Assembly: GCA_016874755.1 (NCBI GenBank) | Contig: VGTH01000006.1 | Location: 105,564-169,563, forward strand | Origin: Deltaproteobacteria bacterium | Lineage (GTDB): Bacteria; Desulfobacterota; Binatia; UBA9968 | Length of the DNA stretch: 64,000 nucleotides | Direction of reading: 5' to 3' | In this document: piece after piece, positions 1 to 64,000 of the stretch | Layout of the letters: the number at the start of each line of letters is the position of its first letter | How positions within the stretch are numbered: position 1 is the stretch's first letter | The notes under the pieces: generated by a model | What the model was told of the DNA's origin: nothing | Database searches by the model: none | Seen by the model: only the letters and a program-made list of their open reading frames with translations | Translations under genes and position numbers: made by a program

Positions 1-504
1 GCCCCCTGTCCCATCAGCGTCTACGGCCGCACCCGCGTCGAGGCCGAAGAGATGGTTTTGCAACGTGCGGGCTCCCTCGTGATCCGCGGCGGCTTGACAA
101 TTGGCCCTTCGCCCAACGGGCGGACGGGTCATTGGGACTGGCTGCGCTATCGCATCGGCAAGAACCTGCCGGTTACCATCGTGCACGACGAATATCGGTC
201 AGTCGTTTGGGCGGATGATTTGGCGCTACGCGTGATGCAATTGGCCGAGAGCGCTGAAACAGGCGTTCGCCATGTCGCAGCCACGCGAGCGATTTCTCGC
301 GTCGAGCTAGCCGACCATTTGCTAAGTGTCTTCGGCAAATCTGCGCACTACCGGCGCGAAAGCCGCTTCGAGCGTAGCGCCCCCCATCTTGGCAGAGTCG
401 AGTTGGCGAGCAGATATCGCGGTGAGCTTTACAATCCTCTCTCCTGCGTGCTTGATAGTCCGCGCCCAGTTACACTGTCCGATCCGATCGCTGACGCACT
501 ATGA
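1..504 (+). CDS. RmlD-like NAD(P)-dependent sugar-nucleotide reductase/epimerase, C-terminal part
   Basis: The reading frame is open from the first base of the window to the TGA at 502-504, so the N-terminal Rossmann half lies outside. The visible part begins with a motif SVYGRTRVEAEEMV, which matches the catalytic Tyr region of extended SDR enzymes of the dTDP-4-dehydrorhamnose reductase type (YGxTKxxxE). Here the Lys of YxxxK is Arg. The later segment (around VVWADDLA) fits the substrate-binding region, and the end has the RP...LDS pattern of RmlD proteins (here PLSCVLDSPRPV). The family reduces or epimerises nucleotide sugars in the cytoplasm; the actual substrate cannot be told from this fragment. 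The stop overlaps the ATG of the next gene (ATGA at 501-504), suggesting translational coupling. Confidence 0.75.
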   Translation, partial: APCPISVYGRTRVEAEEMVLQRAGSLVIRGGLTIGPSPNGRTGHWDWLRYRIGKNLPVTIVHDEYRSVVWADDLALRVMQLAESAETGVRHVAATRAISRVELADHLLSVFGKSAHYRRESRFERSAPHLGRVELASRYRGELYNPLSCVLDSPRPVTLSDPIADAL

Positions 505-863
505 ACCGGGCTTGGCAAACGTTTGTCCTAGCAGCGCTCGCCAGTGCGGCTATCTGGGCTCTGACGCCATGGCTGTCCGACCAGCGCGAGCCGTGGGACG
601 TTGCCGGCATTTTCTATTACGCGGCCCTATTTATTGCCGGATTGATCGCGGGACTGCTCCAGCCCAGACCGCTCTGGGCTCACTACTTTGGCTCAATCGC
701 CGGCCAAATCGGCTATGAGCTTATTTTCCTGCGCGTTGGGCCATTGCTTGTTATCGGTGCGATCCTGCTGTTCTTCTACTGCGTTTTCTACCTAGTCGGA
801 GCCTACATCGGAGGCTACGTTCGCAAACGATTAAAGCGCCAAACCGGCAACGACGGCACGTAA
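501..863 (+). CDS. Small multi-pass membrane protein of unknown function
   Basis: This 120-residue protein has three to four hydrophobic stretches (about residues 7-22, 37-55, 65-80 and 82-105) and ends in a basic tail rich in Arg and Lys, as expected for an inner-membrane protein with a cytoplasmic C-terminus. The ATG overlaps the stop codon of the preceding reductase by four bases, so the two are probably one transcript. I do not recognise a family. A role linked to the sugar-nucleotide reductase is possible only by position. Confidence 0.6.
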   Translation: MNRAWQTFVLAALASAAIWALTPWLSDQREPWDVAGIFYYAALFIAGLIAGLLQPRPLWAHYFGSIAGQIGYELIFLRVGPLLVIGAILLFFYCVFYLVGAYIGGYVRKRLKRQTGNDGT

Positions 864-926
864 TCCCCAATCCAAAATCCAAAACCTGTGGAGAGCGAAG
901 TCGAACCATCGAAAATCCAAAATTGC

Positions 927-1817
927 TTACTCTAGTCCTAACACTCGCGCCGGCACCTTCTGCGCCATGGTTTTCACTTCGTCGACAGTCATGCCGTGAA
1001 ACAGCAGTTGCCCGACGAAGGCACGAAACGTATCGGCGGGCAAAGTGCCAAACGCCTGGCCGCCGTCGACGGTCATAGCACAGCGGTCGACGCCGACGCC
1101 GCGCGCTGACTCGATCAGCGGTTTGGGATTTAGTCCTGGACGCCATACCAACTCGATCGCCGCGCCTTGGTCCGCCATCCGTCGGCGCAGCTCGAGCGGC
1201 GTGTCGTCGCGCACGTGGCTGACGACGATACGCTTGATGCCGTGGCGCTCGGCTTCGGCGACCAGCTCCAGATGCTCCTCGACCGAAACATGGCCCGTCG
1301 CCACGACCATGTCGTTGGCTTTGGCGATGTCGAGGATCTCGTGCATCTCCGGCAAGAGCTTGCCTTTGTCATCGACGATGACGAGACCTGGCCGGCCGCG
1401 CAAGCCCACCGGCGGCCGCGCTTCCGAGCCGCCACTGCGCCGCCCCGACGCGTGGTACTCGGCGTTCCAGGTCGGTGCGAACAAAACTTTACAGCCAATT
1501 TTTGCGCCGACTTCAACCGCAAAGGGATTCAAACCGCCGAGGGAATAGTTCAGCACCACGGTGCCAAACAGACTGACCTCGGGAAACATCGGCTGAATGG
1601 TTTTCACCAGCGCCCCCGTGGGCCAGTGATGGCTCTTCATCACGACCGCGCGCATGCCCGCTTCTTTGGCTTGGCGCGCTGTGCCGATGCCGTCCAACCG
1701 GCGCGCCACGGCGAGGTCGTTGGTCGGCGGCATGTCGGGACCGAAATGGACATGCATGTCGATGGCACCGTGCATGACTTGGTCGATGACGGCAGCAAAG
1801 TTTTCCTGGGTGAGCAT
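927..1817 (-). CDS. DUF6282-type metal-dependent hydrolase
   Basis: The 296-residue protein starts with a short helix and then DMHVHFGPD, giving His22-x-His24, the usual metal-binding HxH at the end of strand one of a TIM-barrel amidohydrolase. Further conserved-looking points are VVMKSHHWPTG, the VVATGHVS histidine near residue 172, and IVVSHV. The pattern and length fit the DUF6282 family, which is predicted to be a cytoplasmic amidohydrolase-like enzyme without an assigned substrate. An AGGAAAGGA ribosome-binding site lies upstream of the ATG at 1817. Similar proteins often sit beside orphan substrate-binding proteins, as here (2594-4659). Family is likely; reaction unknown. Confidence 0.75.
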   Translation of the reverse strand: MLTQENFAAVIDQVMHGAIDMHVHFGPDMPPTNDLAVARRLDGIGTARQAKEAGMRAVVMKSHHWPTGALVKTIQPMFPEVSLFGTVVLNYSLGGLNPFAVEVGAKIGCKVLFAPTWNAEYHASGRRSGGSEARPPVGLRGRPGLVIVDDKGKLLPEMHEILDIAKANDMVVATGHVSVEEHLELVAEAERHGIKRIVVSHVRDDTPLELRRRMADQGAAIELVWRPGLNPKPLIESARGVGVDRCAMTVDGGQAFGTLPADTFRAFVGQLLFHGMTVDEVKTMAQKVPARVLGLE

Positions 1818-1929
1818 TCTGAGTTCCTTTCCTTTAGTGCTAGCTTACGCGCTCCATAGCAGATTCCCACCGCCCCGAAAAGCGACATCTTGTTGCCCCG
1901 TCGACGCAGTGGTAAAAACAAACCAGAAA

Positions 1930-2592
1930 ATGACCGCGCCAAATAATGACGAACATTTTCTTTGCCTGCGCGCCTCGCCCGGCAAAATGGACGCCCTCTG
2001 GGCCGGCGGCTGGCGCCACTTCGGCATCATCTTTGTCCGCTACCGCACCGCGCTGCACGGCGATAAGTTATACACGGTATTGCCATTGCGCGTCGACGTG
2101 CAGCGCTTTCGCTTAAGCCGCAGCCAGAAGCGAGTGCTGGCAAAGAACCGCGACATAGAAGTGGTCCTGCGCCCCTCCTTCGTCGACCGGGCAAAGGAAC
2201 GGCTATTCGCCAACCATCGAGTGCGCTTCAACGACAATGTTCCCGACTCGTTGTTTAATTTCCTCTCGCCCAACCCCGCAGAAGTTCCCTGTCCAAACTT
2301 AGAGCTTTGCCTCTACCGCGCCGGCCAATTGCTCGGGGTCACCTTTCTCGACATTGGCGAGCAGGCGACCTCGGCGGTCTACGCCATCTTTGACCCCAAG
2401 GAAACCCAGCGCAGCCTCGGCATTTTCATGATGCTCCGCTCCATTGAGCTGTCGCGGGAGCGCGGCTGCCGCTACTACTATCCCGGTTACGCCTACCGCG
2501 AGCCCTTCACTTACGACTACAAGAAGAACTTTTCCGGTCTGGAGCACCTCGATTGGGAGCGCGGCTGGCTGCCCTATCGCCCAAGCGAATAG
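1930..2592 (+). CDS. Arginyltransferase-like protein (ATE/Bpt C-terminal domain)
   Basis: The frame is open further upstream, but the ATG at 1930 begins the recognisable protein of 220 residues. The N-terminal third has GWRHFG and a block RLSRSQKRVL that match the RpSrsqrR region of aminoacyl-tRNA-protein transferases. The C-terminal part, with YYYPGYAYREPFTYDYKKNF, is the ATE_C acetyltransferase-like fold that moves an amino acid from tRNA to the N-terminus of a protein (N-degron tagging). The usual N-terminal Cys cluster is missing: the only cysteines are scattered single ones. It is a little shorter than typical Bpt. It may be a diverged transferase acting on other acceptors. It is divergent from the hydrolase at 927-1817. 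Confidence 0.7.
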   Translation: MTAPNNDEHFLCLRASPGKMDALWAGGWRHFGIIFVRYRTALHGDKLYTVLPLRVDVQRFRLSRSQKRVLAKNRDIEVVLRPSFVDRAKERLFANHRVRFNDNVPDSLFNFLSPNPAEVPCPNLELCLYRAGQLLGVTFLDIGEQATSAVYAIFDPKETQRSLGIFMMLRSIELSRERGCRYYYPGYAYREPFTYDYKKNFSGLEHLDWERGWLPYRPSE

Positions 2593-2593
2593 C

Positions 2594-3631
2594 CTAGCGC
2601 GCCGGCAGCGGCCCGCCCTCGGCGTATTGCTTGTACAGGGCGATCACTTCAGCATCGCGCGGCAGGTCTTTGACGACCTGTTGCACCGCTTCGCCGGTTA
2701 ACGGCGACGGTTCGCGCCCCATGAGTTTTTTGAACTCTTGAATGAAGGCGGCATCTTTGAAGCTTTGCGCCATGGCGTCGCGGAGGATCTTCACCAACTC
2801 CGGCGCCGTTCCCGGCGAGACATGGTGCGGCCAGCGTGGCACCTGAAAGGCGCGAAACAACTCTACGGCTTTGCGCTCGCGCTCGTTCTTGGCGAAGCTG
2901 TCGAGATCGGGCAAGCCTGGTAAGCGCGAGTCGAAGCGCCCTTTGGGATTGGAGATCGTCGCGTGAAACGCCACCTGATCGCGCAGGTCCTTGAAGACGC
3001 TGTCGATGTTGCCGCTGGTGCGCAGGTCGAGCTCGCCATTGTTGAGCGCTATGTCCATCTCGGGATCGTTGAAGCCGACGACAAAGCGCGGCTCTTTCAG
3101 GTCTAATAAGTGGGCGAACATGCGCCCGGTGATGTAGACCGAGTGGCCGACCGAATGGGCCCCGACGCGCAGGCCGCGCGCAGCGCGCAGCTTCTCAAGA
3201 TTATCGATACTGGCGCTCTTGCGCGAGAAGAACGCGTAGGGATTGCCGGTCTCGGTCGAGCCGAGATAGATGAACTTGTCGATATCGTAGTTGCTGCCCG
3301 ACAGACCGAGAATCGGCCCGGGAATCATGTTGCCTGCCGAGGCGATCTTCAATCCGTCCGGCTTCACCGTGTAGAAATAATTGGCCGCCTTGCGCCCCGA
3401 CGCGCCGTCCATGAACTCCATGACGATATTGGGGTTCCCCGGAATATATTTTTTCAGAAACGGCATCAGCGCGCGGGATTGAAACTCCCCCGACCCGCCG
3501 GCGCCGCCGCCGCGAATAATCGTGATCGTCTTGCCAGCGTAGTACGGCGTCTGGGCTAAACATTGACTCGTTAACACGCCCCACAGGCCGCAAAGAACCG
3601 CCATGGAACGAATGACAATTGCCACCTGCAT
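2594..3631 (-). CDS. Bug/TctC-family periplasmic solute-binding protein
   Basis: The protein has 345 residues with an N-terminal signal peptide (cleavage probably after CLAQ, about residue 26). It then carries YYAGKTITIIRGGGAGG, the Bug-family entry in which the ligand carboxylate is bound by the first loop, and KKYIPGNPNIV, typical of this family. Bug proteins capture di- and tricarboxylates or aromatic acids for TTT-type (TctAB) carriers, but no tctA/tctB gene is in the window. A CAGGAG ribosome-binding site precedes the ATG. It lies 26 bases downstream of the NMT1-type binding protein on the same strand, so the two are likely co-transcribed. Confidence 0.85.
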   Translation of the reverse strand: MQVAIVIRSMAVLCGLWGVLTSQCLAQTPYYAGKTITIIRGGGAGGSGEFQSRALMPFLKKYIPGNPNIVMEFMDGASGRKAANYFYTVKPDGLKIASAGNMIPGPILGLSGSNYDIDKFIYLGSTETGNPYAFFSRKSASIDNLEKLRAARGLRVGAHSVGHSVYITGRMFAHLLDLKEPRFVVGFNDPEMDIALNNGELDLRTSGNIDSVFKDLRDQVAFHATISNPKGRFDSRLPGLPDLDSFAKNERERKAVELFRAFQVPRWPHHVSPGTAPELVKILRDAMAQSFKDAAFIQEFKKLMGREPSPLTGEAVQQVVKDLPRDAEVIALYKQYAEGGPLPAR

Positions 3632-3657
3632 TTTGATCTCCTGTTCAATTGTTGCAG

Positions 3658-4659
3658 TTAACTCTTGACGCCCAACTGCGCTAGAAAACCACTCTTTTTC
3701 AAATCGTCGACAAAACGCAGGTCGAGAATATCCTCCGGTTTGGCCTTGGCGGCTTTCGGTTCGATCTCCGCCTGGATGTCGAGAATATTGCGCAGCCCTT
3801 CCACGGTCGGATAGGTGTCGTCGACGAGTAGGTCGCGATACGCTGCGTAGGATTTCTCCAGCACGGTCCGGTCTTGTCCCCTGGTATATTTTTGCAAGAC
3901 CTTGATCACTTCCTCTTTATGGTTTTTGTAATAATGCACCGTCTCCGCCATCGCTCGCACCAGGCGCTGCACCATATCAGGATTCTCCCGAATGAGTTTG
4001 CGCGAGGTCACGGTGCAGGTCAATTGAAAAGGAATCTTCAACTTGGCCATGTCCAGGATCACCTTGAGGCCGCCCTTCTCGCCCATCAATCTTTCTGCTT
4101 CCTGACCGACGGTCCACTCCAGTTGACCTGAGGTAACGGCGGTAACCCGCGCCGAACCGGCGCCGACGGTCACTGCTTTGATATCGCTCAGCGACAACCT
4201 TTGCTGTCTCAAAGCGAGGCGCAAAGCAAAGTCGGCCGCCGTCCCAGGAATGTGGATAGCCGCTGAGCGGCCGCGCAAGTCCTCCACCGATTTGATCTCA
4301 GGCTTACCGATAATGTAATAGGGCAGCGTATTGGTGAGGCTGTTGACAATCGCGATATCGCCGCCCGCTAGCTTGCCGTAGAGCGCCGAGGTGCCCACTG
4401 CTCCGACGAAGGCGACATCGCCAGCGATCAAACTCTGCACGCCGCGGGTGCTGCCGCTAATATAAATCAGCTCGATGTCGAGGCCATGTTTTTTGAACAG
4501 GCCGCGCTCCTTGGCCACCCAGTAGGCCGGCGACGCATTGGCCGAGTCGGAGATGTAGGCCAGCAGTGACGGCTTTCGTTCGGCAGCGAGCGAGAGCCCG
4601 GTCCAGGCGGTAATCCCAACGCCAACCCAAGCGAAGATTCGTAAAAATCTGGTCTTCAC
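3658..4659 (-). CDS. NMT1/SsuA-type ABC-transporter substrate-binding protein
   Basis: I place the start at the GTG at 4659 because CCTCC on the plus strand at 4665-4669 gives a GGAGG site at normal spacing and a standard signal peptide follows (FLRIFAWVGVGITAWTGLSLAA). The longer frame to 4710 lacks such a site. The body has the NMT1/THI5 pattern: ASPAYWVAKERGLFKKHGLD, then a GxxDxAF-like segment and the helix VEDLRGRSAAI. The family binds small organic nutrients (sulfonates, pyrimidines, nitrate-like anions) in the periplasm. No permease or ATPase is adjacent. It is the upstream gene of a two-gene unit with the Bug protein at 2594-3631. Confidence 0.85.
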   Translation of the reverse strand: MKTRFLRIFAWVGVGITAWTGLSLAAERKPSLLAYISDSANASPAYWVAKERGLFKKHGLDIELIYISGSTRGVQSLIAGDVAFVGAVGTSALYGKLAGGDIAIVNSLTNTLPYYIIGKPEIKSVEDLRGRSAAIHIPGTAADFALRLALRQQRLSLSDIKAVTVGAGSARVTAVTSGQLEWTVGQEAERLMGEKGGLKVILDMAKLKIPFQLTCTVTSRKLIRENPDMVQRLVRAMAETVHYYKNHKEEVIKVLQKYTRGQDRTVLEKSYAAYRDLLVDDTYPTVEGLRNILDIQAEIEPKAAKAKPEDILDLRFVDDLKKSGFLAQLGVKS

Positions 4660-4806
4660 AGCTACCTCCGTTTTAACGGTCGCCTTTGACTCGTAGGGCA
4701 GCGGATACACCGGGTCAACACGAACAATTTATCGCTCCCCGCATCCGGTTCATGATATGACTGGTCTTGCAGCGCACATCAATAACCCTGGTTACAGGAG
4801 GTTACA

Positions 4807-5259
4807 ATGAGCGACCCTACCGGCAAGGCTCGCGCCCTGGGCATCAATCACGTGGTTCTCGAAGTCGATGACTTGAACAAAGCGCTGGAGTTCTACGGCA
4901 ACCTCTTCGAATTCACGCTGCGCGGCAAGAGCGAACACAACGCGTTCATCGACCTCGGTGATCAGTTCATTCAATTGACCTTGGGCCGCACGCAGATCGC
5001 CGACACCAAGCGCCACTTCGGCTTGGTCGTCGACGACCGCGACGCGGTGCGCCGGAGAATGGAACAGCTCGGCATTAAAAGCATCAACGACCGCTTGAAC
5101 ATCCTCGACCCCTGGGGCAACCGCATCGAGATCGTCCCCTACGACGACTGCCAATTCACTAAAGCCGATCACATCTTGAACGGCATGGGCGTCGCAAAGA
5201 TCGAGAAGACAGCCAGCGCCACCGAAGAGCTGAAGAAAAAAGGCATGGCGCCCGAATAA
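4807..5259 (+). CDS. VOC-superfamily (glyoxalase/dioxygenase-like) protein
   Basis: The 150-residue protein opens with INHVVLEVDDLNKALEFYGN, the first beta-alpha-beta motif of the vicinal-oxygen-chelate fold, with a candidate metal His at residue 15. The second half has KRHFGLVVDDRDAVRRRME followed by ILDPWGNRIEIV, which supplies the second His and the Glu of the metal site. A GGAGG site at 4798-4802 precedes the ATG. The fold hosts glyoxalases, extradiol dioxygenases and resistance proteins, so the substrate cannot be named. It is divergent from the binding-protein pair and probably has its own promoter in the 4660-4806 gap. Confidence 0.8.
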   Translation: MSDPTGKARALGINHVVLEVDDLNKALEFYGNLFEFTLRGKSEHNAFIDLGDQFIQLTLGRTQIADTKRHFGLVVDDRDAVRRRMEQLGIKSINDRLNILDPWGNRIEIVPYDDCQFTKADHILNGMGVAKIEKTASATEELKKKGMAPE

Positions 5260-5337
5260 CTCCATTTGTTGAGCAACTTACTCACAGTTTTGAGTAATTT
5301 GTCAGGCAGTCCGAATTATGATTCCCCACCCGCGAAA

Positions 5338-5901
5338 ATGAAGACAGCACGAGCCGCACGATCCCAAATCCCGGTACTCCACCGCCGACCCGAGCCGCTC
5401 CCGCTCCTTCGCTGGAGCCACATGCGCTCGCCACTGGGCCGGCTTTTCATCGCCGTCAGCGAAAAGGGTTTATGCGCCATCGTATACAGACAGCGCGAAG
5501 ACAATTTCGTTGCTGATTTAGATTCGCGCTCGACGTTGAAGCGAGACAGCACCGCCACTGCCCAAGTGGCGGCGCAGATCGAAGAATATTTCGCCGGCCG
5601 ACGTAAGAAGTTCGCTCTACCCCTCAAACTCTCCGAACTCACGTCCTTTCAACGCCAGGTCTTGGCCGCAACGTCGCGCATCCGCTTTGGCCAAGTATGG
5701 ACTTATCAGCGCGTCGCCCAAGAAATGCACCGTGCTAAATCGAGCCGCCCGGTGGGCCAAGCTCTGGGCCGCAATCCGATTCCCATCGTTATTCCCTGTC
5801 ACCGGGTCATCGCCAGCAACGGCGGTCTCGGCGGCTATTGCGGCATCTCGGGACGCGAGCTCAAGCGCTGGCTGTTGCGCCATGAGGGCGTGCGCTTGTG
5901 A
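5338..5901 (+). CDS. ogt: Methylated-DNA--[protein]-cysteine S-methyltransferase
   Basis: This is the O6-alkylguanine-DNA alkyltransferase family, a suicide repair protein that moves the alkyl group to its own Cys. The active-site motif IPCHRVI is present near the C-terminus, preceded by the helix-turn-helix region (WTYQRVAQEM) and the Asn hinge in LGRNPIPIVIPCHR. The N-terminal domain with SPLGRLFIAVSEKGLCAIVY is also present. The start is uncertain: the frame is open from 5266, but the ATG at 5338 gives 187 residues, close to the family norm. Its stop overlaps the GTG start of the EamA transporter, so the two are likely translated together. Confidence 0.9.
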   Translation: MKTARAARSQIPVLHRRPEPLPLLRWSHMRSPLGRLFIAVSEKGLCAIVYRQREDNFVADLDSRSTLKRDSTATAQVAAQIEEYFAGRRKKFALPLKLSELTSFQRQVLAATSRIRFGQVWTYQRVAQEMHRAKSSRPVGQALGRNPIPIVIPCHRVIASNGGLGGYCGISGRELKRWLLRHEGVRL

Positions 5902-6815
5902 GTCAAACCGCGCCGGCCTCGTCCTACCAAACGGCATCGCCGCTCTTGATCTGGACGGCGCTGAGCGCAGTCTATGTCATCTGGGGCTCGACCTATCTCG
6001 CCATTCGTTTCACTGTGGAAACCACACCGCCCTTTTTATCCGCGGGAGCTCGTTTTGTCGCCTCGGGCATCGTTCTTTACCTGTGGCGGCGATGTGCCGG
6101 CGATCCGACTCCTTGCAAGCTCGAATGGCGCAATGCGACCATGATCGGCATTCTACTCTTGGTCGGCGGCAACGGCGCGGTAGTCTGGGCCGCGCGCTAT
6201 ATACCGTCGAGTCTCGCCGCACTTTTGGTTGCCACTTGTCCGTTGTGGATGTTGCTGTTTGATTTTCTCCGGCCTGGCGGAGAAAAACCTGGTGCCCGAG
6301 CATTGACAGGTATTCTGGTCGGTTTTCTCGGCGCTTTGCTATTGATCGGCTGGAGCGCGGACGGCACCAGCGAGAAAAGTTTTATCGGCGCCGTGGTCGT
6401 CGTCCTCGGCTCGATTTTCTGGGCGAGCGGTTCGATCTACGGCAAGACCGCCAAGCTCCCTCCTTCGCCGCTACTAATAACGGCCATGGAGATGCTAACC
6501 GGCGGTGCCGCCCTGCTCCTCATCGCTTTTGTCATTGGCGAGGTGACCACGTTCCAACTCGCCGCGGTCTCCTCACGTTCTGCCTGGGGCTGGCTCTATC
6601 TCACCGTCATTGGTCCCATCGCGTTTGTCTCCTACGCCTGGCTGCTGCGCAACGCGCCGATCCCCCTCGTCTCGACCTATTCTTACGTAAATCCGCTAGT
6701 GGCGATCTTGCTCGGCTACTTTCTCGGCAAAGAAATTTTCGCGTTGCGAGTCTTGCTTGCCGCAGCCTTGGTCATTGGTTCGGTGGCGCTGGTGAGCGCG
6801 CGCAGGGCGCACTAG
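5898..6815 (+). CDS. EamA/DMT-family transporter
   Basis: This is a 305-residue integral membrane protein with about ten hydrophobic helices arranged as two EamA repeats. The first contains YVIWGSTYLAIRF, the hallmark of the first helix of this family, and the second begins near GAVVVVLGSIFWASG with the matching SYVNPLVAILLGYFLGKE near its end. Members export metabolites or amino acids; the cargo here is unknown. The GTG start at 5898 overlaps the stop of the alkyltransferase gene, and the short distance makes another promoter unlikely. Confidence 0.9.
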   Translation: MSQTAPASSYQTASPLLIWTALSAVYVIWGSTYLAIRFTVETTPPFLSAGARFVASGIVLYLWRRCAGDPTPCKLEWRNATMIGILLLVGGNGAVVWAARYIPSSLAALLVATCPLWMLLFDFLRPGGEKPGARALTGILVGFLGALLLIGWSADGTSEKSFIGAVVVVLGSIFWASGSIYGKTAKLPPSPLLITAMEMLTGGAALLLIAFVIGEVTTFQLAAVSSRSAWGWLYLTVIGPIAFVSYAWLLRNAPIPLVSTYSYVNPLVAILLGYFLGKEIFALRVLLAAALVIGSVALVSARRAH

Positions 6816-6820
6816 GTGAT

Positions 6821-6860
6821 TCCAGATTACACATTACAGATTCCAAATTATCTGATATTA
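6821..6860. repeat. Left arm of inverted repeat around the four-helix-bundle gene
   Basis: The stretch contains ATTCCAGATT, then ACAGATTCCAAATTA. The same words appear in inverted form downstream at 7362-7390 (CAATCTGGAATTTGGAATCTGGAAT). The gene at 6894-7352 sits exactly between the two arms, which makes the whole segment look like a small cassette. Confidence 0.6.
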
Positions 6861-6893
6861 CCTCGCAGACTATAGTTACCAAAACTCGACAAG

Positions 6894-7352
6894 ATGACTT
6901 ACAAGCATTTCGAAGATTTGCCGGTTTGGAAAGACAGCGCTGAACTCGCACGCTTAGTCTCTGAACTGACCGAGCACGCATTGTTTCAGCGACACTATGG
7001 GCTCCGCGATCAATTGGAGCGAGCGGCCTTATCTATCTCCAATAATATCGCTGAAGGATTTGAACGAGGGACCAACAACGAGCTCCTTGCTTTTTTGTAC
7101 GTCGCCCGCGGCTCCGCCGGCGAAGTTCGCTCGATGCTTCGGATTCTAGAATTATGGGACAAGTTTACGGAACTCAGACCCAAAGTCGCAGAGCTTCGGA
7201 CGCGAACCGAATCGATCTCTCGTCAGCTCCACGGCTGGATTGAGCAGCTTAAGCGCTCGGGTTTCACTGGCCAAAGACATCTCAACGTCGTAAAACCAAA
7301 CAAATCAACGCGTTCGTCTGGCATGCCTGCCAAACCCCACAAGGAGCGCTGA
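6894..7352 (+). CDS. Four-helix-bundle protein (S23 / 23S-rRNA-intervening-sequence family)
   Basis: The 152-residue protein starts with YKHFEDLPVWKDSAELARLV and continues with LRDQLERAALSISNNIAEGF and YVARGSAGEVRSML. These are the three signature blocks of the S23 four-helix-bundle family. Such proteins were first found in 23S rRNA intervening sequences and include the accessory subunit Avd of diversity-generating retroelements. No reverse transcriptase, variable repeat or rRNA is nearby, so neither role is supported here. The C-terminal tail after residue 120 is basic and not part of the usual domain. The gene is enclosed by imperfect inverted repeats. Confidence 0.85.
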   Translation: MTYKHFEDLPVWKDSAELARLVSELTEHALFQRHYGLRDQLERAALSISNNIAEGFERGTNNELLAFLYVARGSAGEVRSMLRILELWDKFTELRPKVAELRTRTESISRQLHGWIEQLKRSGFTGQRHLNVVKPNKSTRSSGMPAKPHKER

Positions 7353-7361
7353 TCCGAAGCA

Positions 7362-7390
7362 TTTCAATCTGGAATTTGGAATCTGGAATA
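7362..7390. repeat. Right arm of inverted repeat around the four-helix-bundle gene
   Basis: CAATCTGGAATTTGGAATCTGGAAT is internally repetitive (CTGGAAT twice) and is the inverse of the words at 6821-6860. It ends just before the ribosome-binding site of the GST gene (GGAGG at 7391-7395). Confidence 0.6.
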
Positions 7391-7399
7391 GGAGGCTTT

Positions 7400-8005
7400 A
7401 TGCCCATTATCCTGTATCACGACGTGCCTTCTACCAACTGCGACCGAGTCAAAATCGCTCTTGCCGAAAAGGGACTCAAATGGGAAGGCGTTTGGGTCAA
7501 GCTAAGCAAGAGAGACCAAAAGAGTCCTGAGCATCTTAAGCGCAACCCGTACGGGAAAATCCCTGTTATCGACATCGATGGCAAGATGCTGTTCGAATCG
7601 TGCATCATCAACGAGTATCTCGACGAAATCTATCCCAATCCGCCGCTGCAGCCGAAAGACCCCTACCTGCGCGCCCGTGGACGAATCCTCAACGATTATT
7701 TCCTGAATTACATGCACGAGCCCTACTGGGCATTGCGCGGCGAGATGATGAAGAACGAAGCGGAGCGCGATCAGAAACTTGTCGCGGAAACGCGCAAAGA
7801 AGTCATCAACCGGCTGCGATACCTGGAGCAGGCCCTCGGGGACCAGCCGTTTTTTCTTGGCGACTATAGCCTCACGGACATCGCTCTACTGCCCCGCTTT
7901 CCAAAAATCGCACAGTATGGTGCGCTGCCGGGCGACACGCTGCCGAAGCTTACGGCGTGGTTCGAGCGCATGAAACAACGGCCGGCGGTGCAAACCGTCC
8001 TTTGA
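7400..8005 (+). CDS. Glutathione S-transferase family protein
   Basis: I choose the ATG at 7400 because GGAGG at 7391-7395 lies at good spacing. The protein has 201 residues: an N-terminal thioredoxin-like domain with PSTNCDRVKIALAEKGL (catalytic-region Ser/Cys at residues 9-12), NPYGKIPVIDIDGKMLFES with the cis-Pro and the glutathione gamma-Glu binding ES, and an all-helical C-terminal domain with YSLTDIALLPR, the N-capping box. It is a cytosolic enzyme that likely conjugates or dehalogenates small electrophiles. The substrate is unknown. The gene stands alone before a Bug protein. Confidence 0.9.
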   Translation: MPIILYHDVPSTNCDRVKIALAEKGLKWEGVWVKLSKRDQKSPEHLKRNPYGKIPVIDIDGKMLFESCIINEYLDEIYPNPPLQPKDPYLRARGRILNDYFLNYMHEPYWALRGEMMKNEAERDQKLVAETRKEVINRLRYLEQALGDQPFFLGDYSLTDIALLPRFPKIAQYGALPGDTLPKLTAWFERMKQRPAVQTVL

Positions 8006-8078
8006 AACGGACTGCTTAAACTAGTGATTGACTCGGCTCGACCGAACCGATAATCACGCAGTTCGGAGGTATTCGCCC

Positions 8079-9101
8079 ATGAGAAAAGGTTTGCGGCTCT
8101 CCCTCTTAATCGCCGGACTGCTGCAGGGCTCGCATCTGCTGGCCGACGACTTCTACAAGGGAAAGACCGTCCGCGTCATCGTCGGCGGTACCGCCGGCGG
8201 CGGATTCGATGTCTATACCCGAGCGATGACGCGCCACATGGGTAAGCACATCCCCGGCAACCCCAGCTTCATCGTCGAGAACATGACTGGCGCGGCAACG
8301 CGGATCGCAGCGAAATATATTCACAGCGCGGCGCGGCCAGACGGGCTCACCTTCGGGATCATCAACGGCTATCTGATTTTGAACCAGGTGCTCGATCCCA
8401 AGCGCTTCGATTTCGACACGCGCCAATACGAATACCTTGGCGTGCCGGTGCAGGACAACGTCGCGTGCGTTTTGCGCAAGGAGACCGGCATCACCAACGT
8501 CGAGCAATGGATGGGGGCAAAAACTCCCGTTAAAATGGGCGGCCTCGGGCCGGGCAACAGCACCAGCGACGCCGTGCGCATCGTCAAGGAGACGTTGAAT
8601 CTGCCTATTCAATTGGTCGAAGGCTACAAAGGCACGGCGGATGTGCGCCTGGCCGCCGACGCCGGCGAGCTGGGCGGCGCCTGTTGGGCGTGGGAGTCGA
8701 TCCGCGCCACTTGGACCAAGGCACTCCAGTTAGGTGAAGTGACACCGATCTTGCAGATCCCGCCGAAGAAACAGCCAGACTTGCAGCATGTGCCGCTCGC
8801 CCTCGACTTGGCTAAAACCGAAGACGCCAAACAGATCATCCGCGCCGGCGGCATCGTGCCGAGCGCCATCACCCGCGTCTACGTCATTCCGCCTAAAACA
8901 CCCAAAGCCCGCGTCGAGATTTTGCGCAACGCCTTCGCCGCCACATTGAAAGATTCCGCCTTCCTCGTCGAAGCAAAAAAAGGCGGCCTGGAAGTCAATC
9001 CTCTGGGCGGTGAGGAAGTGAAAAAGACCGTCGACAGCCTGTTTGCGCTCAATCCACAGACCATCGCCAAGCTGGCGAATATTCTGGCGCCCAAACAATA
9101 G
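8079..9101 (+). CDS. Bug/TctC-family periplasmic solute-binding protein
   Basis: The ATG at 8079 follows CGGAGGT at 8064-8070 and starts a clean signal peptide (GLRLSLLIAGLLQGSHLLA). The mature part has FYKGKTVRVIVGGTAGGGFD and GKHIPGNPSFIVENMTGA, the two loops that hold the carboxylate in Bug proteins. It is 340 residues long. It is clearly a close paralogue of the plus-strand gene at 10347-11357 (shared EYLGVPVQDN, LVEGYKGT and GACWAWE) and more distant from 9185-10222. No carrier gene is adjacent. It converges with the next gene over a palindromic spacer. Confidence 0.88.
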   Translation: MRKGLRLSLLIAGLLQGSHLLADDFYKGKTVRVIVGGTAGGGFDVYTRAMTRHMGKHIPGNPSFIVENMTGAATRIAAKYIHSAARPDGLTFGIINGYLILNQVLDPKRFDFDTRQYEYLGVPVQDNVACVLRKETGITNVEQWMGAKTPVKMGGLGPGNSTSDAVRIVKETLNLPIQLVEGYKGTADVRLAADAGELGGACWAWESIRATWTKALQLGEVTPILQIPPKKQPDLQHVPLALDLAKTEDAKQIIRAGGIVPSAITRVYVIPPKTPKARVEILRNAFAATLKDSAFLVEAKKGGLEVNPLGGEEVKKTVDSLFALNPQTIAKLANILAPKQ

Positions 9102-9104
9102 AAG

Positions 9105-9180
9105 ATCGTAAGGGATGGAGGGTAAGGGGTAAGGCGTTTCGAATCTGAAACCTTCACCCTTTACACCTCACCCCTGACGT
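9105..9180. terminator. Palindromic spacer between convergent Bug genes, possible bidirectional terminator
   Basis: The spacer has GGGTAAGGGGTAAGG on one side and the inverse-like CACCCTTTACACCTCACCCCT on the other, with an inner hairpin GTTTC-GAATCT-GAAAC. Both flanking genes end here (9101 plus, 9185 minus). There is no long T-run, so termination is an inference from position. Confidence 0.4.
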
Positions 9181-9184
9181 CTCT

Positions 9185-10222
9185 TTATCTTAATGTTTCC
9201 TTCAACTTCGCCACTACCGGCGCCGGCGTGGAGAACATTCTTTCGATGGCGCTGGCGATCTCTTCGCCGGATGCCGAGGCGATTTCCAGGTTGGCTTTGT
9301 TGGCGTCATTCAACAGGTCGGGATCTTTGACCGCCTGCGCCAGCGCGCGGCGCAGCACTTGCACGCGCTCTTTCGGTGTGTTCGGCGGCAGCGAGTAACC
9401 ATACGTGATCGCGCCGGGTTGATGCACGCCGGCTTCGATCAGTTGCTTGGCTTCGGAGCTTCTGGCAAAGTTAATCGTCAGCGGCACCTTAGGCAGATCG
9501 GCGTGGGCTTTCGGCGCGCTCTGAAGCATGATCACGGCTTGGCCTGACTCCACGGCGCGGCGCCAGGTCGACTTCACCGAAACCCAAGAAAATCCGCACA
9601 GCCCGTCCATCTCACCCGACTCGACGGCCACGCGCATGTCGGCGGTGCCCTTGTAGCCGGTGACCAGACGCATCGGCAAACCGATCGCTTCTTTCAACAC
9701 CTTCGCTACATCGTCGGTGGTGGAACCCGGCGCGCTGCCGGCGAGCTTGAGCGGCGTCTTCGACGCGAGCCACTGCTCGGCGTTGGCGATGCCGGTGCGC
9801 TGGTGCAGCACGCACAGATCATGGTTGTAACCGGGCGCGCCGATCCACTCCATCTTGCGCGCGTCGAAGTTGATCCCCTGGGCGCCGACCAGCTGACCGA
9901 GGATCTGGTTGCCATTGAACGCGCCGATGGTGAGCCCGTCCGGTTTAGCAACGCGATAAATATGATTGGCGCTGATCAAACTCCCCGCGCCCGGCATGTT
10001 GTCGACGACGATTGACGGATTGCCTGGTATGTACTTGCCCATGTAGCGCGCGACTGTGCGCGCGAAGGTGTCGAAGCCGCCGCCGGCTGAGAAGCCGACA
10101 ACGATGCGAATCACCTTGCCACGGTAGAAATCCTCGCCGCTCGATGCCGCAAAGATTGCTTTTGGAATACCCAAGACCAAAACCAGAAACACAGCGCTTG
10201 CGATAGTTAGTCTCTGTTCCAT
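9185..10222 (-). CDS. Bug/TctC-family periplasmic solute-binding protein
   Basis: The protein has 345 residues with a signal peptide (LTIASAVFLVLVLGIPKAIFAA), then FYRGKVIRIVVGFSAGGGFD and GKYIPGNPSIVVDNMPGAGS. Overall it shares the domain order of the neighbouring Bug genes (TGYKGTADMRVA, VPLTINFARSSEAKQL) but differs in detail, so it is probably an older paralogue with another ligand. It is divergent from the Bug gene at 10347; the shared upstream gap of 124 bases should hold both promoters. Confidence 0.87.
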   Translation of the reverse strand: MEQRLTIASAVFLVLVLGIPKAIFAASSGEDFYRGKVIRIVVGFSAGGGFDTFARTVARYMGKYIPGNPSIVVDNMPGAGSLISANHIYRVAKPDGLTIGAFNGNQILGQLVGAQGINFDARKMEWIGAPGYNHDLCVLHQRTGIANAEQWLASKTPLKLAGSAPGSTTDDVAKVLKEAIGLPMRLVTGYKGTADMRVAVESGEMDGLCGFSWVSVKSTWRRAVESGQAVIMLQSAPKAHADLPKVPLTINFARSSEAKQLIEAGVHQPGAITYGYSLPPNTPKERVQVLRRALAQAVKDPDLLNDANKANLEIASASGEEIASAIERMFSTPAPVVAKLKETLR

Positions 10223-10346
10223 GCCGCCTCCCTTTGGCTACCCCACTTAACCAAGAGCCGATGTCTCGTCAACCGCTGATTTCAAGCGATTGGACGTTGA
10301 CAAGTAAGCCATTACCACATAATCACCAAAACTCGGAGGAGCTGCG

Positions 10347-11357
10347 ATGAAGTTTCTCGTGCTAGGCTTAGTTATCCTTCTATCCGCTGCTGCTGCGTCT
10401 GCTCAGGACTTTTACCGCGGCAAAGTCATCCGCGTCATCGTCGGCGGTAGCCCGGGCGGGGGCTTCGATATCTACACCCGCGCCATGGCGCGCCACATGG
10501 GCAAGCACATTCCCGGCAATCCATCGCTGATCGTCGAGAACATGACCGGCGCGGGCACATTCATCGCGGCGAAATATGTCCATAGCAGCGCCAAACCCGA
10601 CGGCTTGTCGATCGGCATGTTTAACGGCGGGCTGATTTTAGGGCGCGTGCTCGGCATGAAGGGAATCGACATCGACATGCGCGAGCTGGAATACCTCGGC
10701 GTGCCGGTGCAGGACAACCCGGTCTGCGCCGTGAGCAAGGCGAGCGGCGTCACCCACTTCGAACAATGGGCGGCATCGAAGGCACCGATCAAGCTCGGTG
10801 GCCTAAGCCCCGGCAACAGCACGAGCGACGTAGCGCGCATTATTCAAAGCGCGCTGAATCTGCCGGTGCAGCTTGTCGAGGGATACAAGGGCACTAACGA
10901 GATCCGCCTCGCCACCGACGCGGGCGAGTTGCACGGCGCTTGTTGGGCTTGGGAAACATTAAAAACCGCTTGGAGCAAAGCCCTCGGATCCGGCGACATG
11001 AATGTGGTCCTGCAGGTTACGGCGAAAAAACTTCCCGAGCTGCCCAACGCGCCCTTGGCACTCGATCTGGCAAAGAGCGAAGAAGCTAAACTCTTACTGC
11101 GCGCTGGCGCCATCGATCCGGCGGCGATCGTGCGCGTCTACGTGACCACGCCAAAGATTCCGCGTGATCGACTGCAGATCCTGCGCACAGCGTTCGCCAA
11201 GACGTTGACGGATGCGGACTTTGTCGGCGAGGCAAAGAAAGCCAATCTCGACATCAATCCACTGACCGGCGAAGAAGTGAAAAAGCTGGTCGACGATCTT
11301 TTCAAACTTCCAACGCCTTCAAAAAATAAGTTGATCCAAACGCTAATCCCCAAATAA
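10347..11357 (+). CDS. Bug/TctC-family periplasmic solute-binding protein
   Basis: This 336-residue protein has a short signal peptide (FLVLGLVILLSAAAASAQ), then FYRGKVIRVIVGGSPGGGFD and GKHIPGNPSLIVENMTGAG. It is the nearest paralogue of the product of 8079-9101, sharing EYLGVPVQDN, QLVEGYKGT and HGACWAWE. A CGGAGGAG site precedes the ATG. It is followed on the same strand by an NMT1-type binding protein after a 102-base gap holding a palindromic repeat, so co-transcription is possible but not certain. Confidence 0.88.
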   Translation: MKFLVLGLVILLSAAAASAQDFYRGKVIRVIVGGSPGGGFDIYTRAMARHMGKHIPGNPSLIVENMTGAGTFIAAKYVHSSAKPDGLSIGMFNGGLILGRVLGMKGIDIDMRELEYLGVPVQDNPVCAVSKASGVTHFEQWAASKAPIKLGGLSPGNSTSDVARIIQSALNLPVQLVEGYKGTNEIRLATDAGELHGACWAWETLKTAWSKALGSGDMNVVLQVTAKKLPELPNAPLALDLAKSEEAKLLLRAGAIDPAAIVRVYVTTPKIPRDRLQILRTAFAKTLTDADFVGEAKKANLDINPLTGEEVKKLVDDLFKLPTPSKNKLIQTLIPK

Positions 11358-11371
11358 TTGAAACAATCTTT

Positions 11372-11431
11372 TTAGGGTGCGCCGTGCGCATCATCGAACC
11401 CGGGGCCGGTGCGCCCGGCGCACCCTACGGG
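11372..11431. repeat. Palindromic GTAGGGTGCGC-type intergenic repeat, copy 1
   Basis: TAGGGTGCGCCGTGCGCA on the left and GGTGCGCCCGGCGCACCCTAC on the right form an inverted pair able to fold into a hairpin. A related copy lies at 32639-32682. Position between two plus-strand binding-protein genes suggests an attenuating or terminating hairpin, but it may simply be a dispersed repeat. Confidence 0.55.
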
Positions 11432-11459
11432 CAATGAACAAGGACATGGAGAATGACTC

Positions 11460-12470
11460 ATGAATCTTAAACTGCGCGTGCTTGCATTGAGCACTTTATT
11501 GGGTCTCGGCCTGACGACAACGCGGCACAACGCCGAAGCTGCCGAATTGAAGCCGGAGCGCAGCAAACTCGAAGTCGCCATCGCCGCCACCGGGCCGCTC
11601 TACCTGCCGCTTTTGCTCGCCGCTGACGCCGGTTACTTTGACAAGCGGGGTCTAAAGGTAAATTTGACCACGCTCAGCGCTACTGCGTCGGCGCAAGCGC
11701 TGCTTTCCGGCACGGTGGACATTTACCAGGGCGGCACGGCGACGATACACGCCAACGTCGCCGGCTCCGACTTGATCTACATCGGCGCCGCAGTCGACAA
11801 GAGCACACTCGTGCTCTTTGGCCAAAAAGGCATCACCAAGTTCGAAGACTTGCGAGGCAAAGCAGTGGCGACCACGTCAGTCGGCGCCTTCGGCGAGATC
11901 GCCATGCGCAAGTTTGCCAAGGAACGCGGCATGGAGGTTGGCAAAGACATCAAGCTGCTCTACCACAAGGGACCGCCCGATGCGCTGCAAACGTTCATGC
12001 TCAACAACGCCGATGCTTTAATCGTCACGCCGCCGCAGACCGAGATGGCCAAACAAAAAGGCTACCCAGTGATCATCGATTTTTTTCAACAAGGCCTGAA
12101 AATCATCGGCCCCGGCACTGGTGTTGCACGATCCTTCGTGCAGAAAAATCCCAACACGCTAAAAATCTTTTTGATGGGCTATCTCGACGGCATCAAGCGC
12201 GCCATTGACGATCCCCAAGCGGCAAAGCAGGTCGAATCGCACTACACCAAAGTCACCGATCCGAAACTTTTGGAGGACAGCTACCAGGAAGGCAAGAAAG
12301 TTTGGAACAAGGACATGACCATCGACGCCGACGCGATCAAGCTCGTCCTCGAACAATCGACCGTGGCCGGCGCTGCGAATCTCGACCCCAAACGTTTCTT
12401 CGACAACACGCTGATCCGAGAAGTGAACCGCGACTACGCGTCGAAACTATTTCCGGGGCAGGTGAAGTAA
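11460..12470 (+). CDS. NMT1/SsuA-type ABC-transporter substrate-binding protein
   Basis: The protein has 336 residues with a signal peptide ending near residue 23 (AEA). The mature part has LEVAIAATGPLYLPLLLAAD, then AGYFDKRGLKVNLTTL, LLSGTVDIYQGGTATIHAN and FEDLRGKAVATTSVGAFGE, the order of elements in NMT1-like receptors. GHH-type ligand residues cannot be recognised. The family feeds ABC importers, but neither permease nor ATPase is present. It follows the Bug gene and its transcript probably ends at the hairpin at 12493-12516. Confidence 0.85.
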   Translation: MNLKLRVLALSTLLGLGLTTTRHNAEAAELKPERSKLEVAIAATGPLYLPLLLAADAGYFDKRGLKVNLTTLSATASAQALLSGTVDIYQGGTATIHANVAGSDLIYIGAAVDKSTLVLFGQKGITKFEDLRGKAVATTSVGAFGEIAMRKFAKERGMEVGKDIKLLYHKGPPDALQTFMLNNADALIVTPPQTEMAKQKGYPVIIDFFQQGLKIIGPGTGVARSFVQKNPNTLKIFLMGYLDGIKRAIDDPQAAKQVESHYTKVTDPKLLEDSYQEGKKVWNKDMTIDADAIKLVLEQSTVAGAANLDPKRFFDNTLIREVNRDYASKLFPGQVK

Positions 12471-12492
12471 CTAGGCAACAGGCGTGAGAAAG

Positions 12493-12516
12493 AGGGGCGC
12501 GACAAATCGCGCCCCT
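12493..12516. terminator. Perfect 10-bp hairpin between convergent genes
   Basis: AGGGGCGCGA, loop CAAA, TCGCGCCCCT form a perfect 10-base-pair stem. It lies between the ends of the plus-strand gene (12470) and the minus-strand gene (12612). It has no U-run but is very stable. The same sequence type is a common dispersed hairpin in environmental genomes, so it may be both repeat and terminator. Confidence 0.6.
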
Positions 12517-12557
12517 ACATTCGGTTTCTATTTTGCGCCTTTTGCTCTTCGATCCAA

Positions 12558-12586
12558 TTCAGGGTGGTGAGTCTATCGAACCACGC
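12558..12586. repeat. Degenerate copy of the CCTTCGACAAGCTCAGGACGAACGG family
   Basis: The segment AGGGTGGTGAGTCTATCGAACCACG, read on the minus strand, gives CGTGGTTCGATAGACTCACCAC. This is a diverged form of the dispersed repeat that also occurs at 21582-21664, 38101-38136 and 63038-63069. Confidence 0.4.
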
Positions 12587-12611
12587 TTTTGCGGTTAATT
12601 CTTCCCGAGCG

Positions 12612-14264
12612 TTAGTTCGTCGCCCCACCATTCGTAAAGCGCAGCTTGGCGGCCTGCTCGACGTAATATTCGCCGACCTTTTTCGGCAGCAGTCCTTCAT
12701 GGACGAGCTTGAATGCTGCATTCTTCACACAATTGACGTAAGCCACCTGGGTCATTCTTTGCCCCGCTTTTAACAAACCCAGCCGCTGCCACGCCTGCGC
12801 TACTGTCTCGCGCTTGTCGCGCACGCCGTTGCCGTTCATGTCGACCAATTGCCCGCGGGCATCGAGCGGTTCGAGATTGACGCCGTCGAAGCGCGCAAAC
12901 TCGGTCTCTTGCCCGCCTCTTCTCGCGGGGTCAACGTCGCGTGGAAAAATGTGATAAACGCCCAGCGGACAGGCTACTTCCGGCAAAGCGATACCTGGGT
13001 TTTCGTTGACCCCGTCTTTGTTGAGATCACCCAACTCCATCATGTCCACTTTGCTGGGCGGAGGTGCGATATCGCGCTCCACCCAAGCATCGAGCCGATC
13101 GATCAATGCGTCATAGAGCCCGGTGAGGTCGAGGGTTTGATTGACCAGGTCGGGGCGCGACACCTGGCCCGCGTCGAAGTGGCTCACGCCGCGAAATTCG
13201 TAGACGCGATGCTTCGCGCCAAGACCTTTTTCCCGCAACAATCGGGCGTTTTCCCGCTTATTGGTCAGAAAATCGTTGGTGTCGCCGAGGTACAGCCCAT
13301 GGGTGGTATCGATCTGTTTGACGAAGCGCTTGCGCTCTTCGTCCGTCGTGAAAAGAACATCCTTGCCGTCGACGGTGAGCTTTGGCAGCCACAGACCGCC
13401 GCCGGCGTCGTCGAGCAAGAAGGCGTCGAAGAGCGCCCGCCCATCGCTATCGACGTTGGCCCCGGCCTGGTAGTTGACCTGCCGGCCCCAAAAGCCGCCC
13501 GCGGAATGGCCGTAGAAATAGATCCGTCTGGGGCGCGATCCCGCGCGCTGAGCGATCATGTTGCGCGCGAGCTGGGTCCAGGAAGTCAAAAGCCCGGCAT
13601 GGGAACTCAGGTTAAACCCCTTGAGCGCCGTGCCATCTTCCAGCGTCACCGTGGCGTCGCCGCGCAAACGGTCCGAAGTTCGCATCGTGTGAGCGACGGC
13701 GTAGCCCTTGTCGATCATCAGCGTCACATAGCGATTGACGTTTTGCCGCTGGTTGTACTTTGCGTCGGGGTCGCGCGGCAAAAGGTGTCCCACCGCGCCG
13801 TAGGAGCCCGCGCCATGGGCGGTGATGTAAAGCTTGCCGTTCCAGTGACGCGCATCCTCGGGGTAAAATATCGTTAGACCATGATTGGTCGCTGCCTCGT
13901 AGCGCGCCACGCCGCGGGCGCGCGGTCCGCTGAGCCCCGATTGTACGAAAACAAACTCCGGGCCATCGGTGAAATATGCCGCCCGCGATCCCTTCTCGCG
14001 CGACGCCCAGCCTTCCACGGTACCGCTCAGGCGAACCTCGACACGGCGAAATCTCTGGCCTTTGATGTTGAAAACCGTTTCTTCGGAGACGATGTGGCAG
14101 AGTTCGATGCCGACGGTGTGGCCCAGGGCCTGCCTCGCCGCAGGAGCAAATTCATTGCAGGGCGCGGCGTCCTTGAATTTATCCCCGGTCTTTTCCTGCG
14201 CGCCGGCGACACCAAGAACGGCCCAAAGGACACTCAATACGGCCAAGCATGCGACTTTATTCAT
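12612..14264 (-). CDS. Secreted alpha/beta hydrolase with EF-hand-like insertions
   Basis: The 550-residue protein starts with a Sec signal peptide (VACLAVLSVLWAVLGVAGAQ). The hydrolase core shows an oxyanion-type AHGAGS at about 149-154 and the nucleophile elbow YGHSAGG with Ser254. A candidate catalytic His is in FRGVSHFDAG. Two Ca-loop-like sequences follow in the C-terminal third, DLNKDGVNENPG and DMNGNGVRDKRE. The architecture suggests a periplasmic or exported esterase or amidase; the substrate is unknown. It is a monocistronic gene on the minus strand, convergent with the binding protein at 11460 and divergent from the amidohydrolase at 14397. Confidence 0.75.
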   Translation of the reverse strand: MNKVACLAVLSVLWAVLGVAGAQEKTGDKFKDAAPCNEFAPAARQALGHTVGIELCHIVSEETVFNIKGQRFRRVEVRLSGTVEGWASREKGSRAAYFTDGPEFVFVQSGLSGPRARGVARYEAATNHGLTIFYPEDARHWNGKLYITAHGAGSYGAVGHLLPRDPDAKYNQRQNVNRYVTLMIDKGYAVAHTMRTSDRLRGDATVTLEDGTALKGFNLSSHAGLLTSWTQLARNMIAQRAGSRPRRIYFYGHSAGGFWGRQVNYQAGANVDSDGRALFDAFLLDDAGGGLWLPKLTVDGKDVLFTTDEERKRFVKQIDTTHGLYLGDTNDFLTNKRENARLLREKGLGAKHRVYEFRGVSHFDAGQVSRPDLVNQTLDLTGLYDALIDRLDAWVERDIAPPPSKVDMMELGDLNKDGVNENPGIALPEVACPLGVYHIFPRDVDPARRGGQETEFARFDGVNLEPLDARGQLVDMNGNGVRDKRETVAQAWQRLGLLKAGQRMTQVAYVNCVKNAAFKLVHEGLLPKKVGEYYVEQAAKLRFTNGGATN

Positions 14265-14396
14265 AGGGAATGCCTCCTAGAACGAACCTATTCTGCTAGC
14301 TTAAAAATTGTCAAGGCGAGCTGAGTTCCTCCGCTTCGCAAAATCGACTGCTTCTGCTATGGATTGAAACCTAATTATTTTCACAGGAGCAGACTC

Positions 14397-15479
14397 ATGC
14401 GTATCATCGACGCCGACGGCCACGTATTAGAAAGAGACATTCCCTGGGCGGATTTGCTCGAAGCCCCCTACCGCGATCGCGCGCCCAAAGCCGTCAAAGA
14501 CAACCGCGGTTTCACTTTCGTCATGATGGAAGGAAAACTCACGCCCAAGCCGGTTGGCAAAGCGTGCAGCTTCGTCGGCGCGCCGCGCAGCCACCATCCG
14601 CAGGCCACCACGGGCATGACCGATCCCGTCGTGCGTTTGAAAGATATGGACTTGGAAGGCATCGACACCGCCGTGCTCTTCGGCACCTCGCCGTTCTTGA
14701 GCCTGCCCTTCGTCGAAGACAAAGATTTGGCCAGCGCGGTCGCCCGCGTCTACAACAACTGGCTGGCTAAATATTGCAGCGCCGATCCGCGCCGCTTGAA
14801 AGGCGTCGCCGCCGTGGCGATCCAAGACCCGGTCGAAGCGACCAAAGAATTGCGCCGTGCGGTGACCGAATTAAAATTCGTCGCCGTCGCCGCACCGCCG
14901 GTCTCCGCGTCGAAGAAAAACCTCGACGACCCCGACCTCTACCCATTCTTTGCCGAAGCCGAAAAGTTAAACGTGCCGGTGTGCATCCACGTCGGCGCCG
15001 GCGACGGCGTGCCAGCAGCGACTGAACGCTTCGACCACCCGCTCTACACCCACGCCATGGCCCATCCGTTCGAGCAAATGATCGCGACCTTGTGCGTCGT
15101 CTGTGGCGGTCTATTAGAACGTTTCCCCAAACTAAAATTCGCCTTCATGGAAGCTGGCTGCGGCTGGGTGCCCTACTGGATGGAGCGCTTGGACGAGCAT
15201 TACGAAATCTTGCAGCCCACCGTCCCCTGGCTAAAAAAAGCTCCGAGCGAATACATGAAGAGCGGCCAGATGTTCTACGCCTTCGAGATGGAAGAAAAGA
15301 TGCTCCCCTATGTCGCCGAGTTCGTCGGCTCCGAGCGCCTCGTCTTCGCCACCGACTACAATCATAGCGACTCCAAATTCCCCCACACCGTAAGTGAAGT
15401 GATGGAGCGCAAAGATTTGACCGACGGCTTGAAGGCCAAGATCATGGGCGAGAACGCGGCAAAGTTGTACAGCTTGTAA
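14397..15479 (+). CDS. Amidohydrolase-family protein (AH2 / decarboxylase-like)
   Basis: The ATG at 14397 has AGGAGC upstream; the longer frame to 14364 has no such site. The 360-residue product begins IIDADGHVLERD, in which the usual D-x-H metal motif at the start of the TIM barrel has a Gly and keeps one His. Later elements are VCIHVGAG (metal His), the block FPKLKFAFMEAGCGWVPYWM and VFATDYNHSD with the catalytic-region Asp. This pattern matches the amidohydrolase-2 group that contains amino-carboxymuconate and 6-methylsalicylate decarboxylases. The window holds three further paralogues (17672, 29517, 43967). The substrate is unknown. Confidence 0.85.
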   Translation: MRIIDADGHVLERDIPWADLLEAPYRDRAPKAVKDNRGFTFVMMEGKLTPKPVGKACSFVGAPRSHHPQATTGMTDPVVRLKDMDLEGIDTAVLFGTSPFLSLPFVEDKDLASAVARVYNNWLAKYCSADPRRLKGVAAVAIQDPVEATKELRRAVTELKFVAVAAPPVSASKKNLDDPDLYPFFAEAEKLNVPVCIHVGAGDGVPAATERFDHPLYTHAMAHPFEQMIATLCVVCGGLLERFPKLKFAFMEAGCGWVPYWMERLDEHYEILQPTVPWLKKAPSEYMKSGQMFYAFEMEEKMLPYVAEFVGSERLVFATDYNHSDSKFPHTVSEVMERKDLTDGLKAKIMGENAAKLYSL

Positions 15480-15519
15480 TCGCGCGCCACTGCACGCTTC
15501 GACTTGAATCGCAGCCGCC

Positions 15520-16248
15520 CTACTTCGACTTGGCGGCAAAGACGTTTTTGTAGTCCGCCCAGGCCTGCGGCCCGGCGCGATCGAAGACTTTGTCGCGCAG
15601 CCCGCCGGCGTATTCGGCTGGAATGTAGTTGATCTTTTCCGTGTAGGAAGGCTTCAAGCGCATCCCCTTGGCCTCGAACTCGTCGGCCAATTTGAGATTG
15701 GCGAGCACCGAGGCGAGCTCCGCATGATCTGTCCACATGGCTTTGTAGGCGATCTTGCCGTGCTTATCGACGATATAAATCATATTGGGCAAAGAGCCGT
15801 AGGCCCGATGCACCGGGCCGTCGAGATCGTCAACCAACAGGACAGATTCAATACCGTCTTGCTGTCGGCAATCGCGGGCAAATTTTAGCTTTTGCTCCCA
15901 GCTCCTGTGCGCGCCATAGTTTTCTCCTGGATGCGGCTCGCGCACGTAGATCGTGAAAAATTCAAATCCCCTCTCGCGGTATTGCGCATATAGCTTGTTC
16001 AAGGGCGAGACCTCGCCCACAAACGGCGGTCAGGTAATACTGCCAAATTCCAGCAGCAGATGTTTTCGGCCCCGGAATGCAGACAGACGAACCTTCTCGC
16101 CGTCAACCGTAGGCAGCTCAAAATCTGGCGCATCCTCACCGGCGCGCAAAGCGGCCTTAAACTCGCCCGACATACCGGCGCTCTCAGAACGGGAAAACGC
16201 TTCGTAGTTGTAGCTATCGGAAATGTTTCTGCTCTCCGGTTTAGCCAT
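15520..16248 (-). CDS. Deiodinase-like thioredoxin-fold protein with in-frame TGA, probable selenoprotein
   Basis: Two frames, 16248 down to 16033 and 16029 down to 15520, are in the same phase and separated only by one TGA at 16030-16032. Read through, the protein has 242 residues with EFGSIT-U73-PPF at the active site, followed by FFTIYVREPHPGENYGAHRS. These match the iodothyronine-deiodinase signature FGSxTUPPF and its IIYIEEAHxxDGW...HRS block. Seventeen bases after the TGA the mRNA forms GGGCGA-GGUC-UCGCCC, a 6-bp stem with a GGUC loop as in the E. coli fdhF SECIS. The start at 16248 follows AGGAGG at spacing 10. The function is likely a thiol/selenol redox or reductive dehalogenation reaction in the cytoplasm; that is inference. 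The alternative is a nonsense mutation of a Cys or Trp codon. Confidence 0.8.
16005..16032 (-). promoter_or_regulatory. Putative bacterial SECIS element downstream of the TGA codon
   Basis: On the minus strand the TGA (16032-16030) is followed by 17 bases and then the loop GGUC, closed by a perfect 6-bp stem GGGCGA/UCGCCC. The loop sequence is the one bound by SelB in E. coli fdhF, where the loop starts 18 bases after UGA. Spacing and the G at the loop start both fall in the known range for bacterial SECIS elements. Confidence 0.7.
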
Positions 16249-16342
16249 CGTCGGTGGTCCTCCTATACGGCTAGTAACACATCTCGCCAAGGCGGATTTA
16301 CCCCGGCTATACCTCAATTTGTTTTCTATAGAATCTCAATTC

Positions 16343-16560
16343 TCACCGAACCTCGGCGCGGATCGCTGATTTAGCGGTCTCCCAATCGGTGAAATGACCT
16401 TTCCCTCTGCGATCTTATGCCGGCGCTCTTCGAGGGCGTCTCTGTGCCACTCCGGTGACTCGAAGGAATCCGGAGAGCGAGTAAGCTCTTCCCAGAATAA
16501 TTCCATCGCAGCAAGCTTTTCCTGCTGGGTCATGTCATTAAGAGGAAAGTTAACTGACAT
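16343..16560 (-). pseudogene. Frameshifted addiction-module antitoxin (Unstab_antitox/RelB-like)
   Basis: From the ATG at 16560 the frame gives FPLNDMTQQEKLAAMELFWE, then SPEWHRDALEERRHKIAEGK, the normal body of this small antitoxin family. After EGK the reading frame is wrong, but in another frame (16396 down to 16343) the expected ending HFTDWETAKSAIRAEVR followed by TGA is intact. A single-base loss near 16398 explains both. No RelE/ParE toxin gene lies on either side, so this is an orphan. It could be a real decayed antitoxin or a sequencing error. The uninterrupted longer frame to 16336 is therefore misleading at its C-terminus. Confidence 0.75.
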
Positions 16561-16625
16561 AGCCGAATTATATACCTCAACGCACTCACGACAATTTTGC
16601 ACCATAACCCATTCGCTTCAACCGT

Positions 16626-17576
16626 CTACCGCCCCAGCTCCGCCCCCACCTGCCGCGTCAGTGTGAAATCGACCAGCTCGGAGGGCTTCATGGCCATCTT
16701 TGCTTTGGTTTGCTCGGCGATGCGGTTGAGCTCGATGTGAACTTCTGGATCAGTCAGCCAGAGCGTGGGATTGAGCGTTTCCATAATCGCATCATATACC
16801 GATTCGGAAACGTCTTTGTCCATCTTGTACTGGCGCATAATGAACTGGACCATGTCCGCACGCCTTGTCCGGGCGTAATCCACGGCGCGGAATACCGCAC
16901 GAATTGCGCGGCGTACTTTGGGTGCTTCTTTCTCGAGCTTTTCTTTAGTCGTCACAAGTCCGGTCGTGGGGGATACCGGGATCACATCGCTGGTTTTGAC
17001 CAGGTCGCGATAGCCCATCCGTTTGGCGAGGATGCTGTAAGGCGGCGTCAGCGCCACGGCGGCCATGCCGCCTTGCTGGAGGGTGAGAAACCCATTGGCG
17101 ACGTCGCCGGTCGACACGAGCTGGACGTCCTTATCGACACCGGATGGCTTGAGCGCTTCGAGCACCTGGTAGAACTGCGTGCCCCAGTTGCCGCCGACGC
17201 CGATGGTCTTGCCGCGCAGATCTTCGACACGCTGAATATTTTTCTGCGCGACGATCCACAAATCGGCTTTCTTGGTGATGTTGAGGATCATCTTCAGCGG
17301 CGCGCCATTGACCGCCGCGCGCAGCGCCGAGCCGCCGGCAGTGGTGAAGTCGATACTGCCGGTCACCAGCGCCGCGATGCCGGTGTTGGTGCGCATGACG
17401 ATGATTTCCGCGGTTAGGCCTTCCTTGGCGAAGAAGCCCTCTTTGGCCGCTAGCTGAACGGGCCAGGACGCCAGTCCCGGCGACGATGGAGCGATGCGGA
17501 GTTTTTCCTGAGCGCACACATGCCCGGCGCTATGCGCCAGTGCGATAAAAAAGCACAAAGCAGAGATGGGTCGCAT
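16626..17576 (-). CDS. NMT1/SsuA-type ABC-transporter substrate-binding protein
   Basis: The 316-residue protein has a signal peptide ending at VCAQ (residue 23), then KLRIAPSSPGLASWPVQLAA, KEGFFAKEGLTAEIIVM, LVTGSIDFTTAGGSALRAAV and VEDLRGKTIGVGGNWGTQF. These are the regular elements of NMT1-like periplasmic receptors. Its closest architecture in the window is the product of 11460-12470. Downstream on the same strand is the frameshifted antitoxin and then the deiodinase-like gene, which probably have their own promoters. No transporter partner is present. Confidence 0.85.
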   Translation of the reverse strand: MRPISALCFFIALAHSAGHVCAQEKLRIAPSSPGLASWPVQLAAKEGFFAKEGLTAEIIVMRTNTGIAALVTGSIDFTTAGGSALRAAVNGAPLKMILNITKKADLWIVAQKNIQRVEDLRGKTIGVGGNWGTQFYQVLEALKPSGVDKDVQLVSTGDVANGFLTLQQGGMAAVALTPPYSILAKRMGYRDLVKTSDVIPVSPTTGLVTTKEKLEKEAPKVRRAIRAVFRAVDYARTRRADMVQFIMRQYKMDKDVSESVYDAIMETLNPTLWLTDPEVHIELNRIAEQTKAKMAMKPSELVDFTLTRQVGAELGR

Positions 17577-17583
17577 GAGACAA

Positions 17584-17659
17584 TGATATCGTCTAATGTC
17601 TAGGGTCTGGCGTCTAGAGTTCCCTGCCCCGCAACACTAGACTCCAGACTCTAGCCGCG
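17584..17659. repeat. Palindromic TCTAGAC-rich spacer
   Basis: CTAGGGTCTGGCGTCTAGA on the left and ACTAGACTCCAGACTCTAG on the right are imperfect inverted copies (about 16 of 19 positions pair). The spacer lies between two minus-strand genes and can fold into a long hairpin, so it may end the upstream amidohydrolase transcript. Confidence 0.5.
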
Positions 17660-17671
17660 ATGGGCGAAACG

Positions 17672-18682
17672 TCACAGTCCATACAATGCCTTGGCATTGT
17701 CGTAGAGAATCTTGTCGATAATCCGCGGCTCCACCTCGCCCTTCTGTTTCAGCGTGCGCAGTGCTTCGATCTCGGACGAGGTGTCGTTGTGGCCATAGTC
17801 GGAACCGATGACGATGTTATCTTCGCCGGAATATTTCAGGACCTGCGGCAAGTCGTCGTCGGTCTGACAGGTGACCCATACATGGTTATCGCGAATCAAA
17901 TTGCGCGCCACCGAATTGTCGGCGCGCTCGAAGCGGCGGGCGATCTCCACGGCCATGTACGGGATCCACTGAGCGCGCACTTCGATGAAAGCAAATTTCA
18001 GGTTGGGGTATTTTTTCGGAATGCCATCGTGCACAAGCGAATGAAAACCCGACAGCACCGGCGCCTTGAAGCGCATGAAGCCGCTCTCGCCGTCGAACAT
18101 TTCCATCCAATCGAAATTGCCGGTGGATGCATGCACGCAAACGGGCAGCTCGGCTTTCTCCGCCGCGGCATAGATCGGATGAAAGCGCGGATGGCTCAAC
18201 CGTTTGTCGTCGATCAAGCCGCGCAGAAAAATGCCGCAGGCGCCGTTGGCGCGGGCGAATTCGATCTCCGCCACGGCGCTGGGAATATCGATCACCGGTA
18301 TTTGACCGATCCATTCCAGCCGCCCCTCGCCTTTGGCGCAGATGTCGATCAACCAGCGGTTGTAGCTCCGGCAGATCGCATTTTCGACTTCGGGTTTGGT
18401 CGTCAGGGGCCGCAGAAAGAGCGACGGATAGAGCACCTGAACGTCGATCTCCAGCTCGTCCATGTGCTTTAGCCTGCCCTTGATGTCGCGCATCTCGATG
18501 ATATCGAGCGGCAGACCTTTGTCGAGATTGACGCCGCGGTGAAACACCCGGCCGTCAATCAGCCAATTCGACGGCCGACCACCACCAGGCGTTACCATGT
18601 AGGGACGGATTTTAGGGTTTTCGACATAGGACCAAGTCTGATCGCATTCGATCACATGGGCATCGGCATCGATGGTGGGCAT
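17672..18682 (-). CDS. Amidohydrolase-family protein (AH2 / decarboxylase-like)
   Basis: I set the start at the ATG at 18682 because GGAGGAATCCCC lies just upstream and the protein then opens PTIDADAHVIECD with a full D-x-H metal motif. The 336-residue product also has LPVCVHASTGNFDW, the block YPNLKFAFIEVRAQWIPYMA and IVIGSDYGHND with the catalytic Asp. It is a TIM-barrel enzyme of the amidohydrolase-2 group, with decarboxylases and hydrolases as known relatives. It differs from the product of 14397 mainly in the central region. Its transcript points towards the binding protein at 16626, which may be its partner in uptake. Confidence 0.87.
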   Translation of the reverse strand: MPTIDADAHVIECDQTWSYVENPKIRPYMVTPGGGRPSNWLIDGRVFHRGVNLDKGLPLDIIEMRDIKGRLKHMDELEIDVQVLYPSLFLRPLTTKPEVENAICRSYNRWLIDICAKGEGRLEWIGQIPVIDIPSAVAEIEFARANGACGIFLRGLIDDKRLSHPRFHPIYAAAEKAELPVCVHASTGNFDWMEMFDGESGFMRFKAPVLSGFHSLVHDGIPKKYPNLKFAFIEVRAQWIPYMAVEIARRFERADNSVARNLIRDNHVWVTCQTDDDLPQVLKYSGEDNIVIGSDYGHNDTSSEIEALRTLKQKGEVEPRIIDKILYDNAKALYGL

Positions 18683-18893
18683 GGGGATTCCTCCAAGGCG
18701 TTTTGCCACTGGGCGATGGTAGAAAATACCCTTAGCCGCAAGCCCAGGTCAAATGAAAGATGCGCTGATACAGGCGCTTGGCTCTGCCGGAAAAGTCAGG
18801 GTTGAGTGAAGCAGAGCTGCCACTGGATCGTCAAATAGTTGGAAGTAGAAGCAAAGACAAGGTACATTTGCATCAAATGACCCAGGAGGACTT

Positions 18894-19801
18894 ATGAAGG
18901 CTCTGACACGAACCCTATTCTAACAGTTGCGCTGTTGCCATTGGCGGGCTGCCCTAGAAAAGCTCCAAAAAGAAGCACCCAAAGTACGCCGCGCAATGAA
19001 GGCGGTCGCATTGGAGACATAACAACTTTGCCGGGGAGCAGCGCGCAAACTACGATGGTAGGTGAGGTACGTGACGTCGTCACCTCGGCCCGACAGATCT
19101 AATTGCGCACAGATGCCGGACGCACTCATAAAATCGACTACGACAATCGCACCCGCGTCATATTCCAAAACAAGGAATATTCGCCCACCAACCTGGAGCC
19201 TGGCGATTACATCGACATGCGAGTTTACCAAGAGAGCTCGGGACGATTGTATAGCGATGAGATTCGCGTGCGCCAGTCTTCTCAAGAGCGGGCAGCCGCG
19301 GCCCCAGCCGGAGCCCTTAGTCGATCGCTCATCGGCGACGTGGTAAGTCACGACAACCGAACCAATCTTTTCGAGCTCCAGACTAACGGCGGTCGGAAGT
19401 GGACGCTCGGCTACCATCAGACCACGGAATGGAGAACTCGCGGCAAGGTTACGGGAAGCTTTTTTCTCAACCCAGGTGACTATGTTGCCGTCACACCGCG
19501 ACGCGATAGCCAAGGAAGAATCTGGGCCGACGTCATCGACCTCCGGCAGAATAGACAAGAGCGCAACGCGGGAGCCATCGGGGGGCTGGAGCGTTTCGAG
19601 GGCATGGTGGAGTACTTGGATCGGGGGCGTGGGCTCTTTGAAGTGCGAAACGCGCAGAACCGGCTGGTCATCGTCACACTCCCCTTCAATCCCAAACAAG
19701 GCGTTAACGATAGATTCACCCGCCTGCGCGTCGGCGAGCCAATACGAATTGAGGGGCGGTTCCTTAACAATGATAGGCTTGAGCTGGAGAATTTTCTATA
19801 G
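18894..19801 (+). pseudogene. Lipoprotein with OB-fold-like repeats, broken by a frameshift and a TAA
   Basis: AGGAGG precedes the ATG at 18894, which begins MKALTRTLF and then hits TAA. Adding one base near 18920 joins it to a frame reading LTVALLPLAGC, a textbook lipoprotein signal with lipobox Cys. That frame runs on through GEVRDVVTSARQ to a second lesion, TAA at 19100-19102, and then stays open to 19801. The rest has two or three copies of a module with Y-D-N-R-T / L-x-P-G-D-Y (for example DYDNRTRVIF and LEPGDYIDMRVY; later FLNPGDYVAVTP), like small beta-barrel domains. The function is unknown. Either the gene is dead or the sequence has two errors. Confidence 0.7.
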
Positions 19802-19811
19802 AACCTGACAC

Positions 19812-19853
19812 GTGGCCTCGCACGCGCGTGTTGCCCAGTGCGTGCGAGGCCAC
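19812..19853. terminator. Perfect 14-bp hairpin between convergent genes
   Basis: GTGGCCTCGCACGC and its exact complement GCGTGCGAGGCCAC enclose a 14-base loop. The hairpin occupies the 58-base gap between the broken lipoprotein gene and fumarase, which converge. It lacks a U-run, so it is a likely but not classical bidirectional terminator. Confidence 0.65.
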
Positions 19854-19859
19854 AGAGTA

Positions 19860-21482
19860 TTAGTGCAAAATCTGCTTAAAGAAATCGTTGCCTTTATCAT
19901 CCACTAGAATAAACGCGGGGAAGTCCTCCACTTCAATCTTGTAAACCGCTTCCATCCCCAGCTCCGGATACTCCAGCAGTTCGACTTTTTTGATATTCTC
20001 CTTGGCCAGGATCGCTGCCGGGCCGCCAATTGACCCAAGATAAAAGCCGCCGTATTTCTTGCAAGCGTCGGTCACTTGTTGGCTCCGGTTACCTTTAGCG
20101 AGCGTGATCAGCGCTGCGCCGTGGGACTGGAACAGCTCAACGTAGGAGTCCATGCGGCCGGCGGTGGTGGGGCCGAAGGAACCAGATGGCAAGCCTTCAG
20201 GTGTCTTGGCCGGGCCGGCGTAGTAAATCGGATGGTCTTTTAGATACTGCGGCAGCCCCTCCCCTTTGTCCAAGCGCTCTTTCAACTTCGCATGGGCGAT
20301 ATCCCGGGCGACGATCATGGTTCCTTCCAGAGACAGCTGGGTTGTCACAGGATATTTCGTCAGCTGCGCGAGGATCTCCTTCATCGGCCGATTGAGATCG
20401 ACTTGGATAACGTTCGCAGCAAACTTGCCGCGATACTCCTCCGGGATCAGCCGCCCCGGCTCACGCTCCAGCTCTTCGAGCCAGACGCCGTCTTTATTGA
20501 TCTTGGCTTTGACGTTACGGTCCGCCGAGCACGACACGCCCATACCCACCGGGCACGAAGCGCCGTGGCGCGGCAAGCGGATCACGCGCAAATCCAGCGC
20601 GAAATATTTGCCGCCGAACTGCGCGCCGTAGCCCGATTTGTAGGCCTGCTGCAGCATTTTTTCTTCGAACTCGACGTCGCGGAAGGCGCGGCCATGGGCA
20701 TTGCCGGTGGTGGGCAGGTGATCGAGATAACCTGTGGTTGCCAATTTCACCGTCTTCAAACAGGCCTCAGCCGACGTGCCGCCAATGACGAAAACCAGAT
20801 GATACGGCGGGCAACCCGCAGTGCCGAGGGTTTTCATTTTTTCGGTGAGAAACTTTTCCAAACTTGCCGGATTTAAAAGCGCTTTTGTCTCCTGATAGAG
20901 CATCGTCTTATTCGCCGAACCGCCGCCTTTGGTAACGAACAGGAACTGATACTCCATGCCGTCGGTGGCCATCAGATCGATCTGCGCTGGCAGGTTGGTG
21001 CCGGTATCGACTTCATCCCACATATTCAGCGGTGCTGTCTGCGAATAGCGCAGGTTCTCTTCGGTATAGGTTTTGTAGATACCCTTGGCGATATATTCTT
21101 CGTCCTTCACTCCAGTCCACACCTGCTGGCCCTTCTTGCCAAACACGGTGGCCGTGCCGGTGTCTTGGCAAAACGGCAGGATGCCTTTGGACGATGTATC
21201 CGCGTTGCGCAGCATCGCCAGCGCGACGTACTTGTCGTTTTGCGACGCATCGGGGTCTTTGAGAATCGCCGAGACTTTTTCCAGGTGCGCGGTGCGCAGG
21301 AGGAACGAGACATCGCGGATCGCCACGCTCGATAAATACGTGAGGGCTTCCGGTGCAACCTTGAGTATCTCCTTACCTTCGAACTGAGCTATCGAGACAT
21401 GCTCTTTGGTGAGCAGCCGGTATTTGGTGGTGTCTTTGTCCAATGGAAGCGGATCTTGATAAACAAATGGTGGTGTCGCCAT
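19860..21482 (-). CDS. fumA: Fumarate hydratase class I
   Basis: The 540-residue protein is a full-length iron-sulfur fumarase that interconverts fumarate and malate in the citric acid cycle. The three cluster cysteines appear at 105 (PFCQDTGTA), 224 (TAGCPPYH) and 318 (GVSCSADRN), the positions known for E. coli FumA/FumB. Other conserved blocks are GGGSANKT and [15 protein letters not shown] in the C-terminal beta domain. Length equals the single-chain form (alpha and beta fused). The cytoplasmic enzyme is oxygen-sensitive, which suits a low-oxygen lifestyle. It is transcribed alone and is divergent from the molybdopterin oxidoreductase. Confidence 0.95.
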
Positions 21483-21791
21483 AAGCTCCTACCTCAATAA
21501 TTTTGAACCAATCCTAGAGGAAAAATTTTCCAAAGTCGATGTGTTCATCGGTCTAGCGGGTTACCAAACAGCTCGTGGGAATGCTTCGACAAGCAGCACG
21601 AACGGACTTTTCGCAACACTTTCAACCTCCAATCCGTTCGCCCTGAGCTCAGTCGAAGGGCTCGGAAAAGCCCCGTACCAACGCGGGCGCTCACAGCGGG
21701 TCGGCCTAGAAAATTTGCCAAACTGATCGCTGGCGCTTGTTGACCTGCTAGAAGCCGTCATTTACCGTGGACGGGACCCGGAGGGATCGCT
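21483..21791. other. Intergenic region with an inverted pair of dispersed repeats
   Basis: No gene is visible. It carries two diverged copies, facing each other, of the CCTTCGACAAGCTCAGGACGAACGG repeat: GCTTCGACAAGCAGCACGAACGG at about 21584-21606 and CCGTTCGCCCTGAGCTCAGTCGAAGGGCTC at about 21631-21661. The promoters of fumarase (leftwards) and the molybdopterin enzyme (rightwards) should also lie here. GGAGGG at 21780-21785 is the ribosome-binding site for the latter. Confidence 0.6.
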
Positions 21792-24116
21792 ATCGAAAAA
21801 TTCCACACCTACTGTGCCATGTGCACGTCGCGCTGCGGCGTCGTCGCCACGGTCGAGGACGGCCGCCTAATGCAGGTCAACGCCGATCCTGATCACCCCA
21901 ACGGTTGCATCTGCGTCAAAGGCGCCGCGGCGCCGGAGATTGTCTACTCACCTGATCGCGTGCTGCAGCCGCTGGTGCGAACGCGTCCCAAGGGCGACCC
22001 AAATCCTGGTTGGGTGCAGATCACCTGGGAGCAGGCCCTCAATCTTGCCGCGTTACGGCTCAGTGACATCAAGGACAACTACGGCGCGGAAGCGGTCGTC
22101 TTCTCGCGCGCGACCACGGCGGGCAGCGCCGCCATCGATTTTGATGGCTGGGCGCAGCGGTTGGCCAACGCCTTTGGCAGCCCCAATTTTCTGACTTCGA
22201 ACCACATCTGCACCTGGAACCGCCGGGTCGGCTCCAAATACACCTACGGCAGCCCGATGCCGCTGCCCGACTTCGACAATACGAGTTGCATGCTGATCTG
22301 GGGCGTCAATCCTCCCGCGACATCGCCCGCGCAGGCGGTGCGCATTAGCCGCGCGCGCAACCGCGGCGCTAAGCTTGTTGTCATCGATCCACGCAAAACG
22401 TCCTTGGCAGCGAAGGCCGATTGTTGGCTGCGCATCCGTCCAGGCAAAGACGGCGAGCTGGCGATGGCGATGATTCATGTCTTGATCGACGAGAATCTCT
22501 ATGACGCCGAGTTCGTGCGCCAATGGACCAACGGGCCGTTTCTCGTGCGCGATGACAATCAGCATTTACTGACGGCGGCCGACGTGCGCGCGAACGGTGA
22601 GCGAAATACCTGGATGGTGTGGGATGGGCACGACGGTTTGGTGGCGCATCACAAAGCTAATGCGCCCGAGATAGTCGGGAATTTCACGATTCGACTGCGC
22701 GACGGCTCCGAAGTGACCTGCCGTCCCGCGTTCGAAGCTCTAAAGCAAGCCGCCGCACCATTCGCTCCGGAACGATCGAAAGAGATCACGAGCGTGGCTG
22801 CGGCAGAGGTCCGCAAAGCCGTCCACCTGTTCGCCCAAGAAAAGCCATCGAGCTACTGCACCTGGGTCGGCCTCGAACAGGACAACGACGCGCTGCAAAC
22901 CAACCGCGCCGTCTGCATCTTCTACGCCCTCACGGGACAATACGATCAACGCGGCAGCAACGTGCTGTTCGCAGCGACACCGACTAACTCAATCAATGGC
23001 CGAGAACTGCTTTCCAAAGAACAAGCAAACCTGCGCTTGGGCCTCGACAAACATCCGCTCGGTCCACCGGCCGATCCAGGCATCGTTCAGGCCGCGCAGG
23101 TCTACGACGCCATCCTCACGGAAAAACCCTACCCGGTAAAAGCTATGGTGCTGTTCGGCAGCGATCCGCTGCTCGGCCATGGCGACCCACTACTCGGCAA
23201 GGCGGCGCTTGAAGCCCTCGATTTCTACCTCCACGTCGACACGACGATCAATCCAAGCGCTATCTTCGCCGACCTGATTCTGCCCGCAACGACCTGTTGG
23301 GAGCGCGAAGCCCTGATGCCGTCGTTTGAGATTGCGGAGGATACAGTCAACTGGGCACAGCTACGGCCAGCGGTCGCGAACCCCGTCGGCGAGGCGCGCT
23401 CGGAAGTGGAAATCGTTTTCGCGTTGGCTAAGCGACTGGAATTGGAGAAACCGTTCTTCCACGGCGACAACGACTCTGCGTTAGCCTACCAGCTCGCACC
23501 GTCCGGCCTCACGGTAGAACAGTTGCGGGCAAATCCCACCGGTATGCGCGCCGCGGTGAAGACACGCTACAAAAAACACGCGGAGATCGAGCCGGCTTCC
23601 GAAGCGCCACGTGGTTTCGCTACGCCCACCGGCAAAATCGAAGTTTTTTCCACGACACTGAGCCAAGCGGGTTACCCGGCGCTGCCTCGGTTCGAGTTCA
23701 GCACAGTAATGGATAACGAGTATCCACTGACGCTGACTTTTTTTCGTGACATCCACTTCTGCGATGAACAGCATCGCAACATTCCGCGCCTGCGCAACGC
23801 CGTCCCCGAGCCGTTTGTCGAGCTGCACCCCAATACGGCCGGTGCGAGAGCCATTCAGCAGGGCGACTGGGTCAGCGTCGAAACCAAGACCGGCAAAGTG
23901 CGGTTAAGAGCAAAGCTCAACCCGTCACTTCACCCTGAGGTGGTAGCTACAGTGTACGGTTGGTGGCAGGGCTGCGCAAAATTGCAGCTGAGCGGCCACG
24001 ATCCGTTCTCGGCCACCGGTGCAAATACCAACTTGCTCGTTCCCAATTCAGACAATGACACCCAAAGCGCCTCCGTCGCGCATCGCGGCCAGCGTTGCAG
24101 AATCAACAAAATCTAA
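21792..24116 (+). CDS. Molybdopterin-dependent oxidoreductase (DMSO-reductase family), probable AUC start
   Basis: The first ATG (21819) would cut off the first cluster ligand. Translation from ATC at 21792 gives IEKFHTYCAMCTSRCG, with the C-x2-C-x3-C of the N-terminal [4Fe-4S] site and the fourth Cys in NGCICVKG, and GGAGGG lies 6 bases upstream. No ATG, GTG or TTG exists in frame between the upstream stop (21741) and 21819. The 774-residue protein then has the molybdopterin domains, with a candidate Mo ligand Cys in SNHICTWN and the C-terminal dinucleotide-binding domain (RDIHFCDEQHRNIPRLRN). It is related to formate dehydrogenase/nitrate reductase-like enzymes; no Tat signal is visible. 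No electron-transfer subunit is adjacent. Confidence 0.88.
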   Translation: MEKFHTYCAMCTSRCGVVATVEDGRLMQVNADPDHPNGCICVKGAAAPEIVYSPDRVLQPLVRTRPKGDPNPGWVQITWEQALNLAALRLSDIKDNYGAEAVVFSRATTAGSAAIDFDGWAQRLANAFGSPNFLTSNHICTWNRRVGSKYTYGSPMPLPDFDNTSCMLIWGVNPPATSPAQAVRISRARNRGAKLVVIDPRKTSLAAKADCWLRIRPGKDGELAMAMIHVLIDENLYDAEFVRQWTNGPFLVRDDNQHLLTAADVRANGERNTWMVWDGHDGLVAHHKANAPEIVGNFTIRLRDGSEVTCRPAFEALKQAAAPFAPERSKEITSVAAAEVRKAVHLFAQEKPSSYCTWVGLEQDNDALQTNRAVCIFYALTGQYDQRGSNVLFAATPTNSINGRELLSKEQANLRLGLDKHPLGPPADPGIVQAAQVYDAILTEKPYPVKAMVLFGSDPLLGHGDPLLGKAALEALDFYLHVDTTINPSAIFADLILPATTCWEREALMPSFEIAEDTVNWAQLRPAVANPVGEARSEVEIVFALAKRLELEKPFFHGDNDSALAYQLAPSGLTVEQLRANPTGMRAAVKTRYKKHAEIEPASEAPRGFATPTGKIEVFSTTLSQAGYPALPRFEFSTVMDNEYPLTLTFFRDIHFCDEQHRNIPRLRNAVPEPFVELHPNTAGARAIQQGDWVSVETKTGKVRLRAKLNPSLHPEVVATVYGWWQGCAKLQLSGHDPFSATGANTNLLVPNSDNDTQSASVAHRGQRCRINKI

Positions 24117-24152
24117 CGGGCACAAGCTCCACAAGTAGAAAAGAATCTGAGA

Positions 24153-25166
24153 TTAGCGCGCAGTATAAAAACTATTGAAGAAGCCGCTCTGTTCGAGAGC
24201 GCGCACAATGGACGCATCGAACTGATCGTCCACAGAAAGCGGTTTGACATTGGGCTCCGTCTTTTCCATGAACGCTTTGGCCAACGCAATCCCGGCGCGG
24301 TTTGGATATGGAACGCGCGGAACATACTTGATGTAGGTCTTTTGAGTTTCTTCACCGACCAGTGGATCGTCGATTTTCAAGCGTTCTTTGATGACCTTTT
24401 TGGAGAATGCTAGATCATTTTTGAAAACTGCGATGGACTCGCCCATAGCGCGGACGAAGTTGCGCACAACTTCAGGATTTTTTTGAATGAATGACCGCCG
24501 CGTCACCACACCCGCAGACTGGTAGTCGGGAATGACTTCGGCCAGATCGACTAGCTCGCGAAATCCTTCTTGCTTGGCCAACGCCAAAGTCGGCAGCGAA
24601 ATCGGACCACCGAAAATTTTCTTGCTCTGCATGCCCGAAAGTATCGGCGGCACGCCACCCATCTGGATAATCGGCACATCCACTTCGGGTTTCAGCCCCC
24701 ATTTGTCGAGGGTCAAGCGCAATAACAAATCAGTCGTCGAGCCGTAGCGGCTCACGCCCATCGCTTTGCCTCTGAGATCCTTGGGCTCACGAATCTCCGG
24801 TCGCACGATCATCGAGAACGGCGGCTTGGTAACTAACCCGGCGATCATCACCGTATCGTTGCCTTGAGCATTAACGCGCATCACCGGTTCGATGCCCTGG
24901 ACGCCGATCGGCGTCGTACCACTGAGCAGCGACTGCATGGCCGCCGCGCCAGCGATGTAAACCAGCTCGACGTCAAGCTCATATTTGGCAAATATCCCCT
25001 TGTCGACCGCGATCCAAGGAATCACTGCCGAGCCAGAAATAGAACTGTAAGCAACCCGCAGCTGGGTTTTGGCCGAGGCAGCAAAAACCTCCCCGCAAAC
25101 CAGACCGATCAGCAATATTGTTGCACCGATCGTCCTAAACTTACTTTTCTGCCACGAAAAACTCAT
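24153..25166 (-). CDS. NMT1/SsuA-type ABC-transporter substrate-binding protein
   Basis: The frame is open to 25253, but the part above 25203 lies inside the upstream enoyl-CoA hydratase gene. Starts at 25184 or 25166 both precede the signal peptide (FRTIGATILLIGLVCGEVFAA); I use 25166. The mature protein has LRVAYSSISGSAVIPWIAVD, KGIFAKYELDVELVYIAGAA and PKDLRGKAMGVSRYGSTTD, the standard NMT1 receptor elements, plus RRSFIQKNPEVVRNFVRAMG. It almost overlaps the end of the hydratase gene, so they are probably one transcript, linking uptake with CoA-based breakdown of the ligand. Confidence 0.85.
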   Translation of the reverse strand: MSFSWQKSKFRTIGATILLIGLVCGEVFAASAKTQLRVAYSSISGSAVIPWIAVDKGIFAKYELDVELVYIAGAAAMQSLLSGTTPIGVQGIEPVMRVNAQGNDTVMIAGLVTKPPFSMIVRPEIREPKDLRGKAMGVSRYGSTTDLLLRLTLDKWGLKPEVDVPIIQMGGVPPILSGMQSKKIFGGPISLPTLALAKQEGFRELVDLAEVIPDYQSAGVVTRRSFIQKNPEVVRNFVRAMGESIAVFKNDLAFSKKVIKERLKIDDPLVGEETQKTYIKYVPRVPYPNRAGIALAKAFMEKTEPNVKPLSVDDQFDASIVRALEQSGFFNSFYTAR

Positions 25167-25200
25167 TCCGAACTCACGCCTCATGCCTGTTGCCTCGCGC

Positions 25201-25977
25201 CTACTTATGAAACTCCTTCGTTCCCGCATAGGCCCGTGGATTGACCAGCGCATGCTCTTCCTGCATCAACCAGGCGACTTCCGCGGCCATCGGCACGCTT
25301 ACGGCTTCCATCGACGAATGCGCCGCCATTTTGCAATACCTCAGCGTTGTCTTATCGAACTTGCCGATCTCCTCGCCCCACTTCCACGCCTCGTCCTGCA
25401 ACTTTGCATGGGGAACGACGCGGTTGATCAAGCCGGCGTTCATCGAGCGCACCGCGTCCCAGTTCTCGCCGGTGAGAATCATCTCGAAGGCAAACTTGGT
25501 CGGAATCAACGTCTTAAACATGGTGGCGATGATCGGATAGGGCAAAAAGCCACGCTTGATTTCCGGCAGGCCGAACATCGCTTTGTCCGACGCTATCGCT
25601 AAATCGTGGGGCAAGAGCAGCGTAATGCCGCCGCCAAGACAAAAGCCATTTACGACGGCAATCGTCACTTTTGGAAAGGTGCGAATGGTTTCGGCAACGT
25701 GATAGGCGCGCGGCTCTTTGCGCCGATCCTTGCCACGGTTCTGCCCCCCTTCGGTGGGAAACTCTGACAGATCGCGCCCCGCGCAATAGGCCACATCTCC
25801 AGCGCCGGTGGTCAACACCGCGGCGATTTCGTCGTTTTCGCGCAGTTCCTCGAACACAGCCAAGATTTCGCGAATCGTGTCACGGCTGAGCGCATTGCGC
25901 TTCTCGGGTCTGTTGATAGTAATCTTCGCCACCGCACCGCGGGTTTCTAAAATGGCGTACTTGCCCTGCTTGATCAT
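25201..25977 (-). CDS. Enoyl-CoA hydratase/isomerase family protein
   Basis: This is a crotonase-fold protein of 258 residues. ITINRPEKRNALSRDTI is the N-terminal crotonase motif, AYCAGRDLSEF is the first oxyanion-hole loop and NGFCLGGGITLLLPHDLAI the second. In GLPEIKRGFLP one catalytic Glu is kept. In the first loop the Glu usual in true hydratases cannot be confirmed. It therefore probably acts on an acyl-CoA (hydration, isomerisation or hydrolysis) in the cytoplasm. The overlapping binding-protein gene downstream and the acyl-CoA synthetase divergent from it at 26165 suggest a small CoA-linked degradation module. Confidence 0.88.
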   Translation of the reverse strand: MIKQGKYAILETRGAVAKITINRPEKRNALSRDTIREILAVFEELRENDEIAAVLTTGAGDVAYCAGRDLSEFPTEGGQNRGKDRRKEPRAYHVAETIRTFPKVTIAVVNGFCLGGGITLLLPHDLAIASDKAMFGLPEIKRGFLPYPIIATMFKTLIPTKFAFEMILTGENWDAVRSMNAGLINRVVPHAKLQDEAWKWGEEIGKFDKTTLRYCKMAAHSSMEAVSVPMAAEVAWLMQEEHALVNPRAYAGTKEFHK

Positions 25978-26095
25978 GGCCTGAACCTTTCTTGTGTAAA
26001 GCTTCTACGCGCATAACACCGACCACCGCACGCGGTCAACCGACACGCCTTGCAAGCGGCCGGAGCATCGGCTATTGGCAAACAAGACTATGAAC

Positions 26096-26161
26096 CGTGA
26101 GGCGTGAGGGGTGAGGCGCGAGGCGTCCGGAAACTTCTTACCCCTAACGCCTTAGCCTCAC
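26096..26161. repeat. Palindromic GTGAGGCGTGAGG-rich spacer
   Basis: CGTGAGGCGTGAGGGGTGAGG faces TTACCCCTAACGCCTTAGCCTCACG, an imperfect inverted copy. It lies immediately upstream of the acyl-CoA synthetase start at 26165, so if transcribed it would form a hairpin in the 5' leader. It resembles the spacer at 9105-9180. Confidence 0.5.
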
Positions 26162-26164
26162 GGG

Positions 26165-27691
26165 ATGCATATGAACATCGGCGAATCCCTGCCACGCAAC
26201 GCCCAGCACTTTCCCGACCAGCGCGCCATTGTCGACGCGCACCGATCGGTGACTTATGGCGAATTTCATGAACGGACCAACCGGTTGGCCAACTACCTGC
26301 TCGCCCAAGGTGTTGTCAAAGGCGATTTGGTCGGACTCTCCATCGGCAGCCGCGCCGAGCATTTCGAAGCGATCTTCGCCATCGCTAAGGTTGGCGCGCT
26401 GGCAGTTCCGTTCGATTTCAACTGGAGCCCGCCGGAATGCGACGCCATGGCGCGCTTCTTTGCGCCCAAGGCCTTCTTCATCGAAGCGCGCAAAGAGACC
26501 GCGGCACTGCTCAAGATTGTCGCAGAACAGGTCAAGCATGGGGCGCTGATCGTAGTTGCCGATACGACCCCGAGCGGCATCATTGGTTTTGAGAATGCCG
26601 TCACGCGGGGATCACCCGATGATCCTCGAATCGCAGTCGCCGGCAACGATCTGTTTCTCCTAATGATCACCTCCGGCACGACGGGCTTTCCCAAAGCCTG
26701 CAGCATCAATCATGAGACATATTCGCTGCGCTGCCTCAACTACAACATCGCCAAAGGCATGAACCACAATGAGCGCGCCTTGATGGCGCTGCCGGTGCAC
26801 TTCAACGCCGGACGCGGCTCAGTGATGGCGATTCTCTATCTCGGCGGCACAATTATCATCCACGAGAAATTCGAAGCCGAGCGATTCCTACAGACTATCG
26901 AGCGCGAGCAAATTACCTACACGATGCTTGTCCCGCTGTTATGCGAACGGCTGTTGCGCTCGGAGCGTTTGCCGAAGTATCGCACCTCATCGCTGCGCTT
27001 CCTCGGTATCACCGGCGGCCATTTGTCTAAGGCGCTTGCGCGCGAAGCGCGGCAGCGTCTCAGCCCCGGCGTCTTCGAAGCCTACGCTTCCACCGATTGC
27101 GGCCAGATCACCAGCGTCGATGCCGAAGACTGGGAGCTGCACGGGGACACTGTCGGCAAGCCGATCTGGTGCGTGCAGACACGGATTACCGACGACGACG
27201 GCAACGAACTGCCTCAAGGCGAGCAAGGCGAAATCTGCGTGCGCACACCGCTGGCGATCCAGGGCTACTACCGCAATCCGCAAGCGACCGAAGAATTTCT
27301 CGCCGGCGGCTGGTGCCATACCGGCGATGTCGGCTTCCTCGACAGCGAAGGCTATCTGCACATTTCCGGGCGCAAAAAGAACATGATCAAGAGCGGCGGC
27401 ATCAGTGTTTTTCCCGACGAGATTGAAGAAACTCTACGCAAACACCCAGCGGTGGCCGCAGCTGCCGTGATCGGCTTCAAAAGCTCCGACTGGGGCGAGA
27501 CGGTTAAGGCATTCATCGTGCTTCATGGCGAGCAGCGCTGCGATGCGGAAACCCTGATAGATTTCTGCAAAGCATCGCTTGCCGCTTACAAGGCGCCGAA
27601 AGTCATCGAGTTCGTTATGGCCTTGCCGCGCACCGGCCTCGGCAAAATCGATCGCGGACAACTGCAAAGCACGATCGGGAGATCGACATGA
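26165..27691 (+). CDS. AMP-forming acyl-CoA synthetase/ligase
   Basis: The 508-residue protein has the ANL superfamily motifs in order: ITSGTTGFPKACS (ATP/P-loop), YASTDCGQIT (A5-like), HTGDVGFLDSEGYL, GRKKNMIKSGGISVFPDEIE (hinge) and GLGKIDRGQL with the catalytic Lys. It activates a carboxylic acid as the acyl-adenylate and then forms the CoA ester. The substrate pocket cannot be read. ATG at 26165 is followed by a second ATG at 26171, and either could be used. The stop overlaps the ATG of the short gene at 27688 (ATGA), which points to translational coupling. It is divergent from the enoyl-CoA hydratase. Confidence 0.9.
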   Translation: MHMNIGESLPRNAQHFPDQRAIVDAHRSVTYGEFHERTNRLANYLLAQGVVKGDLVGLSIGSRAEHFEAIFAIAKVGALAVPFDFNWSPPECDAMARFFAPKAFFIEARKETAALLKIVAEQVKHGALIVVADTTPSGIIGFENAVTRGSPDDPRIAVAGNDLFLLMITSGTTGFPKACSINHETYSLRCLNYNIAKGMNHNERALMALPVHFNAGRGSVMAILYLGGTIIIHEKFEAERFLQTIEREQITYTMLVPLLCERLLRSERLPKYRTSSLRFLGITGGHLSKALAREARQRLSPGVFEAYASTDCGQITSVDAEDWELHGDTVGKPIWCVQTRITDDDGNELPQGEQGEICVRTPLAIQGYYRNPQATEEFLAGGWCHTGDVGFLDSEGYLHISGRKKNMIKSGGISVFPDEIEETLRKHPAVAAAAVIGFKSSDWGETVKAFIVLHGEQRCDAETLIDFCKASLAAYKAPKVIEFVMALPRTGLGKIDRGQLQSTIGRST

Positions 27692-27888
27692 GATTGCTGT
27701 TCACGCTTTTTTCCATTGCTGCACTTTTCGTAAACCACGCAACAGCGCAAACGCCGGCCCGAAGCGCTGCAGAGCTGGCGAAACACATGGGGCCAGATCG
27801 TGAGAAACTGCTACATGACGGCGCGAAGAAAGAAGGCAAGCTGGTGTCAAGCAAGATCCAGATCGAGAATCCATTTGACCACCGATGA
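27688..27888 (+). pseudogene. Truncated remnant of an extracellular solute-binding protein
   Basis: The frame begins with a signal peptide (LLFTLFSIAALFVNHATAQ) and continues SAAELAKHMGPDREKLLHDG and AKKEGKLV, which is the N-terminus of a family-1, iron/polyamine-type binding protein (usually about 320-350 residues). After residue 51 the sequence changes to VSSKIQIENPFDHR and stops. So only the first sixth of the gene is left. It is coupled to the acyl-CoA synthetase by ATGA. A 66-residue secreted peptide is the less likely alternative. Confidence 0.65.
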
Positions 27889-27928
27889 ACGGAATTGTTA
27901 CAACAGATCTCGCTAATAAGGATGACCT

Positions 27929-29059
27929 ATGACCGCGAACAATGCGCCCCAATTCGGCATCCGCAAGAACATGAAGCTCGTCGGCCGCACCGACATTGCC
28001 GGCGGCGGCCAAGTCGTTGTGCAAGATGGTTACGCCTACGTTGGCCACATGGACCCGCCGCATGGCACATCGATTGTCGACGTGCGCGATCCGAAGCATC
28101 CAAAGATCGTTGCGTCCATCGAAATTCCCCAGGGCGTGCACTCGCATAAGGTGCGGGTCAGCGGCGACATCATGCTGGTGAATTTGGAGAGATACCGCGG
28201 CAAAGAGCGTTTGCCGACCGGGCTAAAAATCTATGACGTCTCGAACAAAGAAAAGCCGCGTGAGATTGGCTTCATGGAGACCAACGGCGGCGTGCACCGC
28301 TTCACCTACGATGGTCGCTACGCCTATCTATCGGTCCATGTCGAGGGCTACATCGGCCGCATTCCGATGATTGTCGACATGAAAGATCCGACCAAGCCGA
28401 CGGAAATCGGCCGCTGGTGGATGCCCGGCCAGTGGATCGGCGGTGGTGAAAAGCCGACGTGGGAAGGCACCGCGCATCAGTGCCACCATCCGATTCGCTA
28501 CGGCGATCGGCTTTACGTGAGTTACTGGCACGGCGGCTTTGTCATTCTCGATATCAGCGACATGAGCAAACCCAAATTCATCAGCGGTCTGAACTGGTCG
28601 CCGCCCTATCCGTCGCCAATTCATACGACGCTGCCGATTCCCTGGAAGTTGGCCGGCCGCGACATGATGGTCGTGGTCGATGAAGAGGCCGGCAAGCGCG
28701 CGCCGACACCGCCGGCGTTTATGTGGATGGTGGATATTACGGACGAAAAAAATCCGGTGTCGGTGTCGACCTTCAATCCAGACGGCGCCCGGGACATCGC
28801 CCCCGGCAATCAATATGGCGCGCACCAGCCCGCCGAGCAGGTCTACGACAACAAGATGTTTGTCACCTGGTTCAGCGGGGGTCTGCGTGTGGTCGACATC
28901 ACCAATCCCTATGGATTAAAGGAGCTGGGCTACTACGTGCCCAGCCCGGGCGCCGGACAGAAAACGGTCAAGAGCAACGATGTCTATCGCACCGACGATG
29001 GCCTTGTGTACTTGATCGACCGGTTGAACGGACTGGAGATTCTCGAATACCAAAACTAA
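27929..29059 (+). CDS. LVIVD-repeat beta-propeller protein
   Basis: The 376-residue protein repeats a motif of the type GYAYVGHM...GTSIVDVRDPKHPKIV, again at YAYLSVHVEGYIGRIPMIVD, at RLYVSYWHGGFVILDISD and at FVTWFSGGLRVVDITNP. These are LVIVD repeats, which build a beta-propeller. No signal peptide is seen. The repeated His-rich segments (PQGVHSHKVR, NGGVHRFTYD, HQCHHPIRY, QYGAHQP) might bind a metal, but this is inference. Its place after the acyl-CoA synthetase suggests a role in the same catabolic unit. The function of the family is unknown. Confidence 0.8.
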   Translation: MTANNAPQFGIRKNMKLVGRTDIAGGGQVVVQDGYAYVGHMDPPHGTSIVDVRDPKHPKIVASIEIPQGVHSHKVRVSGDIMLVNLERYRGKERLPTGLKIYDVSNKEKPREIGFMETNGGVHRFTYDGRYAYLSVHVEGYIGRIPMIVDMKDPTKPTEIGRWWMPGQWIGGGEKPTWEGTAHQCHHPIRYGDRLYVSYWHGGFVILDISDMSKPKFISGLNWSPPYPSPIHTTLPIPWKLAGRDMMVVVDEEAGKRAPTPPAFMWMVDITDEKNPVSVSTFNPDGARDIAPGNQYGAHQPAEQVYDNKMFVTWFSGGLRVVDITNPYGLKELGYYVPSPGAGQKTVKSNDVYRTDDGLVYLIDRLNGLEILEYQN

Positions 29060-29092
29060 CTCGGCAACGGTGTGAGACAACCGTTTGTTGTC

Positions 29093-29347
29093 TTATTCCT
29101 TTGCTTTCAGTTTGCTGTCGTTATCCTTTAAAAATTGGCGAATCTCGTCGGTATAATCGAGCAAGCGGTGCCACTGTTCCTTGTAAAGCGTCACTGGAAA
29201 GCGGCCCAGGCCATAGAGCGAGAGCCCGCCCTTCTCGCCGATCTTCAAGCTCAGCTGTCCCGGCTTTTTCCGTTCCACTTGATCGCGCAACGCCTTGTTC
29301 TCGGCTTCGAGACGCGTTAGTTTCTGTTCCGCGGTTTCTTCAGCCAT
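29093..29347 (-). CDS. Small coiled-coil protein of unknown function
   Basis: The ATG at 29347 has GGAGG upstream; the longer frame to 29386 lacks one. The 84-residue protein begins AEETAEQKLTRLEAENKALR, a leucine-zipper-like coiled coil, and continues SLKIGEKGGLSLYGLGRFPV and LYKEQWHRLLDYTDEIRQFL. The second half resembles short conserved proteins found beside many unrelated genes in environmental bacteria; I do not know its role. It faces the LVIVD gene tail to tail and is divergent from the amidohydrolase at 29517. Confidence 0.7.
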   Translation of the reverse strand: MAEETAEQKLTRLEAENKALRDQVERKKPGQLSLKIGEKGGLSLYGLGRFPVTLYKEQWHRLLDYTDEIRQFLKDNDSKLKAKE

Positions 29348-29516
29348 GATTATCCTCCGAAAGTTCGTTGTTTCAGCGCTTTCCATATCCGAAACTAGCG
29401 CGAAACGCGAGCCAGAACACAGACGGCCACTTGATCATCAAACTAAAGTCGGACTATAAAAAGGAAACAAAAGATTGCAGCGGCAATCGAAAACTCGTCA
29501 TTTGGAGGAAACAAGA

Positions 29517-30602
29517 ATGAGCGCAAAACTGGGAACCAGAATCATCGACGGCGACGGTCATATCATGGAAGACAACGCCGGCATCATCGCCCACATGGAG
29601 GGCGCCTATCGGGAGATCCTCGGTCGCAAAGGCATGTGCTTCCCGCCTTTGGACCATCTCCACGCGGGACGCGCCGTGGAAACGCCGCCACAGCGTGATC
29701 AACGCGCGCCGGTGGGGCCGAAGGGCTGGCTCGATTTTCTCGACGACGTCGGTATCGAGTGGACGGTCATGTACCCCACCCTAGCGCTATCCTATGGCAA
29801 AATCGTCAGCCGCGACTACGCCGTCGCCGTCTGCAAAGCCTACAATGATTGGCTGTCCGAGACCTATTTGAAGTTTAACTCGCGATTTAGATCCATGGCG
29901 ATCATTCCCATGCAGGACCCGGAAGAAGCCGCCAAAGAGCTTAACCGCGCCGTCACCAAGCTCGGTATGTTGGGCGGCATGATGCCGTCGAATGGCTTGG
30001 CGCAGCCGCTCGGCGCCAAACAATTCTGGCCAGTCTATGAAGAAGCCAATCGGCTCGGCTGCTGCCTAGCCGTGCATGGCGGCGCCCACGATCGTTTCGG
30101 CATGGATCACATGAATATGTATGTGCCGGTGCACGCCCTCGGCCACCCGTGGGGGTTAACCATCAATTGCGCTGACATTCTTTACAACGGCATCTTCGAG
30201 CGCTTCCCGCGGGTGCGCATCGCTTTTCTCGAGGGCGGCGTCGCCTGGCTGTTGCTGCTCCTCGAACGGCTGCACGCTTCCCATGAAACTCACTTTCAAC
30301 ATATTCCCCAGGGTGAATTCGGCGTGCGCGAAGAAGACGACCCGGGGAAAAAGCTCAAACAGCTGATCAAAGATGGCCGCGTCTATCTCGGCATCGAGAC
30401 CGAGGAGCTGACTTTGCCTTTCGCCATCAAGGCGGTCGGCAACATGCCGTTTCTTTATTCGTCGGACTTCCCGCACGAAGTCACCAACGAAAGCTGCAAG
30501 CATGACCTTGGCGAGCTAATGGAAAGCGACGAGATCTCGAGCGACGACAAGGCCGCCATGCTTTGGCGCAACGCCGAGACGTTCTATAAGCTGCCGCTCT
30601 AA
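29517..30602 (+). CDS. Amidohydrolase-family protein (AH2 / decarboxylase-like)
   Basis: The ATG at 29517 follows GGAGGAAAC and begins SAKLGTRIIDGDGHIMEDN, where the first metal motif is D-G-H with one His. The 361-residue protein later has LAVHGGAHDRFG, FPRVRIAFLEGGVAWLLLLL and FLYSSDFPHEV with the catalytic-region Asp. It is a longer-loop member of the amidohydrolase-2 group. The paralogue at 43967 shares the His-rich end (TDYPHVDS). It is followed by a strong inverted repeat and then by a zinc dehydrogenase on the same strand, a plausible two-step pathway. Confidence 0.85.
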   Translation: MSAKLGTRIIDGDGHIMEDNAGIIAHMEGAYREILGRKGMCFPPLDHLHAGRAVETPPQRDQRAPVGPKGWLDFLDDVGIEWTVMYPTLALSYGKIVSRDYAVAVCKAYNDWLSETYLKFNSRFRSMAIIPMQDPEEAAKELNRAVTKLGMLGGMMPSNGLAQPLGAKQFWPVYEEANRLGCCLAVHGGAHDRFGMDHMNMYVPVHALGHPWGLTINCADILYNGIFERFPRVRIAFLEGGVAWLLLLLERLHASHETHFQHIPQGEFGVREEDDPGKKLKQLIKDGRVYLGIETEELTLPFAIKAVGNMPFLYSSDFPHEVTNESCKHDLGELMESDEISSDDKAAMLWRNAETFYKLPL

Positions 30603-30615
30603 ACCACGTCACGCT

Positions 30616-30662
30616 GCCTGGCGCCGTCAGCATTGTTCCAGCAATCCTGAAGGGCGCCAGGC
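30616..30662. repeat. Inverted repeat GCCTGGCGCC ... GGCGCCAGGC
   Basis: A perfect 10-bp inverted pair with a 27-base loop lies between the amidohydrolase (ends 30602) and the alcohol dehydrogenase (starts 30698). It may be an attenuator or a dispersed repeat; no U-run follows. Confidence 0.5.
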
Positions 30663-30697
30663 ACGCGCTGTTGCTAACCTCAAGAAAGGATTTTTCT

Positions 30698-31780
30698 ATG
30701 GCTACCTGTCGTGCCGCCATTATTACTGAACACAATAAACCGTTATCCATTCAGCAGGTGGAGATTCCCACGTTGGATCGGGGCTCGCTGCTAATCAAGA
30801 TTTCCGCGTCGACGCTCTGCGGCACCGACGTGCATCGTTGGCACGGACCGCTCGGCGATAAAGACACACTGCCGATCATCACGGGCCATGAACCCTGCGG
30901 CACCGTCGAAGATATCGCCGGCGAGCGCACCGACATTCTCGGTCAGCCCGTGAAACGCGGCGACCGCGTGGTCTGGAGCTACGTCGCCTGCGGCTCTTGC
31001 TATTATTGTTCGGTTGCCTGCCAGCCCTGTATTTGCCGCGGCCGCGCGTCGTGGGGGCACAATCGCAGCGATCAACATCCCTATCTACTCGGCAGCTGTG
31101 CCGAATATATGTATGTGCCGCCGGAATGTTTGATCATCAAAGTGCCCGAAGACGTGAGCTCCGCCTCCGCCGCCGCTTCGGCCTGCGCCTATCGCACGGT
31201 CATGCACGGGTTCGACCGCCTGGGCGCAATCAAATCGCACGAGACCGTCGTCATCCAGGGCAGCGGGCCGCTCGGCAACTTCGCCACCGCGGTGGCCAAA
31301 GACAGCGGCGCCAAAAAAGTTCTGGTCATCGGTGCGCCGGCGGCGCGCCTTGAAGTGACCAAAAGAATGGGCGCCGACGCAGTGCTGAACTTGGAAGAAG
31401 TGACCGATGAGAAACTGCGCCGCCAATGGGTGCGCGACCAAACAGCCGGGCGCGGTGCCGACGTCGTCGTTCAGGTCGCCAACAACATGGCCGTGCCGGA
31501 AGGATTGACGCTTTTGCGCGACGGCGGCCGCTACTTGAACATCGGTGCCGGCGGCAAGGCTAACATCGCCGTGGAAAAAATTCCCCAAGAAATGCTCTTC
31601 ATCACCGTGCGCTCCGGCGAGCCGCGCCACTGGCTGCAAGCCATCGATTTTCTGTCGTCGCGCAGAAAGACCTTTCCGTTCGAAGAAATGATCACCAAGA
31701 GCTACAAGCTCGATCAGATCAACGAAGCGATGCAGGCGATGGCGAGCTTTTCGGTGGTCAAAGCCGTGATCAATTTCTAA
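30698..31780 (+). CDS. Zinc-dependent alcohol dehydrogenase (MDR family)
   Basis: AAAGGA precedes the ATG at 30698, which I use instead of 30671. The 360-residue protein has the catalytic zinc site CGTDVHRW and GHEPCGTVEDI, the structural-zinc cysteines in ACGSCYYCSVACQPCICRG, and the nucleotide fold IQGSGPLGNFATAVAKDSGA. It belongs to the medium-chain dehydrogenase/reductase group similar to threonine or sorbitol dehydrogenases. It oxidises a secondary or primary alcohol with NAD(P). A strong terminator follows at 31807, so the transcript ends here. Confidence 0.92.
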   Translation: MATCRAAIITEHNKPLSIQQVEIPTLDRGSLLIKISASTLCGTDVHRWHGPLGDKDTLPIITGHEPCGTVEDIAGERTDILGQPVKRGDRVVWSYVACGSCYYCSVACQPCICRGRASWGHNRSDQHPYLLGSCAEYMYVPPECLIIKVPEDVSSASAAASACAYRTVMHGFDRLGAIKSHETVVIQGSGPLGNFATAVAKDSGAKKVLVIGAPAARLEVTKRMGADAVLNLEEVTDEKLRRQWVRDQTAGRGADVVVQVANNMAVPEGLTLLRDGGRYLNIGAGGKANIAVEKIPQEMLFITVRSGEPRHWLQAIDFLSSRRKTFPFEEMITKSYKLDQINEAMQAMASFSVVKAVINF

Positions 31781-31806
31781 AGCAACGATCGAGCGCGATC
31801 TAAATG

Positions 31807-31836
31807 AGAGGAGCCCACCGAGGCTCCTCTTTTTTT
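31807..31836 (+). terminator. Rho-independent terminator after the alcohol dehydrogenase
   Basis: AGAGGAGCC, loop CACCGA, GGCTCCTCT is a perfect 9-bp stem followed directly by a run of Ts. It lies 27 bases after the stop codon of the dehydrogenase. This is the clearest intrinsic terminator in the window. Confidence 0.93.
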
Positions 31837-31856
31837 GGCCAAGAAAAATCCAACCG

Positions 31857-32605
31857 TCAGAGCGGCGGAATAAAATCCCGATCGATCAGACAACCATTCA
31901 TCGACCGGCTCGCCGGACTCATCAGATAAAGCATCGCCGCCGTCATGTGATCGGCGCCGCGAATATGGCCGGACTCAAGTGACCGCTGGATGTACTCAGC
32001 GCTCTTGCCGCGCCGCCACATCGGCGTGTCAGTGCCGCCCGGCTCAACGGCGTTGACGGTCACATCGAGGTTTAGTTGTTTCAATTCCAGCGCGAAGGTT
32101 CTGGTCAGCGCCTCGACGCCGCCCTTCGAGGCCGCGTAGGCAGAGTTGGTTGCGTTGCCCTTCACTTGGCCCGAGGAGAAGTTGACGATGCGGCCGTAGC
32201 CGCGCGCGATCATGCTGCGCGCAACAGCTTGCGTGCAGAGAAAAGTCCCTTTCAAATTTACATCGATGATGTGATCCCAAGTCTCCTCTGGGATTTCGAG
32301 CACTGGATGCTTGATCATGACGCCTGCGCTGTTGATGAGAATATCGATCTTGCTGTCCGTCGCGGAAATCCGTCGCACGATGTCTTCAACTTGGCTGGGC
32401 CGCGTCACGTCGAGACAATCCCCGCCGCAGCGATACCATCGCTCTTGAGTTCAGCAACAGCCCGTTCGATCGCACCGCCGTCGCGCGACGCAATCCAGAC
32501 TTTGGCGCCGGCTTTGCCGATCGCTTGCGCCATTGCTCGGCCTATGCCAGTAGCGCCGGTTATGAAGGCGATCTGGCCCTGCAGGTCTACCTGTCGGTTC
32601 ATCAT
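31857..32605 (-). pseudogene. Short-chain dehydrogenase/reductase with a one-base frameshift
   Basis: The N-terminal frame (32605 down to 32405) gives LQGQIAFITGATGIGRAM, the Rossmann glycine motif, and ends in the wrong phase. The other frame (about 32414 down to 31857) continues without loss: LDVTRPSQVEDIVRRI, then ILINSAGV (NAG), FSSGQVKGNATNSAYAASK with the catalytic Ser, Tyr and Lys, and the C-terminal substrate loop. Loss of a single base near 32414 explains the split. All catalytic residues are intact, so this may be a sequencing error in a live gene. It would be a 247-residue SDR. It is convergent with the dehydrogenase gene. Confidence 0.8.
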
Positions 32606-32638
32606 CTTCCGATGTTTAGCCCACATCCAAACAAATGG

Positions 32639-32682
32639 ATAGGGTGCACCGTGCGCAGTGATCCGAAACGGTGCCCTACAAA
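32639..32682. repeat. GTAGGGTGCGC-type intergenic repeat, copy 2
   Basis: TAGGGTGCACCGTGCGCA faces GGTGCCCTACA, a degenerate hairpin of the same kind as 11372-11431. It occupies the gap between the frameshifted SDR and the histidine kinase. Confidence 0.45.
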
Positions 32683-32743
32683 CTGATTGTGAGTAGCAAT
32701 TCTATGGGGAGGAGCGAGTTAAAACTGAACCGTAGTGATTAGG

Positions 32744-34267
32744 CTAACAGATTTCCGCCATCGGCACCGTGAACCAGAACTTACTGCCCTGCCCTGGCTC
32801 ACTCTCGACACCGATGCGACCGCCCATGAGCTCGACGAGCTGTTTCGCAATCGATAGGCCCAAACCGGCGCCTTCGTAGGAGCGGCTGGTGGAGCCGTCG
32901 GCTTGCGTGAAGCATGAAAAGATCGCCTCTTGCTTGGCACGCGGTATGCCAATGCCCGAGTCTTTGATCGTTACAAAGAGTGAAAACTCCTCCGCCGCCG
33001 CGGCTTTCTTTTTGCCGCGCCGCACCGTTTTGGAGCAAATCGCGCCGCGGTCCGCTTCGACGACAATCTGACCGGAGTCGGTAAACTTGACTGCGTTGCT
33101 CAAAAGTTTATTCAGCAACTGGCCGAGCCGTTTATAGTCGCATTGGACCTTGAGCGGCACTCCCTTGTTAATTAGCAGTTGAAGGCCCAGCCCTTTGTCC
33201 TGTGCGCGGCGCACCCAGGGCTCGATGTGCTTTCTCAGAAACGCATGAAATTCGAGCGAATCAGCTTCGAGTCGGATCGAGCCGGCATCGAGCGCCGCCA
33301 TGTCGAGAATATCGCCCATCACCGTCATCAACCCTTCGGCCGACGACCGCAAGGTCTTTAGATACATGCGTTGTTCTTCGCTGAGGTCGCTCTGCGCCAA
33401 CAGATCGGCCATGCCGAGCACGACGTGAATCGGCGAGCGCAGCTCGTGGCTGGTGTTGGCGAGAAATTCCGATTTAGCCGCGCTGGCAGCTTCCGCTCTG
33501 ATCTTGGCATCGACGAGTTCCAGCTCAACCCGCTTGCGCTCGGTTAGATCGATGCCGTAGCCACGCACCAGCTTGGCGTGCGGCACCGGTGTAAGCTTCC
33601 ATTCGTAGTAGGTGTCGCCGAGTTGCACTTCGACGCCGGCCAGTTCGTTCTGTTGCTTTAGGCATTGGGCCGTCAGTTGAATAATTTCGGCCGGCAAGAT
33701 CGCCGGCCGCGCTTCCGAGCTAAAACCAAAGCGCTGCACCAGCTGCATCATCGCCGGGTTGGCGTGGATCATATTGCCGTCGGCGTTAAGCTCGACAATG
33801 GCGATGGGACTCTCCTCGGCAATGCACGCCAGACGGCGCAGGTCCCTTTCCAATTCGAGCTGGCGGGTCAAATCTTTAAACGTGAGGATCACGCCGGTAC
33901 CGCCGGCCGTCGGAAACGGCGTGCAGCGGAACTGCACCGGCCGCAGGTTGTCGTCGCGGCAGCGTACCCACATGCGGCCCTCCGGCTCCAACGTGCTGCC
34001 ACTCAACAGGCGCGTCACGGGACAATCGTCGGCGGGCTCGCCGGTATCGTCCATGCGGCATTCGAGAATGTCATGCACCGGATGGAGTTGGATGCTTGCG
34101 GTGCTCCAACCGAGAAAGAGCTCAGCTTGTGGATTTAACGCGGCGATGCGCCCACGCGCGTCGGCCACCAATGCCGCCATCGGTAGGGCATCGAGCAGAG
34201 CTTGGGCAAAACTGCGGCGCGGCTCGTCGGCGACTATCGTCGATTCTGTTTGAGCCAGAAGATTCAT
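32744..34267 (-). CDS. PAS-domain sensor histidine kinase
   Basis: The 507-residue protein has two PAS-like regions (about 25-130, with DARGRIAALNPQAELFLGW, and 140-255, with NADGNMIHANPAMMQL), then a HisKA domain with EFLANTSHELRSP and an HATPase domain: LLSNAVKFTD (N box), DSGIGIPRAKQEAIF (G1), GAGLGLSIAKQLV (G2). The H box has S where T is usual. It lacks membrane segments, so it is cytoplasmic and probably senses a redox or small-ligand signal. No receiver domain is fused. The start overlaps the stop of the upstream HD-GYP gene by one base. Confidence 0.92.
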   Translation of the reverse strand: MNLLAQTESTIVADEPRRSFAQALLDALPMAALVADARGRIAALNPQAELFLGWSTASIQLHPVHDILECRMDDTGEPADDCPVTRLLSGSTLEPEGRMWVRCRDDNLRPVQFRCTPFPTAGGTGVILTFKDLTRQLELERDLRRLACIAEESPIAIVELNADGNMIHANPAMMQLVQRFGFSSEARPAILPAEIIQLTAQCLKQQNELAGVEVQLGDTYYEWKLTPVPHAKLVRGYGIDLTERKRVELELVDAKIRAEAASAAKSEFLANTSHELRSPIHVVLGMADLLAQSDLSEEQRMYLKTLRSSAEGLMTVMGDILDMAALDAGSIRLEADSLEFHAFLRKHIEPWVRRAQDKGLGLQLLINKGVPLKVQCDYKRLGQLLNKLLSNAVKFTDSGQIVVEADRGAICSKTVRRGKKKAAAAEEFSLFVTIKDSGIGIPRAKQEAIFSCFTQADGSTSRSYEGAGLGLSIAKQLVELMGGRIGVESEPGQGSKFWFTVPMAEIC

Positions 34268-35541
34268 CAGCTAACCAAGTTGCCGGCTGCCAGTTGCAGA
34301 TGTGCCATGATGTCGATGCGCTCTTTTCCCGGGTCGAGCACGCGCACGATTTTCCGTTCGACTGGTCCCGGTTCGGCCAAGCTCACCACCGCCCCTTCCT
34401 CTCCTTCGGCGGCGCCCGGCCAAGCAACGATGCGCAGTGTCGGCTTCAGACTGTCGACGCGGTTGGCGGCGATCACGATGCCGCGCTCGCCGGTATTGAG
34501 TTCGACCAGGCTGCCAATCGGGTACACGCCCAACGCGCGGATGACCTTTTCGACCAAAGAGCGGTCGAAGGCGCCGCCCTGGGCATCGATATAGATCTGC
34601 CGCAGCACTTCAATCGGTTGCAGCGGCGAGTGGCTGCGGCCGATTAACATTGAATCGTACGCATCGGTGATCGCGACGATCTGACTGTAAATCGAAATTT
34701 CGTCGCCCTTGAGCTTCGCTGGATAACCGGTACCGTTAACCCGCTCGTGGTGTTGGGCAACGATGAGCCGCGCGGCTTCAGGAATGTTTTCGCTGCGCTG
34801 AATGACGTTCAAGCCCAGTGTCGGATGCTGCTCCATCAGCCGGCGCTCCGAGTCGGTGTAGAGATCGGTCTTGCGCAGCAGATTACGCGGCAGCCGGGTT
34901 TGGCCAACGTCGTGGAGCAGCGCGCCAAAACCAAGCACCGGGTTGTCGGTCTCGAGACCCTCTGCGGCGCCGACCACCAGCGACAGCACGCAGACATTCA
35001 CCGCGTGAGCGAACAGATCGTTCTGAAAGCGGCGCATCTGGGTGAGGAGCAGACTGGCATCGGGCGAGCGCAGAATACAGCCGGTGATGTCGCTGACGAC
35101 TTTTTTCGCCACCTGCGCCGGGATCGGCGCGCCGCGGCCGGCGCCGTCGAATATGCTTTGCGTTGCCGACAGCGCTTCGTCATGAACCTTGCGCGCCACT
35201 TCGAATTCTTCGACTAATATGCGAAACGAAACTTCGCTGGCGGTGCCGGAACGAACTTCGATGGCGGGACGATTTGACGGCGCGGGCTCATTCTTGGCTT
35301 CGACCGGTGCGCTGCTGCCGGGCTCCAGATTGACACTGCGGCTGGGGTCAATTACCACCTCGCGGATGCCGTGCTTCTTGAACAGCTCGATGTCGTCGCT
35401 GTCCTTGATCAGCTTGCGATGGAACAGAAACGGCGTATCGATCCACGAACGATCGAGACCGACCACGTACATGCCGGGCTTCACTTCTGACAACGGCACC
35501 CGTCTGGTCGCGTTGACCTCTTGCTGAGGATTGGTCGCCAC
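34267..35541 (-). CDS. HD-GYP phosphodiesterase with DUF3391-like N-terminus
   Basis: The 424-residue protein begins with the DUF3391-like block (VKPGMYVVGLDRSWIDTPFL), followed by the HD-GYP domain: His179, ALLHDVG (His210-Asp211), EQHP (His239), QHHERVNGTGYP (264-274) and the Asp of DAYDSM. All the residues usual for the di-iron or tri-iron site and for the GYP motif are present. The family hydrolyses cyclic-di-GMP in the cytoplasm. Its stop overlaps the histidine kinase start (TGATG), so sensor and second-messenger enzyme are co-translated. The C-terminal 80 residues form a separate small beta-rich extension. Confidence 0.92.
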   Translation of the reverse strand: MATNPQQEVNATRRVPLSEVKPGMYVVGLDRSWIDTPFLFHRKLIKDSDDIELFKKHGIREVVIDPSRSVNLEPGSSAPVEAKNEPAPSNRPAIEVRSGTASEVSFRILVEEFEVARKVHDEALSATQSIFDGAGRGAPIPAQVAKKVVSDITGCILRSPDASLLLTQMRRFQNDLFAHAVNVCVLSLVVGAAEGLETDNPVLGFGALLHDVGQTRLPRNLLRKTDLYTDSERRLMEQHPTLGLNVIQRSENIPEAARLIVAQHHERVNGTGYPAKLKGDEISIYSQIVAITDAYDSMLIGRSHSPLQPIEVLRQIYIDAQGGAFDRSLVEKVIRALGVYPIGSLVELNTGERGIVIAANRVDSLKPTLRIVAWPGAAEGEEGAVVSLAEPGPVERKIVRVLDPGKERIDIMAHLQLAAGNLVS

Positions 35542-35815
35542 TACGCTTTCCCCAAGCTACCGATTCGCCAGTGTGTCTGCATTGCTATTTCCACTGCCAG
35601 AATGGTCCCCATGCTCTCTCATTGCGCGCGCGGCGCGGACACCATCGCGTGCTAATAGAAGCTATCGGCAGAGATTTGTGAAAACTAAGCGAAATTTGAC
35701 GGCGCAACGCCACTGGCGGCCAGCCGGCGCAGAATGGCGTTAAAGCTCAAAATTAGACCGAGTATGGGGCGTGGCAACTCGCAAAGGTCAGCCAAAAGGA
35801 CATGCGAACAATCAA

Positions 35816-36840
35816 TTTTCCAAAAGCGGCCGAAGTTTTTGTATCGTGTCTGCGGACGGCACGCCGGCTTCTTTGATGATCGCTTCCAATTCCTCGCCCG
35901 ATGCGGGCGTCAGGTCCAAGCCCTTTCTCTTTACCTCTGCGATCAAGTCAGGGTCTTGCATCATTTTGTTGAAGCCCTCGCGCAGCATTTTTAACCGTTC
36001 CATGGGCATGCCCGGAGGGCCGAAGAGCGGCCGGCCCATATCATCGGGCAGCGCCAACAACTTGGCGCTGCGCCGCATGGTGTCGCTGACTTTGTGTTTA
36101 TCGAGCAGCTCCCACAAGGTCGGCACATTGGCCATGCGCGGATCGCGCTTTTTGCCGCCTTGAACCAGCACCCGGACAAACCCGGTCTTGGACCAAGTGC
36201 GCGCCGGCTCGCTGCCGAAAAACGCTTGAATAGTACCGCTCCAGCATTGAATCTCATTTTTCTCGATGGCGAGATTGGCATCCGCTGCTCCCGGATAGCC
36301 GGGCACCATCGTCAACTTCAAACCGAAGGAATCCTGCAACAGCCGTGGAAAATAATAAGCCGCCGTGCCGATGCCAGTGGAGCCGCACTTCGGCGTTTCG
36401 CTTATCGTGCGCATGTCTTCCAGCACTTTCACGCCGGAGTCAGCACGGATGTAAAAGATCCGATCGGTCTTTTCCGGCGAGCCGATGTAGCCGAACTTGA
36501 ACCAGTCGAACTTCACTTCCTTCTTGCCGGCAATCTGGTCGATGTACATCGCCGGACTGACCACACCCAGAGTCAAACCGTCCGGCTTGGCCACGCTGTA
36601 AACATAGTTCGCCGCAATCATCGACCCGCCGCCGGTCATGTTCTGCACAACAATCGTCGGATGACCGGGAATGTATTTGCCGAGATAGTGCGCAATCACC
36701 CGCGCCCACACATCGAATGCGCCGCCGGCGGCGAAGCCGACGCGAATCTGCACTGTCTTGTTTTGGTAAAATGGCGTCTGGCCAAAAAGCGGCGCTACCA
36801 TCAGCAAGAAAAATCCCGTCACAAGAAAAATCCGGCGCAT
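35816..36840 (-). CDS. Bug/TctC-family periplasmic solute-binding protein
   Basis: I use the ATG at 36840, since GAGGAGA lies directly before it and RRIFLVTGFFLLMVAPLFGQ is a complete signal peptide. The body has FYQNKTVQIRVGFAAGGAFD and GKYIPGHPTIVVQNMTGGG, the Bug motifs, and a typical C-terminal helix (LIAEVKRKGLDLTPASGEEL). It is closer to 9185 than to 8079 in several positions. The stop is very near 35816. The preceding 270 bases (35542-35811) contain no gene I can support. It stands alone between the HD-GYP gene and ychF. Confidence 0.85.
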
Positions 36841-36986
36841 CTCACTCTCCTCAGTAAAGTGCACCGAACTTAGCCGCTAAACGGCGTTTAGTAAACCGTT
36901 GGCGAGTAGCGCGAGCGTTGTAGTCTGCGCGCCGCCCAGCTATGCTTGGCGTTTAACTCGCGAGCAATGGAGAGAGGACTGTCTGC

Positions 36987-38090
36987 ATGTTAAGAGCCGG
37001 TATCGTCGGCCTGCCCAACGTCGGCAAGTCAACGCTGTTTAACGCTGTGACCCGCACGCGCAAAGCGGAGGCGGCCAACTACCCTTTTTGCACCATCGAT
37101 CCCAACGTCGGCATGGTCACCGTGCCGGACGCGCGGCTCTATGATTTGCAGACAATGGTCAAGACCAACGTTGTCATTCCCGCAGCGATCGAGTTCGTCG
37201 ACATCGCGGGGTTGGTCCAGGGTGCGAGCCAGGGTGAAGGTCTGGGCAACAAATTTCTCACCCACATCCGTGAAGTGGACGCCATCGTGCAGGTCGTGCG
37301 CTGCTTCGACGACCCCGATGTGCATCACGTGTCGGGCAGTGTCGATCCGGTGCGCGACATCGAGGTGATCAACACCGAGCTGATACTCGCTGACTTGGAA
37401 TCGGTGAGAAAACGGCGCGAGCGCATCGGCAAAGACATCAAACGGGGCGACAAGACGGCCGCAGCGGAAGACGCCATGTTGACGAAAATCGAAGCGACAC
37501 TCGACGCTGAAAAACCCGCGTTGTTGTGCCAGCTATCGCCAGAAGAACGAGCCCTGTCGCTGCCGCTCTTTTTGCTCACCGACAAACAGACCATCTTTGC
37601 CTGCAACGTAAAAGAATCCGATCTCGCCACCGCGGATCAAAATCCCTACGTGCAAAAAGTCCGCGAATACGCCAAGACTCACCTCGCCTGCGAGGCTGTG
37701 GTCATCAGCGCGCAGATCGAGAGCGATCTCGTCGATCTCGAGCCGGCAGAGGCACAAGAATTTCTCAAAGAGCTCGGTGTCCAGGAAAGCGGCGTCGGCG
37801 CACTGATTCGCGCCACTTATCATCTCCTTGGCTTGCGCACTTTCTTCACCGCCGGCGAAAAAGAAGTGCGCGCCTGGACCATCCACGCCGGCGACACCGC
37901 ACCCAAAGCCGCAGGCGTGATCCACTCCGACTTCGAGCGCGGCTTCATCAAAGCCGAAACCGTCGCCTACGACGACTTGATTCAGTGCGGCTCAGTGGCC
38001 GCCGCGCGGGCCAAAGGATTGTACCGAATGGAAGGCAAGGAGTATGTCGTCGCCGATGGCGATGTGATGCTGTTTAAGTTTAACGTATAG
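36987..38090 (+). CDS. ychF: Redox-regulated ATPase YchF
   Basis: This is a full-length 367-residue Obg-family P-loop protein. [13 protein letters not shown] (8-20) is the Walker A motif, [20 protein letters not shown] is the switch II region, and the ATP-specific base-recognition stretch is FACNVKESD where GTPases have NKxD. The C-terminal TGS domain ([20 protein letters not shown]) ends in FKFNV. YchF hydrolyses ATP, binds ribosomes and modulates oxidative-stress responses. GGAGAGAGGA upstream of ATG serves as ribosome-binding site. This is the most housekeeping-like gene of the segment and stands alone. Confidence 0.95.
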
Positions 38091-38100
38091 CCAAACAAGA

Positions 38101-38136
38101 TCTCGGAGTCCTTCGACAAGCTCAGGACGAACGGAA
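38101..38136. repeat. CCTTCGACAAGCTCAGGACGAACGG dispersed repeat
   Basis: GTCCTTCGACAAGCTCAGGACGAACGGA lies just after ychF. The exact inverse is found at 63038-63069 and diverged copies at 12558, 21584 and 21631. The inner TCCTTCGACAAGCTCAGGACGA is partly palindromic and can form a small hairpin. Confidence 0.7.
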
Positions 38137-38215
38137 ACGGGAGCGATCCGTTGCGACGCCCGCCGCAGCTTACTCCCCTCTTCCTGTCAGTACGTTGAAC
38201 GGCGCCAGGAGGAGC

Positions 38216-40108
38216 TCAGTCCAGCTGCGCCCACTCGCTGAATTCTTCCAAGCCCAGATTCTTTAAAGTATCCATATACGGCCGGCCGGTTTTTTCGTGA
38301 CGGCCGGAGAGTTGGTAGTACTCTCGGACCATTTCGGGGAGCCATTTGGCGATGGTGAAGCCTTTGTATTTACCGTCGGGCACCGGATCGAGAAAGCGCT
38401 GGCCCACTTGCTGCCAGTCGTGATCGGCGACCCAGCCGCGCTGGGTGGCGAACAGGCTTTGTAGAATCGCGCTGCGCTGCCCGGCGAGCATCGCTTCATC
38501 GAGGGTAAAATTCCAGCCGGTGGTTGCGTTGAAGGAATCGATCACACTGTTTAGGCCGTCCGGTTTCATGTGCATCTGGGCGAACCAGCAGCCGCCCATG
38601 AGGCCGACAAATTGGCGGTACTGTTCGCCGATCACGTTGGACTGCGGCCAGCCCTTGGGATCGTCGCGGTCGAGTGGACCCCATTTCTCGCGGTATTTTA
38701 AATCCGGCGGCGGATTGGGCGTGCCGCCGCCCTGCGGCTTCATGCCGCCGCTGGCGACGATCTCGCGCAGCATGTTGCTAAAATGGGGCCGCCAATCGTG
38801 CATCGCCGGCACGCCGCGCTTGGTGTGCACGACCCACTTGACCGCGTCGCCGCCGATGGCCTCGGCGACTTCCAGCGGCCCATCGGCGATCAAGTTGCCC
38901 CACTTGCCCTGGCGCCGCGCAGTCATCTCCAGCAACTTATCGATCGCCTCGACGTTGCCCCATTCGAGGCGCAGGCCGTCGCAGTCTTTCTCTGTGACCA
39001 AGCCCTTTTCGTAGGCCTCGAACAGCACACCCGCACCGAAGGAAAAATGGCCGCATTCGATGCCAAGGTCGTTGATGCGCTCGGCGAGATAGAGCGTCGC
39101 GTTGCCTTTGACGCCGAGGTTCCAAAACGTGTCGAGCCATTCGGCGCCGGCGTTGAAATGGCCGACCTTACCTTTGAACTCGCCTTCGCCCACTTCGACG
39201 TCCCACGGACAAAGCCGCGCGCACTGAAAGCACGGCCGCTGCGTGATCCGGTTTTGATCGAAGCCGGCGTTGTGCTCCGCCGCCAGCGTGCTTTGGAAAT
39301 TGTTGTTGGGCAGCGCTTCCAAGTGACGCGCATGGCCGGTGGTGTAGCGGTCTTGCACCGAATAGAGCTGCAGCGTCTTGCGCCAGCGCAGCCCCGCTTC
39401 GATCAACTTCGCTTTATCGTGCAGCGGCGGCCGCTTGGTGCCCCAAACGACGATCCCCTTCAAGTTCTTCGAGCCAAAGATCGCCCCGCCGCTATGCGAC
39501 GCCGAATGATTGTAGTCGTTGCACAGCATGGCGGCGTGAACCAGATGCTCCCCTGCCGGGCCGATGCCCATCACCCGCGCGTCTTTGATACCTACCTCGG
39601 CGCGCAACAAATCTTCGGTATCGCGTGCCCCCTTACCCCAAAATTTCGCCGCGTCGCGCAACTCTGGCTTGCCGTTGTTGATGAATAAATATTGCGGTTT
39701 CTTGGCTGCGCCTTCGAGAATAATGCCGTCGTAGCCAGCTTGCTTGAGATAGGCCGCCCAGTATCCGCTCGCCGCGCCGCGGCCCAGCGAATAGTTGGTC
39801 ATGGGGCTCAAGAACACGGCACAGACCTTGGTTCCCCCCGGCGTAAAACCGGTGCCGGTCAGCGGCCCAGTCATCATCACCATCTTGGCCGCCGGATCGT
39901 AGGGCTTCACATCGAGCGGCAGCTCACGCATGAGCATATAAAGCGCCAACGCCTGGCCGCCGATAAATTTCCGCAGCACCGCTTCCTCGGGCAAATTTTC
40001 ATCGCGCATCGACCCCGTCGTCATATCGACACGCAGCAGCTTGCCCATGTAGCCGCCGGGGATACGGGTGGTGCGGGGGGCGGGAAATAATTCGCCTGGG
40101 TTTGCCAT
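38216..40108 (-). CDS. Tungsten-type aldehyde:ferredoxin oxidoreductase
   Basis: The 630-residue enzyme has the AOR order: the N-terminal pterin-binding domain (GYMGKLLRVDMTTGSM, SGGAIFGSKNLKGIVVWGTK), then the [4Fe-4S] cysteines RPCFQCARLC (293, 296, 300) with a fourth in GGCWFAQMH. It oxidises aldehydes to acids, or works in reverse, with ferredoxin as partner, using tungsten-bis-pterin. No ferredoxin, tungsten transporter or second subunit is near. It may act on aldehydes formed by the neighbouring dehydrogenase and hydrolases. The gene is on its own between ychF (tail to tail) and a binding protein. Confidence 0.93.
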   Translation of the reverse strand: MANPGELFPAPRTTRIPGGYMGKLLRVDMTTGSMRDENLPEEAVLRKFIGGQALALYMLMRELPLDVKPYDPAAKMVMMTGPLTGTGFTPGGTKVCAVFLSPMTNYSLGRGAASGYWAAYLKQAGYDGIILEGAAKKPQYLFINNGKPELRDAAKFWGKGARDTEDLLRAEVGIKDARVMGIGPAGEHLVHAAMLCNDYNHSASHSGGAIFGSKNLKGIVVWGTKRPPLHDKAKLIEAGLRWRKTLQLYSVQDRYTTGHARHLEALPNNNFQSTLAAEHNAGFDQNRITQRPCFQCARLCPWDVEVGEGEFKGKVGHFNAGAEWLDTFWNLGVKGNATLYLAERINDLGIECGHFSFGAGVLFEAYEKGLVTEKDCDGLRLEWGNVEAIDKLLEMTARRQGKWGNLIADGPLEVAEAIGGDAVKWVVHTKRGVPAMHDWRPHFSNMLREIVASGGMKPQGGGTPNPPPDLKYREKWGPLDRDDPKGWPQSNVIGEQYRQFVGLMGGCWFAQMHMKPDGLNSVIDSFNATTGWNFTLDEAMLAGQRSAILQSLFATQRGWVADHDWQQVGQRFLDPVPDGKYKGFTIAKWLPEMVREYYQLSGRHEKTGRPYMDTLKNLGLEEFSEWAQLD

Positions 40109-40224
40109 GACTCTACCTTCTGAGAATTATGAAAAACAGAAACGCGGGAAACCGAAAGCGGAAACCTGAACGCGAACCCCGATGCTCCGAAATTTCCGTT
40201 TTCCGCTTTCATAATTCATCTTTC

Positions 40225-41217
40225 CTACTTCGTTGTAAACGCTTCTTTGACAAACCAACTCTCCAGCGGAATCTCCTTCTTCACCAGCCCTTGCTCAATT
40301 TGATAACGGTTAAGTGCCTGCAAAGATTTCTTGTCGCCCTCGGTCAACACGCCGGCGTAGGGGTCGTAGCCCAGCACGTCGCGTTCTTTGGTGTAGCCTT
40401 CGGCGTCGCCCGGTTTGAAATACTTCGGTGCCATGCGGTTGGCTTCGCGAAACGCCTCGATGATCTTCGCGGTAACGTCGGGATATTTTTCGACCGTCTC
40501 TTCGCGGATCGCCATGATGTGGATGATCGGATAGATCTGCGTCCGTTTAACGTAGCGGATAATTTCCTCCGTGTCCTCGAAGAACGGTTTCACGCCGGGA
40601 TATTGGCCCATCGCCGCCGGCAGGCTGCCGCCGCCAAACAGTCCCGTGTAGCCGGAGTCGCCTGCGACCAGTGCCGCACCGAGATTGCCTTCGCTCAACA
40701 AGCGCGACAGATGCGGCTTCTCCTGGCCAAAGGGCGGCGGCGGATCGAGCCGTTCAACTTTCACCGGCAGCTCGTTGCCGATGTAAACTTCTTGGCCCGA
40801 GACAAACCAGGCAACATCGGTAGTTTTAATATTGTGCTCGTCCAGCAGATAGCCGCGCGCCCAAGAGACGGCCGTGGCGCCGTAGCGAAACGCGCCGACC
40901 TGCTTGCCTTTCAACTCGCTCGGATGATTCACCTTGCCAGCGCAGTGAAAAATATTTCGCTGGCGCGGCCCGCGCTGAAAAAAGATCGGCAGAGCTAGAA
41001 ACGGCTTGCCCTTCTCCTTGGCGCGCATCAACGTCGCCGTCGACATCTCAGCAACGTCGAACTCACCTTGAACAAAGCGATAATGCATCTCCCCCGGCGT
41101 GTACTTGTCGCCGACATATTCGAGATCGTAGCCGTCGAGGGGAATCAACCTGTCGATCAACGCGCGATTGCGCGGGTTCGGATTGGTCGCAAAAGTGATT
41201 TTCGGTTTGTTCGCCAA
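40225..41217 (-). CDS. Substrate-binding-like protein related to 4,5-dihydroxyphthalate decarboxylase
   Basis: The 330-residue protein has no signal peptide: it starts ANKPKITFATNPNPRNRAL. FDVAEMSTATLMRAKEKGKP, ELKGKQVGAFRYGATAVSWA and RYQIEQGLVKKEIPLESWF fit the NMT1-like fold, in the branch that includes 4,5-dihydroxyphthalate decarboxylase. So it could be a cytoplasmic decarboxylase rather than a transporter receptor. The pairing with the aldehyde oxidoreductase on the same strand would fit a role in aromatic-acid breakdown. The two possibilities cannot be separated by reading alone. Confidence 0.75.
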   Translation of the reverse strand: MANKPKITFATNPNPRNRALIDRLIPLDGYDLEYVGDKYTPGEMHYRFVQGEFDVAEMSTATLMRAKEKGKPFLALPIFFQRGPRQRNIFHCAGKVNHPSELKGKQVGAFRYGATAVSWARGYLLDEHNIKTTDVAWFVSGQEVYIGNELPVKVERLDPPPPFGQEKPHLSRLLSEGNLGAALVAGDSGYTGLFGGGSLPAAMGQYPGVKPFFEDTEEIIRYVKRTQIYPIIHIMAIREETVEKYPDVTAKIIEAFREANRMAPKYFKPGDAEGYTKERDVLGYDPYAGVLTEGDKKSLQALNRYQIEQGLVKKEIPLESWFVKEAFTTK

Positions 41218-41253
41218 GTGTAGTGCTCCCGTAAAACGTCAAACTACATTTAC

Positions 41254-41329
41254 ACCACGAACGACACGAAGAGCACGAAGGAAAACATTATTCGTTTCCG
41301 AACTTCGTGTCCTTCGTGACCCTCGTGGT
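41254..41329. repeat. CACGAAGG-unit inverted repeat, copy 1
   Basis: ACCACGAACGACACGAAGAG... at the left and ...CGTGTCCTTCGTGACCCTCGTGGT at the right are inverse of each other and each is made of roughly 8-10-base CACGAAG units. The core has TTCCGAACTTCGTGT, which recurs in the copies at 50746-50819 and 56441-56535. It lies in the gap between the decarboxylase-like gene and a hydrolase fragment. Confidence 0.75.
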
Positions 41330-41334
41330 GAGTC

Positions 41335-41499
41335 CTATCCGAGATATCGCCGCAAAAACTTCAGGCCCCGCGCCCAGGACTCTTTATCCGACCTCTCTAC
41401 ATAGCGATCCGGATGATGCGGGTCCATGAACGAGTGACTAATGTCTTTGTAAACGTAGAACTCGTGCGGCTTGTTGTACTTGGTCAATTCCGAGTCCAT
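41335..41499 (-). pseudogene. C-terminal fragment of a dienelactone-hydrolase-family gene
   Basis: The minus strand reads MDSELTKYNKPHEFYVYKDI, then SHSFMDPHHPDRYVER and KFLRRYLG before a TAG at 41335. This is the C-terminal end of a dienelactone hydrolase, including the catalytic His in SHSF. In-frame TGA and unrelated sequence precede it, so only about 54 residues remain. The full enzyme has about 230-290 residues. Confidence 0.65.
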
Positions 41500-41526
41500 T
41501 TTGCTCGCGTGCGGTCTTCATATCCG

Positions 41527-41683
41527 ACAATTCTCCATTTTCAATTTTCCATTTTCAATTATTTCTTCCAGATCGCCTCGTAAAACCCGCTCTTCTCCAT
41601 CTCGTCCAAATATCCACGATCGATCAGTTGTGCCACTCCGAAACATTTTCAATTTTCCATTATCCATTTTCCATTTTTGCATC
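41527..41683. repeat. Low-complexity TTTTCAATTTTCCATT repeats around a gene fragment
   Basis: CAATTCTCCATTTTCAATTTTCCATTTTCAATT (41529-41560) and ATTTTCAATTTTCCATTATCCATTTTCCATT (41644-41676) are direct copies of the same word. The binding-protein fragment 41559-41642 lies between them. The base composition is much more A+T rich than the surroundings. Confidence 0.6.
41559..41642 (-). pseudogene. C-terminal fragment of an ABC-type substrate-binding protein
   Basis: The minus strand reads FGVAQLIDRGYLDEMEKSGF and then YEAIWKK and TAA at 41559. This fits the extreme C-terminus of NMT1-like binding proteins (compare LRFVDDLKKSGF at the end of the protein of 3658-4659). No start or upstream part exists. 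It is 27 codons long. Confidence 0.5.
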
Positions 41684-43433
41684 ACGCCAACGGATTCTTA
41701 CAGACGACATTCAGCAGCGCTTGCCGCTTTTCTTCCTTCACGACCTTTAACGCCTTCGTAATCGCGTCCGGTAACTGAGCCGGATCTTCCACCCGCGCGG
41801 CGTAGGCGCCGCAAGCCTGCGCGGTTAATTCAAAACTCGGCGACGGTGTCAGATCGGTGCCGGGGAAATTCTTCGTCCGGGCGGCGACGCCGTCCGGAAA
41901 CAGCCCCCGCGCCGCGTTCAAGCTCGCGTTCCAGGCCTGGTTGTTGTAGATCACCGTCAAAAACGGAATTTGATATTTCTGCGCGGTGAAGTGGCAAGCC
42001 GTCGGCGCGCAGAACATGTACGAGCCATCCCCTTCCGCAGCGATGACAGTCGCGTCGGGATTACCCAGCTTCATGCCAATGGCCGCACCCAGCCCCCAGC
42101 CCAAATGGCCGGCGAGCGGGGTATTAAACATCGAGCCGGGACGGTTCAGGTGAATGACCTCAGCCAACTTCGAAGTGATCGTCTCATTAGCGATGATCGT
42201 CTTGTCGTCCATGGCATCGGCAATGCACTTGGACAACCAGAAGGGGTGGATCGGCGTTTGAGTTTTCACCGCATCGACGCTGGCGTCCATTTCTCGGATC
42301 ATGTCGTTATGCTCCGCCTCGATCTTTTTGCGCCGCTCGTCGAGCTTGGCTGTGATACTCGTCTTAGAGGACAGCTTACTCCGCACGATTGCGATCAACG
42401 CCGGCAGCGAAACTTCCGAGCAGCCAGTAACCGGCAAATCCGCCGGGAAACCCCAACCGGGAATCGCGGTAAACATCGGATCGCGTTCCAGGTGAATGAT
42501 CTTCACACCGTCGCGCAAAACATTCTTGTTGGGCGGCTCCCACGGCACGTCGGTGTCCATGAAAAACAACACCTCGGCTTTACTGACGTACTTCGTCACC
42601 TGCGTGCCAAGATGCATCGGGTGATCAGTTGGGAAGTTGACATAGGTCAATTGCTGCACGACGGGAATCGCCAGCAACTCGCTCAATTCAACTAGGGATT
42701 GCACGGCTTCGGGATTGCGGCCGAGATATTTCGTTACAATCAGCGGACTGTCCGACGCGATCAACCAGTCGGCGATCTTCTCCAACGAAGCATGATCGGC
42801 CTGCGCCTTGCTCGCCAGCGCCAGCGCATCGGGCGACAAGACTTTTGTCGACTCCATCGCTTCGGCCAACCACTCGCGCGGCAGCGTCATATAGACCGGG
42901 CCGCGCGGCTCGCTCATGGCGATCTTGTAGGCGCGCGCCACTGTGGCTGCGAGATTTTGGTTGGTGCGAATCTCGTAGTCCCACTTGACGAACTCGCGCA
43001 CCACCGCACCCTGATCGCGCGACTCCTGGCGCCAGTGGATATTTTGGCTCTTGCCGCCGCGCAGCTCGCCTTCGGTGATCGGCGTGCGCCCGGCACAGAG
43101 AAACAGCGGGACATTTGCAGAAGCTGCATTGATAATGCCGCCCAAAGCGTTCGCCGTTCCCGGTAGCGTATGCACCAAGACCATCTGCGGCTGCTGTGTG
43201 ACGTTGTAATAACCGTGCGCCATCGACACCGCCGCCAACTCGTGCGGCACGACAATCGGCCGAATACCGCGCGGATCTTCTCCGCCGGTCTTGGCCAGCG
43301 CTTCGATGATCGGCCCATGATCGGTGCCGGTGTTGGCGAACATATATTTCACCGAACCGAGCGCTTTCATCTGTCCGAGAAAAGCTTCTGCACCGGTGGA
43401 CACGGGAACGGTTCTCGCGGCTGTCTCCGCCAC
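41682..43433 (-). CDS. Thiamine-diphosphate-dependent enzyme of the acetolactate-synthase/benzoylformate-decarboxylase type
   Basis: I use the GTG at 43433, since AAAGGAG lies 6 bases upstream; the frame above has none. The 583-residue protein has the three ThDP domains: N-terminal pyrimidine-binding with PHELAAVSMAHGYY (the catalytic Glu), a central domain, and the C-terminal GEGSYMFCAPTACHF...NNQAW ThDP motif (GDGS then NN). It would decarboxylate or ligate 2-oxo acids. The substrate is unknown; the sequence SITEGELRGG-like region (RTPITEGELRGGKSQ) fits the large AHAS-like group. It is followed by small gene debris, so it is probably monocistronic. Confidence 0.88.
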   Translation of the reverse strand: MAETAARTVPVSTGAEAFLGQMKALGSVKYMFANTGTDHGPIIEALAKTGGEDPRGIRPIVVPHELAAVSMAHGYYNVTQQPQMVLVHTLPGTANALGGIINAASANVPLFLCAGRTPITEGELRGGKSQNIHWRQESRDQGAVVREFVKWDYEIRTNQNLAATVARAYKIAMSEPRGPVYMTLPREWLAEAMESTKVLSPDALALASKAQADHASLEKIADWLIASDSPLIVTKYLGRNPEAVQSLVELSELLAIPVVQQLTYVNFPTDHPMHLGTQVTKYVSKAEVLFFMDTDVPWEPPNKNVLRDGVKIIHLERDPMFTAIPGWGFPADLPVTGCSEVSLPALIAIVRSKLSSKTSITAKLDERRKKIEAEHNDMIREMDASVDAVKTQTPIHPFWLSKCIADAMDDKTIIANETITSKLAEVIHLNRPGSMFNTPLAGHLGWGLGAAIGMKLGNPDATVIAAEGDGSYMFCAPTACHFTAQKYQIPFLTVIYNNQAWNASLNAARGLFPDGVAARTKNFPGTDLTPSPSFELTAQACGAYAARVEDPAQLPDAITKALKVVKEEKRQALLNVVCKNPLA

Positions 43434-43966
43434 AGCTGGCTCCTTTCGCTGCCTAGGTTGCGGGGCGATGCCGCCTAACTCTCGCAAGAACCGGATTTTT
43501 TTTCAATCAAAATCTCTGCTCGCTCGATTCGAACCACAGAGCCCCGGAAACGTGGTTTTCTTAGATAAGCAAGGTCTGATATGCAATCGCGGTAAGAATT
43601 CTAGGAACTTACTATGTTGAGGATTTTCGTCGATTCATCGGCTTGCGCTAGGCCGTGCGAACAAGGGAGACCTTTGTCGCCCCTTGCCACATCACAATGC
43701 CTAGCTCAATCATAAATACTCGTTCTCCAAAAAGCCGCAGCCAAGCCGATTTGGGACCAACCGAAGGCTGGAGCTATCCCTCCGGCATGGTCTGGTGCCC
43801 GATGAAGATGAGCGGCATGGCAATACTCAAATGCGCAGAGCTACAAAACGCCTACGTTTGCCCAGAGTGCGGCGGCAACAAAGATTTGCCGCGCGCCAAT
43901 GCCGGCGGTGCTGGCGCGGGAAGTCAAAACGTACCCGACCACATTGACTTCTCACTAACGAATTCC
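43434..43966. other. Mostly non-coding stretch with a possible small Cys-rich frame
   Basis: I see no clear gene over this 530-base stretch. A plus-strand frame from the ATG at 43787 reads VWCPMKMSGMAILKCAELQN then AYVCPECGGNKDL, with four cysteines spaced like a zinc ribbon. The frame runs on into the end of the amidohydrolase, so its 3' part cannot be real as read. The ATG has no good ribosome-binding site. It may be a remnant of a small zinc-binding protein or chance. Confidence 0.3.
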
Positions 43967-45088
43967 CTAGTAGCCGGCGCAGTTGTCCCACAGGATCTTG
44001 CGCTTTTCTTCGTCGGTGAAAGGCAGCTTCAAGAATATGTCGATGGCGTTGGGAAACCGGGAGTCTACATGTGGATAGTCGGTGGACACAACGAGGTGAT
44101 CGCATCCTAACTCGTCGACGACGCCGCGAGCGGTGCGTTCCTCGGGTTCTACCGACACGATACAATTTCTTTTGAAGTACTCGCTGGGCGCCATGGTCAA
44201 GGCCTTGGCCCAGATGTCGCCGTCGAGCTCGGCGGCTTCGTCTAACCGCCATAGAACCCAGGGCAGCCAGCTACAGTTGCCTTCCAAAAACGCCACCCTG
44301 AGCTTAGGGTGGCGGGCCAAGACGCCGCCGGCGCAAAAGCTTCCGACGGTCATCATCTGTTCCAGCGGTTGGGAGTACACCCTGCGCAGCATGAAGTTCG
44401 GTTCGAATCGTTCACCAGGATTGTTGACGCCGCTGCGCGTGGCCTCATGGAAACCGCGGGGAAGGTCCAACTCTTCAAACGTCGACCACAGAGGTTCGTA
44501 GTACTCGTCGTACCAATTCTTGCCGTTGAACAGGTTGGCGCGCATAAACGCCGCCTTGAAACTCAGCTCCTTTGAGCAGCGGCGCGCTTCTTTGATCGCT
44601 TCGTCGATATCGAATGGCGAGATCATCGCGGCGCCGTAGAGCCGCTGCGGATTCTCACTGCAGAAATCGTAGAGCCAATTGTTGTAAGCCCGGGCGATGG
44701 CTGCCGCGAGACGTGGCTCCATGTTGGGTTCCGCTAGAGCGATGAGTCCGCGTGTGGGGTACAGCACAGCGACGTCGATGCCTTCCACATCCATCGCATC
44801 GAGCTGAGATTTGGCGGACCAGCCATGATCGGCGTAGTGGCGAAAAATGGCTTGCTTGCTATCGAAGTTTTTACCGCCGTCGGGCGGTCGCCGGCTCAGG
44901 TCCCGCGACGGATTGTGTCCCCAGGGTTTGCCGTCGGGGTGGACCATTCTCAGCTCTCTCAAGTTGCCGCTGGTGAGGCCTACCGGAGCAAACGCTTTGA
45001 ACTCAGAATCGATATAGCGCTGCCAGAGATCGGGCGGCTCCATCACATGCATGTCGCTGTCGAATACTTTGAATCCAGCTTTGGCCAT
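43967..45088 (-). CDS. Amidohydrolase-family protein (AH2 / decarboxylase-like)
   Basis: I use the ATG at 45088 with AGAGGC upstream; longer starts have none. The 373-residue protein begins AKAGFKVFDSDMHVMEPPDL with the D-x-H motif, and contains LPRGFHEATRSGVNNPGERF, HPKLRVAFLEGNCSWLPWVL and HLVVSTDYPHVDSRFPNAID with the catalytic Asp and metal His. It is a member of the amidohydrolase-2 group, the fourth of its kind in this window, and closest in layout to 29517. Together with the ThDP enzyme and the DDN-type oxidoreductase it may form a catabolic neighbourhood. Confidence 0.87.
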   Translation of the reverse strand: MAKAGFKVFDSDMHVMEPPDLWQRYIDSEFKAFAPVGLTSGNLRELRMVHPDGKPWGHNPSRDLSRRPPDGGKNFDSKQAIFRHYADHGWSAKSQLDAMDVEGIDVAVLYPTRGLIALAEPNMEPRLAAAIARAYNNWLYDFCSENPQRLYGAAMISPFDIDEAIKEARRCSKELSFKAAFMRANLFNGKNWYDEYYEPLWSTFEELDLPRGFHEATRSGVNNPGERFEPNFMLRRVYSQPLEQMMTVGSFCAGGVLARHPKLRVAFLEGNCSWLPWVLWRLDEAAELDGDIWAKALTMAPSEYFKRNCIVSVEPEERTARGVVDELGCDHLVVSTDYPHVDSRFPNAIDIFLKLPFTDEEKRKILWDNCAGY

Positions 45089-45235
45089 AGCGTAGTGCCT
45101 CTGCGAATGAATTTGGTTTTTCATTACTCCAGCCATAGGAAAAAGTCTATGTTGCGATGATTGGCGATCCAGAGTTCGGAGTATCTCGCGCAGAGGCGCG
45201 GCGGTGAAGCGGAAGCCGCCGCGGCAAAATAAAGT

Positions 45236-45679
45236 TTACTTCACTGGCTCCGCCACGAAGATCGGAATCGTCCGGATCGCTTGAGTTTTAGCTCGATACT
45301 CCACAAACCGTGAATAGGTAGCGTCGGCGATTTTCCACAAGCGCTCTCGCTCCGCCGTGTCGGTGACTTCGCGCACCCGCATCGTCTGCACCGACGAAAG
45401 ATCGCGCAGCTCAACTTGCGGATTGGCGCGCAGGTTGTAAACCCACACGGGATTCTTGGGTCCTCCGCCCATCGAAGCTATCAGAACGTAGCTCTCGCCA
45501 TCCTTCACCCGCATCAGCGGTGTCTTGCGAATGGCGCCGGTCTTGTTGCCGCGGTGGGTCACGATGATGACCGGCAGGCCGGTATCGCGCAGCGTGGTGC
45601 CCTCGGCGCCGTTGGTTCGCTCGTATACCTCGACCTGCTCGCGCACCCAATCTCTGGGACTCGGAATGTATTGCGCCAT
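45236..45679 (-). CDS. DDN-family (deazaflavin-dependent) nitroreductase-like protein
   Basis: The ATG at 45679 is preceded by GAGGAGAA. The 147-residue protein has LPVIIVTHRGNKTGAIRKTP, VLIASMGGGPKNPVWVYNLR and a C-terminal IPIFVAE, the split-beta-barrel pattern of the F420-dependent quinone reductase/nitroreductase (DDN) family. These proteins use coenzyme F420 or FMN to reduce quinones and nitro compounds. No F420-biosynthesis gene is in the window. The gene is separate; a 7-bp hairpin (45198-45222) follows it and may end the transcript. Confidence 0.87.
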   Translation of the reverse strand: MAQYIPSPRDWVREQVEVYERTNGAEGTTLRDTGLPVIIVTHRGNKTGAIRKTPLMRVKDGESYVLIASMGGGPKNPVWVYNLRANPQVELRDLSSVQTMRVREVTDTAERERLWKIADATYSRFVEYRAKTQAIRTIPIFVAEPVK

Positions 45680-45860
45680 AAAATTCTCCTCGGTGCTGGG
45701 TTTTTTTAACGACCTTTGCTGGGCGGTGACATAACGCAGGAGCGGGAGAGATGTCAATTTCTCCGTGGACTATTTTTCTGAAAGCTCAACCGTAACGGGG
45801 CGTGGTGGCCTCTAGCAGCTTATGGTATATCGCCTCAGGTGACTTCAGCAGGAGAATGTC

Positions 45861-46145
45861 ATGGGATCTATGGAAGCCACAGATAGAAAGGTCGAGATTC
45901 TTACTCGAACCATTCAACCGGGAGACGGCAATTTATCGGTCGAGGCAGCTCGTTCGATCTTGAACTTTCGGCTTTCGGCAGCGGATTGGGAACGCGTCAA
46001 TGATCTCGCAGCGAGAGCGCGAGCCGGTACCCTCGCACCCGAAGAGCGCGCGGACCTAGACGAATATGAGCGCATCAGTTGTCTGGTAAAGTTGCTTCAG
46101 TCAAAGGCGCGCCTTTCTTTTAAACGAGCAGGACTGGCCAACTAA
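45861..46145 (+). CDS. Small protein that precedes an HNH gene, function unknown
   Basis: The 94-residue protein has an acidic, helical body: LNFRLSAADWERVNDLAARA, RAGTLAPEERADLDEYERIS and LVKLLQSKARLSF. I know this arrangement as a conserved small protein that commonly lies directly before an HNH endonuclease gene. The HNH gene indeed follows 5 bases later, although broken. GGAGAA lies upstream of ATG. No domain function is assigned. It might be a partner, regulator or neutraliser of the nuclease. Confidence 0.7.
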   Translation: MGSMEATDRKVEILTRTIQPGDGNLSVEAARSILNFRLSAADWERVNDLAARARAGTLAPEERADLDEYERISCLVKLLQSKARLSFKRAGLAN

Positions 46146-46150
46146 CATCC

Positions 46151-46330
46151 ATGGATAGCGCATTGCAGCAGTTTGTCTGGCAGCGTGCCGGACAGCGCTG
46201 TGAATAGTGCCAGGTGCCTGTCAATACATCCCTCCTGCCGTTTCAAATCGACCAAGTCATTGCTGAAAAACACGGTGGCTTAACAACTGAAGACAATCTT
46301 GGCCTCAGTTGCGAGCACTGCAATTCTCAC
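46151..46330 (+). pseudogene. HNH endonuclease, interrupted by TAG and cut at its 3' end
   Basis: From the ATG at 46151 the frame gives LQQFVWQRAGQRCE, then TAG (46205-46207), then CQVPVNTSLLPFQIDQVIAE, KHGGLTTEDNLGLSCEHC and NSH. This is an HNH nuclease with the zinc CxxC-type pairs; the TAG replaces the residue that is usually Tyr in CEYC. The active-site His of the family is normally in FEIDHV, and here it is DQV, so the catalytic His is also lost. After NSH (46330) the sequence no longer matches and meets the minus-strand YeiH remnant. Confidence 0.75.
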
Positions 46331-46970
46331 AGCCCACCGACCGGAACAGGCGCGCGCCTTCGCTGTTCACTGTGTTCATCTTATGCGCCGCGCCCGTGCC
46401 GCTGGCCAACGCAGTTCCGGCTTTCAAAGATATGCCGGCCTGTACCAGCGCGTAGGCGACGCCGATGGCAAACGCCAATGCAACGACCGAGCTACCGATG
46501 ATCCGCATCGCTTGCATACTCTCGCCGATGCGCTCGGCGCGGGTGTTGAGGCCGAGGGCGACCATCACCATGGTGAACAGAAAGACATCGAACGAAAGAA
46601 TCGCTGAGCGCACCGCACCGGAGAGCTTGACCAGAGAATTGAAGATGGCAAAGCCGACAAAGCCCAGAATGTACCACGGGAAAGGGATCGAGCCTTCCGT
46701 CTGGCTCGCCGTCATACGCCGCCACATGACGCGGATAACGAGCAAGACCGGGATCAGCATTAGCACTTTCATCAACTTGATCAGCGTTGCCGTACCCAAT
46801 GATAATTCCGACACCGAAGCCGCCGCGCCGTAAACCTGCGCCAGTTCATAAACGCTGGCGCCGACGAAAACGCCGTACCATTCGTCGTCAAGTCTTGGGC
46901 AGATAGCCTTCGATGAAAGCGTAGGGATAGAGAAATAGCGCGACGGTGCCGAACATTCAGCAGGTTTTGA
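46331..46970 (-). pseudogene. Remnant of a YeiH/UPF0324-family membrane transporter
   Basis: The minus strand gives WYGVFVGASVYELAQVYGAA, LGTATLIKLMKVLMLIPVLL and LGFVGFAIFNSL, then FDVFLFTMVMVALGLNTRAE, the C-terminal half of the YeiH/Cons_hypoth698 putative sulfate-exporter family. Upstream in another phase MFGTVALFLYPYAFIEGYLP continues it, with a frameshift near 46895. The first half of the gene is absent and a TGA precedes it. The tail after AGTALASGT is unrelated and points into the HNH remnant. It is certainly not functional as drawn. Confidence 0.7.
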
Positions 46971-47067
46971 TCGACCGTGCGATGTTCGTCGCAACGCGCC
47001 TGCCAATCGTCGCGGTAGAACGAGTGCACACAGAGCAGGCTCAGCATCTGATTGCCCCGGATCTCTC

Positions 47068-47382
47068 TCAGTTTGGCAACCAGGTCCCGTGACAATTCCG
47101 TTTGTCTGAAAAGCGCGGCGCAGCGGCATCGAAGATGACCGTGACGTAGCCACGTGAAAACTCGACGTCGACGACTTTGCCGTCGCGGACGCTGCAAGAG
47201 TAGACGCCTTGCTCCTCGGCTAGCGAGAGGTTGTAACGGCCAGCTTTCAGGTGTGGGTCGGTCCAATGTTCGCCTGCACTCACGGCGTCGGTCAAAGCGA
47301 TAAGAGCCACGGCTGCCACCGTCGCAATGTTCAGCGAAGCAACATTGTGCAAGCTGCGTCTGAGGGCTTGGTAGGGTTTCAT
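47068..47382 (-). CDS. Small secreted protein of unknown function
   Basis: The 104-residue protein has a Sec signal (SLNIATVAAVALIALTDAVSA, cleavage about residue 36) followed by a beta-rich mature part: HLKAGRYNLSLAEEQGVYSC, SVRDGKVVDVEFSRGYVTVI and FSDKRNCHGTWLPN. Two Cys could form a disulfide. An AAGG-type ribosome-binding site precedes the ATG. I do not recognise the family. The gene shares strand and direction with the TPR protein at 47405 and may form a pair with it. Confidence 0.6.
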   Translation of the reverse strand: MKPYQALRRSLHNVASLNIATVAAVALIALTDAVSAGEHWTDPHLKAGRYNLSLAEEQGVYSCSVRDGKVVDVEFSRGYVTVIFDAAAPRFSDKRNCHGTWLPN

Positions 47383-47404
47383 CGCCTTGTCTTCCCGTCA
47401 ATAA

Positions 47405-47971
47405 CTATTCGCTCTTCGCTTGTTCACGTATGCTGTGGGCAAACTGCAGCACTGCACCCGCCATCGCGGAGTTTCCCTGTTCCAAGTGCAAGCCGGCCAA
47501 TCGATCCAAGGTATCCATAACTCGTGGGTCATCGCTGCCGAGGTGGTGCATGAAGATGATAAGAGCGCGATCGTGGAGGGTTTCCGCTTCGGCGTAGCGC
47601 TTTTGTCTTTGAGACACTCCCGCCAAGTCGATCAGCCCGTCGGCAACGCCGAGCTCTTCCTCACCGAAATTATTTTGCAGCAATGCCACCGCGCGGCGCT
47701 GATAGGAACGCGTTTCCAACGTTTGGTCATGCTCGGCAAGTAGCCGGCTATCGGTTCTCGCCTGTGCGCCCAGATCCAAGCGCGCTATAGTTGCCAGCAG
47801 TGCAATCGCGCAAAAAATCATGGCTACGTAGAGACCGAAGCGACAGCCAAGAACCACGTATATCGATCTTCCGCGGCGCACCGGCGCACGCCACACAAAT
47901 TCTTCTTGCCGGTCGGTGGCCGCACCAGCAAACCAACGTCGTTTGGCTACTTCAGAGTTTGGCGCATGCAT
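47405..47971 (-). CDS. Membrane-anchored TPR protein
   Basis: The 188-residue protein (ATG at 47971; 48016 is an alternative) has a cytoplasmic basic head, one membrane segment (YVVLGCRFGLYVAMIFCAIALLATIA) and then tetratricopeptide repeats of the TPR_12 type: LLQNNFGEEELGVADGLIDL, QRQKRYAEAETLHDRALII and MDTLDRLAGLHLEQGNSAM. The repeats serve protein binding. The target is unknown. It lies directly upstream of the small secreted protein. Confidence 0.7.
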   Translation of the reverse strand: MHAPNSEVAKRRWFAGAATDRQEEFVWRAPVRRGRSIYVVLGCRFGLYVAMIFCAIALLATIARLDLGAQARTDSRLLAEHDQTLETRSYQRRAVALLQNNFGEEELGVADGLIDLAGVSQRQKRYAEAETLHDRALIIFMHHLGSDDPRVMDTLDRLAGLHLEQGNSAMAGAVLQFAHSIREQAKSE

Positions 47972-48287
47972 AACGACCCCTCCTCCGGGCTTGACCTTTT
48001 GCGGGACTCGAAACAAATCAACGGGTTTTCGCGGGTGGGAGCGTTACACAGGAAACGATGGCGGAGCTTGCGTTACCGCGACGGTAAACTTCGTTTACGT
48101 TCTCCCCCTAGACAGGGTTACGGTTGAATGGAATTTATGCGACGCCGACAGACAGCCGGCTAGAGAGCTCGAAACTCAGCGGCAGGTGCGGTTGTAGTTG
48201 CGAGAAACGACTCCCCCACTATGTGTGGTCGATTTGCCACACCCTGTGGCAAAATCGCCACTCGGCACGATCTCGCTCATGGCAAGA
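47972..48287. other. Non-coding stretch with a strong hairpin
   Basis: No gene is supported in these 316 bases. Around 48230-48257 CGATTTGCCACA and TGTGGCAAAATCG form a near-perfect 12-bp inverted repeat with a CCC loop, lying just past the 3' end of the ABC exporter gene, which ends at 48288. Confidence 0.55.
48230..48257 (-). terminator. Hairpin after the ABC exporter
   Basis: The stem is TTTGCCACA/TGTGGCAAA with a one-base bulge further out, and the loop is CCC. On the minus strand A-rich and T-rich ends flank the stem (GATTTTGCC ... GGCAAATCG). It is 31-58 bases after the stop codon, fitting a terminator. Confidence 0.6.
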
Positions 48288-50111
48288 TCACCGATACCCC
48301 TCGGCCTGCAAACTAAACAACTGCGCGTAGGTTCCCTCTAGGCGCATCAGCTCGTCGTGGGTTCCCAGCTCCGAGATCGTGCCATCCTGAATCACAACAA
48401 TCCGGTCGGCCATGCGCACGGTGGAGAAGCGGTGCGAAATCAAGATCGCCATTTTGCCTTCGGTCAGCTCTTGGAAATTGCGAAAGATTTCGTACTCGGT
48501 TTTGGCATCGAGCGACGCCGTCGGTTCGTCGAGAACGAGAATTTCCGCCTCGCGCATAAAGGCGCGCGCCAGTGCGATCTTTTGCCATTGGCCGAGCGAC
48601 AGCTCGTGGCCGCCGCGAAACCAGCGGCCCAACAAAGTTTCATAGCCGGCGGGCAATTCTTCTACCACGGCATCGGCGCCGCTCTTCTTTGCCGATGCAG
48701 CAATCCGTTCCATGTCGGTTGCCGAGTCGATCTGGCCGAAGCCAATATTTTCGTGCACCGGCAAATGATAACGGACGAAATCTTGAAAGATCACACCGAT
48801 GCGTTGGCGCAAATCCAGCGGATCGAGCTCGCGGATATCGATGCCGTCGAGCAAAATCGTTCCTTCACTCGGATCGTAAAGCCGAGTCAAGAGTTTGATC
48901 ATCGTGGTCTTGCCGGCACCGTTCTGCCCCACCAGGGCGATCTTCTCGCCCGGGCGAATGGTCAATTTGATATGGCGCAGCGCCCACTTCTCTGTCTCAG
49001 GGTAGCGAAAACCGACGTCACGAAACTCAACTCCCCGCACGATCACCGCCGGTGCCTTGTGCGGCTCTGCCGCGACGCTCATCTGCGGTTCCAGCGCGAA
49101 GAACTCGAACAGGTTGGCCATAAATAAATTATTTTCATAAATGTTGCCGACCGCGGACAGTATCGACTGAAACGTCGACTGACCCTGACGAAAAATCGTC
49201 AGATAAAGCGTCATGTCGCCGAGGGAAATCTGCCCGTGCACAGCACGCCAAACGATCCAGGCATAGGAGCCGTAGTAACCCAATGTCGTGAACAGCCCCA
49301 AAGCAAAGCCAACCATGGCCCGCTTGACCGCCAACGCGCGGTCTTCGCGGAAGAATTTTTCGAACAGCGTGACATAGCGGCCGACCAGCGTGCTGCCAAG
49401 ATTGAAAAGCTTGATCTCTTTGGCGGCGCTGTCCTCGGTCAACAGGCGCGATAGATAGTTGATCTGGCGCGTCTCCGGCGCGCGCCGCGTCAGCAAACGA
49501 AAGCCCTGCTCGGAAAAGCGCGCTTCGGCGATGAAGGCGGGAATGCTGGTCGCGAGCAGAATCACCACCAGCCACGGACTGAAACCCAGTAACAAGACTG
49601 CGAACGAACCCATGGTGATGAGATTCTGGACGATCTGAAACGTGTCGTTGATCAACTCGGTGGGCTTGTAGCCGCCCTCGCGCCGGGCGTTTTGCAGACG
49701 ATCGTAAAAATCCGGATGCTCGAAATGGGCGAGATCCAGCGTTAGCGCTTTGCGGATGATGTCGGCGCGAATCCGATTGGCAAGCCGCAGTTGAATCAGT
49801 TGTTGGATCAGGCGGCGAGCCTGGTTGAGGCCGGCGCCGAACAAAAAAAGCCCCAGCTCAACGACAAGATAACCGAAAACCAGCCGCGCCTGCTGGTCGG
49901 TGTCGGCGCCCGGCCGCACCGCTGCGACGACGCCGTCGACGATCAATTTGCCCACCCACGCCTGCGCCGCCGGCAGCAGCGCGCCGCCGAGCGTGAGCAT
50001 GCCCATGCCGATGGTCGCTGAGCGGCTGGTTTGCCAGACGAGCCGCATGGCGGCGGGTGTGTGCGCAAAGGTGCCGCGCACCTCGCGCCATTTCTGCAGC
50101 CACGCTATCAC
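48288..50111 (-). CDS. ABC exporter half-transporter (permease fused to ATPase)
   Basis: The 607-residue protein has an N-terminal six-helix ABC_membrane domain (hydrophobic segments from about 30 to 310) and a nucleotide-binding domain with GQNGAGKTTMIKLL (Walker A), ELSLGQWQKIALARA (signature), ILVLDEPTASLDA (Walker B) and ISHRFS (H loop). It should work as a homodimer exporting lipids, peptides or drugs. It overlaps nearly to the base with the LOG gene upstream (one base gap at 50112), so these are one operon. Confidence 0.93.
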   Translation of the reverse strand: MIAWLQKWREVRGTFAHTPAAMRLVWQTSRSATIGMGMLTLGGALLPAAQAWVGKLIVDGVVAAVRPGADTDQQARLVFGYLVVELGLFLFGAGLNQARRLIQQLIQLRLANRIRADIIRKALTLDLAHFEHPDFYDRLQNARREGGYKPTELINDTFQIVQNLITMGSFAVLLLGFSPWLVVILLATSIPAFIAEARFSEQGFRLLTRRAPETRQINYLSRLLTEDSAAKEIKLFNLGSTLVGRYVTLFEKFFREDRALAVKRAMVGFALGLFTTLGYYGSYAWIVWRAVHGQISLGDMTLYLTIFRQGQSTFQSILSAVGNIYENNLFMANLFEFFALEPQMSVAAEPHKAPAVIVRGVEFRDVGFRYPETEKWALRHIKLTIRPGEKIALVGQNGAGKTTMIKLLTRLYDPSEGTILLDGIDIRELDPLDLRQRIGVIFQDFVRYHLPVHENIGFGQIDSATDMERIAASAKKSGADAVVEELPAGYETLLGRWFRGGHELSLGQWQKIALARAFMREAEILVLDEPTASLDAKTEYEIFRNFQELTEGKMAILISHRFSTVRMADRIVVIQDGTISELGTHDELMRLEGTYAQLFSLQAEGYR

Positions 50112-50112
50112 G

Positions 50113-50706
50113 TTAGGTGCGCCGCGGATCGAAGGGTTGCGCCGCGCGGCTGGCGCTCAGCTCGGCGCAACGATCGAGCAATTTTGCCAAATCGCTTTCG
50201 ACAATCAGCAGCTCGCGGTGCTTTGGTTTGACGAAATCTTGTTCGAGAGCGTGATTCATGAACTGAATCAAATAATCGTAGTAGCCGGCAACGTTCAGCA
50301 GCGCGCAGGGCTTGTTGTGAATGCCCAGCTGCGCCCAGCTCAGCACTTCGAAGAATTCTTCCATGGTGCCGATGCCGCCGGGCATGGCGATGAAGCCGTC
50401 GCTCAACTCGCCCATCAGCGCCTTGCGCTCGTGCATTGACTCGACGACGCGCAAGTCCGACAAGCCGCGGTGCGCCACCTCGCGACTGACCAGCGCGTTG
50501 GGAATAACGCCGGTGGCATGGCCGCCCAATTCCAAAACAGTGTCGGCGATCACGGTCATGAGACCGACTTTACCGCCGCCGTAAACCAAACCATAGCCGC
50601 GCTCGACCAGCGCGCGTCCGAGGGCGCGCGCGGCGTCGGCATATTCAGGCCGCGCGCCATGGCGCGAACCGGTAAAGACGCAAATGTTCTGACAGGGCGG
50701 ATTCAC
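50113..50706 (-). CDS. LOG-family (TIGR00730) Rossmann-fold protein
   Basis: The 197-residue protein has ICVFTGSRHGARPEYADAAR, the GGGKVGLM loop, ALPGGIGTMEEFFEV-type motif (MPGGIGTMEEFFEVLSWAQL) and HNKPCALLNVAGYYDYLI. The PGGxGTxxE motif with Arg/Glu is that of cytokinin-type phosphoribohydrolase (LOG) and lysine decarboxylase-like proteins; the real bacterial reaction is hydrolysis of nucleotide 5'-monophosphates. It is the first gene of a pair with the ABC exporter. Confidence 0.9.
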   Translation of the reverse strand: MNPPCQNICVFTGSRHGARPEYADAARALGRALVERGYGLVYGGGKVGLMTVIADTVLELGGHATGVIPNALVSREVAHRGLSDLRVVESMHERKALMGELSDGFIAMPGGIGTMEEFFEVLSWAQLGIHNKPCALLNVAGYYDYLIQFMNHALEQDFVKPKHRELLIVESDLAKLLDRCAELSASRAAQPFDPRRT

Positions 50707-50745
50707 CTAGTGCACTATCTCACGCTTTTGGTGTAGGAGAGGGAC

Positions 50746-50819
50746 TCACGACACGAAGTTCGGAGAAAACGTTCTGACTTTCTTCTCTTACCTTCGTGAT
50801 CTTCGTGGCCTTCGTGGTG
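50746..50819. repeat. CACGAAGG-unit inverted repeat, copy 2
   Basis: TCACGACACGAAGTTCGGAG and the end ACCTTCGTGATCTTCGTGGCCTTCGTGGTGA are inverse of the arms at 56441-56535. The core TTTCTTCTCTTACCTTCGTG is the reverse complement of CACGAAGGTAAGAGAAGAAA in copy 3, so copies 2 and 3 face opposite ways. Confidence 0.78.
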
Positions 50820-50826
50820 AATATTC

Positions 50827-51597
50827 TTACGATTTCCAGCCGATGAAGCTCATCTGCCGGCCGGTCTCGCCGCGCGCGCGCCGGTAAGAATAAAACTGCT
50901 CGCCGCTGCAACTCGTGCAGCTGCCGAGGCTATGAATCTGTTTTCTTGGAATACCGGTCTGTTCGAGGATCGCCCGATTGAGCGCCGGCAAATCGATATG
51001 CGGCTTGGCATGGCTGCGATCGGTGCAAGCTTCGGCCAACGCACCCCAGCGCTCGCGCATCGGCTGCGCCACCTCTTCGCCAACTTCATAGCAGCAGCGG
51101 CCAATCGCCGGGCCAATCGCCGCTTCGATGGCGTCAGCAGCAATGCCATGATTGTCCTTGAACTGCTGCACCGCTTTCGCTGCAATACCGGCCAACGTGC
51201 CGCGCCAGCCGGCGTGCACTGCGGCAACTCTTCTATGCTTGGGCGCCAGCAACAGGATCGGCACGCAATCGGCCGTCAGCACGCCGAGAAAGATGCCCGG
51301 CTCCGCGGTCACCATGCCGTCGCATTCGCCGGCTTCTTTGATCTTCTTATCCGTCACTTCGACAACGTCATCACCATGCACCTGCTTCATGGTCACGATA
51401 CGGCCATCGTGGATCCCCACCGCGAGCTTCATATCGCAGACGTTTTCGCTGACGGTCTTGTTATCGTCACCGACGCGGTACGACAGATTCAAACCACAAT
51501 AGGCGCCGGTGCTTTTGCCGCCGCTCCGTCCCATAAAACCATGCAGCAGGCCTTCGTGCGTTTGCCAAGGGTCGACTTTCAGCCAGGTCATTTCCAT
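50827..51597 (-). CDS. pgeF: Peptidoglycan editing factor PgeF (multicopper-oxidase-like fold)
   Basis: The frame is open to 51684, but the recognisable protein starts at the ATG at 51597 or the following ATG at 51591; no Shine-Dalgarno distinguishes them. The 256-residue protein has HGFMGRSGG, KQVHGDDV, LTADCVPILLLAPKHRRVAA and VHAGWRGTLAGI (metal His and Cys ligands) and GPAIGRCCYEVGEEV, the set of motifs for the PgeF/YfiH laccase-domain family. It removes mis-incorporated L-serine containing peptidoglycan precursors in the cytoplasm. It is not linked to its usual ftsZ/RluD-type neighbours. Confidence 0.9.
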   Translation of the reverse strand: MEMTWLKVDPWQTHEGLLHGFMGRSGGKSTGAYCGLNLSYRVGDDNKTVSENVCDMKLAVGIHDGRIVTMKQVHGDDVVEVTDKKIKEAGECDGMVTAEPGIFLGVLTADCVPILLLAPKHRRVAAVHAGWRGTLAGIAAKAVQQFKDNHGIAADAIEAAIGPAIGRCCYEVGEEVAQPMRERWGALAEACTDRSHAKPHIDLPALNRAILEQTGIPRKQIHSLGSCTSCSGEQFYSYRRARGETGRQMSFIGWKS

Positions 51598-51842
51598 GCC
51601 GGCAATTATGTTAGGAGCCGCAATGCTATGCAAGTCGTTTGCTGCGGCTTCTGTGACTTTTCGATGAAAAGCATTGACTAACACGTAGCAAATGCGGTAG
51701 AGATTTTTTGCCTTGGCGACAATTGCAAGATTTAACTCTCAGAACCTGCTCTGCTCGCACCTTTCGCGCCGGCTGCGTTGACTCAGCGAACTATCTTGCA
51801 AAACCAAGCATAACCAAAAGGCACTCGGAGTCGTAGACAAGC

Positions 51843-52307
51843 GTGAGAGCAACCCTCATGGCCCTTGCTAGGTTTTTCAGCAGGCGCAAAGCGGAAAGCG
51901 TTCCCGAGCAATCGAGCTTGAGGGACCGGATCGTTTTCGCCATCGAGACCTATCTGCGCGTGCGCGGCATCAACGAGCTGATGTTGCGCGACACCGTGTT
52001 GGTGGTGCGCAAAGATTTTCAGTCTTTCATGATGCATACCGGGCAAGAGCTGGAAAATGCCGACGAAATCCTTGGCGTGTACCGGCTCCAAGACGCCGAT
52101 TGCTTTGCTGAGTTTAAGAAAATCTATACCGATCCGCTGCTGCGTTCCGCAGCCCTCGGCAAGATAACCCTGGGCCATTTGGCCGATCAGCTCGCCGATC
52201 AAATCATGCAGCAATGCGCCGCTGCGCGCGCCCAAGCCGATCAACTGGCTCACTCACCAAAAGAGCAGTTGATGCTGTCAGCCCCCGTAACTGTCGAGAC
52301 CAAGTGA
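51843..52307 (+). CDS. Conserved-looking protein of unknown function
   Basis: The 154-residue protein is helical and charged: RRKAESVPEQSSLRDRIVFA, ETYLRVRGINELMLRDTVLV, MHTGQELENADEILGVYRLQ and LGHLADQLADQIMQQCAAAR. No signal peptide or membrane segment is seen. I do not recognise it. It lies between pgeF (divergent) and the large Aas-type gene, after a 245-base gap. The GTG at 51843 or the ATG at 51858 could be the start. Confidence 0.55.
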   Translation: MRATLMALARFFSRRKAESVPEQSSLRDRIVFAIETYLRVRGINELMLRDTVLVVRKDFQSFMMHTGQELENADEILGVYRLQDADCFAEFKKIYTDPLLRSAALGKITLGHLADQLADQIMQQCAAARAQADQLAHSPKEQLMLSAPVTVETK

Positions 52308-52502
52308 GTTCGACACACTGGTGTCAGCTCAACGCCCAGCGAAATCTGCGGCGGTTTTTTGACAGTCTTGCGGCGCTGGTTCGCCTAAAGTAGCCCGCAC
52401 CTCCGGTATTGTTTCCGCCTTTTCCGCGCCCTGCCCGCGCCCAACTCTTGCATTGTTTGGCTAAATAGCCAGAAGATAGCAGATACTCTACAATGGTCCG
52501 TT

Positions 52503-55500
52503 ATGGCCGAGGGTCATTACAGTCAAACACTTAAGCAGCCGGGATTCTTCGCGTTTTTTTGCACGCAGTTTCTCGGCGCGTTTAACGACAACTTCTATAA
52601 GATGGTTGTTTCGTTGGTCGCATTAAATGCGGTCGCCAACGGCGCCGGCAACTACTATGTCGATTTGATCGCCTTCCTGTTTATCCTGCCCTCGGCGCTT
52701 TTCTCCGGGTACGCCGGCCATCTGGCCGATGTTTACAGCAAGAAAAAAGTTTTGGTTGCGGTCAAGGTCTTCGAGATTGTTGTCATGGCGCTGGCGATCG
52801 GCGGCTTCATCGTACAACAAATTCAGCCCATGCTGGTGATCGTGTTTCTCATGGGCCTGCATTCGGCGATCTTCAGCCCGGCAAAGTACGGCATTCTGCC
52901 GGAGATGCTCCCCGACAAAGAGCTTTCGCGCGGCAACGGGCTGCTCGAAATGAGCACGTTTATCGCGATCATCCTCGGCACATCTCTGGGCGGCGCGGTC
53001 TACTCTTCGTGGAAACATGAATTGCCCTGGGTAGGCGTGAGCATGGTCGCCATCGCGATCTTGGGCACGCTGACAAGTTTGGCGATCACCCAGGTGCCGC
53101 CCTCCGGCAATTCAAAGCGCTTCAACGCCAACCCCTTCGGCGAGATTTGGCACGGCACCGCTCGGCTGCTCAGCGACAAAGCGCTTTGGTACACCGTGCT
53201 CGGCATTTCCTATTTTTGGTTTCTCGGCGCGCTGGTACAGCTCGACATGCTGTTCTTCGGCAAAGAGCTACTCGGCCTCGACGAGTTTCACATTGGCCTG
53301 CTCGGCACTTTCCTCGCCATCGGCATTGGCATCGGCAGCCTCGCCGCCGGCCGCCTGTCAGGCGACCACATCGAGCTCGGACTGGTGCCGCTGGGCTCGA
53401 TCTTGATGGGTCTTTGTTTGTTGCTGGTCGCCTATTCCGCTTCGTCGTATGCCTGGACATCATTCGCGCTGATCTTGCTGGGTTTCTCCGGCGGATTGTT
53501 TGCCGTGCCGCTCAATGCCTTGCTGCAACAGCGCAGCAGCAAGGAAGAAAAAGGCCGGCTCATCGCGACTAACAATTTTTTCAACACCGTGGGGATCGCC
53601 CTGGCGGCCGCCAGCCACTGGCTGCTGAAGAGTGTGCTGCAACTAACACCAGATCAAATCATCGCGACTATTGGCGTGATCACGCTGGTGGGCACGGCGG
53701 TGACACTTTATCTTCTGCCGGATTATGTCACACGCTTCCTGCTCTGGTTGTTGATGCACACGTTTTATCGCATCCGCTACGTCGGCGCGGAAAATCTTCC
53801 CGCCGATCGCCCGGCCCTATTGGTTTCCAACCACGTGTCGTTCGTCGACGCGCTGCTCATCGGCGGAGCGCTGCCGCGCTTTGTCCGCTTCATGCTGCAC
53901 CGCGACATCTACGATCTCAAATGGCTGCGCTGGTTCTTCCGGTTGATGCGCTGCATCCCCGTGTCGGCGACCAACCGGCGCGACATCGTCGAGTCGCTCA
54001 AGAAGGCCCGCGAAGAGCTCGCCGCCGGCAATGTGGTCTGCATCTTTGCCGAAGGCGCGATCACCCGCACCGGCCACATCCTGCCATTTAAACGAGGCTT
54101 TGAAAAAATCGTCCAGGGCGCCGACATTCCGATTATCCCCGTGCACCTCGATCAACTCTGGGGCAGCATTTTCAGCTTCGCCGGCGGCCGTTTTTTCTGG
54201 AAGTGGCCCAAGCGCGTTCCCCATCCGGTAACGGTTTCGTTTGGCAAGCCGGTGCCGCCCAATGCGACAGTCCCGCAAGTGCGCCAAGCGGTCTTGGAGC
54301 TGGAAAGTAATGCCGCGCAGTATCGCCGCCACCCGCGCGACCGGCTCCACTTGCGCTTCATCCAGATGGCCAAACGCCGCTGGTTTTCTTTCTGCATGGC
54401 GGACACCACGGGCACCGAGTTGAATTTTGGCAAAACTTTGATCGGCAGCCGTCTGATGGCGCAGTGGGTGCGGCGTCACTGCGGCGACGAAAAAATGGTC
54501 GGCGTTATCCTGCCCTCCTCCGTCGGCGGCGCGCTGGCCAATATCGCCGTGCTGCTCGCCGGCAAGATTCCGGTCAACCTGAACTTCACCGCCGGCCGCG
54601 AGGCAATGCAGTCGGCGGTCGAACAGTGCGGCATCAAGACTATTCTCACCTCGAGAATTTTTCTCAGCAAAGCCAGCTTGGAAAAACTCGACGGCATGGT
54701 CTTCCTCGAAGAAGTGCGCAAAGAATTTTCCGGCGCGCAGAAAATCGCCACGCTCTTGAGCTCCTTGCTGCTGCCGTCGCGCTGCTTGGCCTGGCTCCAT
54801 CGCAGCGGCCAAACAGCCAACGACTTGGCAACCATCATCTTTTCCAGCGGCAGCACCGGCACGCCCAAGGGCGTCATGCTGTCGCATCACAATATTCTTT
54901 CGAACGTCGAAGCCATCACCCAGGTCATTCATTTCACCCGCGACGACAAGATCATGGGCGTCTTGCCGTTTTTTCATTCCTTTGGTTTTACCGGCACGCT
55001 GTGGCTGCCCCTGCTCGGCGGGTTTGGCGTGGTCTATCACCCCAACCCGATGGATGCGAAAACAATCGGTGAGACCGTCGAGAAATACAAAGCAACCCTG
55101 CTGATCAGCACGCCAACTTTCTACGCCGGCTATCTGCGCCGCTGCACCAAGGAAGAGTTCGCCAGTGTCCGCTACGCGATCGCCGGCGCCGAGCGCCTGC
55201 GCGAGGCCATCGCTAAAGGCTACAAAGAAAAGTATGGCTTCGATCTTCTCGAAGGCTACGGCTGCACCGAGTTGGCACCGGTGGTGGCGGTCAATCTCCC
55301 CGATGTGATTGACGGTGTCGAAAAACAAATCGGCCATAAGCCGGGCACCGTCGGTCATCCGATACCCGGCGTCTCGGCAAAGATCATCGATCCCGACACC
55401 GAAGCGCCGCTGCCCAACGGAGAGGCGGGCTTGCTATTGATCAAGGGTCCCAACGTCATGGTTGGCTATCTCGGCCAGCCGGAGCTGACCCAGCAGGTCA

Positions 55501-55898
55501 TGCGCGACGGCTGGTACATCACCGGCGACATCGCGGCCATCGACGAGGACGGCTTTATCAAGATCACCGACCGGCTGTCGCGTTTTAGCAAGATCGGCGG
55601 CGAGATGGTGCCGCACATGAAAGTTGAAGAGATGATCAACGCGGTGCTCGGTGACGCTGCGGCCGTCGTCACCGCGGTGGCTGACGAGCAAAAAGGCGAG
55701 AAGCTCGTCGCCTTCTATGTGCGCGACGGTATCAGCAGCGACGAGCTCTGGAAGAAACTCAACGACAGCGATTTACCCAAGCTTTGGATCCCGAAGCGAG
55801 AAAATCTCTATCCCATCGACACCCTGCCGCTGCTCGGTTCCGGCAAAGTCGATCTGAAGAAAATCAAAGTCATGGCCCAAGAAAACGATAAGGTCTAA
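52503..55898 (+). CDS. aas: Three-part LplT-PlsC-Aas protein: lysophospholipid carrier, acyltransferase and acyl-ACP synthetase
   Basis: The 1131-residue protein joins three units. Residues about 1-410 form a 12-helix MFS carrier of the LplT type (GFFAFFCTQFLGAFNDNFYK). Residues about 430-630 are a PlsC acyltransferase with NHVSFVDALL (His444, HX4D) and FAEGAITRTGHI. Residues about 640-1131 are an AMP-forming acyl-activating enzyme with FSSGSTGTPKGVMLSH (from 781), YGCTELAPVV and TGDIAAIDEDGFIKITDRL. In E. coli Aas has the last two and LplT is separate; here they are one chain. It should import lysophospholipid and re-acylate it. It is coupled to the PlsY remnant, with 1 base between. Confidence 0.9.
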   Translation: MAEGHYSQTLKQPGFFAFFCTQFLGAFNDNFYKMVVSLVALNAVANGAGNYYVDLIAFLFILPSALFSGYAGHLADVYSKKKVLVAVKVFEIVVMALAIGGFIVQQIQPMLVIVFLMGLHSAIFSPAKYGILPEMLPDKELSRGNGLLEMSTFIAIILGTSLGGAVYSSWKHELPWVGVSMVAIAILGTLTSLAITQVPPSGNSKRFNANPFGEIWHGTARLLSDKALWYTVLGISYFWFLGALVQLDMLFFGKELLGLDEFHIGLLGTFLAIGIGIGSLAAGRLSGDHIELGLVPLGSILMGLCLLLVAYSASSYAWTSFALILLGFSGGLFAVPLNALLQQRSSKEEKGRLIATNNFFNTVGIALAAASHWLLKSVLQLTPDQIIATIGVITLVGTAVTLYLLPDYVTRFLLWLLMHTFYRIRYVGAENLPADRPALLVSNHVSFVDALLIGGALPRFVRFMLHRDIYDLKWLRWFFRLMRCIPVSATNRRDIVESLKKAREELAAGNVVCIFAEGAITRTGHILPFKRGFEKIVQGADIPIIPVHLDQLWGSIFSFAGGRFFWKWPKRVPHPVTVSFGKPVPPNATVPQVRQAVLELESNAAQYRRHPRDRLHLRFIQMAKRRWFSFCMADTTGTELNFGKTLIGSRLMAQWVRRHCGDEKMVGVILPSSVGGALANIAVLLAGKIPVNLNFTAGREAMQSAVEQCGIKTILTSRIFLSKASLEKLDGMVFLEEVRKEFSGAQKIATLLSSLLLPSRCLAWLHRSGQTANDLATIIFSSGSTGTPKGVMLSHHNILSNVEAITQVIHFTRDDKIMGVLPFFHSFGFTGTLWLPLLGGFGVVYHPNPMDAKTIGETVEKYKATLLISTPTFYAGYLRRCTKEEFASVRYAIAGAERLREAIAKGYKEKYGFDLLEGYGCTELAPVVAVNLPDVIDGVEKQIGHKPGTVGHPIPGVSAKIIDPDTEAPLPNGEAGLLLIKGPNVMVGYLGQPELTQQVMRDGWYITGDIAAIDEDGFIKITDRLSRFSKIGGEMVPHMKVEEMINAVLGDAAAVVTAVADEQKGEKLVAFYVRDGISSDELWKKLNDSDLPKLWIPKRENLYPIDTLPLLGSGKVDLKKIKVMAQENDKV

Positions 55899-55899
55899 C

Positions 55900-56396
55900 A
55901 TGGTGGTGGACGTTCTCCTCGTCGTATTTGCTTACGCGCTGGGCTGTTTTACGACCGGCTATTATCTGGCGCGTTGGCGGTCTGGAGCGCGCGTCTTTGC
56001 CACTTGCCGCCTGCCTGGGTGGTCGCTTGCATGGTGGCGGTGGTGGCTGGCCATATTTGGCCCGTTCAGCTTGGCTTCCGCGGCGGCAAAGCGGTCGCCA
56101 CGCTACTCGGCACGCTGCTCGGCTTCGACTACAACATCCTCGTGCTGCTGCTCCTGACCGCGGCCGTCCTGCATCTGACCAACAAGAATTTGAACCTGAG
56201 CGGCCTCTCGGCCGTAGCTCTGATATCGGTGTTCGGCGCCATCCTGCGCCACCCATGGTTAGAAGTCGTGGGGCTGACGGTGCTTGTGATCATCGTCTTG
56301 CAAGCGCACCGCGACGAGATTCGCGAAATTCTTGCCGGCTACGGCTATTTGAAATCCGGGCCTGAGATCAAGCGCTGGTGTATTGTCTCGCGCTGA
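55900..56396 (+). pseudogene. plsY: PlsY-type glycerol-3-phosphate acyltransferase with an internal deletion
   Basis: One frame begins VVDVLLVVFAYALGCFTTGY and YLARWRSG, the start of PlsY. In another phase the sequence resumes with GALAVWSARLCHLPPAWVVA, GHIWPVQLGFRGGKAVATLL and so on to 56396, the rest of PlsY with its second motif. The central motif with GSGN...NVGR, about 35-40 residues, is missing and the frame changes at GGCGCGTTGGCGG (55968-55980). A deletion between two short direct repeats is the simplest explanation. The rest of the protein is intact. Either the gene is dead or the assembly dropped a segment. Confidence 0.8.
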
Positions 56397-56440
56397 TTGT
56401 GCTTTATGGCAAATTCCTAGCTTGAGACCGGCGGGAGATT

Positions 56441-56535
56441 TTCACCACGAAGGGCACGAAGTACACGAAGGTAAGAGAAGAAATAATAGTAACTTCTTTC
56501 CGAACTTCGTGTCCCCTTGTGATCTTCGTGGTGAA
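56441..56535. repeat. CACGAAGG-unit inverted repeat, copy 3
   Basis: TTCACCACGAAGGGCACGAAG and CTTCGTGTCCCCTTGTGATCTTCGTGGTGAA are inverse arms that start and end with the exact complement TTCACCACGAAG / CTTCGTGGTGAA. It separates the PlsY remnant from the fusion gene and can fold into a long hairpin. Confidence 0.78.
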
Positions 56536-56597
56536 AAACCAACGAGCGCATTTGAACAAAAAACACGCTTATTAATGCGACACTACACTAGCTAACC

Positions 56598-58478
56598 TTG
56601 CAAACGGAGGATGGCGTGATCAGCGATGCAAGAATACGTGCCATATTCGACCGGGCGACTGCCGAATTTGCCGACTCGGCAGAATACCGCGAGCTGACCT
56701 CCGGCACAGCCACGCGCGATTTCGCGTTCGAATTCATCCGCAATGTTTTTCGCACCCACTATCTTTCATCGCACATCGTCGCTCTCTGCTTCGCCGCCCT
56801 GCCGTCGCAGGCCGCGGCGCTGCTGCGCGAAAATCTCCTGGAAGAAATGGGCCACTCCGAAGACGAGCCGCCGCATTCGGCACTGCTCCTGAAACTCGCC
56901 GAGGGAGTTGGTTTTTCACAGGCGGAGATCGCCGGCTTGATCGACGACGCGCGCCGGCAAGTCAGTCTCTTTTGCGCCAGCCGCGTGCCGCTGGCGACGC
57001 TGCGCGAGATTTGCCTGGCCGTGCTGCTCGAAACCATGTCCTTTGAGTTCATGCTGTCGCGCTGTTCGAGTCAAATTCATAAAGTTTTGCACGAGTCCTA
57101 CGGCATTCCCAAAGAAGCCTTGCAATGGTTCGAGCTCCATTCCGAAGTCGACATCCGCCACGCCGAAGAGGGGCTCACGGTGATCCGTGATTATCTGGAC
57201 TTTCATCAAATCGGCGATGCGACTTTTGAGCTGATTCAGCGCAACGGCCTGAGCCAGGTTTTTACTCGGCACTATTTCCCAGCCCAATCGCAAGCGGTGG
57301 AGCAGACTCGGCAGTCGGCGCGCAGCGGCGCTGCGATCGAGGCGCTGACGATTTACCGATTGAAAATCCCGTTCCGCCAAACTTTCACTCACGCCACCCA
57401 GAGCCGCGACGACAGCGACGCGATTATCGTCAAGCTCAAGGGCTCCAACGGTGAGACCGGCTACGGCGAAGCCCTGCCTCGGCCCTATGTCACCGGCGAA
57501 ACAACCCAATCGATGGTTGCGCGCGTGCGCGAGCACTTGGCGCCACAGATTTTTTCCAAGCCCTGGACGCCGGGTTGGCGCACTTTCGACGACCTGGCTG
57601 CCGTACAGCAAGAATGGACGGCGAGTGAACGCGCCGAAGTCATCGCCTGGAACGCGGCCTTCTGCGCCGCCGAGCTGGCGCTGCTCGACTGGGGCGTCAA
57701 ATCACTGCGCGTGGCGCTGACAGACTTCCTTCCACCCGCGCGCAACCAAGTTGTCTACAGCGGCGTGATTTCCGCCGACGATCCCAAGCAAGCTGGAGCG
57801 CTGGCCAAGCGCATGGTGCAGCTCGGCATCCGGCAGATCAAAGTCAAAGTTGGCACGGAAGCGGACGCGGCCCGGCTCGAGGCGGTCAGGAAAATCGTCG
57901 GTGACGATGTCGAGCTGCGCGCCGATGCCAACGGAGTTTGGAATGCAGCGCAAGCGGTGGCGCAGCTGCAGCAGTTGCGGCCGTTCAAAATTGCCGTCAT
58001 TGAGCAGCCCGTTGCGGCCAACGATCTTACCGGCATGAAACAAGTGCGCCAGCAAACCGGCATCGCGGTCATGGCTGACGAATCGCTGGTGACCCTGGCG
58101 CAGGCAAAGCAACTCATCGCACAAGGCGGCTGCGACTATTTCAACATTCGCCTGTCGAAGAACGGCGGTATCACTGGCAGCTTGGCGATTGCGAAACTGG
58201 CGCAAGAAGCCAGCATCAAGATTCAAGTCGGCGCCCAGGTGGGCGAGACCGGCATACTCTCAGCGGCCGGCCGGGCCTTGGCGGCGCATGTTCCAGGGTT
58301 GCACTATGCCGAAGGCTCCTTCGGCACCTGGCTCCTCACAGAAGACATTACGTTCGAAGATGTTGCCTTCGGCTACGCCGGCGTCGCGCCGCTGCTCAAA
58401 AGCCGCGGCTTGAGCGTAACCGTCAAAGACGACGTGCTGGAGCGGCTCGCCGTCGAAAAGATCGAGTTAAAGCGCTGA
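56598..58478 (+). CDS. Fusion of a heme-oxygenase-like di-iron oxidase domain and an enolase-superfamily domain
   Basis: The 626-residue protein has two domains. Residues 1-235 are all-helical, with E82/E83-H86, E145 and H181-x3-D185-x2-H188; the last spacing is that of the di-iron enzyme CADD and HDO relatives (PqqC/UndA-like fold). Residues 245-620 are enolase-superfamily, muconate-lactonizing subgroup: capping domain, K415-x-K417, D443 and N445, E469, D494. The usual second catalytic Lys is Arg518 (NIRLSKNGG), and GAQVGETGILSAAGR follows. The start codon TTG at 56598 is read as Met; an inner GTG is possible. The two domains may act in sequence on one substrate. The GH3 gene follows after 4 bases. 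Confidence 0.8.
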   Translation: MQTEDGVISDARIRAIFDRATAEFADSAEYRELTSGTATRDFAFEFIRNVFRTHYLSSHIVALCFAALPSQAAALLRENLLEEMGHSEDEPPHSALLLKLAEGVGFSQAEIAGLIDDARRQVSLFCASRVPLATLREICLAVLLETMSFEFMLSRCSSQIHKVLHESYGIPKEALQWFELHSEVDIRHAEEGLTVIRDYLDFHQIGDATFELIQRNGLSQVFTRHYFPAQSQAVEQTRQSARSGAAIEALTIYRLKIPFRQTFTHATQSRDDSDAIIVKLKGSNGETGYGEALPRPYVTGETTQSMVARVREHLAPQIFSKPWTPGWRTFDDLAAVQQEWTASERAEVIAWNAAFCAAELALLDWGVKSLRVALTDFLPPARNQVVYSGVISADDPKQAGALAKRMVQLGIRQIKVKVGTEADAARLEAVRKIVGDDVELRADANGVWNAAQAVAQLQQLRPFKIAVIEQPVAANDLTGMKQVRQQTGIAVMADESLVTLAQAKQLIAQGGCDYFNIRLSKNGGITGSLAIAKLAQEASIKIQVGAQVGETGILSAAGRALAAHVPGLHYAEGSFGTWLLTEDITFEDVAFGYAGVAPLLKSRGLSVTVKDDVLERLAVEKIELKR

Positions 58479-58482
58479 GCGG

Positions 58483-60150
58483 ATGGACCCTGCATTTCAA
58501 GCCGCCCTCGCTGCGAACCGCAACGCCTGGCGTCTGTTTCACGAACAGACCGGCGCACCCAAACAGTCGCAAGAAGATGTACTTCTCAGACTCATACGGC
58601 AAAATCAGCAAACCGCTTTCGGTCATGAGCACGGCTTCGCCAGCATCAAGAGCATACGCGACTATCGCAAACAGGTGCGGATTGCCGATTACGAGCGTTT
58701 TCGCTCCTACATCGATGACCTGAAAACCGGCGCGCAAAACATCCTAACCGACGAGCCGCCGCTGATGTTCACCATGACCAGCGGCAGCACCGGCGAACCG
58801 AAACTCATTCCAGTCACCGAATCGACGCGCGCATCCCACGCCGCGCTTACACAGCTTTGGTACGGCCGCGCCTTTGCGGACCATCCCACCTGCGCCACAG
58901 GCAAAGTTTTCGGCCTCGTCGGCGCCGCCGAGGAAGGGCGCACACCGGGCGGCATTCCCTACGGCGCCGCCTCGGGTTTGATTTACCGATCGAGCCCCGG
59001 CTGGATTCAGCAGGCACACGCCCTGCCCTACGAGATCGCCGAGATCAAAGACTTCGAAGCGAAGTATTATGTCGCGATGCGTCTTGGGCTGGAACAAAAC
59101 GTGACGTTCCTCGGCACGCCCAATCCAAGCACGATCCTGCGCTTAGTCGAATGCGCCAATCGCTACAAACAGGACATTCTCAAAGACATTCACGACGGCA
59201 GTCTCGCCGCGCGTTTTGATATTGCCGGTGATATCCGAGCCGCAATCGCGTCGAGAGTCTCTCCCAACCGGCAACGCGCCCTAGAGCTGGAAGCGCTGAT
59301 GCGCGGTGAGGAAGGACTGCGGCCCAAAGCCTATTGGCCCAATCTGGGGCTCATTGGCTGCTGGAAGGGCGGCAGCGTCGGTGTGCGTCTGAAGGAATTT
59401 GAAATGTGGTTCGGCCCAGACATGCCAGTACGCGACCTTGGCTACATGGCAAGCGAAGCACAGATGTCGCTGCCGATCAGCGACAACGCCTCAGCCGGCA
59501 TTTTGGCGATCGCGACCAATTTCTACGAATTCATCCCAGAGTCAGAGATGGGCAGCGCGCATCCAGTGACGCTGACCGCCGACGCACTGGAAATCGGCGT
59601 GGACTATTATTTAATTCTCACCACCGCCAGCGGCCTGTATCGCTACGACATCAACGATATCGTCCGCGTCACCGACTTTTACGAAAAGACGCCGGTCATC
59701 GAGTTTTTGCGCAAGGGCCGCGACGTCACCAACATCACCGGCGAAAAGCTGCACGTTAACCAAGTGATACAGGCACTGAAACAGGCCCAGGAAACGAGCC
59801 ATGTCTCCGTGCACCGCTTCCATGCCAGCGCCGATGTCGCACAATCGCGCTACGTCTTTGCGGTGGAGACCGACGCAGCCGCGAATCCGCAAACGCTGCT
59901 AGGCTTCATCGGCGAGCTCGACGCCCAGCTCGGCAGATTAAATGTGGAATATGCCCAAAAACGCCAATCGCAGCGACTCAAGCCACCCACACTGTGGGTA
60001 ATGAAACCCGGATGGTTTGAGCGCAAAATGGCTGCCGCCCTGCAGCGCGGTGCGCGCGACAGCCAGTTCAAAGCCCAGCTGCTCAGCACAACGCTTGAGC
60101 CGACCGAAGAAATCTTGAGCGTGGTCGAAGCCAAGCACTCTGCGCCATGA
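58483..60150 (+). CDS. GH3-type acyl-acid amido synthetase (acyl-adenylating)
   Basis: The 555-residue protein has the GH3 fold with motifs FTMTSGSTGEPKLIPVT (ATP loop), DLGYMASEAQMSLPI and LYRYDINDIVRVTDFYEKTP and GRDVTNITGEKLHVNQV. In plants GH3 enzymes link carboxylic acids such as auxin or jasmonate to amino acids through an acyl-adenylate. Bacterial members are poorly known and often sit in lipid or natural-product clusters. It starts 4 bases after the fusion gene and overlaps the membrane protein gene, so translation is coupled. It probably uses the product of the fusion enzyme or a fatty acid. Substrates unknown. Confidence 0.9.
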   Translation: MDPAFQAALAANRNAWRLFHEQTGAPKQSQEDVLLRLIRQNQQTAFGHEHGFASIKSIRDYRKQVRIADYERFRSYIDDLKTGAQNILTDEPPLMFTMTSGSTGEPKLIPVTESTRASHAALTQLWYGRAFADHPTCATGKVFGLVGAAEEGRTPGGIPYGAASGLIYRSSPGWIQQAHALPYEIAEIKDFEAKYYVAMRLGLEQNVTFLGTPNPSTILRLVECANRYKQDILKDIHDGSLAARFDIAGDIRAAIASRVSPNRQRALELEALMRGEEGLRPKAYWPNLGLIGCWKGGSVGVRLKEFEMWFGPDMPVRDLGYMASEAQMSLPISDNASAGILAIATNFYEFIPESEMGSAHPVTLTADALEIGVDYYLILTTASGLYRYDINDIVRVTDFYEKTPVIEFLRKGRDVTNITGEKLHVNQVIQALKQAQETSHVSVHRFHASADVAQSRYVFAVETDAAANPQTLLGFIGELDAQLGRLNVEYAQKRQSQRLKPPTLWVMKPGWFERKMAAALQRGARDSQFKAQLLSTTLEPTEEILSVVEAKHSAP

Positions 60151-60569
60151 CCAAGCACGGCGCGATTCTCGCGCTCCTAACCTTGCTCTTTTCGCTGCGC
60201 GTCCTCGGCCAAATGCTGGTGGCATTTTTCGGCGTCGCCTGGCTGCCGCCGATGCCAGCGTGGTTTTCCGGATTGATTCCCTACCCGACGCTGCTCACGA
60301 TCCAGCTCGTGATGCTCATATTGATGACTAAGATCGTGCGAGATGTTTGGCGCGGCGACGGCTTTTTCGCGCGCACACCCTCGCTCCGCGGTCCGCGGTT
60401 TCTAGTTGCTTTTAGTGCGCTGTACGCTGCATCAATGGTTGCACGATACGTGATCACCATGGCGTCGTATCCTGAAATGCGCTGGTTCGGCGGCGCCATT
60501 CCGATCTCGTTTCACTTCGTATTGGCAGGGTTTCTCTTTGTTTTAGGTCGCTACTACGGCCGCTCGTGA
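60147..60569 (+). CDS. Small membrane protein of the aas/GH3 cluster
   Basis: The 140-residue protein has four hydrophobic helices (about 5-25, 48-68, 87-107 and 120-137) with LLTLLFSLRVLGQMLVAFFG at its start. The ATG at 60147 overlaps the stop of the GH3 gene (ATGA). It has no family I recognise. By position it ends the operon and might anchor or carry the product of the GH3 enzyme. Confidence 0.7.
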   Translation: MTKHGAILALLTLLFSLRVLGQMLVAFFGVAWLPPMPAWFSGLIPYPTLLTIQLVMLILMTKIVRDVWRGDGFFARTPSLRGPRFLVAFSALYAASMVARYVITMASYPEMRWFGGAIPISFHFVLAGFLFVLGRYYGRS

Positions 60570-60595
60570 ACGCGAAGAGTGCCATCAACACCCTG

Positions 60596-61291
60596 TTAAG
60601 GCTCGCGCACCGCGCGCTGCTCGCTCACCTTCCAAGCGCCGTTAACCCGCTGCGACACGCGCAAGGTGTAGCGGCCAGGCGCCTGGTAGTCCTTGGTCTC
60701 TTTGCGCACGACCACCGGCTTGCCGTTTTCATAGACATATATGTCCGTGCCATAGCGCGTCGCGCCGTCGCGCCAGCTGGAGCGAATCTGCTTACGGGGA
60801 GCATCGAATTCCGGCGCGGTGATTTCATTCAGAGCGGCGCTTTCGAGGAAGCGTCCAGCGGTCGGATCGTACAACCAGTTGCGATAAGGAACATTGGGGC
60901 CGGCGGGTTGAAACGCGATGATGCGAATATCTTCGTAGCCATCGAAGTTCATATCGAGCGCCTCCAGCGGCGCAACACCCGGATTTAGCGGCGTGTTGGC
61001 ATCGAGCCCTTCGATGACTTGCACCGGCTCAGTTCGGTTAGCGCGGCGAATCTCAATCTTCTTGACCTGCAGCGTTGTGCCGTCACTGGACTTCTCGCCG
61101 ATCAAATTAAAGCGAAATTCCGGAAGCGTGGCATGGATGCGCGCACGGATCGCCGGCTCACCGGAGGCTTCGCCTTTGCTCACCGCTGGTAGCGGCGGAG
61201 CGGATTCCTGAACTGTAGTTTCATGGCCGCGGCAGCCGCCCAGCAATACAAACCAAACCAGCAACCGGACTGCGCGATCTCGCAACGCCAT
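60596..61291 (-). CDS. Lipoprotein with XAC2610-like / VCBS-type C-terminal domain
   Basis: The 231-residue protein has a lipoprotein signal, LVWFVLLGGC, with Cys20. The mature part has FRFNLIGEKSSDGTTLQVKK, then LDMNFDGYEDIRIIAFQPAG with a Ca-loop DxNxDG, and WLYDPTAGRFLESAALNEIT. This resembles XAC2610-type proteins and FG-GAP-like loops that bind calcium. It is exported and membrane-anchored. Function unknown. It runs tail to tail with the GH3 operon and is preceded by the GH19 gene on the same strand, with no gap (61292). Confidence 0.75.
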   Translation of the reverse strand: MALRDRAVRLLVWFVLLGGCRGHETTVQESAPPLPAVSKGEASGEPAIRARIHATLPEFRFNLIGEKSSDGTTLQVKKIEIRRANRTEPVQVIEGLDANTPLNPGVAPLEALDMNFDGYEDIRIIAFQPAGPNVPYRNWLYDPTAGRFLESAALNEITAPEFDAPRKQIRSSWRDGATRYGTDIYVYENGKPVVVRKETKDYQAPGRYTLRVSQRVNGAWKVSEQRAVREP

Positions 61292-62083
61292 CTACTTGAT
61301 ACCGAGGACAGCCTTGGCTCTAAAAAGATACTCGACTCGATCATCTAAACCGTTGTAGCCACCGTTGATCGTCCTAGTGACGGCTTTCACATCGTCCTTG
61401 TCCGCCAGCGCATTGATGTTGTTTTTTTTCCAAAACCAGCAGGCGACATCAGTCGCAACCAATCGATCGGTGGAGACCAGTTGCGGGTTAGCGACGTAGT
61501 CGACGCCGGCGTGCTCGCTGTAGGATCTATAGTTAGCGCGCCCGGTCAACTGTATCAGGCCGCGCCCTTTGAAGCGTTTGCCGTCGCCAGGCTGCGTGTT
61601 GCCGAGATCGATCCGTCCTTCATAGGCGGAACCGTCGGCGATCTCTTCAGAATAGCGAAACGATGCGCTTTCATGGGCGATCTGCGCAATAAAATGGGCC
61701 ATTCTGCGACCCGTCCTGATAGCATATTTTTTCATCGCTTTGACCAGCGGCTCATAGTAAAGATCGAGCTTGGCTGGCAAGGCGCTCGGCATCACGACCG
61801 ACAGCTTTTCTTTCGACGGTCCCTTGGCCAGCCCCGCCAGCAACGCGGCGACGATGGCATCGCCCGGAGCGATCATGCCGTCCGAGCGAGCAGCGTTCAT
61901 GATCTTGATTTCAAAACTCTTGATGGCATTGATCGTGTTAGGTCCAATTTTCCCATCGGTGTCCAGCTTCGCGGGCTTGGGGTTGGGGAAACGTCCGATG
62001 TTCAGATTGAATAAGATCTGGAACAGCAAAACATCGGTGATATCGTTCCGTCCCCACTGGCCGACGCTTTTGACTATGCACAT
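61292..62083 (-). CDS. GH19-family chitinase/lysozyme-like protein with N-terminal peptidoglycan-binding region
   Basis: The ATG at 62083 has GGAGGAGG upstream, so I use it rather than 62122. The 263-residue protein has an N-terminal part like a peptidoglycan-binding domain (FPNPKPAKLDTDGKIGPNTI) and a GH19 catalytic domain with IAQIAHESASFRYSEE (first Glu at 138, second at 146/147), FKGRGLIQLTGRANYRSY and TINGGYNGLDDR. It would cut peptidoglycan or chitin. There is no signal peptide, as in phage endolysins and their relatives. Its downstream neighbour is the lipoprotein at 60596, in direct contact. Confidence 0.88.
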   Translation of the reverse strand: MCIVKSVGQWGRNDITDVLLFQILFNLNIGRFPNPKPAKLDTDGKIGPNTINAIKSFEIKIMNAARSDGMIAPGDAIVAALLAGLAKGPSKEKLSVVMPSALPAKLDLYYEPLVKAMKKYAIRTGRRMAHFIAQIAHESASFRYSEEIADGSAYEGRIDLGNTQPGDGKRFKGRGLIQLTGRANYRSYSEHAGVDYVANPQLVSTDRLVATDVACWFWKKNNINALADKDDVKAVTRTINGGYNGLDDRVEYLFRAKAVLGIK

Positions 62084-62231
62084 GAAGAAACCTCCTCCTT
62101 GCTGTGCTTTCACCATGTTCAAGAATCAGCCTTGATGCAAGAACGCAAAGAGGACTTGAGCGTTGGAAGTCCGCGAGCGGTATGCCGAAGGTGTCAGGCA
62201 GTACTAAGGATTCGTCGGAATCGGTCGCGCG

Positions 62232-62645
62232 TTAGGCCAACGACCGGACCCAGATCGAAAGCGGCACATACGCCGCCAGCAGGACCCATGGCAGCCAACG
62301 CAGCGCGATGCGATTTGCCGCCATCCGAGAATAGGCCAACCCCAGCGAGACAAACGCAACGCCTAAAACAACCAGCGCGAACCCACCCATCACCGCAGCG
62401 CGTCCGTTCAGTGGCTTTGGCCCAAAGAAATATCCTCCAAGCTCCGGCCCGCTGACCGCGTCCAAGTGACCGCTTACGATTGCTTTCGCACCAAGCCAAA
62501 GAAGCGGCAGCGCAAAAACCGCAACGATGACCAGCACCCCTGTGGTATGCGCCCAAGTTGGCAGTTTGTCGTCCTGCAATTTTAGCCAATTAGCCACTGA
62601 TTCGTCGCTCCGCTGATCGAGAGAAAACACCCGCAACAAACCCAA
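62232..62645 (-). CDS. Small membrane protein of unknown function
   Basis: The 137-residue frame starts with TTG at 62645 or GTG at 62630; no ATG is available before the first helix. It has three hydrophobic stretches: TTGVLVIVAVFALPLLWLGA, VMGGFALVVLGVAFVSLGLA and IALRWLPWVLLAAYVPLSIW. I do not recognise the family. It lies between the GH19 gene and a divergent HMA-like gene. Confidence 0.5.
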   Translation of the reverse strand: MGLLRVFSLDQRSDESVANWLKLQDDKLPTWAHTTGVLVIVAVFALPLLWLGAKAIVSGHLDAVSGPELGGYFFGPKPLNGRAAVMGGFALVVLGVAFVSLGLAYSRMAANRIALRWLPWVLLAAYVPLSIWVRSLA

Positions 62646-62773
62646 CCGTAGCTTTATCTAAGAGGCCCCGAGCATTCGATTGTTTCTTCAGAATTGGGCG
62701 GACTTCAGAACATAGCAGAGTCCCTTGCAATTGCGTACAGCCACAGGTTTTGTCACACTAACAAAACTTACCT

Positions 62774-62983
62774 ATGCGCACCAAAACCGCCATCATTTCG
62801 ATAGAAAATCTAACCAAAGAGGCGCTGCCAAAACTGGCGGCGGCGCTCAAGGCCGTACCCGGCGTCGGCACAGTGGACTTTAGCATCGAGCGCAGCGTCG
62901 CGGTGCTCGACTTCGACCCAAGTCAATCGCACATCGACGATTTCCTCCGCGCGGTGTTGCAAGCTGGATTCAAGGTTCTTTGA
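62774..62983 (+). CDS. HMA-fold (heavy-metal-associated-like) small protein without the CxxC
   Basis: The 69-residue protein reads TAIISIENLTKEALPKLAAA, LKAVPGVGTVDFSIERSVAV and LDFDPSQSHIDDFLRAVLQA, the beta-alpha-beta-beta-alpha-beta pattern of HMA metallochaperones. The metal-binding MxCxxC in the first loop is absent (ENLTKEA). So it probably no longer binds copper or mercury and may act as a protein-interaction module. It stands alone. Confidence 0.7.
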   Translation: MRTKTAIISIENLTKEALPKLAAALKAVPGVGTVDFSIERSVAVLDFDPSQSHIDDFLRAVLQAGFKVL

Positions 62984-63037
62984 GATTATGTAGATGAGGA
63001 ACATGCTTCGACGGGCTTAGCATGACCGGAATTTGTC

Positions 63038-63069
63038 TCCGTTCGTCCTGAGCTTGTCGAAGGACTCCG
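63038..63069. repeat. CCTTCGACAAGCTCAGGACGAACGG dispersed repeat, inverse copy
   Basis: CTCCGTTCGTCCTGAGCTTGTCGAAGGACTC is the exact inverse of the copy at 38101-38136 in its core. A degenerate further copy (CTTCGACGGGCTTAGCATGACCGGA) lies just upstream at about 63007-63031. Confidence 0.7.
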
Positions 63070-63096
63070 ACGTAACTTTCAGGCACGGAGGCAGCC

Positions 63097-63786
63097 ATGG
63101 ACGAAGCAGTAAGAAGTTTCCTGCCGCGCTTTCGCTACGGCATGATCCAACCGCGCTCGCACGAGGGGCGCAACCGCGGCACCGGCTATCAGTTTTATCG
63201 TCTCGTGCCGCTCAATGTCATGGAATTCACCGCCGTGCTCGGCATCGAAAATTATACGCTTGCCGCAGTCGAAAAGGCACTCGGCAATTATTGGAATTGC
63301 GTTGACGCGTTAGTAAAAGAAAAAGTCCAACTAATTATTTTCGGCGGCGCGCCGGTTTCAGCGGCGCTCGGACGCCCACGCGTGCTGGACATGCTGCGGC
63401 AGACGCGCGAGAAAACCGGCATTCCCTGCGACGCGCCGTTGGAAGCGCTAATCGCTGCAATGAACCATTTGGGTTTGAAAAAACTCGCCGTCGGCAGCCG
63501 CTGGGCCGACGCGGTCAACGATGCACTCGTGCGCTACCTCGCCGACGGCGGCATCGAAGTAGGCGGCTGCACCAAAAGAAATCAATGGGGCGCGGAATCC
63601 GCCGCCATGTCGTTGGAAGAGGGATTGACGATGGCGTTAGAAGTCGGCCGGGAAGCCGCGCGCACGTTTCCACAGGCCGAAGCGAATGCGTGGAAATGTA
63701 ATGGGCGTTCCGGGTATCCATTGAAAGTCTTTGTCCACTGTCAGTCCAAGAAAGTTGCTGGGATTGAGATGTGGGCATGTTTTTAA
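63097..63786 (+). CDS. Asp/Glu-racemase-superfamily protein (maleate isomerase/arylmalonate decarboxylase-like), 3' end replaced
   Basis: The first 200 residues match this superfamily: LIIFGGAPVSAALGRPRVLD as the first loop, TGIPCDAPLEALIAAMNHLG with the catalytic Cys, and KKLAVGSRWADAVNDALVRY, ending EEGLTMALEVGREAARTFPQAEA. In the family a loop with the second Cys (GGGxW-type) would follow, but here the sequence changes to NAWKCNGRSGYPLKVFVHCQ and stops at 63786. The G+C and codon use also change after about 63690. So the C-terminal part is lost and the enzyme is probably inactive. Alternatively the window ends near an insertion. Confidence 0.65.
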   Translation: MDEAVRSFLPRFRYGMIQPRSHEGRNRGTGYQFYRLVPLNVMEFTAVLGIENYTLAAVEKALGNYWNCVDALVKEKVQLIIFGGAPVSAALGRPRVLDMLRQTREKTGIPCDAPLEALIAAMNHLGLKKLAVGSRWADAVNDALVRYLADGGIEVGGCTKRNQWGAESAAMSLEEGLTMALEVGREAARTFPQAEANAWKCNGRSGYPLKVFVHCQSKKVAGIEMWACF

Positions 63787-64000
63787 CAAGATGTCATCAT
63801 AGGTGCCCGCATCTAGTTCTCCAACATCTGCGTAGTCCTTGACAACAATGTTGTATTCGTTTGGTTCATCAGAACTGCCTCGCAAGAAAAATGCTGCATC
63901 CCCAGACCATGTTTGATTCAAAATAAGAAGTCTTACTTTTTCTGGACTAGCTTTAACTCCAACTTTGAATTCCATCCGTAGAGGAAAGACAAAAGTTTGC
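63690..64000 (-). CDS. Minus-strand frame of unknown function at the window edge
   Basis: A frame from ATG at 63975 down reads EFKVGVKASPEKVRLLILNQ, SDEPNEYNIVVKDYADVGEL and TYDDILLKTCPHLNPSNFLG. It has a lower G+C content than the rest of the window, so it may be horizontally acquired. I recognise no family. Its lower end (below about 63690) is only the antisense of the isomerase gene, so the true C-terminus is cut or lies elsewhere. The next 25 bases to the window end give no further gene. Confidence 0.4.

Follow-up and report, generated by a model that had tools for sequence, protein, structure and literature searches.

A bacterial deiodinase-like gene with an in-frame TGA, predicted to encode a selenoprotein of thiol redox chemistry

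Introduction

The locus described here raises two questions: whether a TGA lying in frame within a deiodinase-like gene is read as selenocysteine (Sec) or as a stop, and what reaction the resulting protein would carry out. Bacterial selenoproteins of the deiodinase-like kind have been described before. A 2005 article reported Sec and Cys forms and suggested a redox role for them (PMC1088965), these proteins appear in a 2008 table (PMC2398784), and reviews give UxxC as their motif (PMC13188914, PMC9312934). The analysis presented below makes it very likely that the gene encodes a thioredoxin/peroxiredoxin-fold selenoprotein akin to animal deiodinases, with thiol-based redox chemistry, not action on thyroid hormone, as its predicted activity.

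Gene layout and the in-frame TGA

Positions are counted within the window, that is, the whole 64,000-nt stretch of DNA analyzed, unless a locus is named. The features are as follows.

16259..16264, minus strand: AGGAGG, a ribosome-binding-like site before the ATG (from the sequence)
15520..16248, minus strand: deiodinase-like gene of the predicted selenoprotein (read-through translation of 242 residues with TGA as Sec; Pfam matches)
16248-16246, minus strand: start codon ATG of this gene (reading frame)
16030..16032, minus strand: in-frame TGA, codon 73, the predicted Sec codon (frame and codons of relatives)
16003..16018, minus strand: SECIS-like hairpin with a 6-bp stem GGGCGA/UCGCCC and the loop GGUC (folding and relatives)
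16018..16020, minus strand: GTG codon 77, the start taken by gene callers for a shortened ORF of 166 residues (ORF list and homologue starts)
15868..15870, minus strand: codon 127 (Cys), the predicted resolving residue (position from the reading frame; homologue conservation)
15522-15520, minus strand: stop codon TAG of the gene (reading frame)

The joined protein contains FGSIT-U-PPF at the TGA site and, downstream, the family block IYVREPHPGENYGAHRS that a first-pass annotation had pointed out without giving the strand. The same annotation had put the TGA at the Sec position of deiodinases, a placement borne out by alignment, in which the active-site residue of mouse Dio3 lies opposite the TGA. 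Genome-wide reassignment of TGA is ruled out, since the codon also serves as an ordinary stop and terminates 12 of the 41 long ORFs in the window. Just upstream of the gene, an 89-residue ORF (16336-16605, minus strand) matches PF09720, a putative addiction module component.

An alternative reading takes the TGA as a true stop, in which case the locus would be a pseudogene, two genes (the second starting from GTG 16020), or the site of a sequencing error. Gene callers do treat this TGA as a stop, and the GTG-started ORF exists. The opposing evidence comes from the Sec machinery of the genome, from the catalytic codon and selection in relatives, and from the hairpin behind the TGA.

Selenocysteine machinery in the genome

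The genome assembly (5.56 Mb, 101 contigs, 99.55% complete) has the complete Sec machinery, including every component that the first-pass annotation had proposed to look for. A tRNA-Sec gene scores 75.9 bits and has the anticodon UCA. Profile scores for SelB, SelA, and SelD are 411, 600, and 382 bits, respectively, all over cut-off, and the products of selA, selB, and selD are encoded side by side on contig 16. The SelD gene (L143) has an in-frame TGA of its own, with a possible hairpin 33 nt after it. Two peroxiredoxin-like genes in the genome also contain an in-frame TGA (L022, 1501-1701, and L024, 204-425, with the motifs FTPTU and WTPTU); a hairpin was found for L022, as for SelD, and none was found behind the in-frame TGA of L024.

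The catalytic codon among relatives

A scan of contigs confirmed 204 relatives, and the codon counts rest on the 80 listed among them. Because these 80 loci were retrieved with residues 100-108 and 168-175 as patterns, the conservation of those residues there is no evidence. At the catalytic codon, 35 of the listed loci have TGA, 41 TGC or TGT (Cys), one TAG, and one each AGT, GAT, and ACG. The resulting 77 of 80 with TGA, Cys, or TAG argue against a true stop and, together with the machinery, uphold the earlier proposal of Sec. Of the 33 genomes that carry TGA genes, 31 have a tRNA-Sec over cut-off, 30 of them at more than 60 bits, and the genome with the TAG gene has one as well. The same holds for 11 of the 16 sampled genomes in which the codon is a different one (nine at more than 60 bits), so the Cys forms are not limited to Sec-free genomes.

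The relative with TAG comes from Blastococcus capsensis (L099, 5184), whose genome encodes a tRNA-Sec-family gene of 65.3 bits with the anticodon CUA (L142, 266-361), called tRNA-Pyl by ARAGORN on the basis of that anticodon. Such agreement between codon and anticodon would be difficult to account for if the residue were anything but Sec, and UAG-coded Sec with a CUA-type tRNA is known in Geodermatophilaceae (PMC5330540). The pairing of TAG with a tRNA-Sec(CUA) in one relative is a further point against the true-stop reading, as is selection on the protein: dN is lower than dS both before and behind the TGA in three measurable pairs of relatives. Of the five pairs compared, window-L032 and window-L037 yielded no dS and were left out of this count.

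The hairpin behind the TGA

The stem pairs 16018-16013 with 16008-16003 over 6 bp, and the predicted fold energy for 40 nt is -14.4 kcal/mol. The first-pass annotation described a 6-bp stem and a GGUC loop, both of which stand, but the distance of 17 bases that it gave for the hairpin is that to the start of the loop (16012-16009); the stem begins 11 nt past the TGA. The bacterial SECIS model in PMC13188914 has a loop of 3-9 nt with G in loop positions 1-2, a stem of 4-16 bp, a distance of 16-37 nt from the UGA, and an energy of at most -7.5 kcal/mol, and the window hairpin falls within all of these ranges (loop GGUC, 6 bp, 17 nt, -14.4 kcal/mol).

Taken alone, the window hairpin is weak (z -1.70), and 6 bp are reached in 3186 of 20000 synonymous shuffles of the window gene. 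Counting both strands, the window has 1785 TGA trinucleotides; 35 of them are followed by a stem of at least 6 bp at 16-18 nt, and a single one by a 6-bp stem that closes a GGTC loop at 17 nt. TGA codons flanked on each side by 60 or more open codons number 41, and two of these have a stem of 5 bp or longer, namely codon 73 and a TGA at 30753 (minus strand), which is surrounded by 63 and 89 open codons and has a 6-bp stem at 18 nt, probably by chance. The Rfam model SECIS_1 has no match in the genome, a miss that is uninformative because 14 control genomes likewise gave none. Because the hairpin is unremarkable in one sequence, its weight rests on comparison among relatives.

For this comparison, the hairpin was defined by a 3-5-nt loop that has G in the first two loop positions, lies 16-18 nt after the codon, and is closed by a stem of 5 bp or longer. 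It is present in 32 of 36 TGA genes (the 35 listed relatives and the window), whereas 1 of 44 non-TGA genes has it; the TAG gene (L099), left out of both counts, forms a stem of 8 bp at 17 nt. At exactly this distance, 31 of the 37 TGA/TAG genes from the listed loci and the window pair over no fewer than 5 bp. Ten different 5-bp stems occur at this distance, and pair positions 1-6 each show more than one pair type. Over 1000 rounds of synonymous shuffling, a mean of 9.7 and a maximum of 18 of the 36 genes had the hairpin, against the 32 observed, and this control is conservative because its codon pool, drawn from all loci, includes the hairpin codons. Conservation at the nucleotide level, which again opposes a true stop, is apparent in ten genomes (the window and L032-L040). 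Here, 110 codons specify one degenerate amino acid throughout and 16 of them are nucleotide-identical, comprising 6 of 6 hairpin codons versus 10 of 104 others (hypergeometric 3.7e-6, an optimistic value because six of the ten genomes are close kin).

The TGA is thus almost surely read as Sec, an assignment brought close to certain by five agreeing lines: the machinery of the genome, the codon interchange, the TAG/CUA match, the hairpin among relatives, and the identity of the hairpin codons. That it is a true stop appears extremely improbable.

Distribution and truncated database entries

Within the class of the window, 27 of 148 genomes contain a match at E 1e-20, and across the phylum 6 of 395 sampled genomes do so at E 1e-15, the genome itself being included in both figures. 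A protein search returned 299 homologues at E 1e-5, and the figures for homologues given here and below refer to the 120 listed of these 299. The first-pass annotation anticipated that automatic gene callers would split the gene, and all 120 entries do start behind the TGA (116 at residue 77 and four at residue 83), without the front third of the protein; the topmost is the window's own fragment. A conserved family consequently appears in databases as fragments that lack the catalytic residue, often under the label 'hypothetical protein'.

Protein family, fold, and active site

In Pfam, the joined protein matches PF00578 (AhpC-TSA) at 59.3 bits, over cut-off, and PF00837 (T4_deiodinase) at 56.4 bits against a gathering cut-off of 27. 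Its best solved relative by sequence is the catalytic core of mouse Dio3 (E 1.3e-13), and the kinship with deiodinases claimed at first pass is supported by both results. A structure model with a mean pLDDT of 92.4 retrieves Dio3 (mouse, 4tr3) and Dio2 (9h48) at Foldseek ranks 1 and 2, and ResA-type folds tie with the deiodinases in comparisons of this predicted structure. The NCBIfam model NF038285 (deiodinase_rel) scores 100.2 bits, under its cut-off of 250. The fold is predicted to be of the thioredoxin/peroxiredoxin type and related to that of deiodinases.

The peroxiredoxin signature is PxxxTxxC. It is absent from the window protein, where Leu66 and Ser70 occupy the positions of its Pro and Thr, and a canonical peroxiredoxin was rejected on this ground. 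In contrast to 1-Cys and PrxQ-type peroxiredoxins (AhpE, BCP), the protein has a deiodinase-type SxTU site.

The proton-relay residues of iodothyronine deiodinase are listed in PMC11592359. All six are identical in the Dio3 alignment, where they correspond to Ser70, Thr72, Tyr101, Glu104, His106, and His114. Their Dio3 counterparts are Ser167, Thr169, Tyr197, Glu200, His202, and His219. The window protein thus resembles the animal enzymes in the place of Sec, in the relay, and in its closest structural matches. It differs from them at three other places. Nine Dio3 residues have no counterpart in the alignment, a gap that, by our mapping, would correspond to the Omega-loop insertion. The clamp residue Arg275 of Dio3 is replaced by Met156, with Met in 120 of 120 listed homologues, and the proximal Cys168 by Ile71. 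Dio2 has Lys at the clamp position (Lys241; PMC11592359), so Arg itself is dispensable, although Met cannot take over this job. Unlike the animal deiodinases, the window protein also has no membrane-anchor-like stretch at its N-terminus, as judged by eye. A deiodinase in the enzymatic sense was not adopted as an assignment, the loop insertion and the clamp residue both being missing.

The protein has exactly one Cys besides position 73. This residue, Cys127, is Cys in 120 of 120 listed homologues and in 10 of 12 close full-length proteins, and it lies 54 residues beyond Sec73. The site itself reads UPPF and forms neither a UxxC nor a CxxC.

Relation to other bacterial proteins and to animal deiodinases

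The window protein shares with the bacterial deiodinase-like selenoproteins described in PMC1088965 and PMC13188914 the PF00837 domain, a Sec codon with a bacterial-type SECIS, the existence of Cys homologues, and a proposed redox role. It differs from those of the reviews in having UPPF in place of UxxC, and its clade stays under the NF038285 cut-off. By sequence, it is a distinct subfamily of these known proteins. A UPPF subfamily without loop and clamp and with Cys127, or its truncation in databases, was not found in a search of open-access journal literature.

A tree of 105 rows was computed by a quick method after removal of the catalytic and hairpin-coded columns and omission of L088, which has 18 residues before the catalytic Cys; 38 of its 101 inner branches are open. 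The window protein lies in a starred clade of ten, all with TGA. Mouse Dio3 falls in a second starred clade, together with nine bacterial proteins from the window's class that all have TGA (L029-L031, L165-L170); the exact place of Dio3 is unsure because of its long branch (1.79). All nine have an 11-23-residue insertion at the loop place and the clamp Arg, and all nine have Cys at the place of Cys127. On these sequence features, they are candidate relatives of the ancestor of animal deiodinases. In this family, the selenium site of deiodinases occurs apart from thyronine recognition, so that the origin of the animal enzymes becomes testable.

Function and proposed mechanism

The protein is probably a Sec73 selenoprotein that reduces a small oxidant, such as a peroxide, in a redox cycle resolved by Cys127. 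In the proposed sequence of events, SelB and tRNA-Sec(UCA) would enable the ribosome to insert Sec at codon 73, aided by the predicted SECIS-like hairpin. The Sec73 selenolate, situated beside Ser70, Thr72, Tyr101, Glu104, His106, and His114, would then attack the oxidized substrate, Cys127 would resolve the oxidized selenium as a selenenylsulfide, and a thioredoxin-type partner may reduce the latter. An organohalide is judged a less likely substrate than a hydroperoxide or a comparable thiol-type oxidant. Counted in favor of this redox cycle are ten Cys-type loci of the 80 listed (L046, L047, L050, L051, L052, L053, L054, L055, L056, and L074), which adjoin a divergent peroxiredoxin-like gene with an in-frame TGA at the peroxidatic position. 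The twelve close loci have no common neighbor family apart from the gene itself and overlapping ORFs. An upstream gene common to six of the twelve, presumably a pseudouridine synthase, was considered unspecific.

The first-pass annotation had left the function as either reductive dehalogenation or a thiol redox step. In the former, Sec73 would remove the iodine or bromine of an aromatic compound, as deiodinases do with their substrates, a role for which the Dio3 kinship, the common relay residues, and the deiodinase-type SxTU site with UPPF can be cited. Opposed to it are the absence of both the loop insertion, which borders the active site in Dio enzymes, and clamp Arg275, and none of the eight Pfam-scanned neighbors within about 5 kb points to halogen metabolism. 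Because loop and clamp Arg are missing, Dio3 falls in another clade, and no dehalogenation neighbor was seen, the thiol redox step is the better option, and dehalogenation is considered unlikely.

Comparably improbable is a selenoprotein that acts as a ResA-like thiol-disulfide oxidoreductase or redox sensor, not a peroxidase, with Sec73 and Cys127 handing electrons to another protein. The tie of ResA-type folds with deiodinases and the presence of exactly one other Cys fit such a role, and the NCBIfam ResA model does match, at 45.8 bits, though far under its cut-off of 170. However, ResA-type enzymes differ from the window protein at the site, where UPPF provides neither CxxC nor UxxC, and the deiodinase-type relay is complete.

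A more speculative and rather doubtful reading goes further. In it, the protein would represent a branch of the deiodinase fold that has no name as yet, occurs in uncultured bacteria, and kept the selenium site and replaced the thyronine pocket with a Sec73-Cys127 switch, performing an undescribed Sec-dependent reaction, possibly dehalogenation of natural organohalides; the same-class sister clade with loop and Arg would be a candidate bacterial source of animal deiodinases.

Natural variation at the catalytic position

Among tree rows with either residue, Sec and Cys states require at least five changes. Together with the TAG gene and its matching tRNA and with Ser and Trp variants, the TGA and Cys forms provide a natural series at one catalytic site for the study of Sec gain and loss. 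Three positions beyond the catalytic residue, the 37 TGA/TAG genes encode Phe (12 genes), Cys (11), Thr (10), or Ala (4). In five relatives from the window's genus and family (L160-L163, L172), a Ser codon (AGC or AGT) stands in place of the Sec codon, Cys follows three residues later (SPMC), and the hairpin is absent. One paralogue (L042, 2457-3137; also L171), in which the Sec codon is matched by TGG (Trp), has kept the hairpin and adjoins TGA copies and a fragment, forming a cluster of four deiodinase-like pieces.
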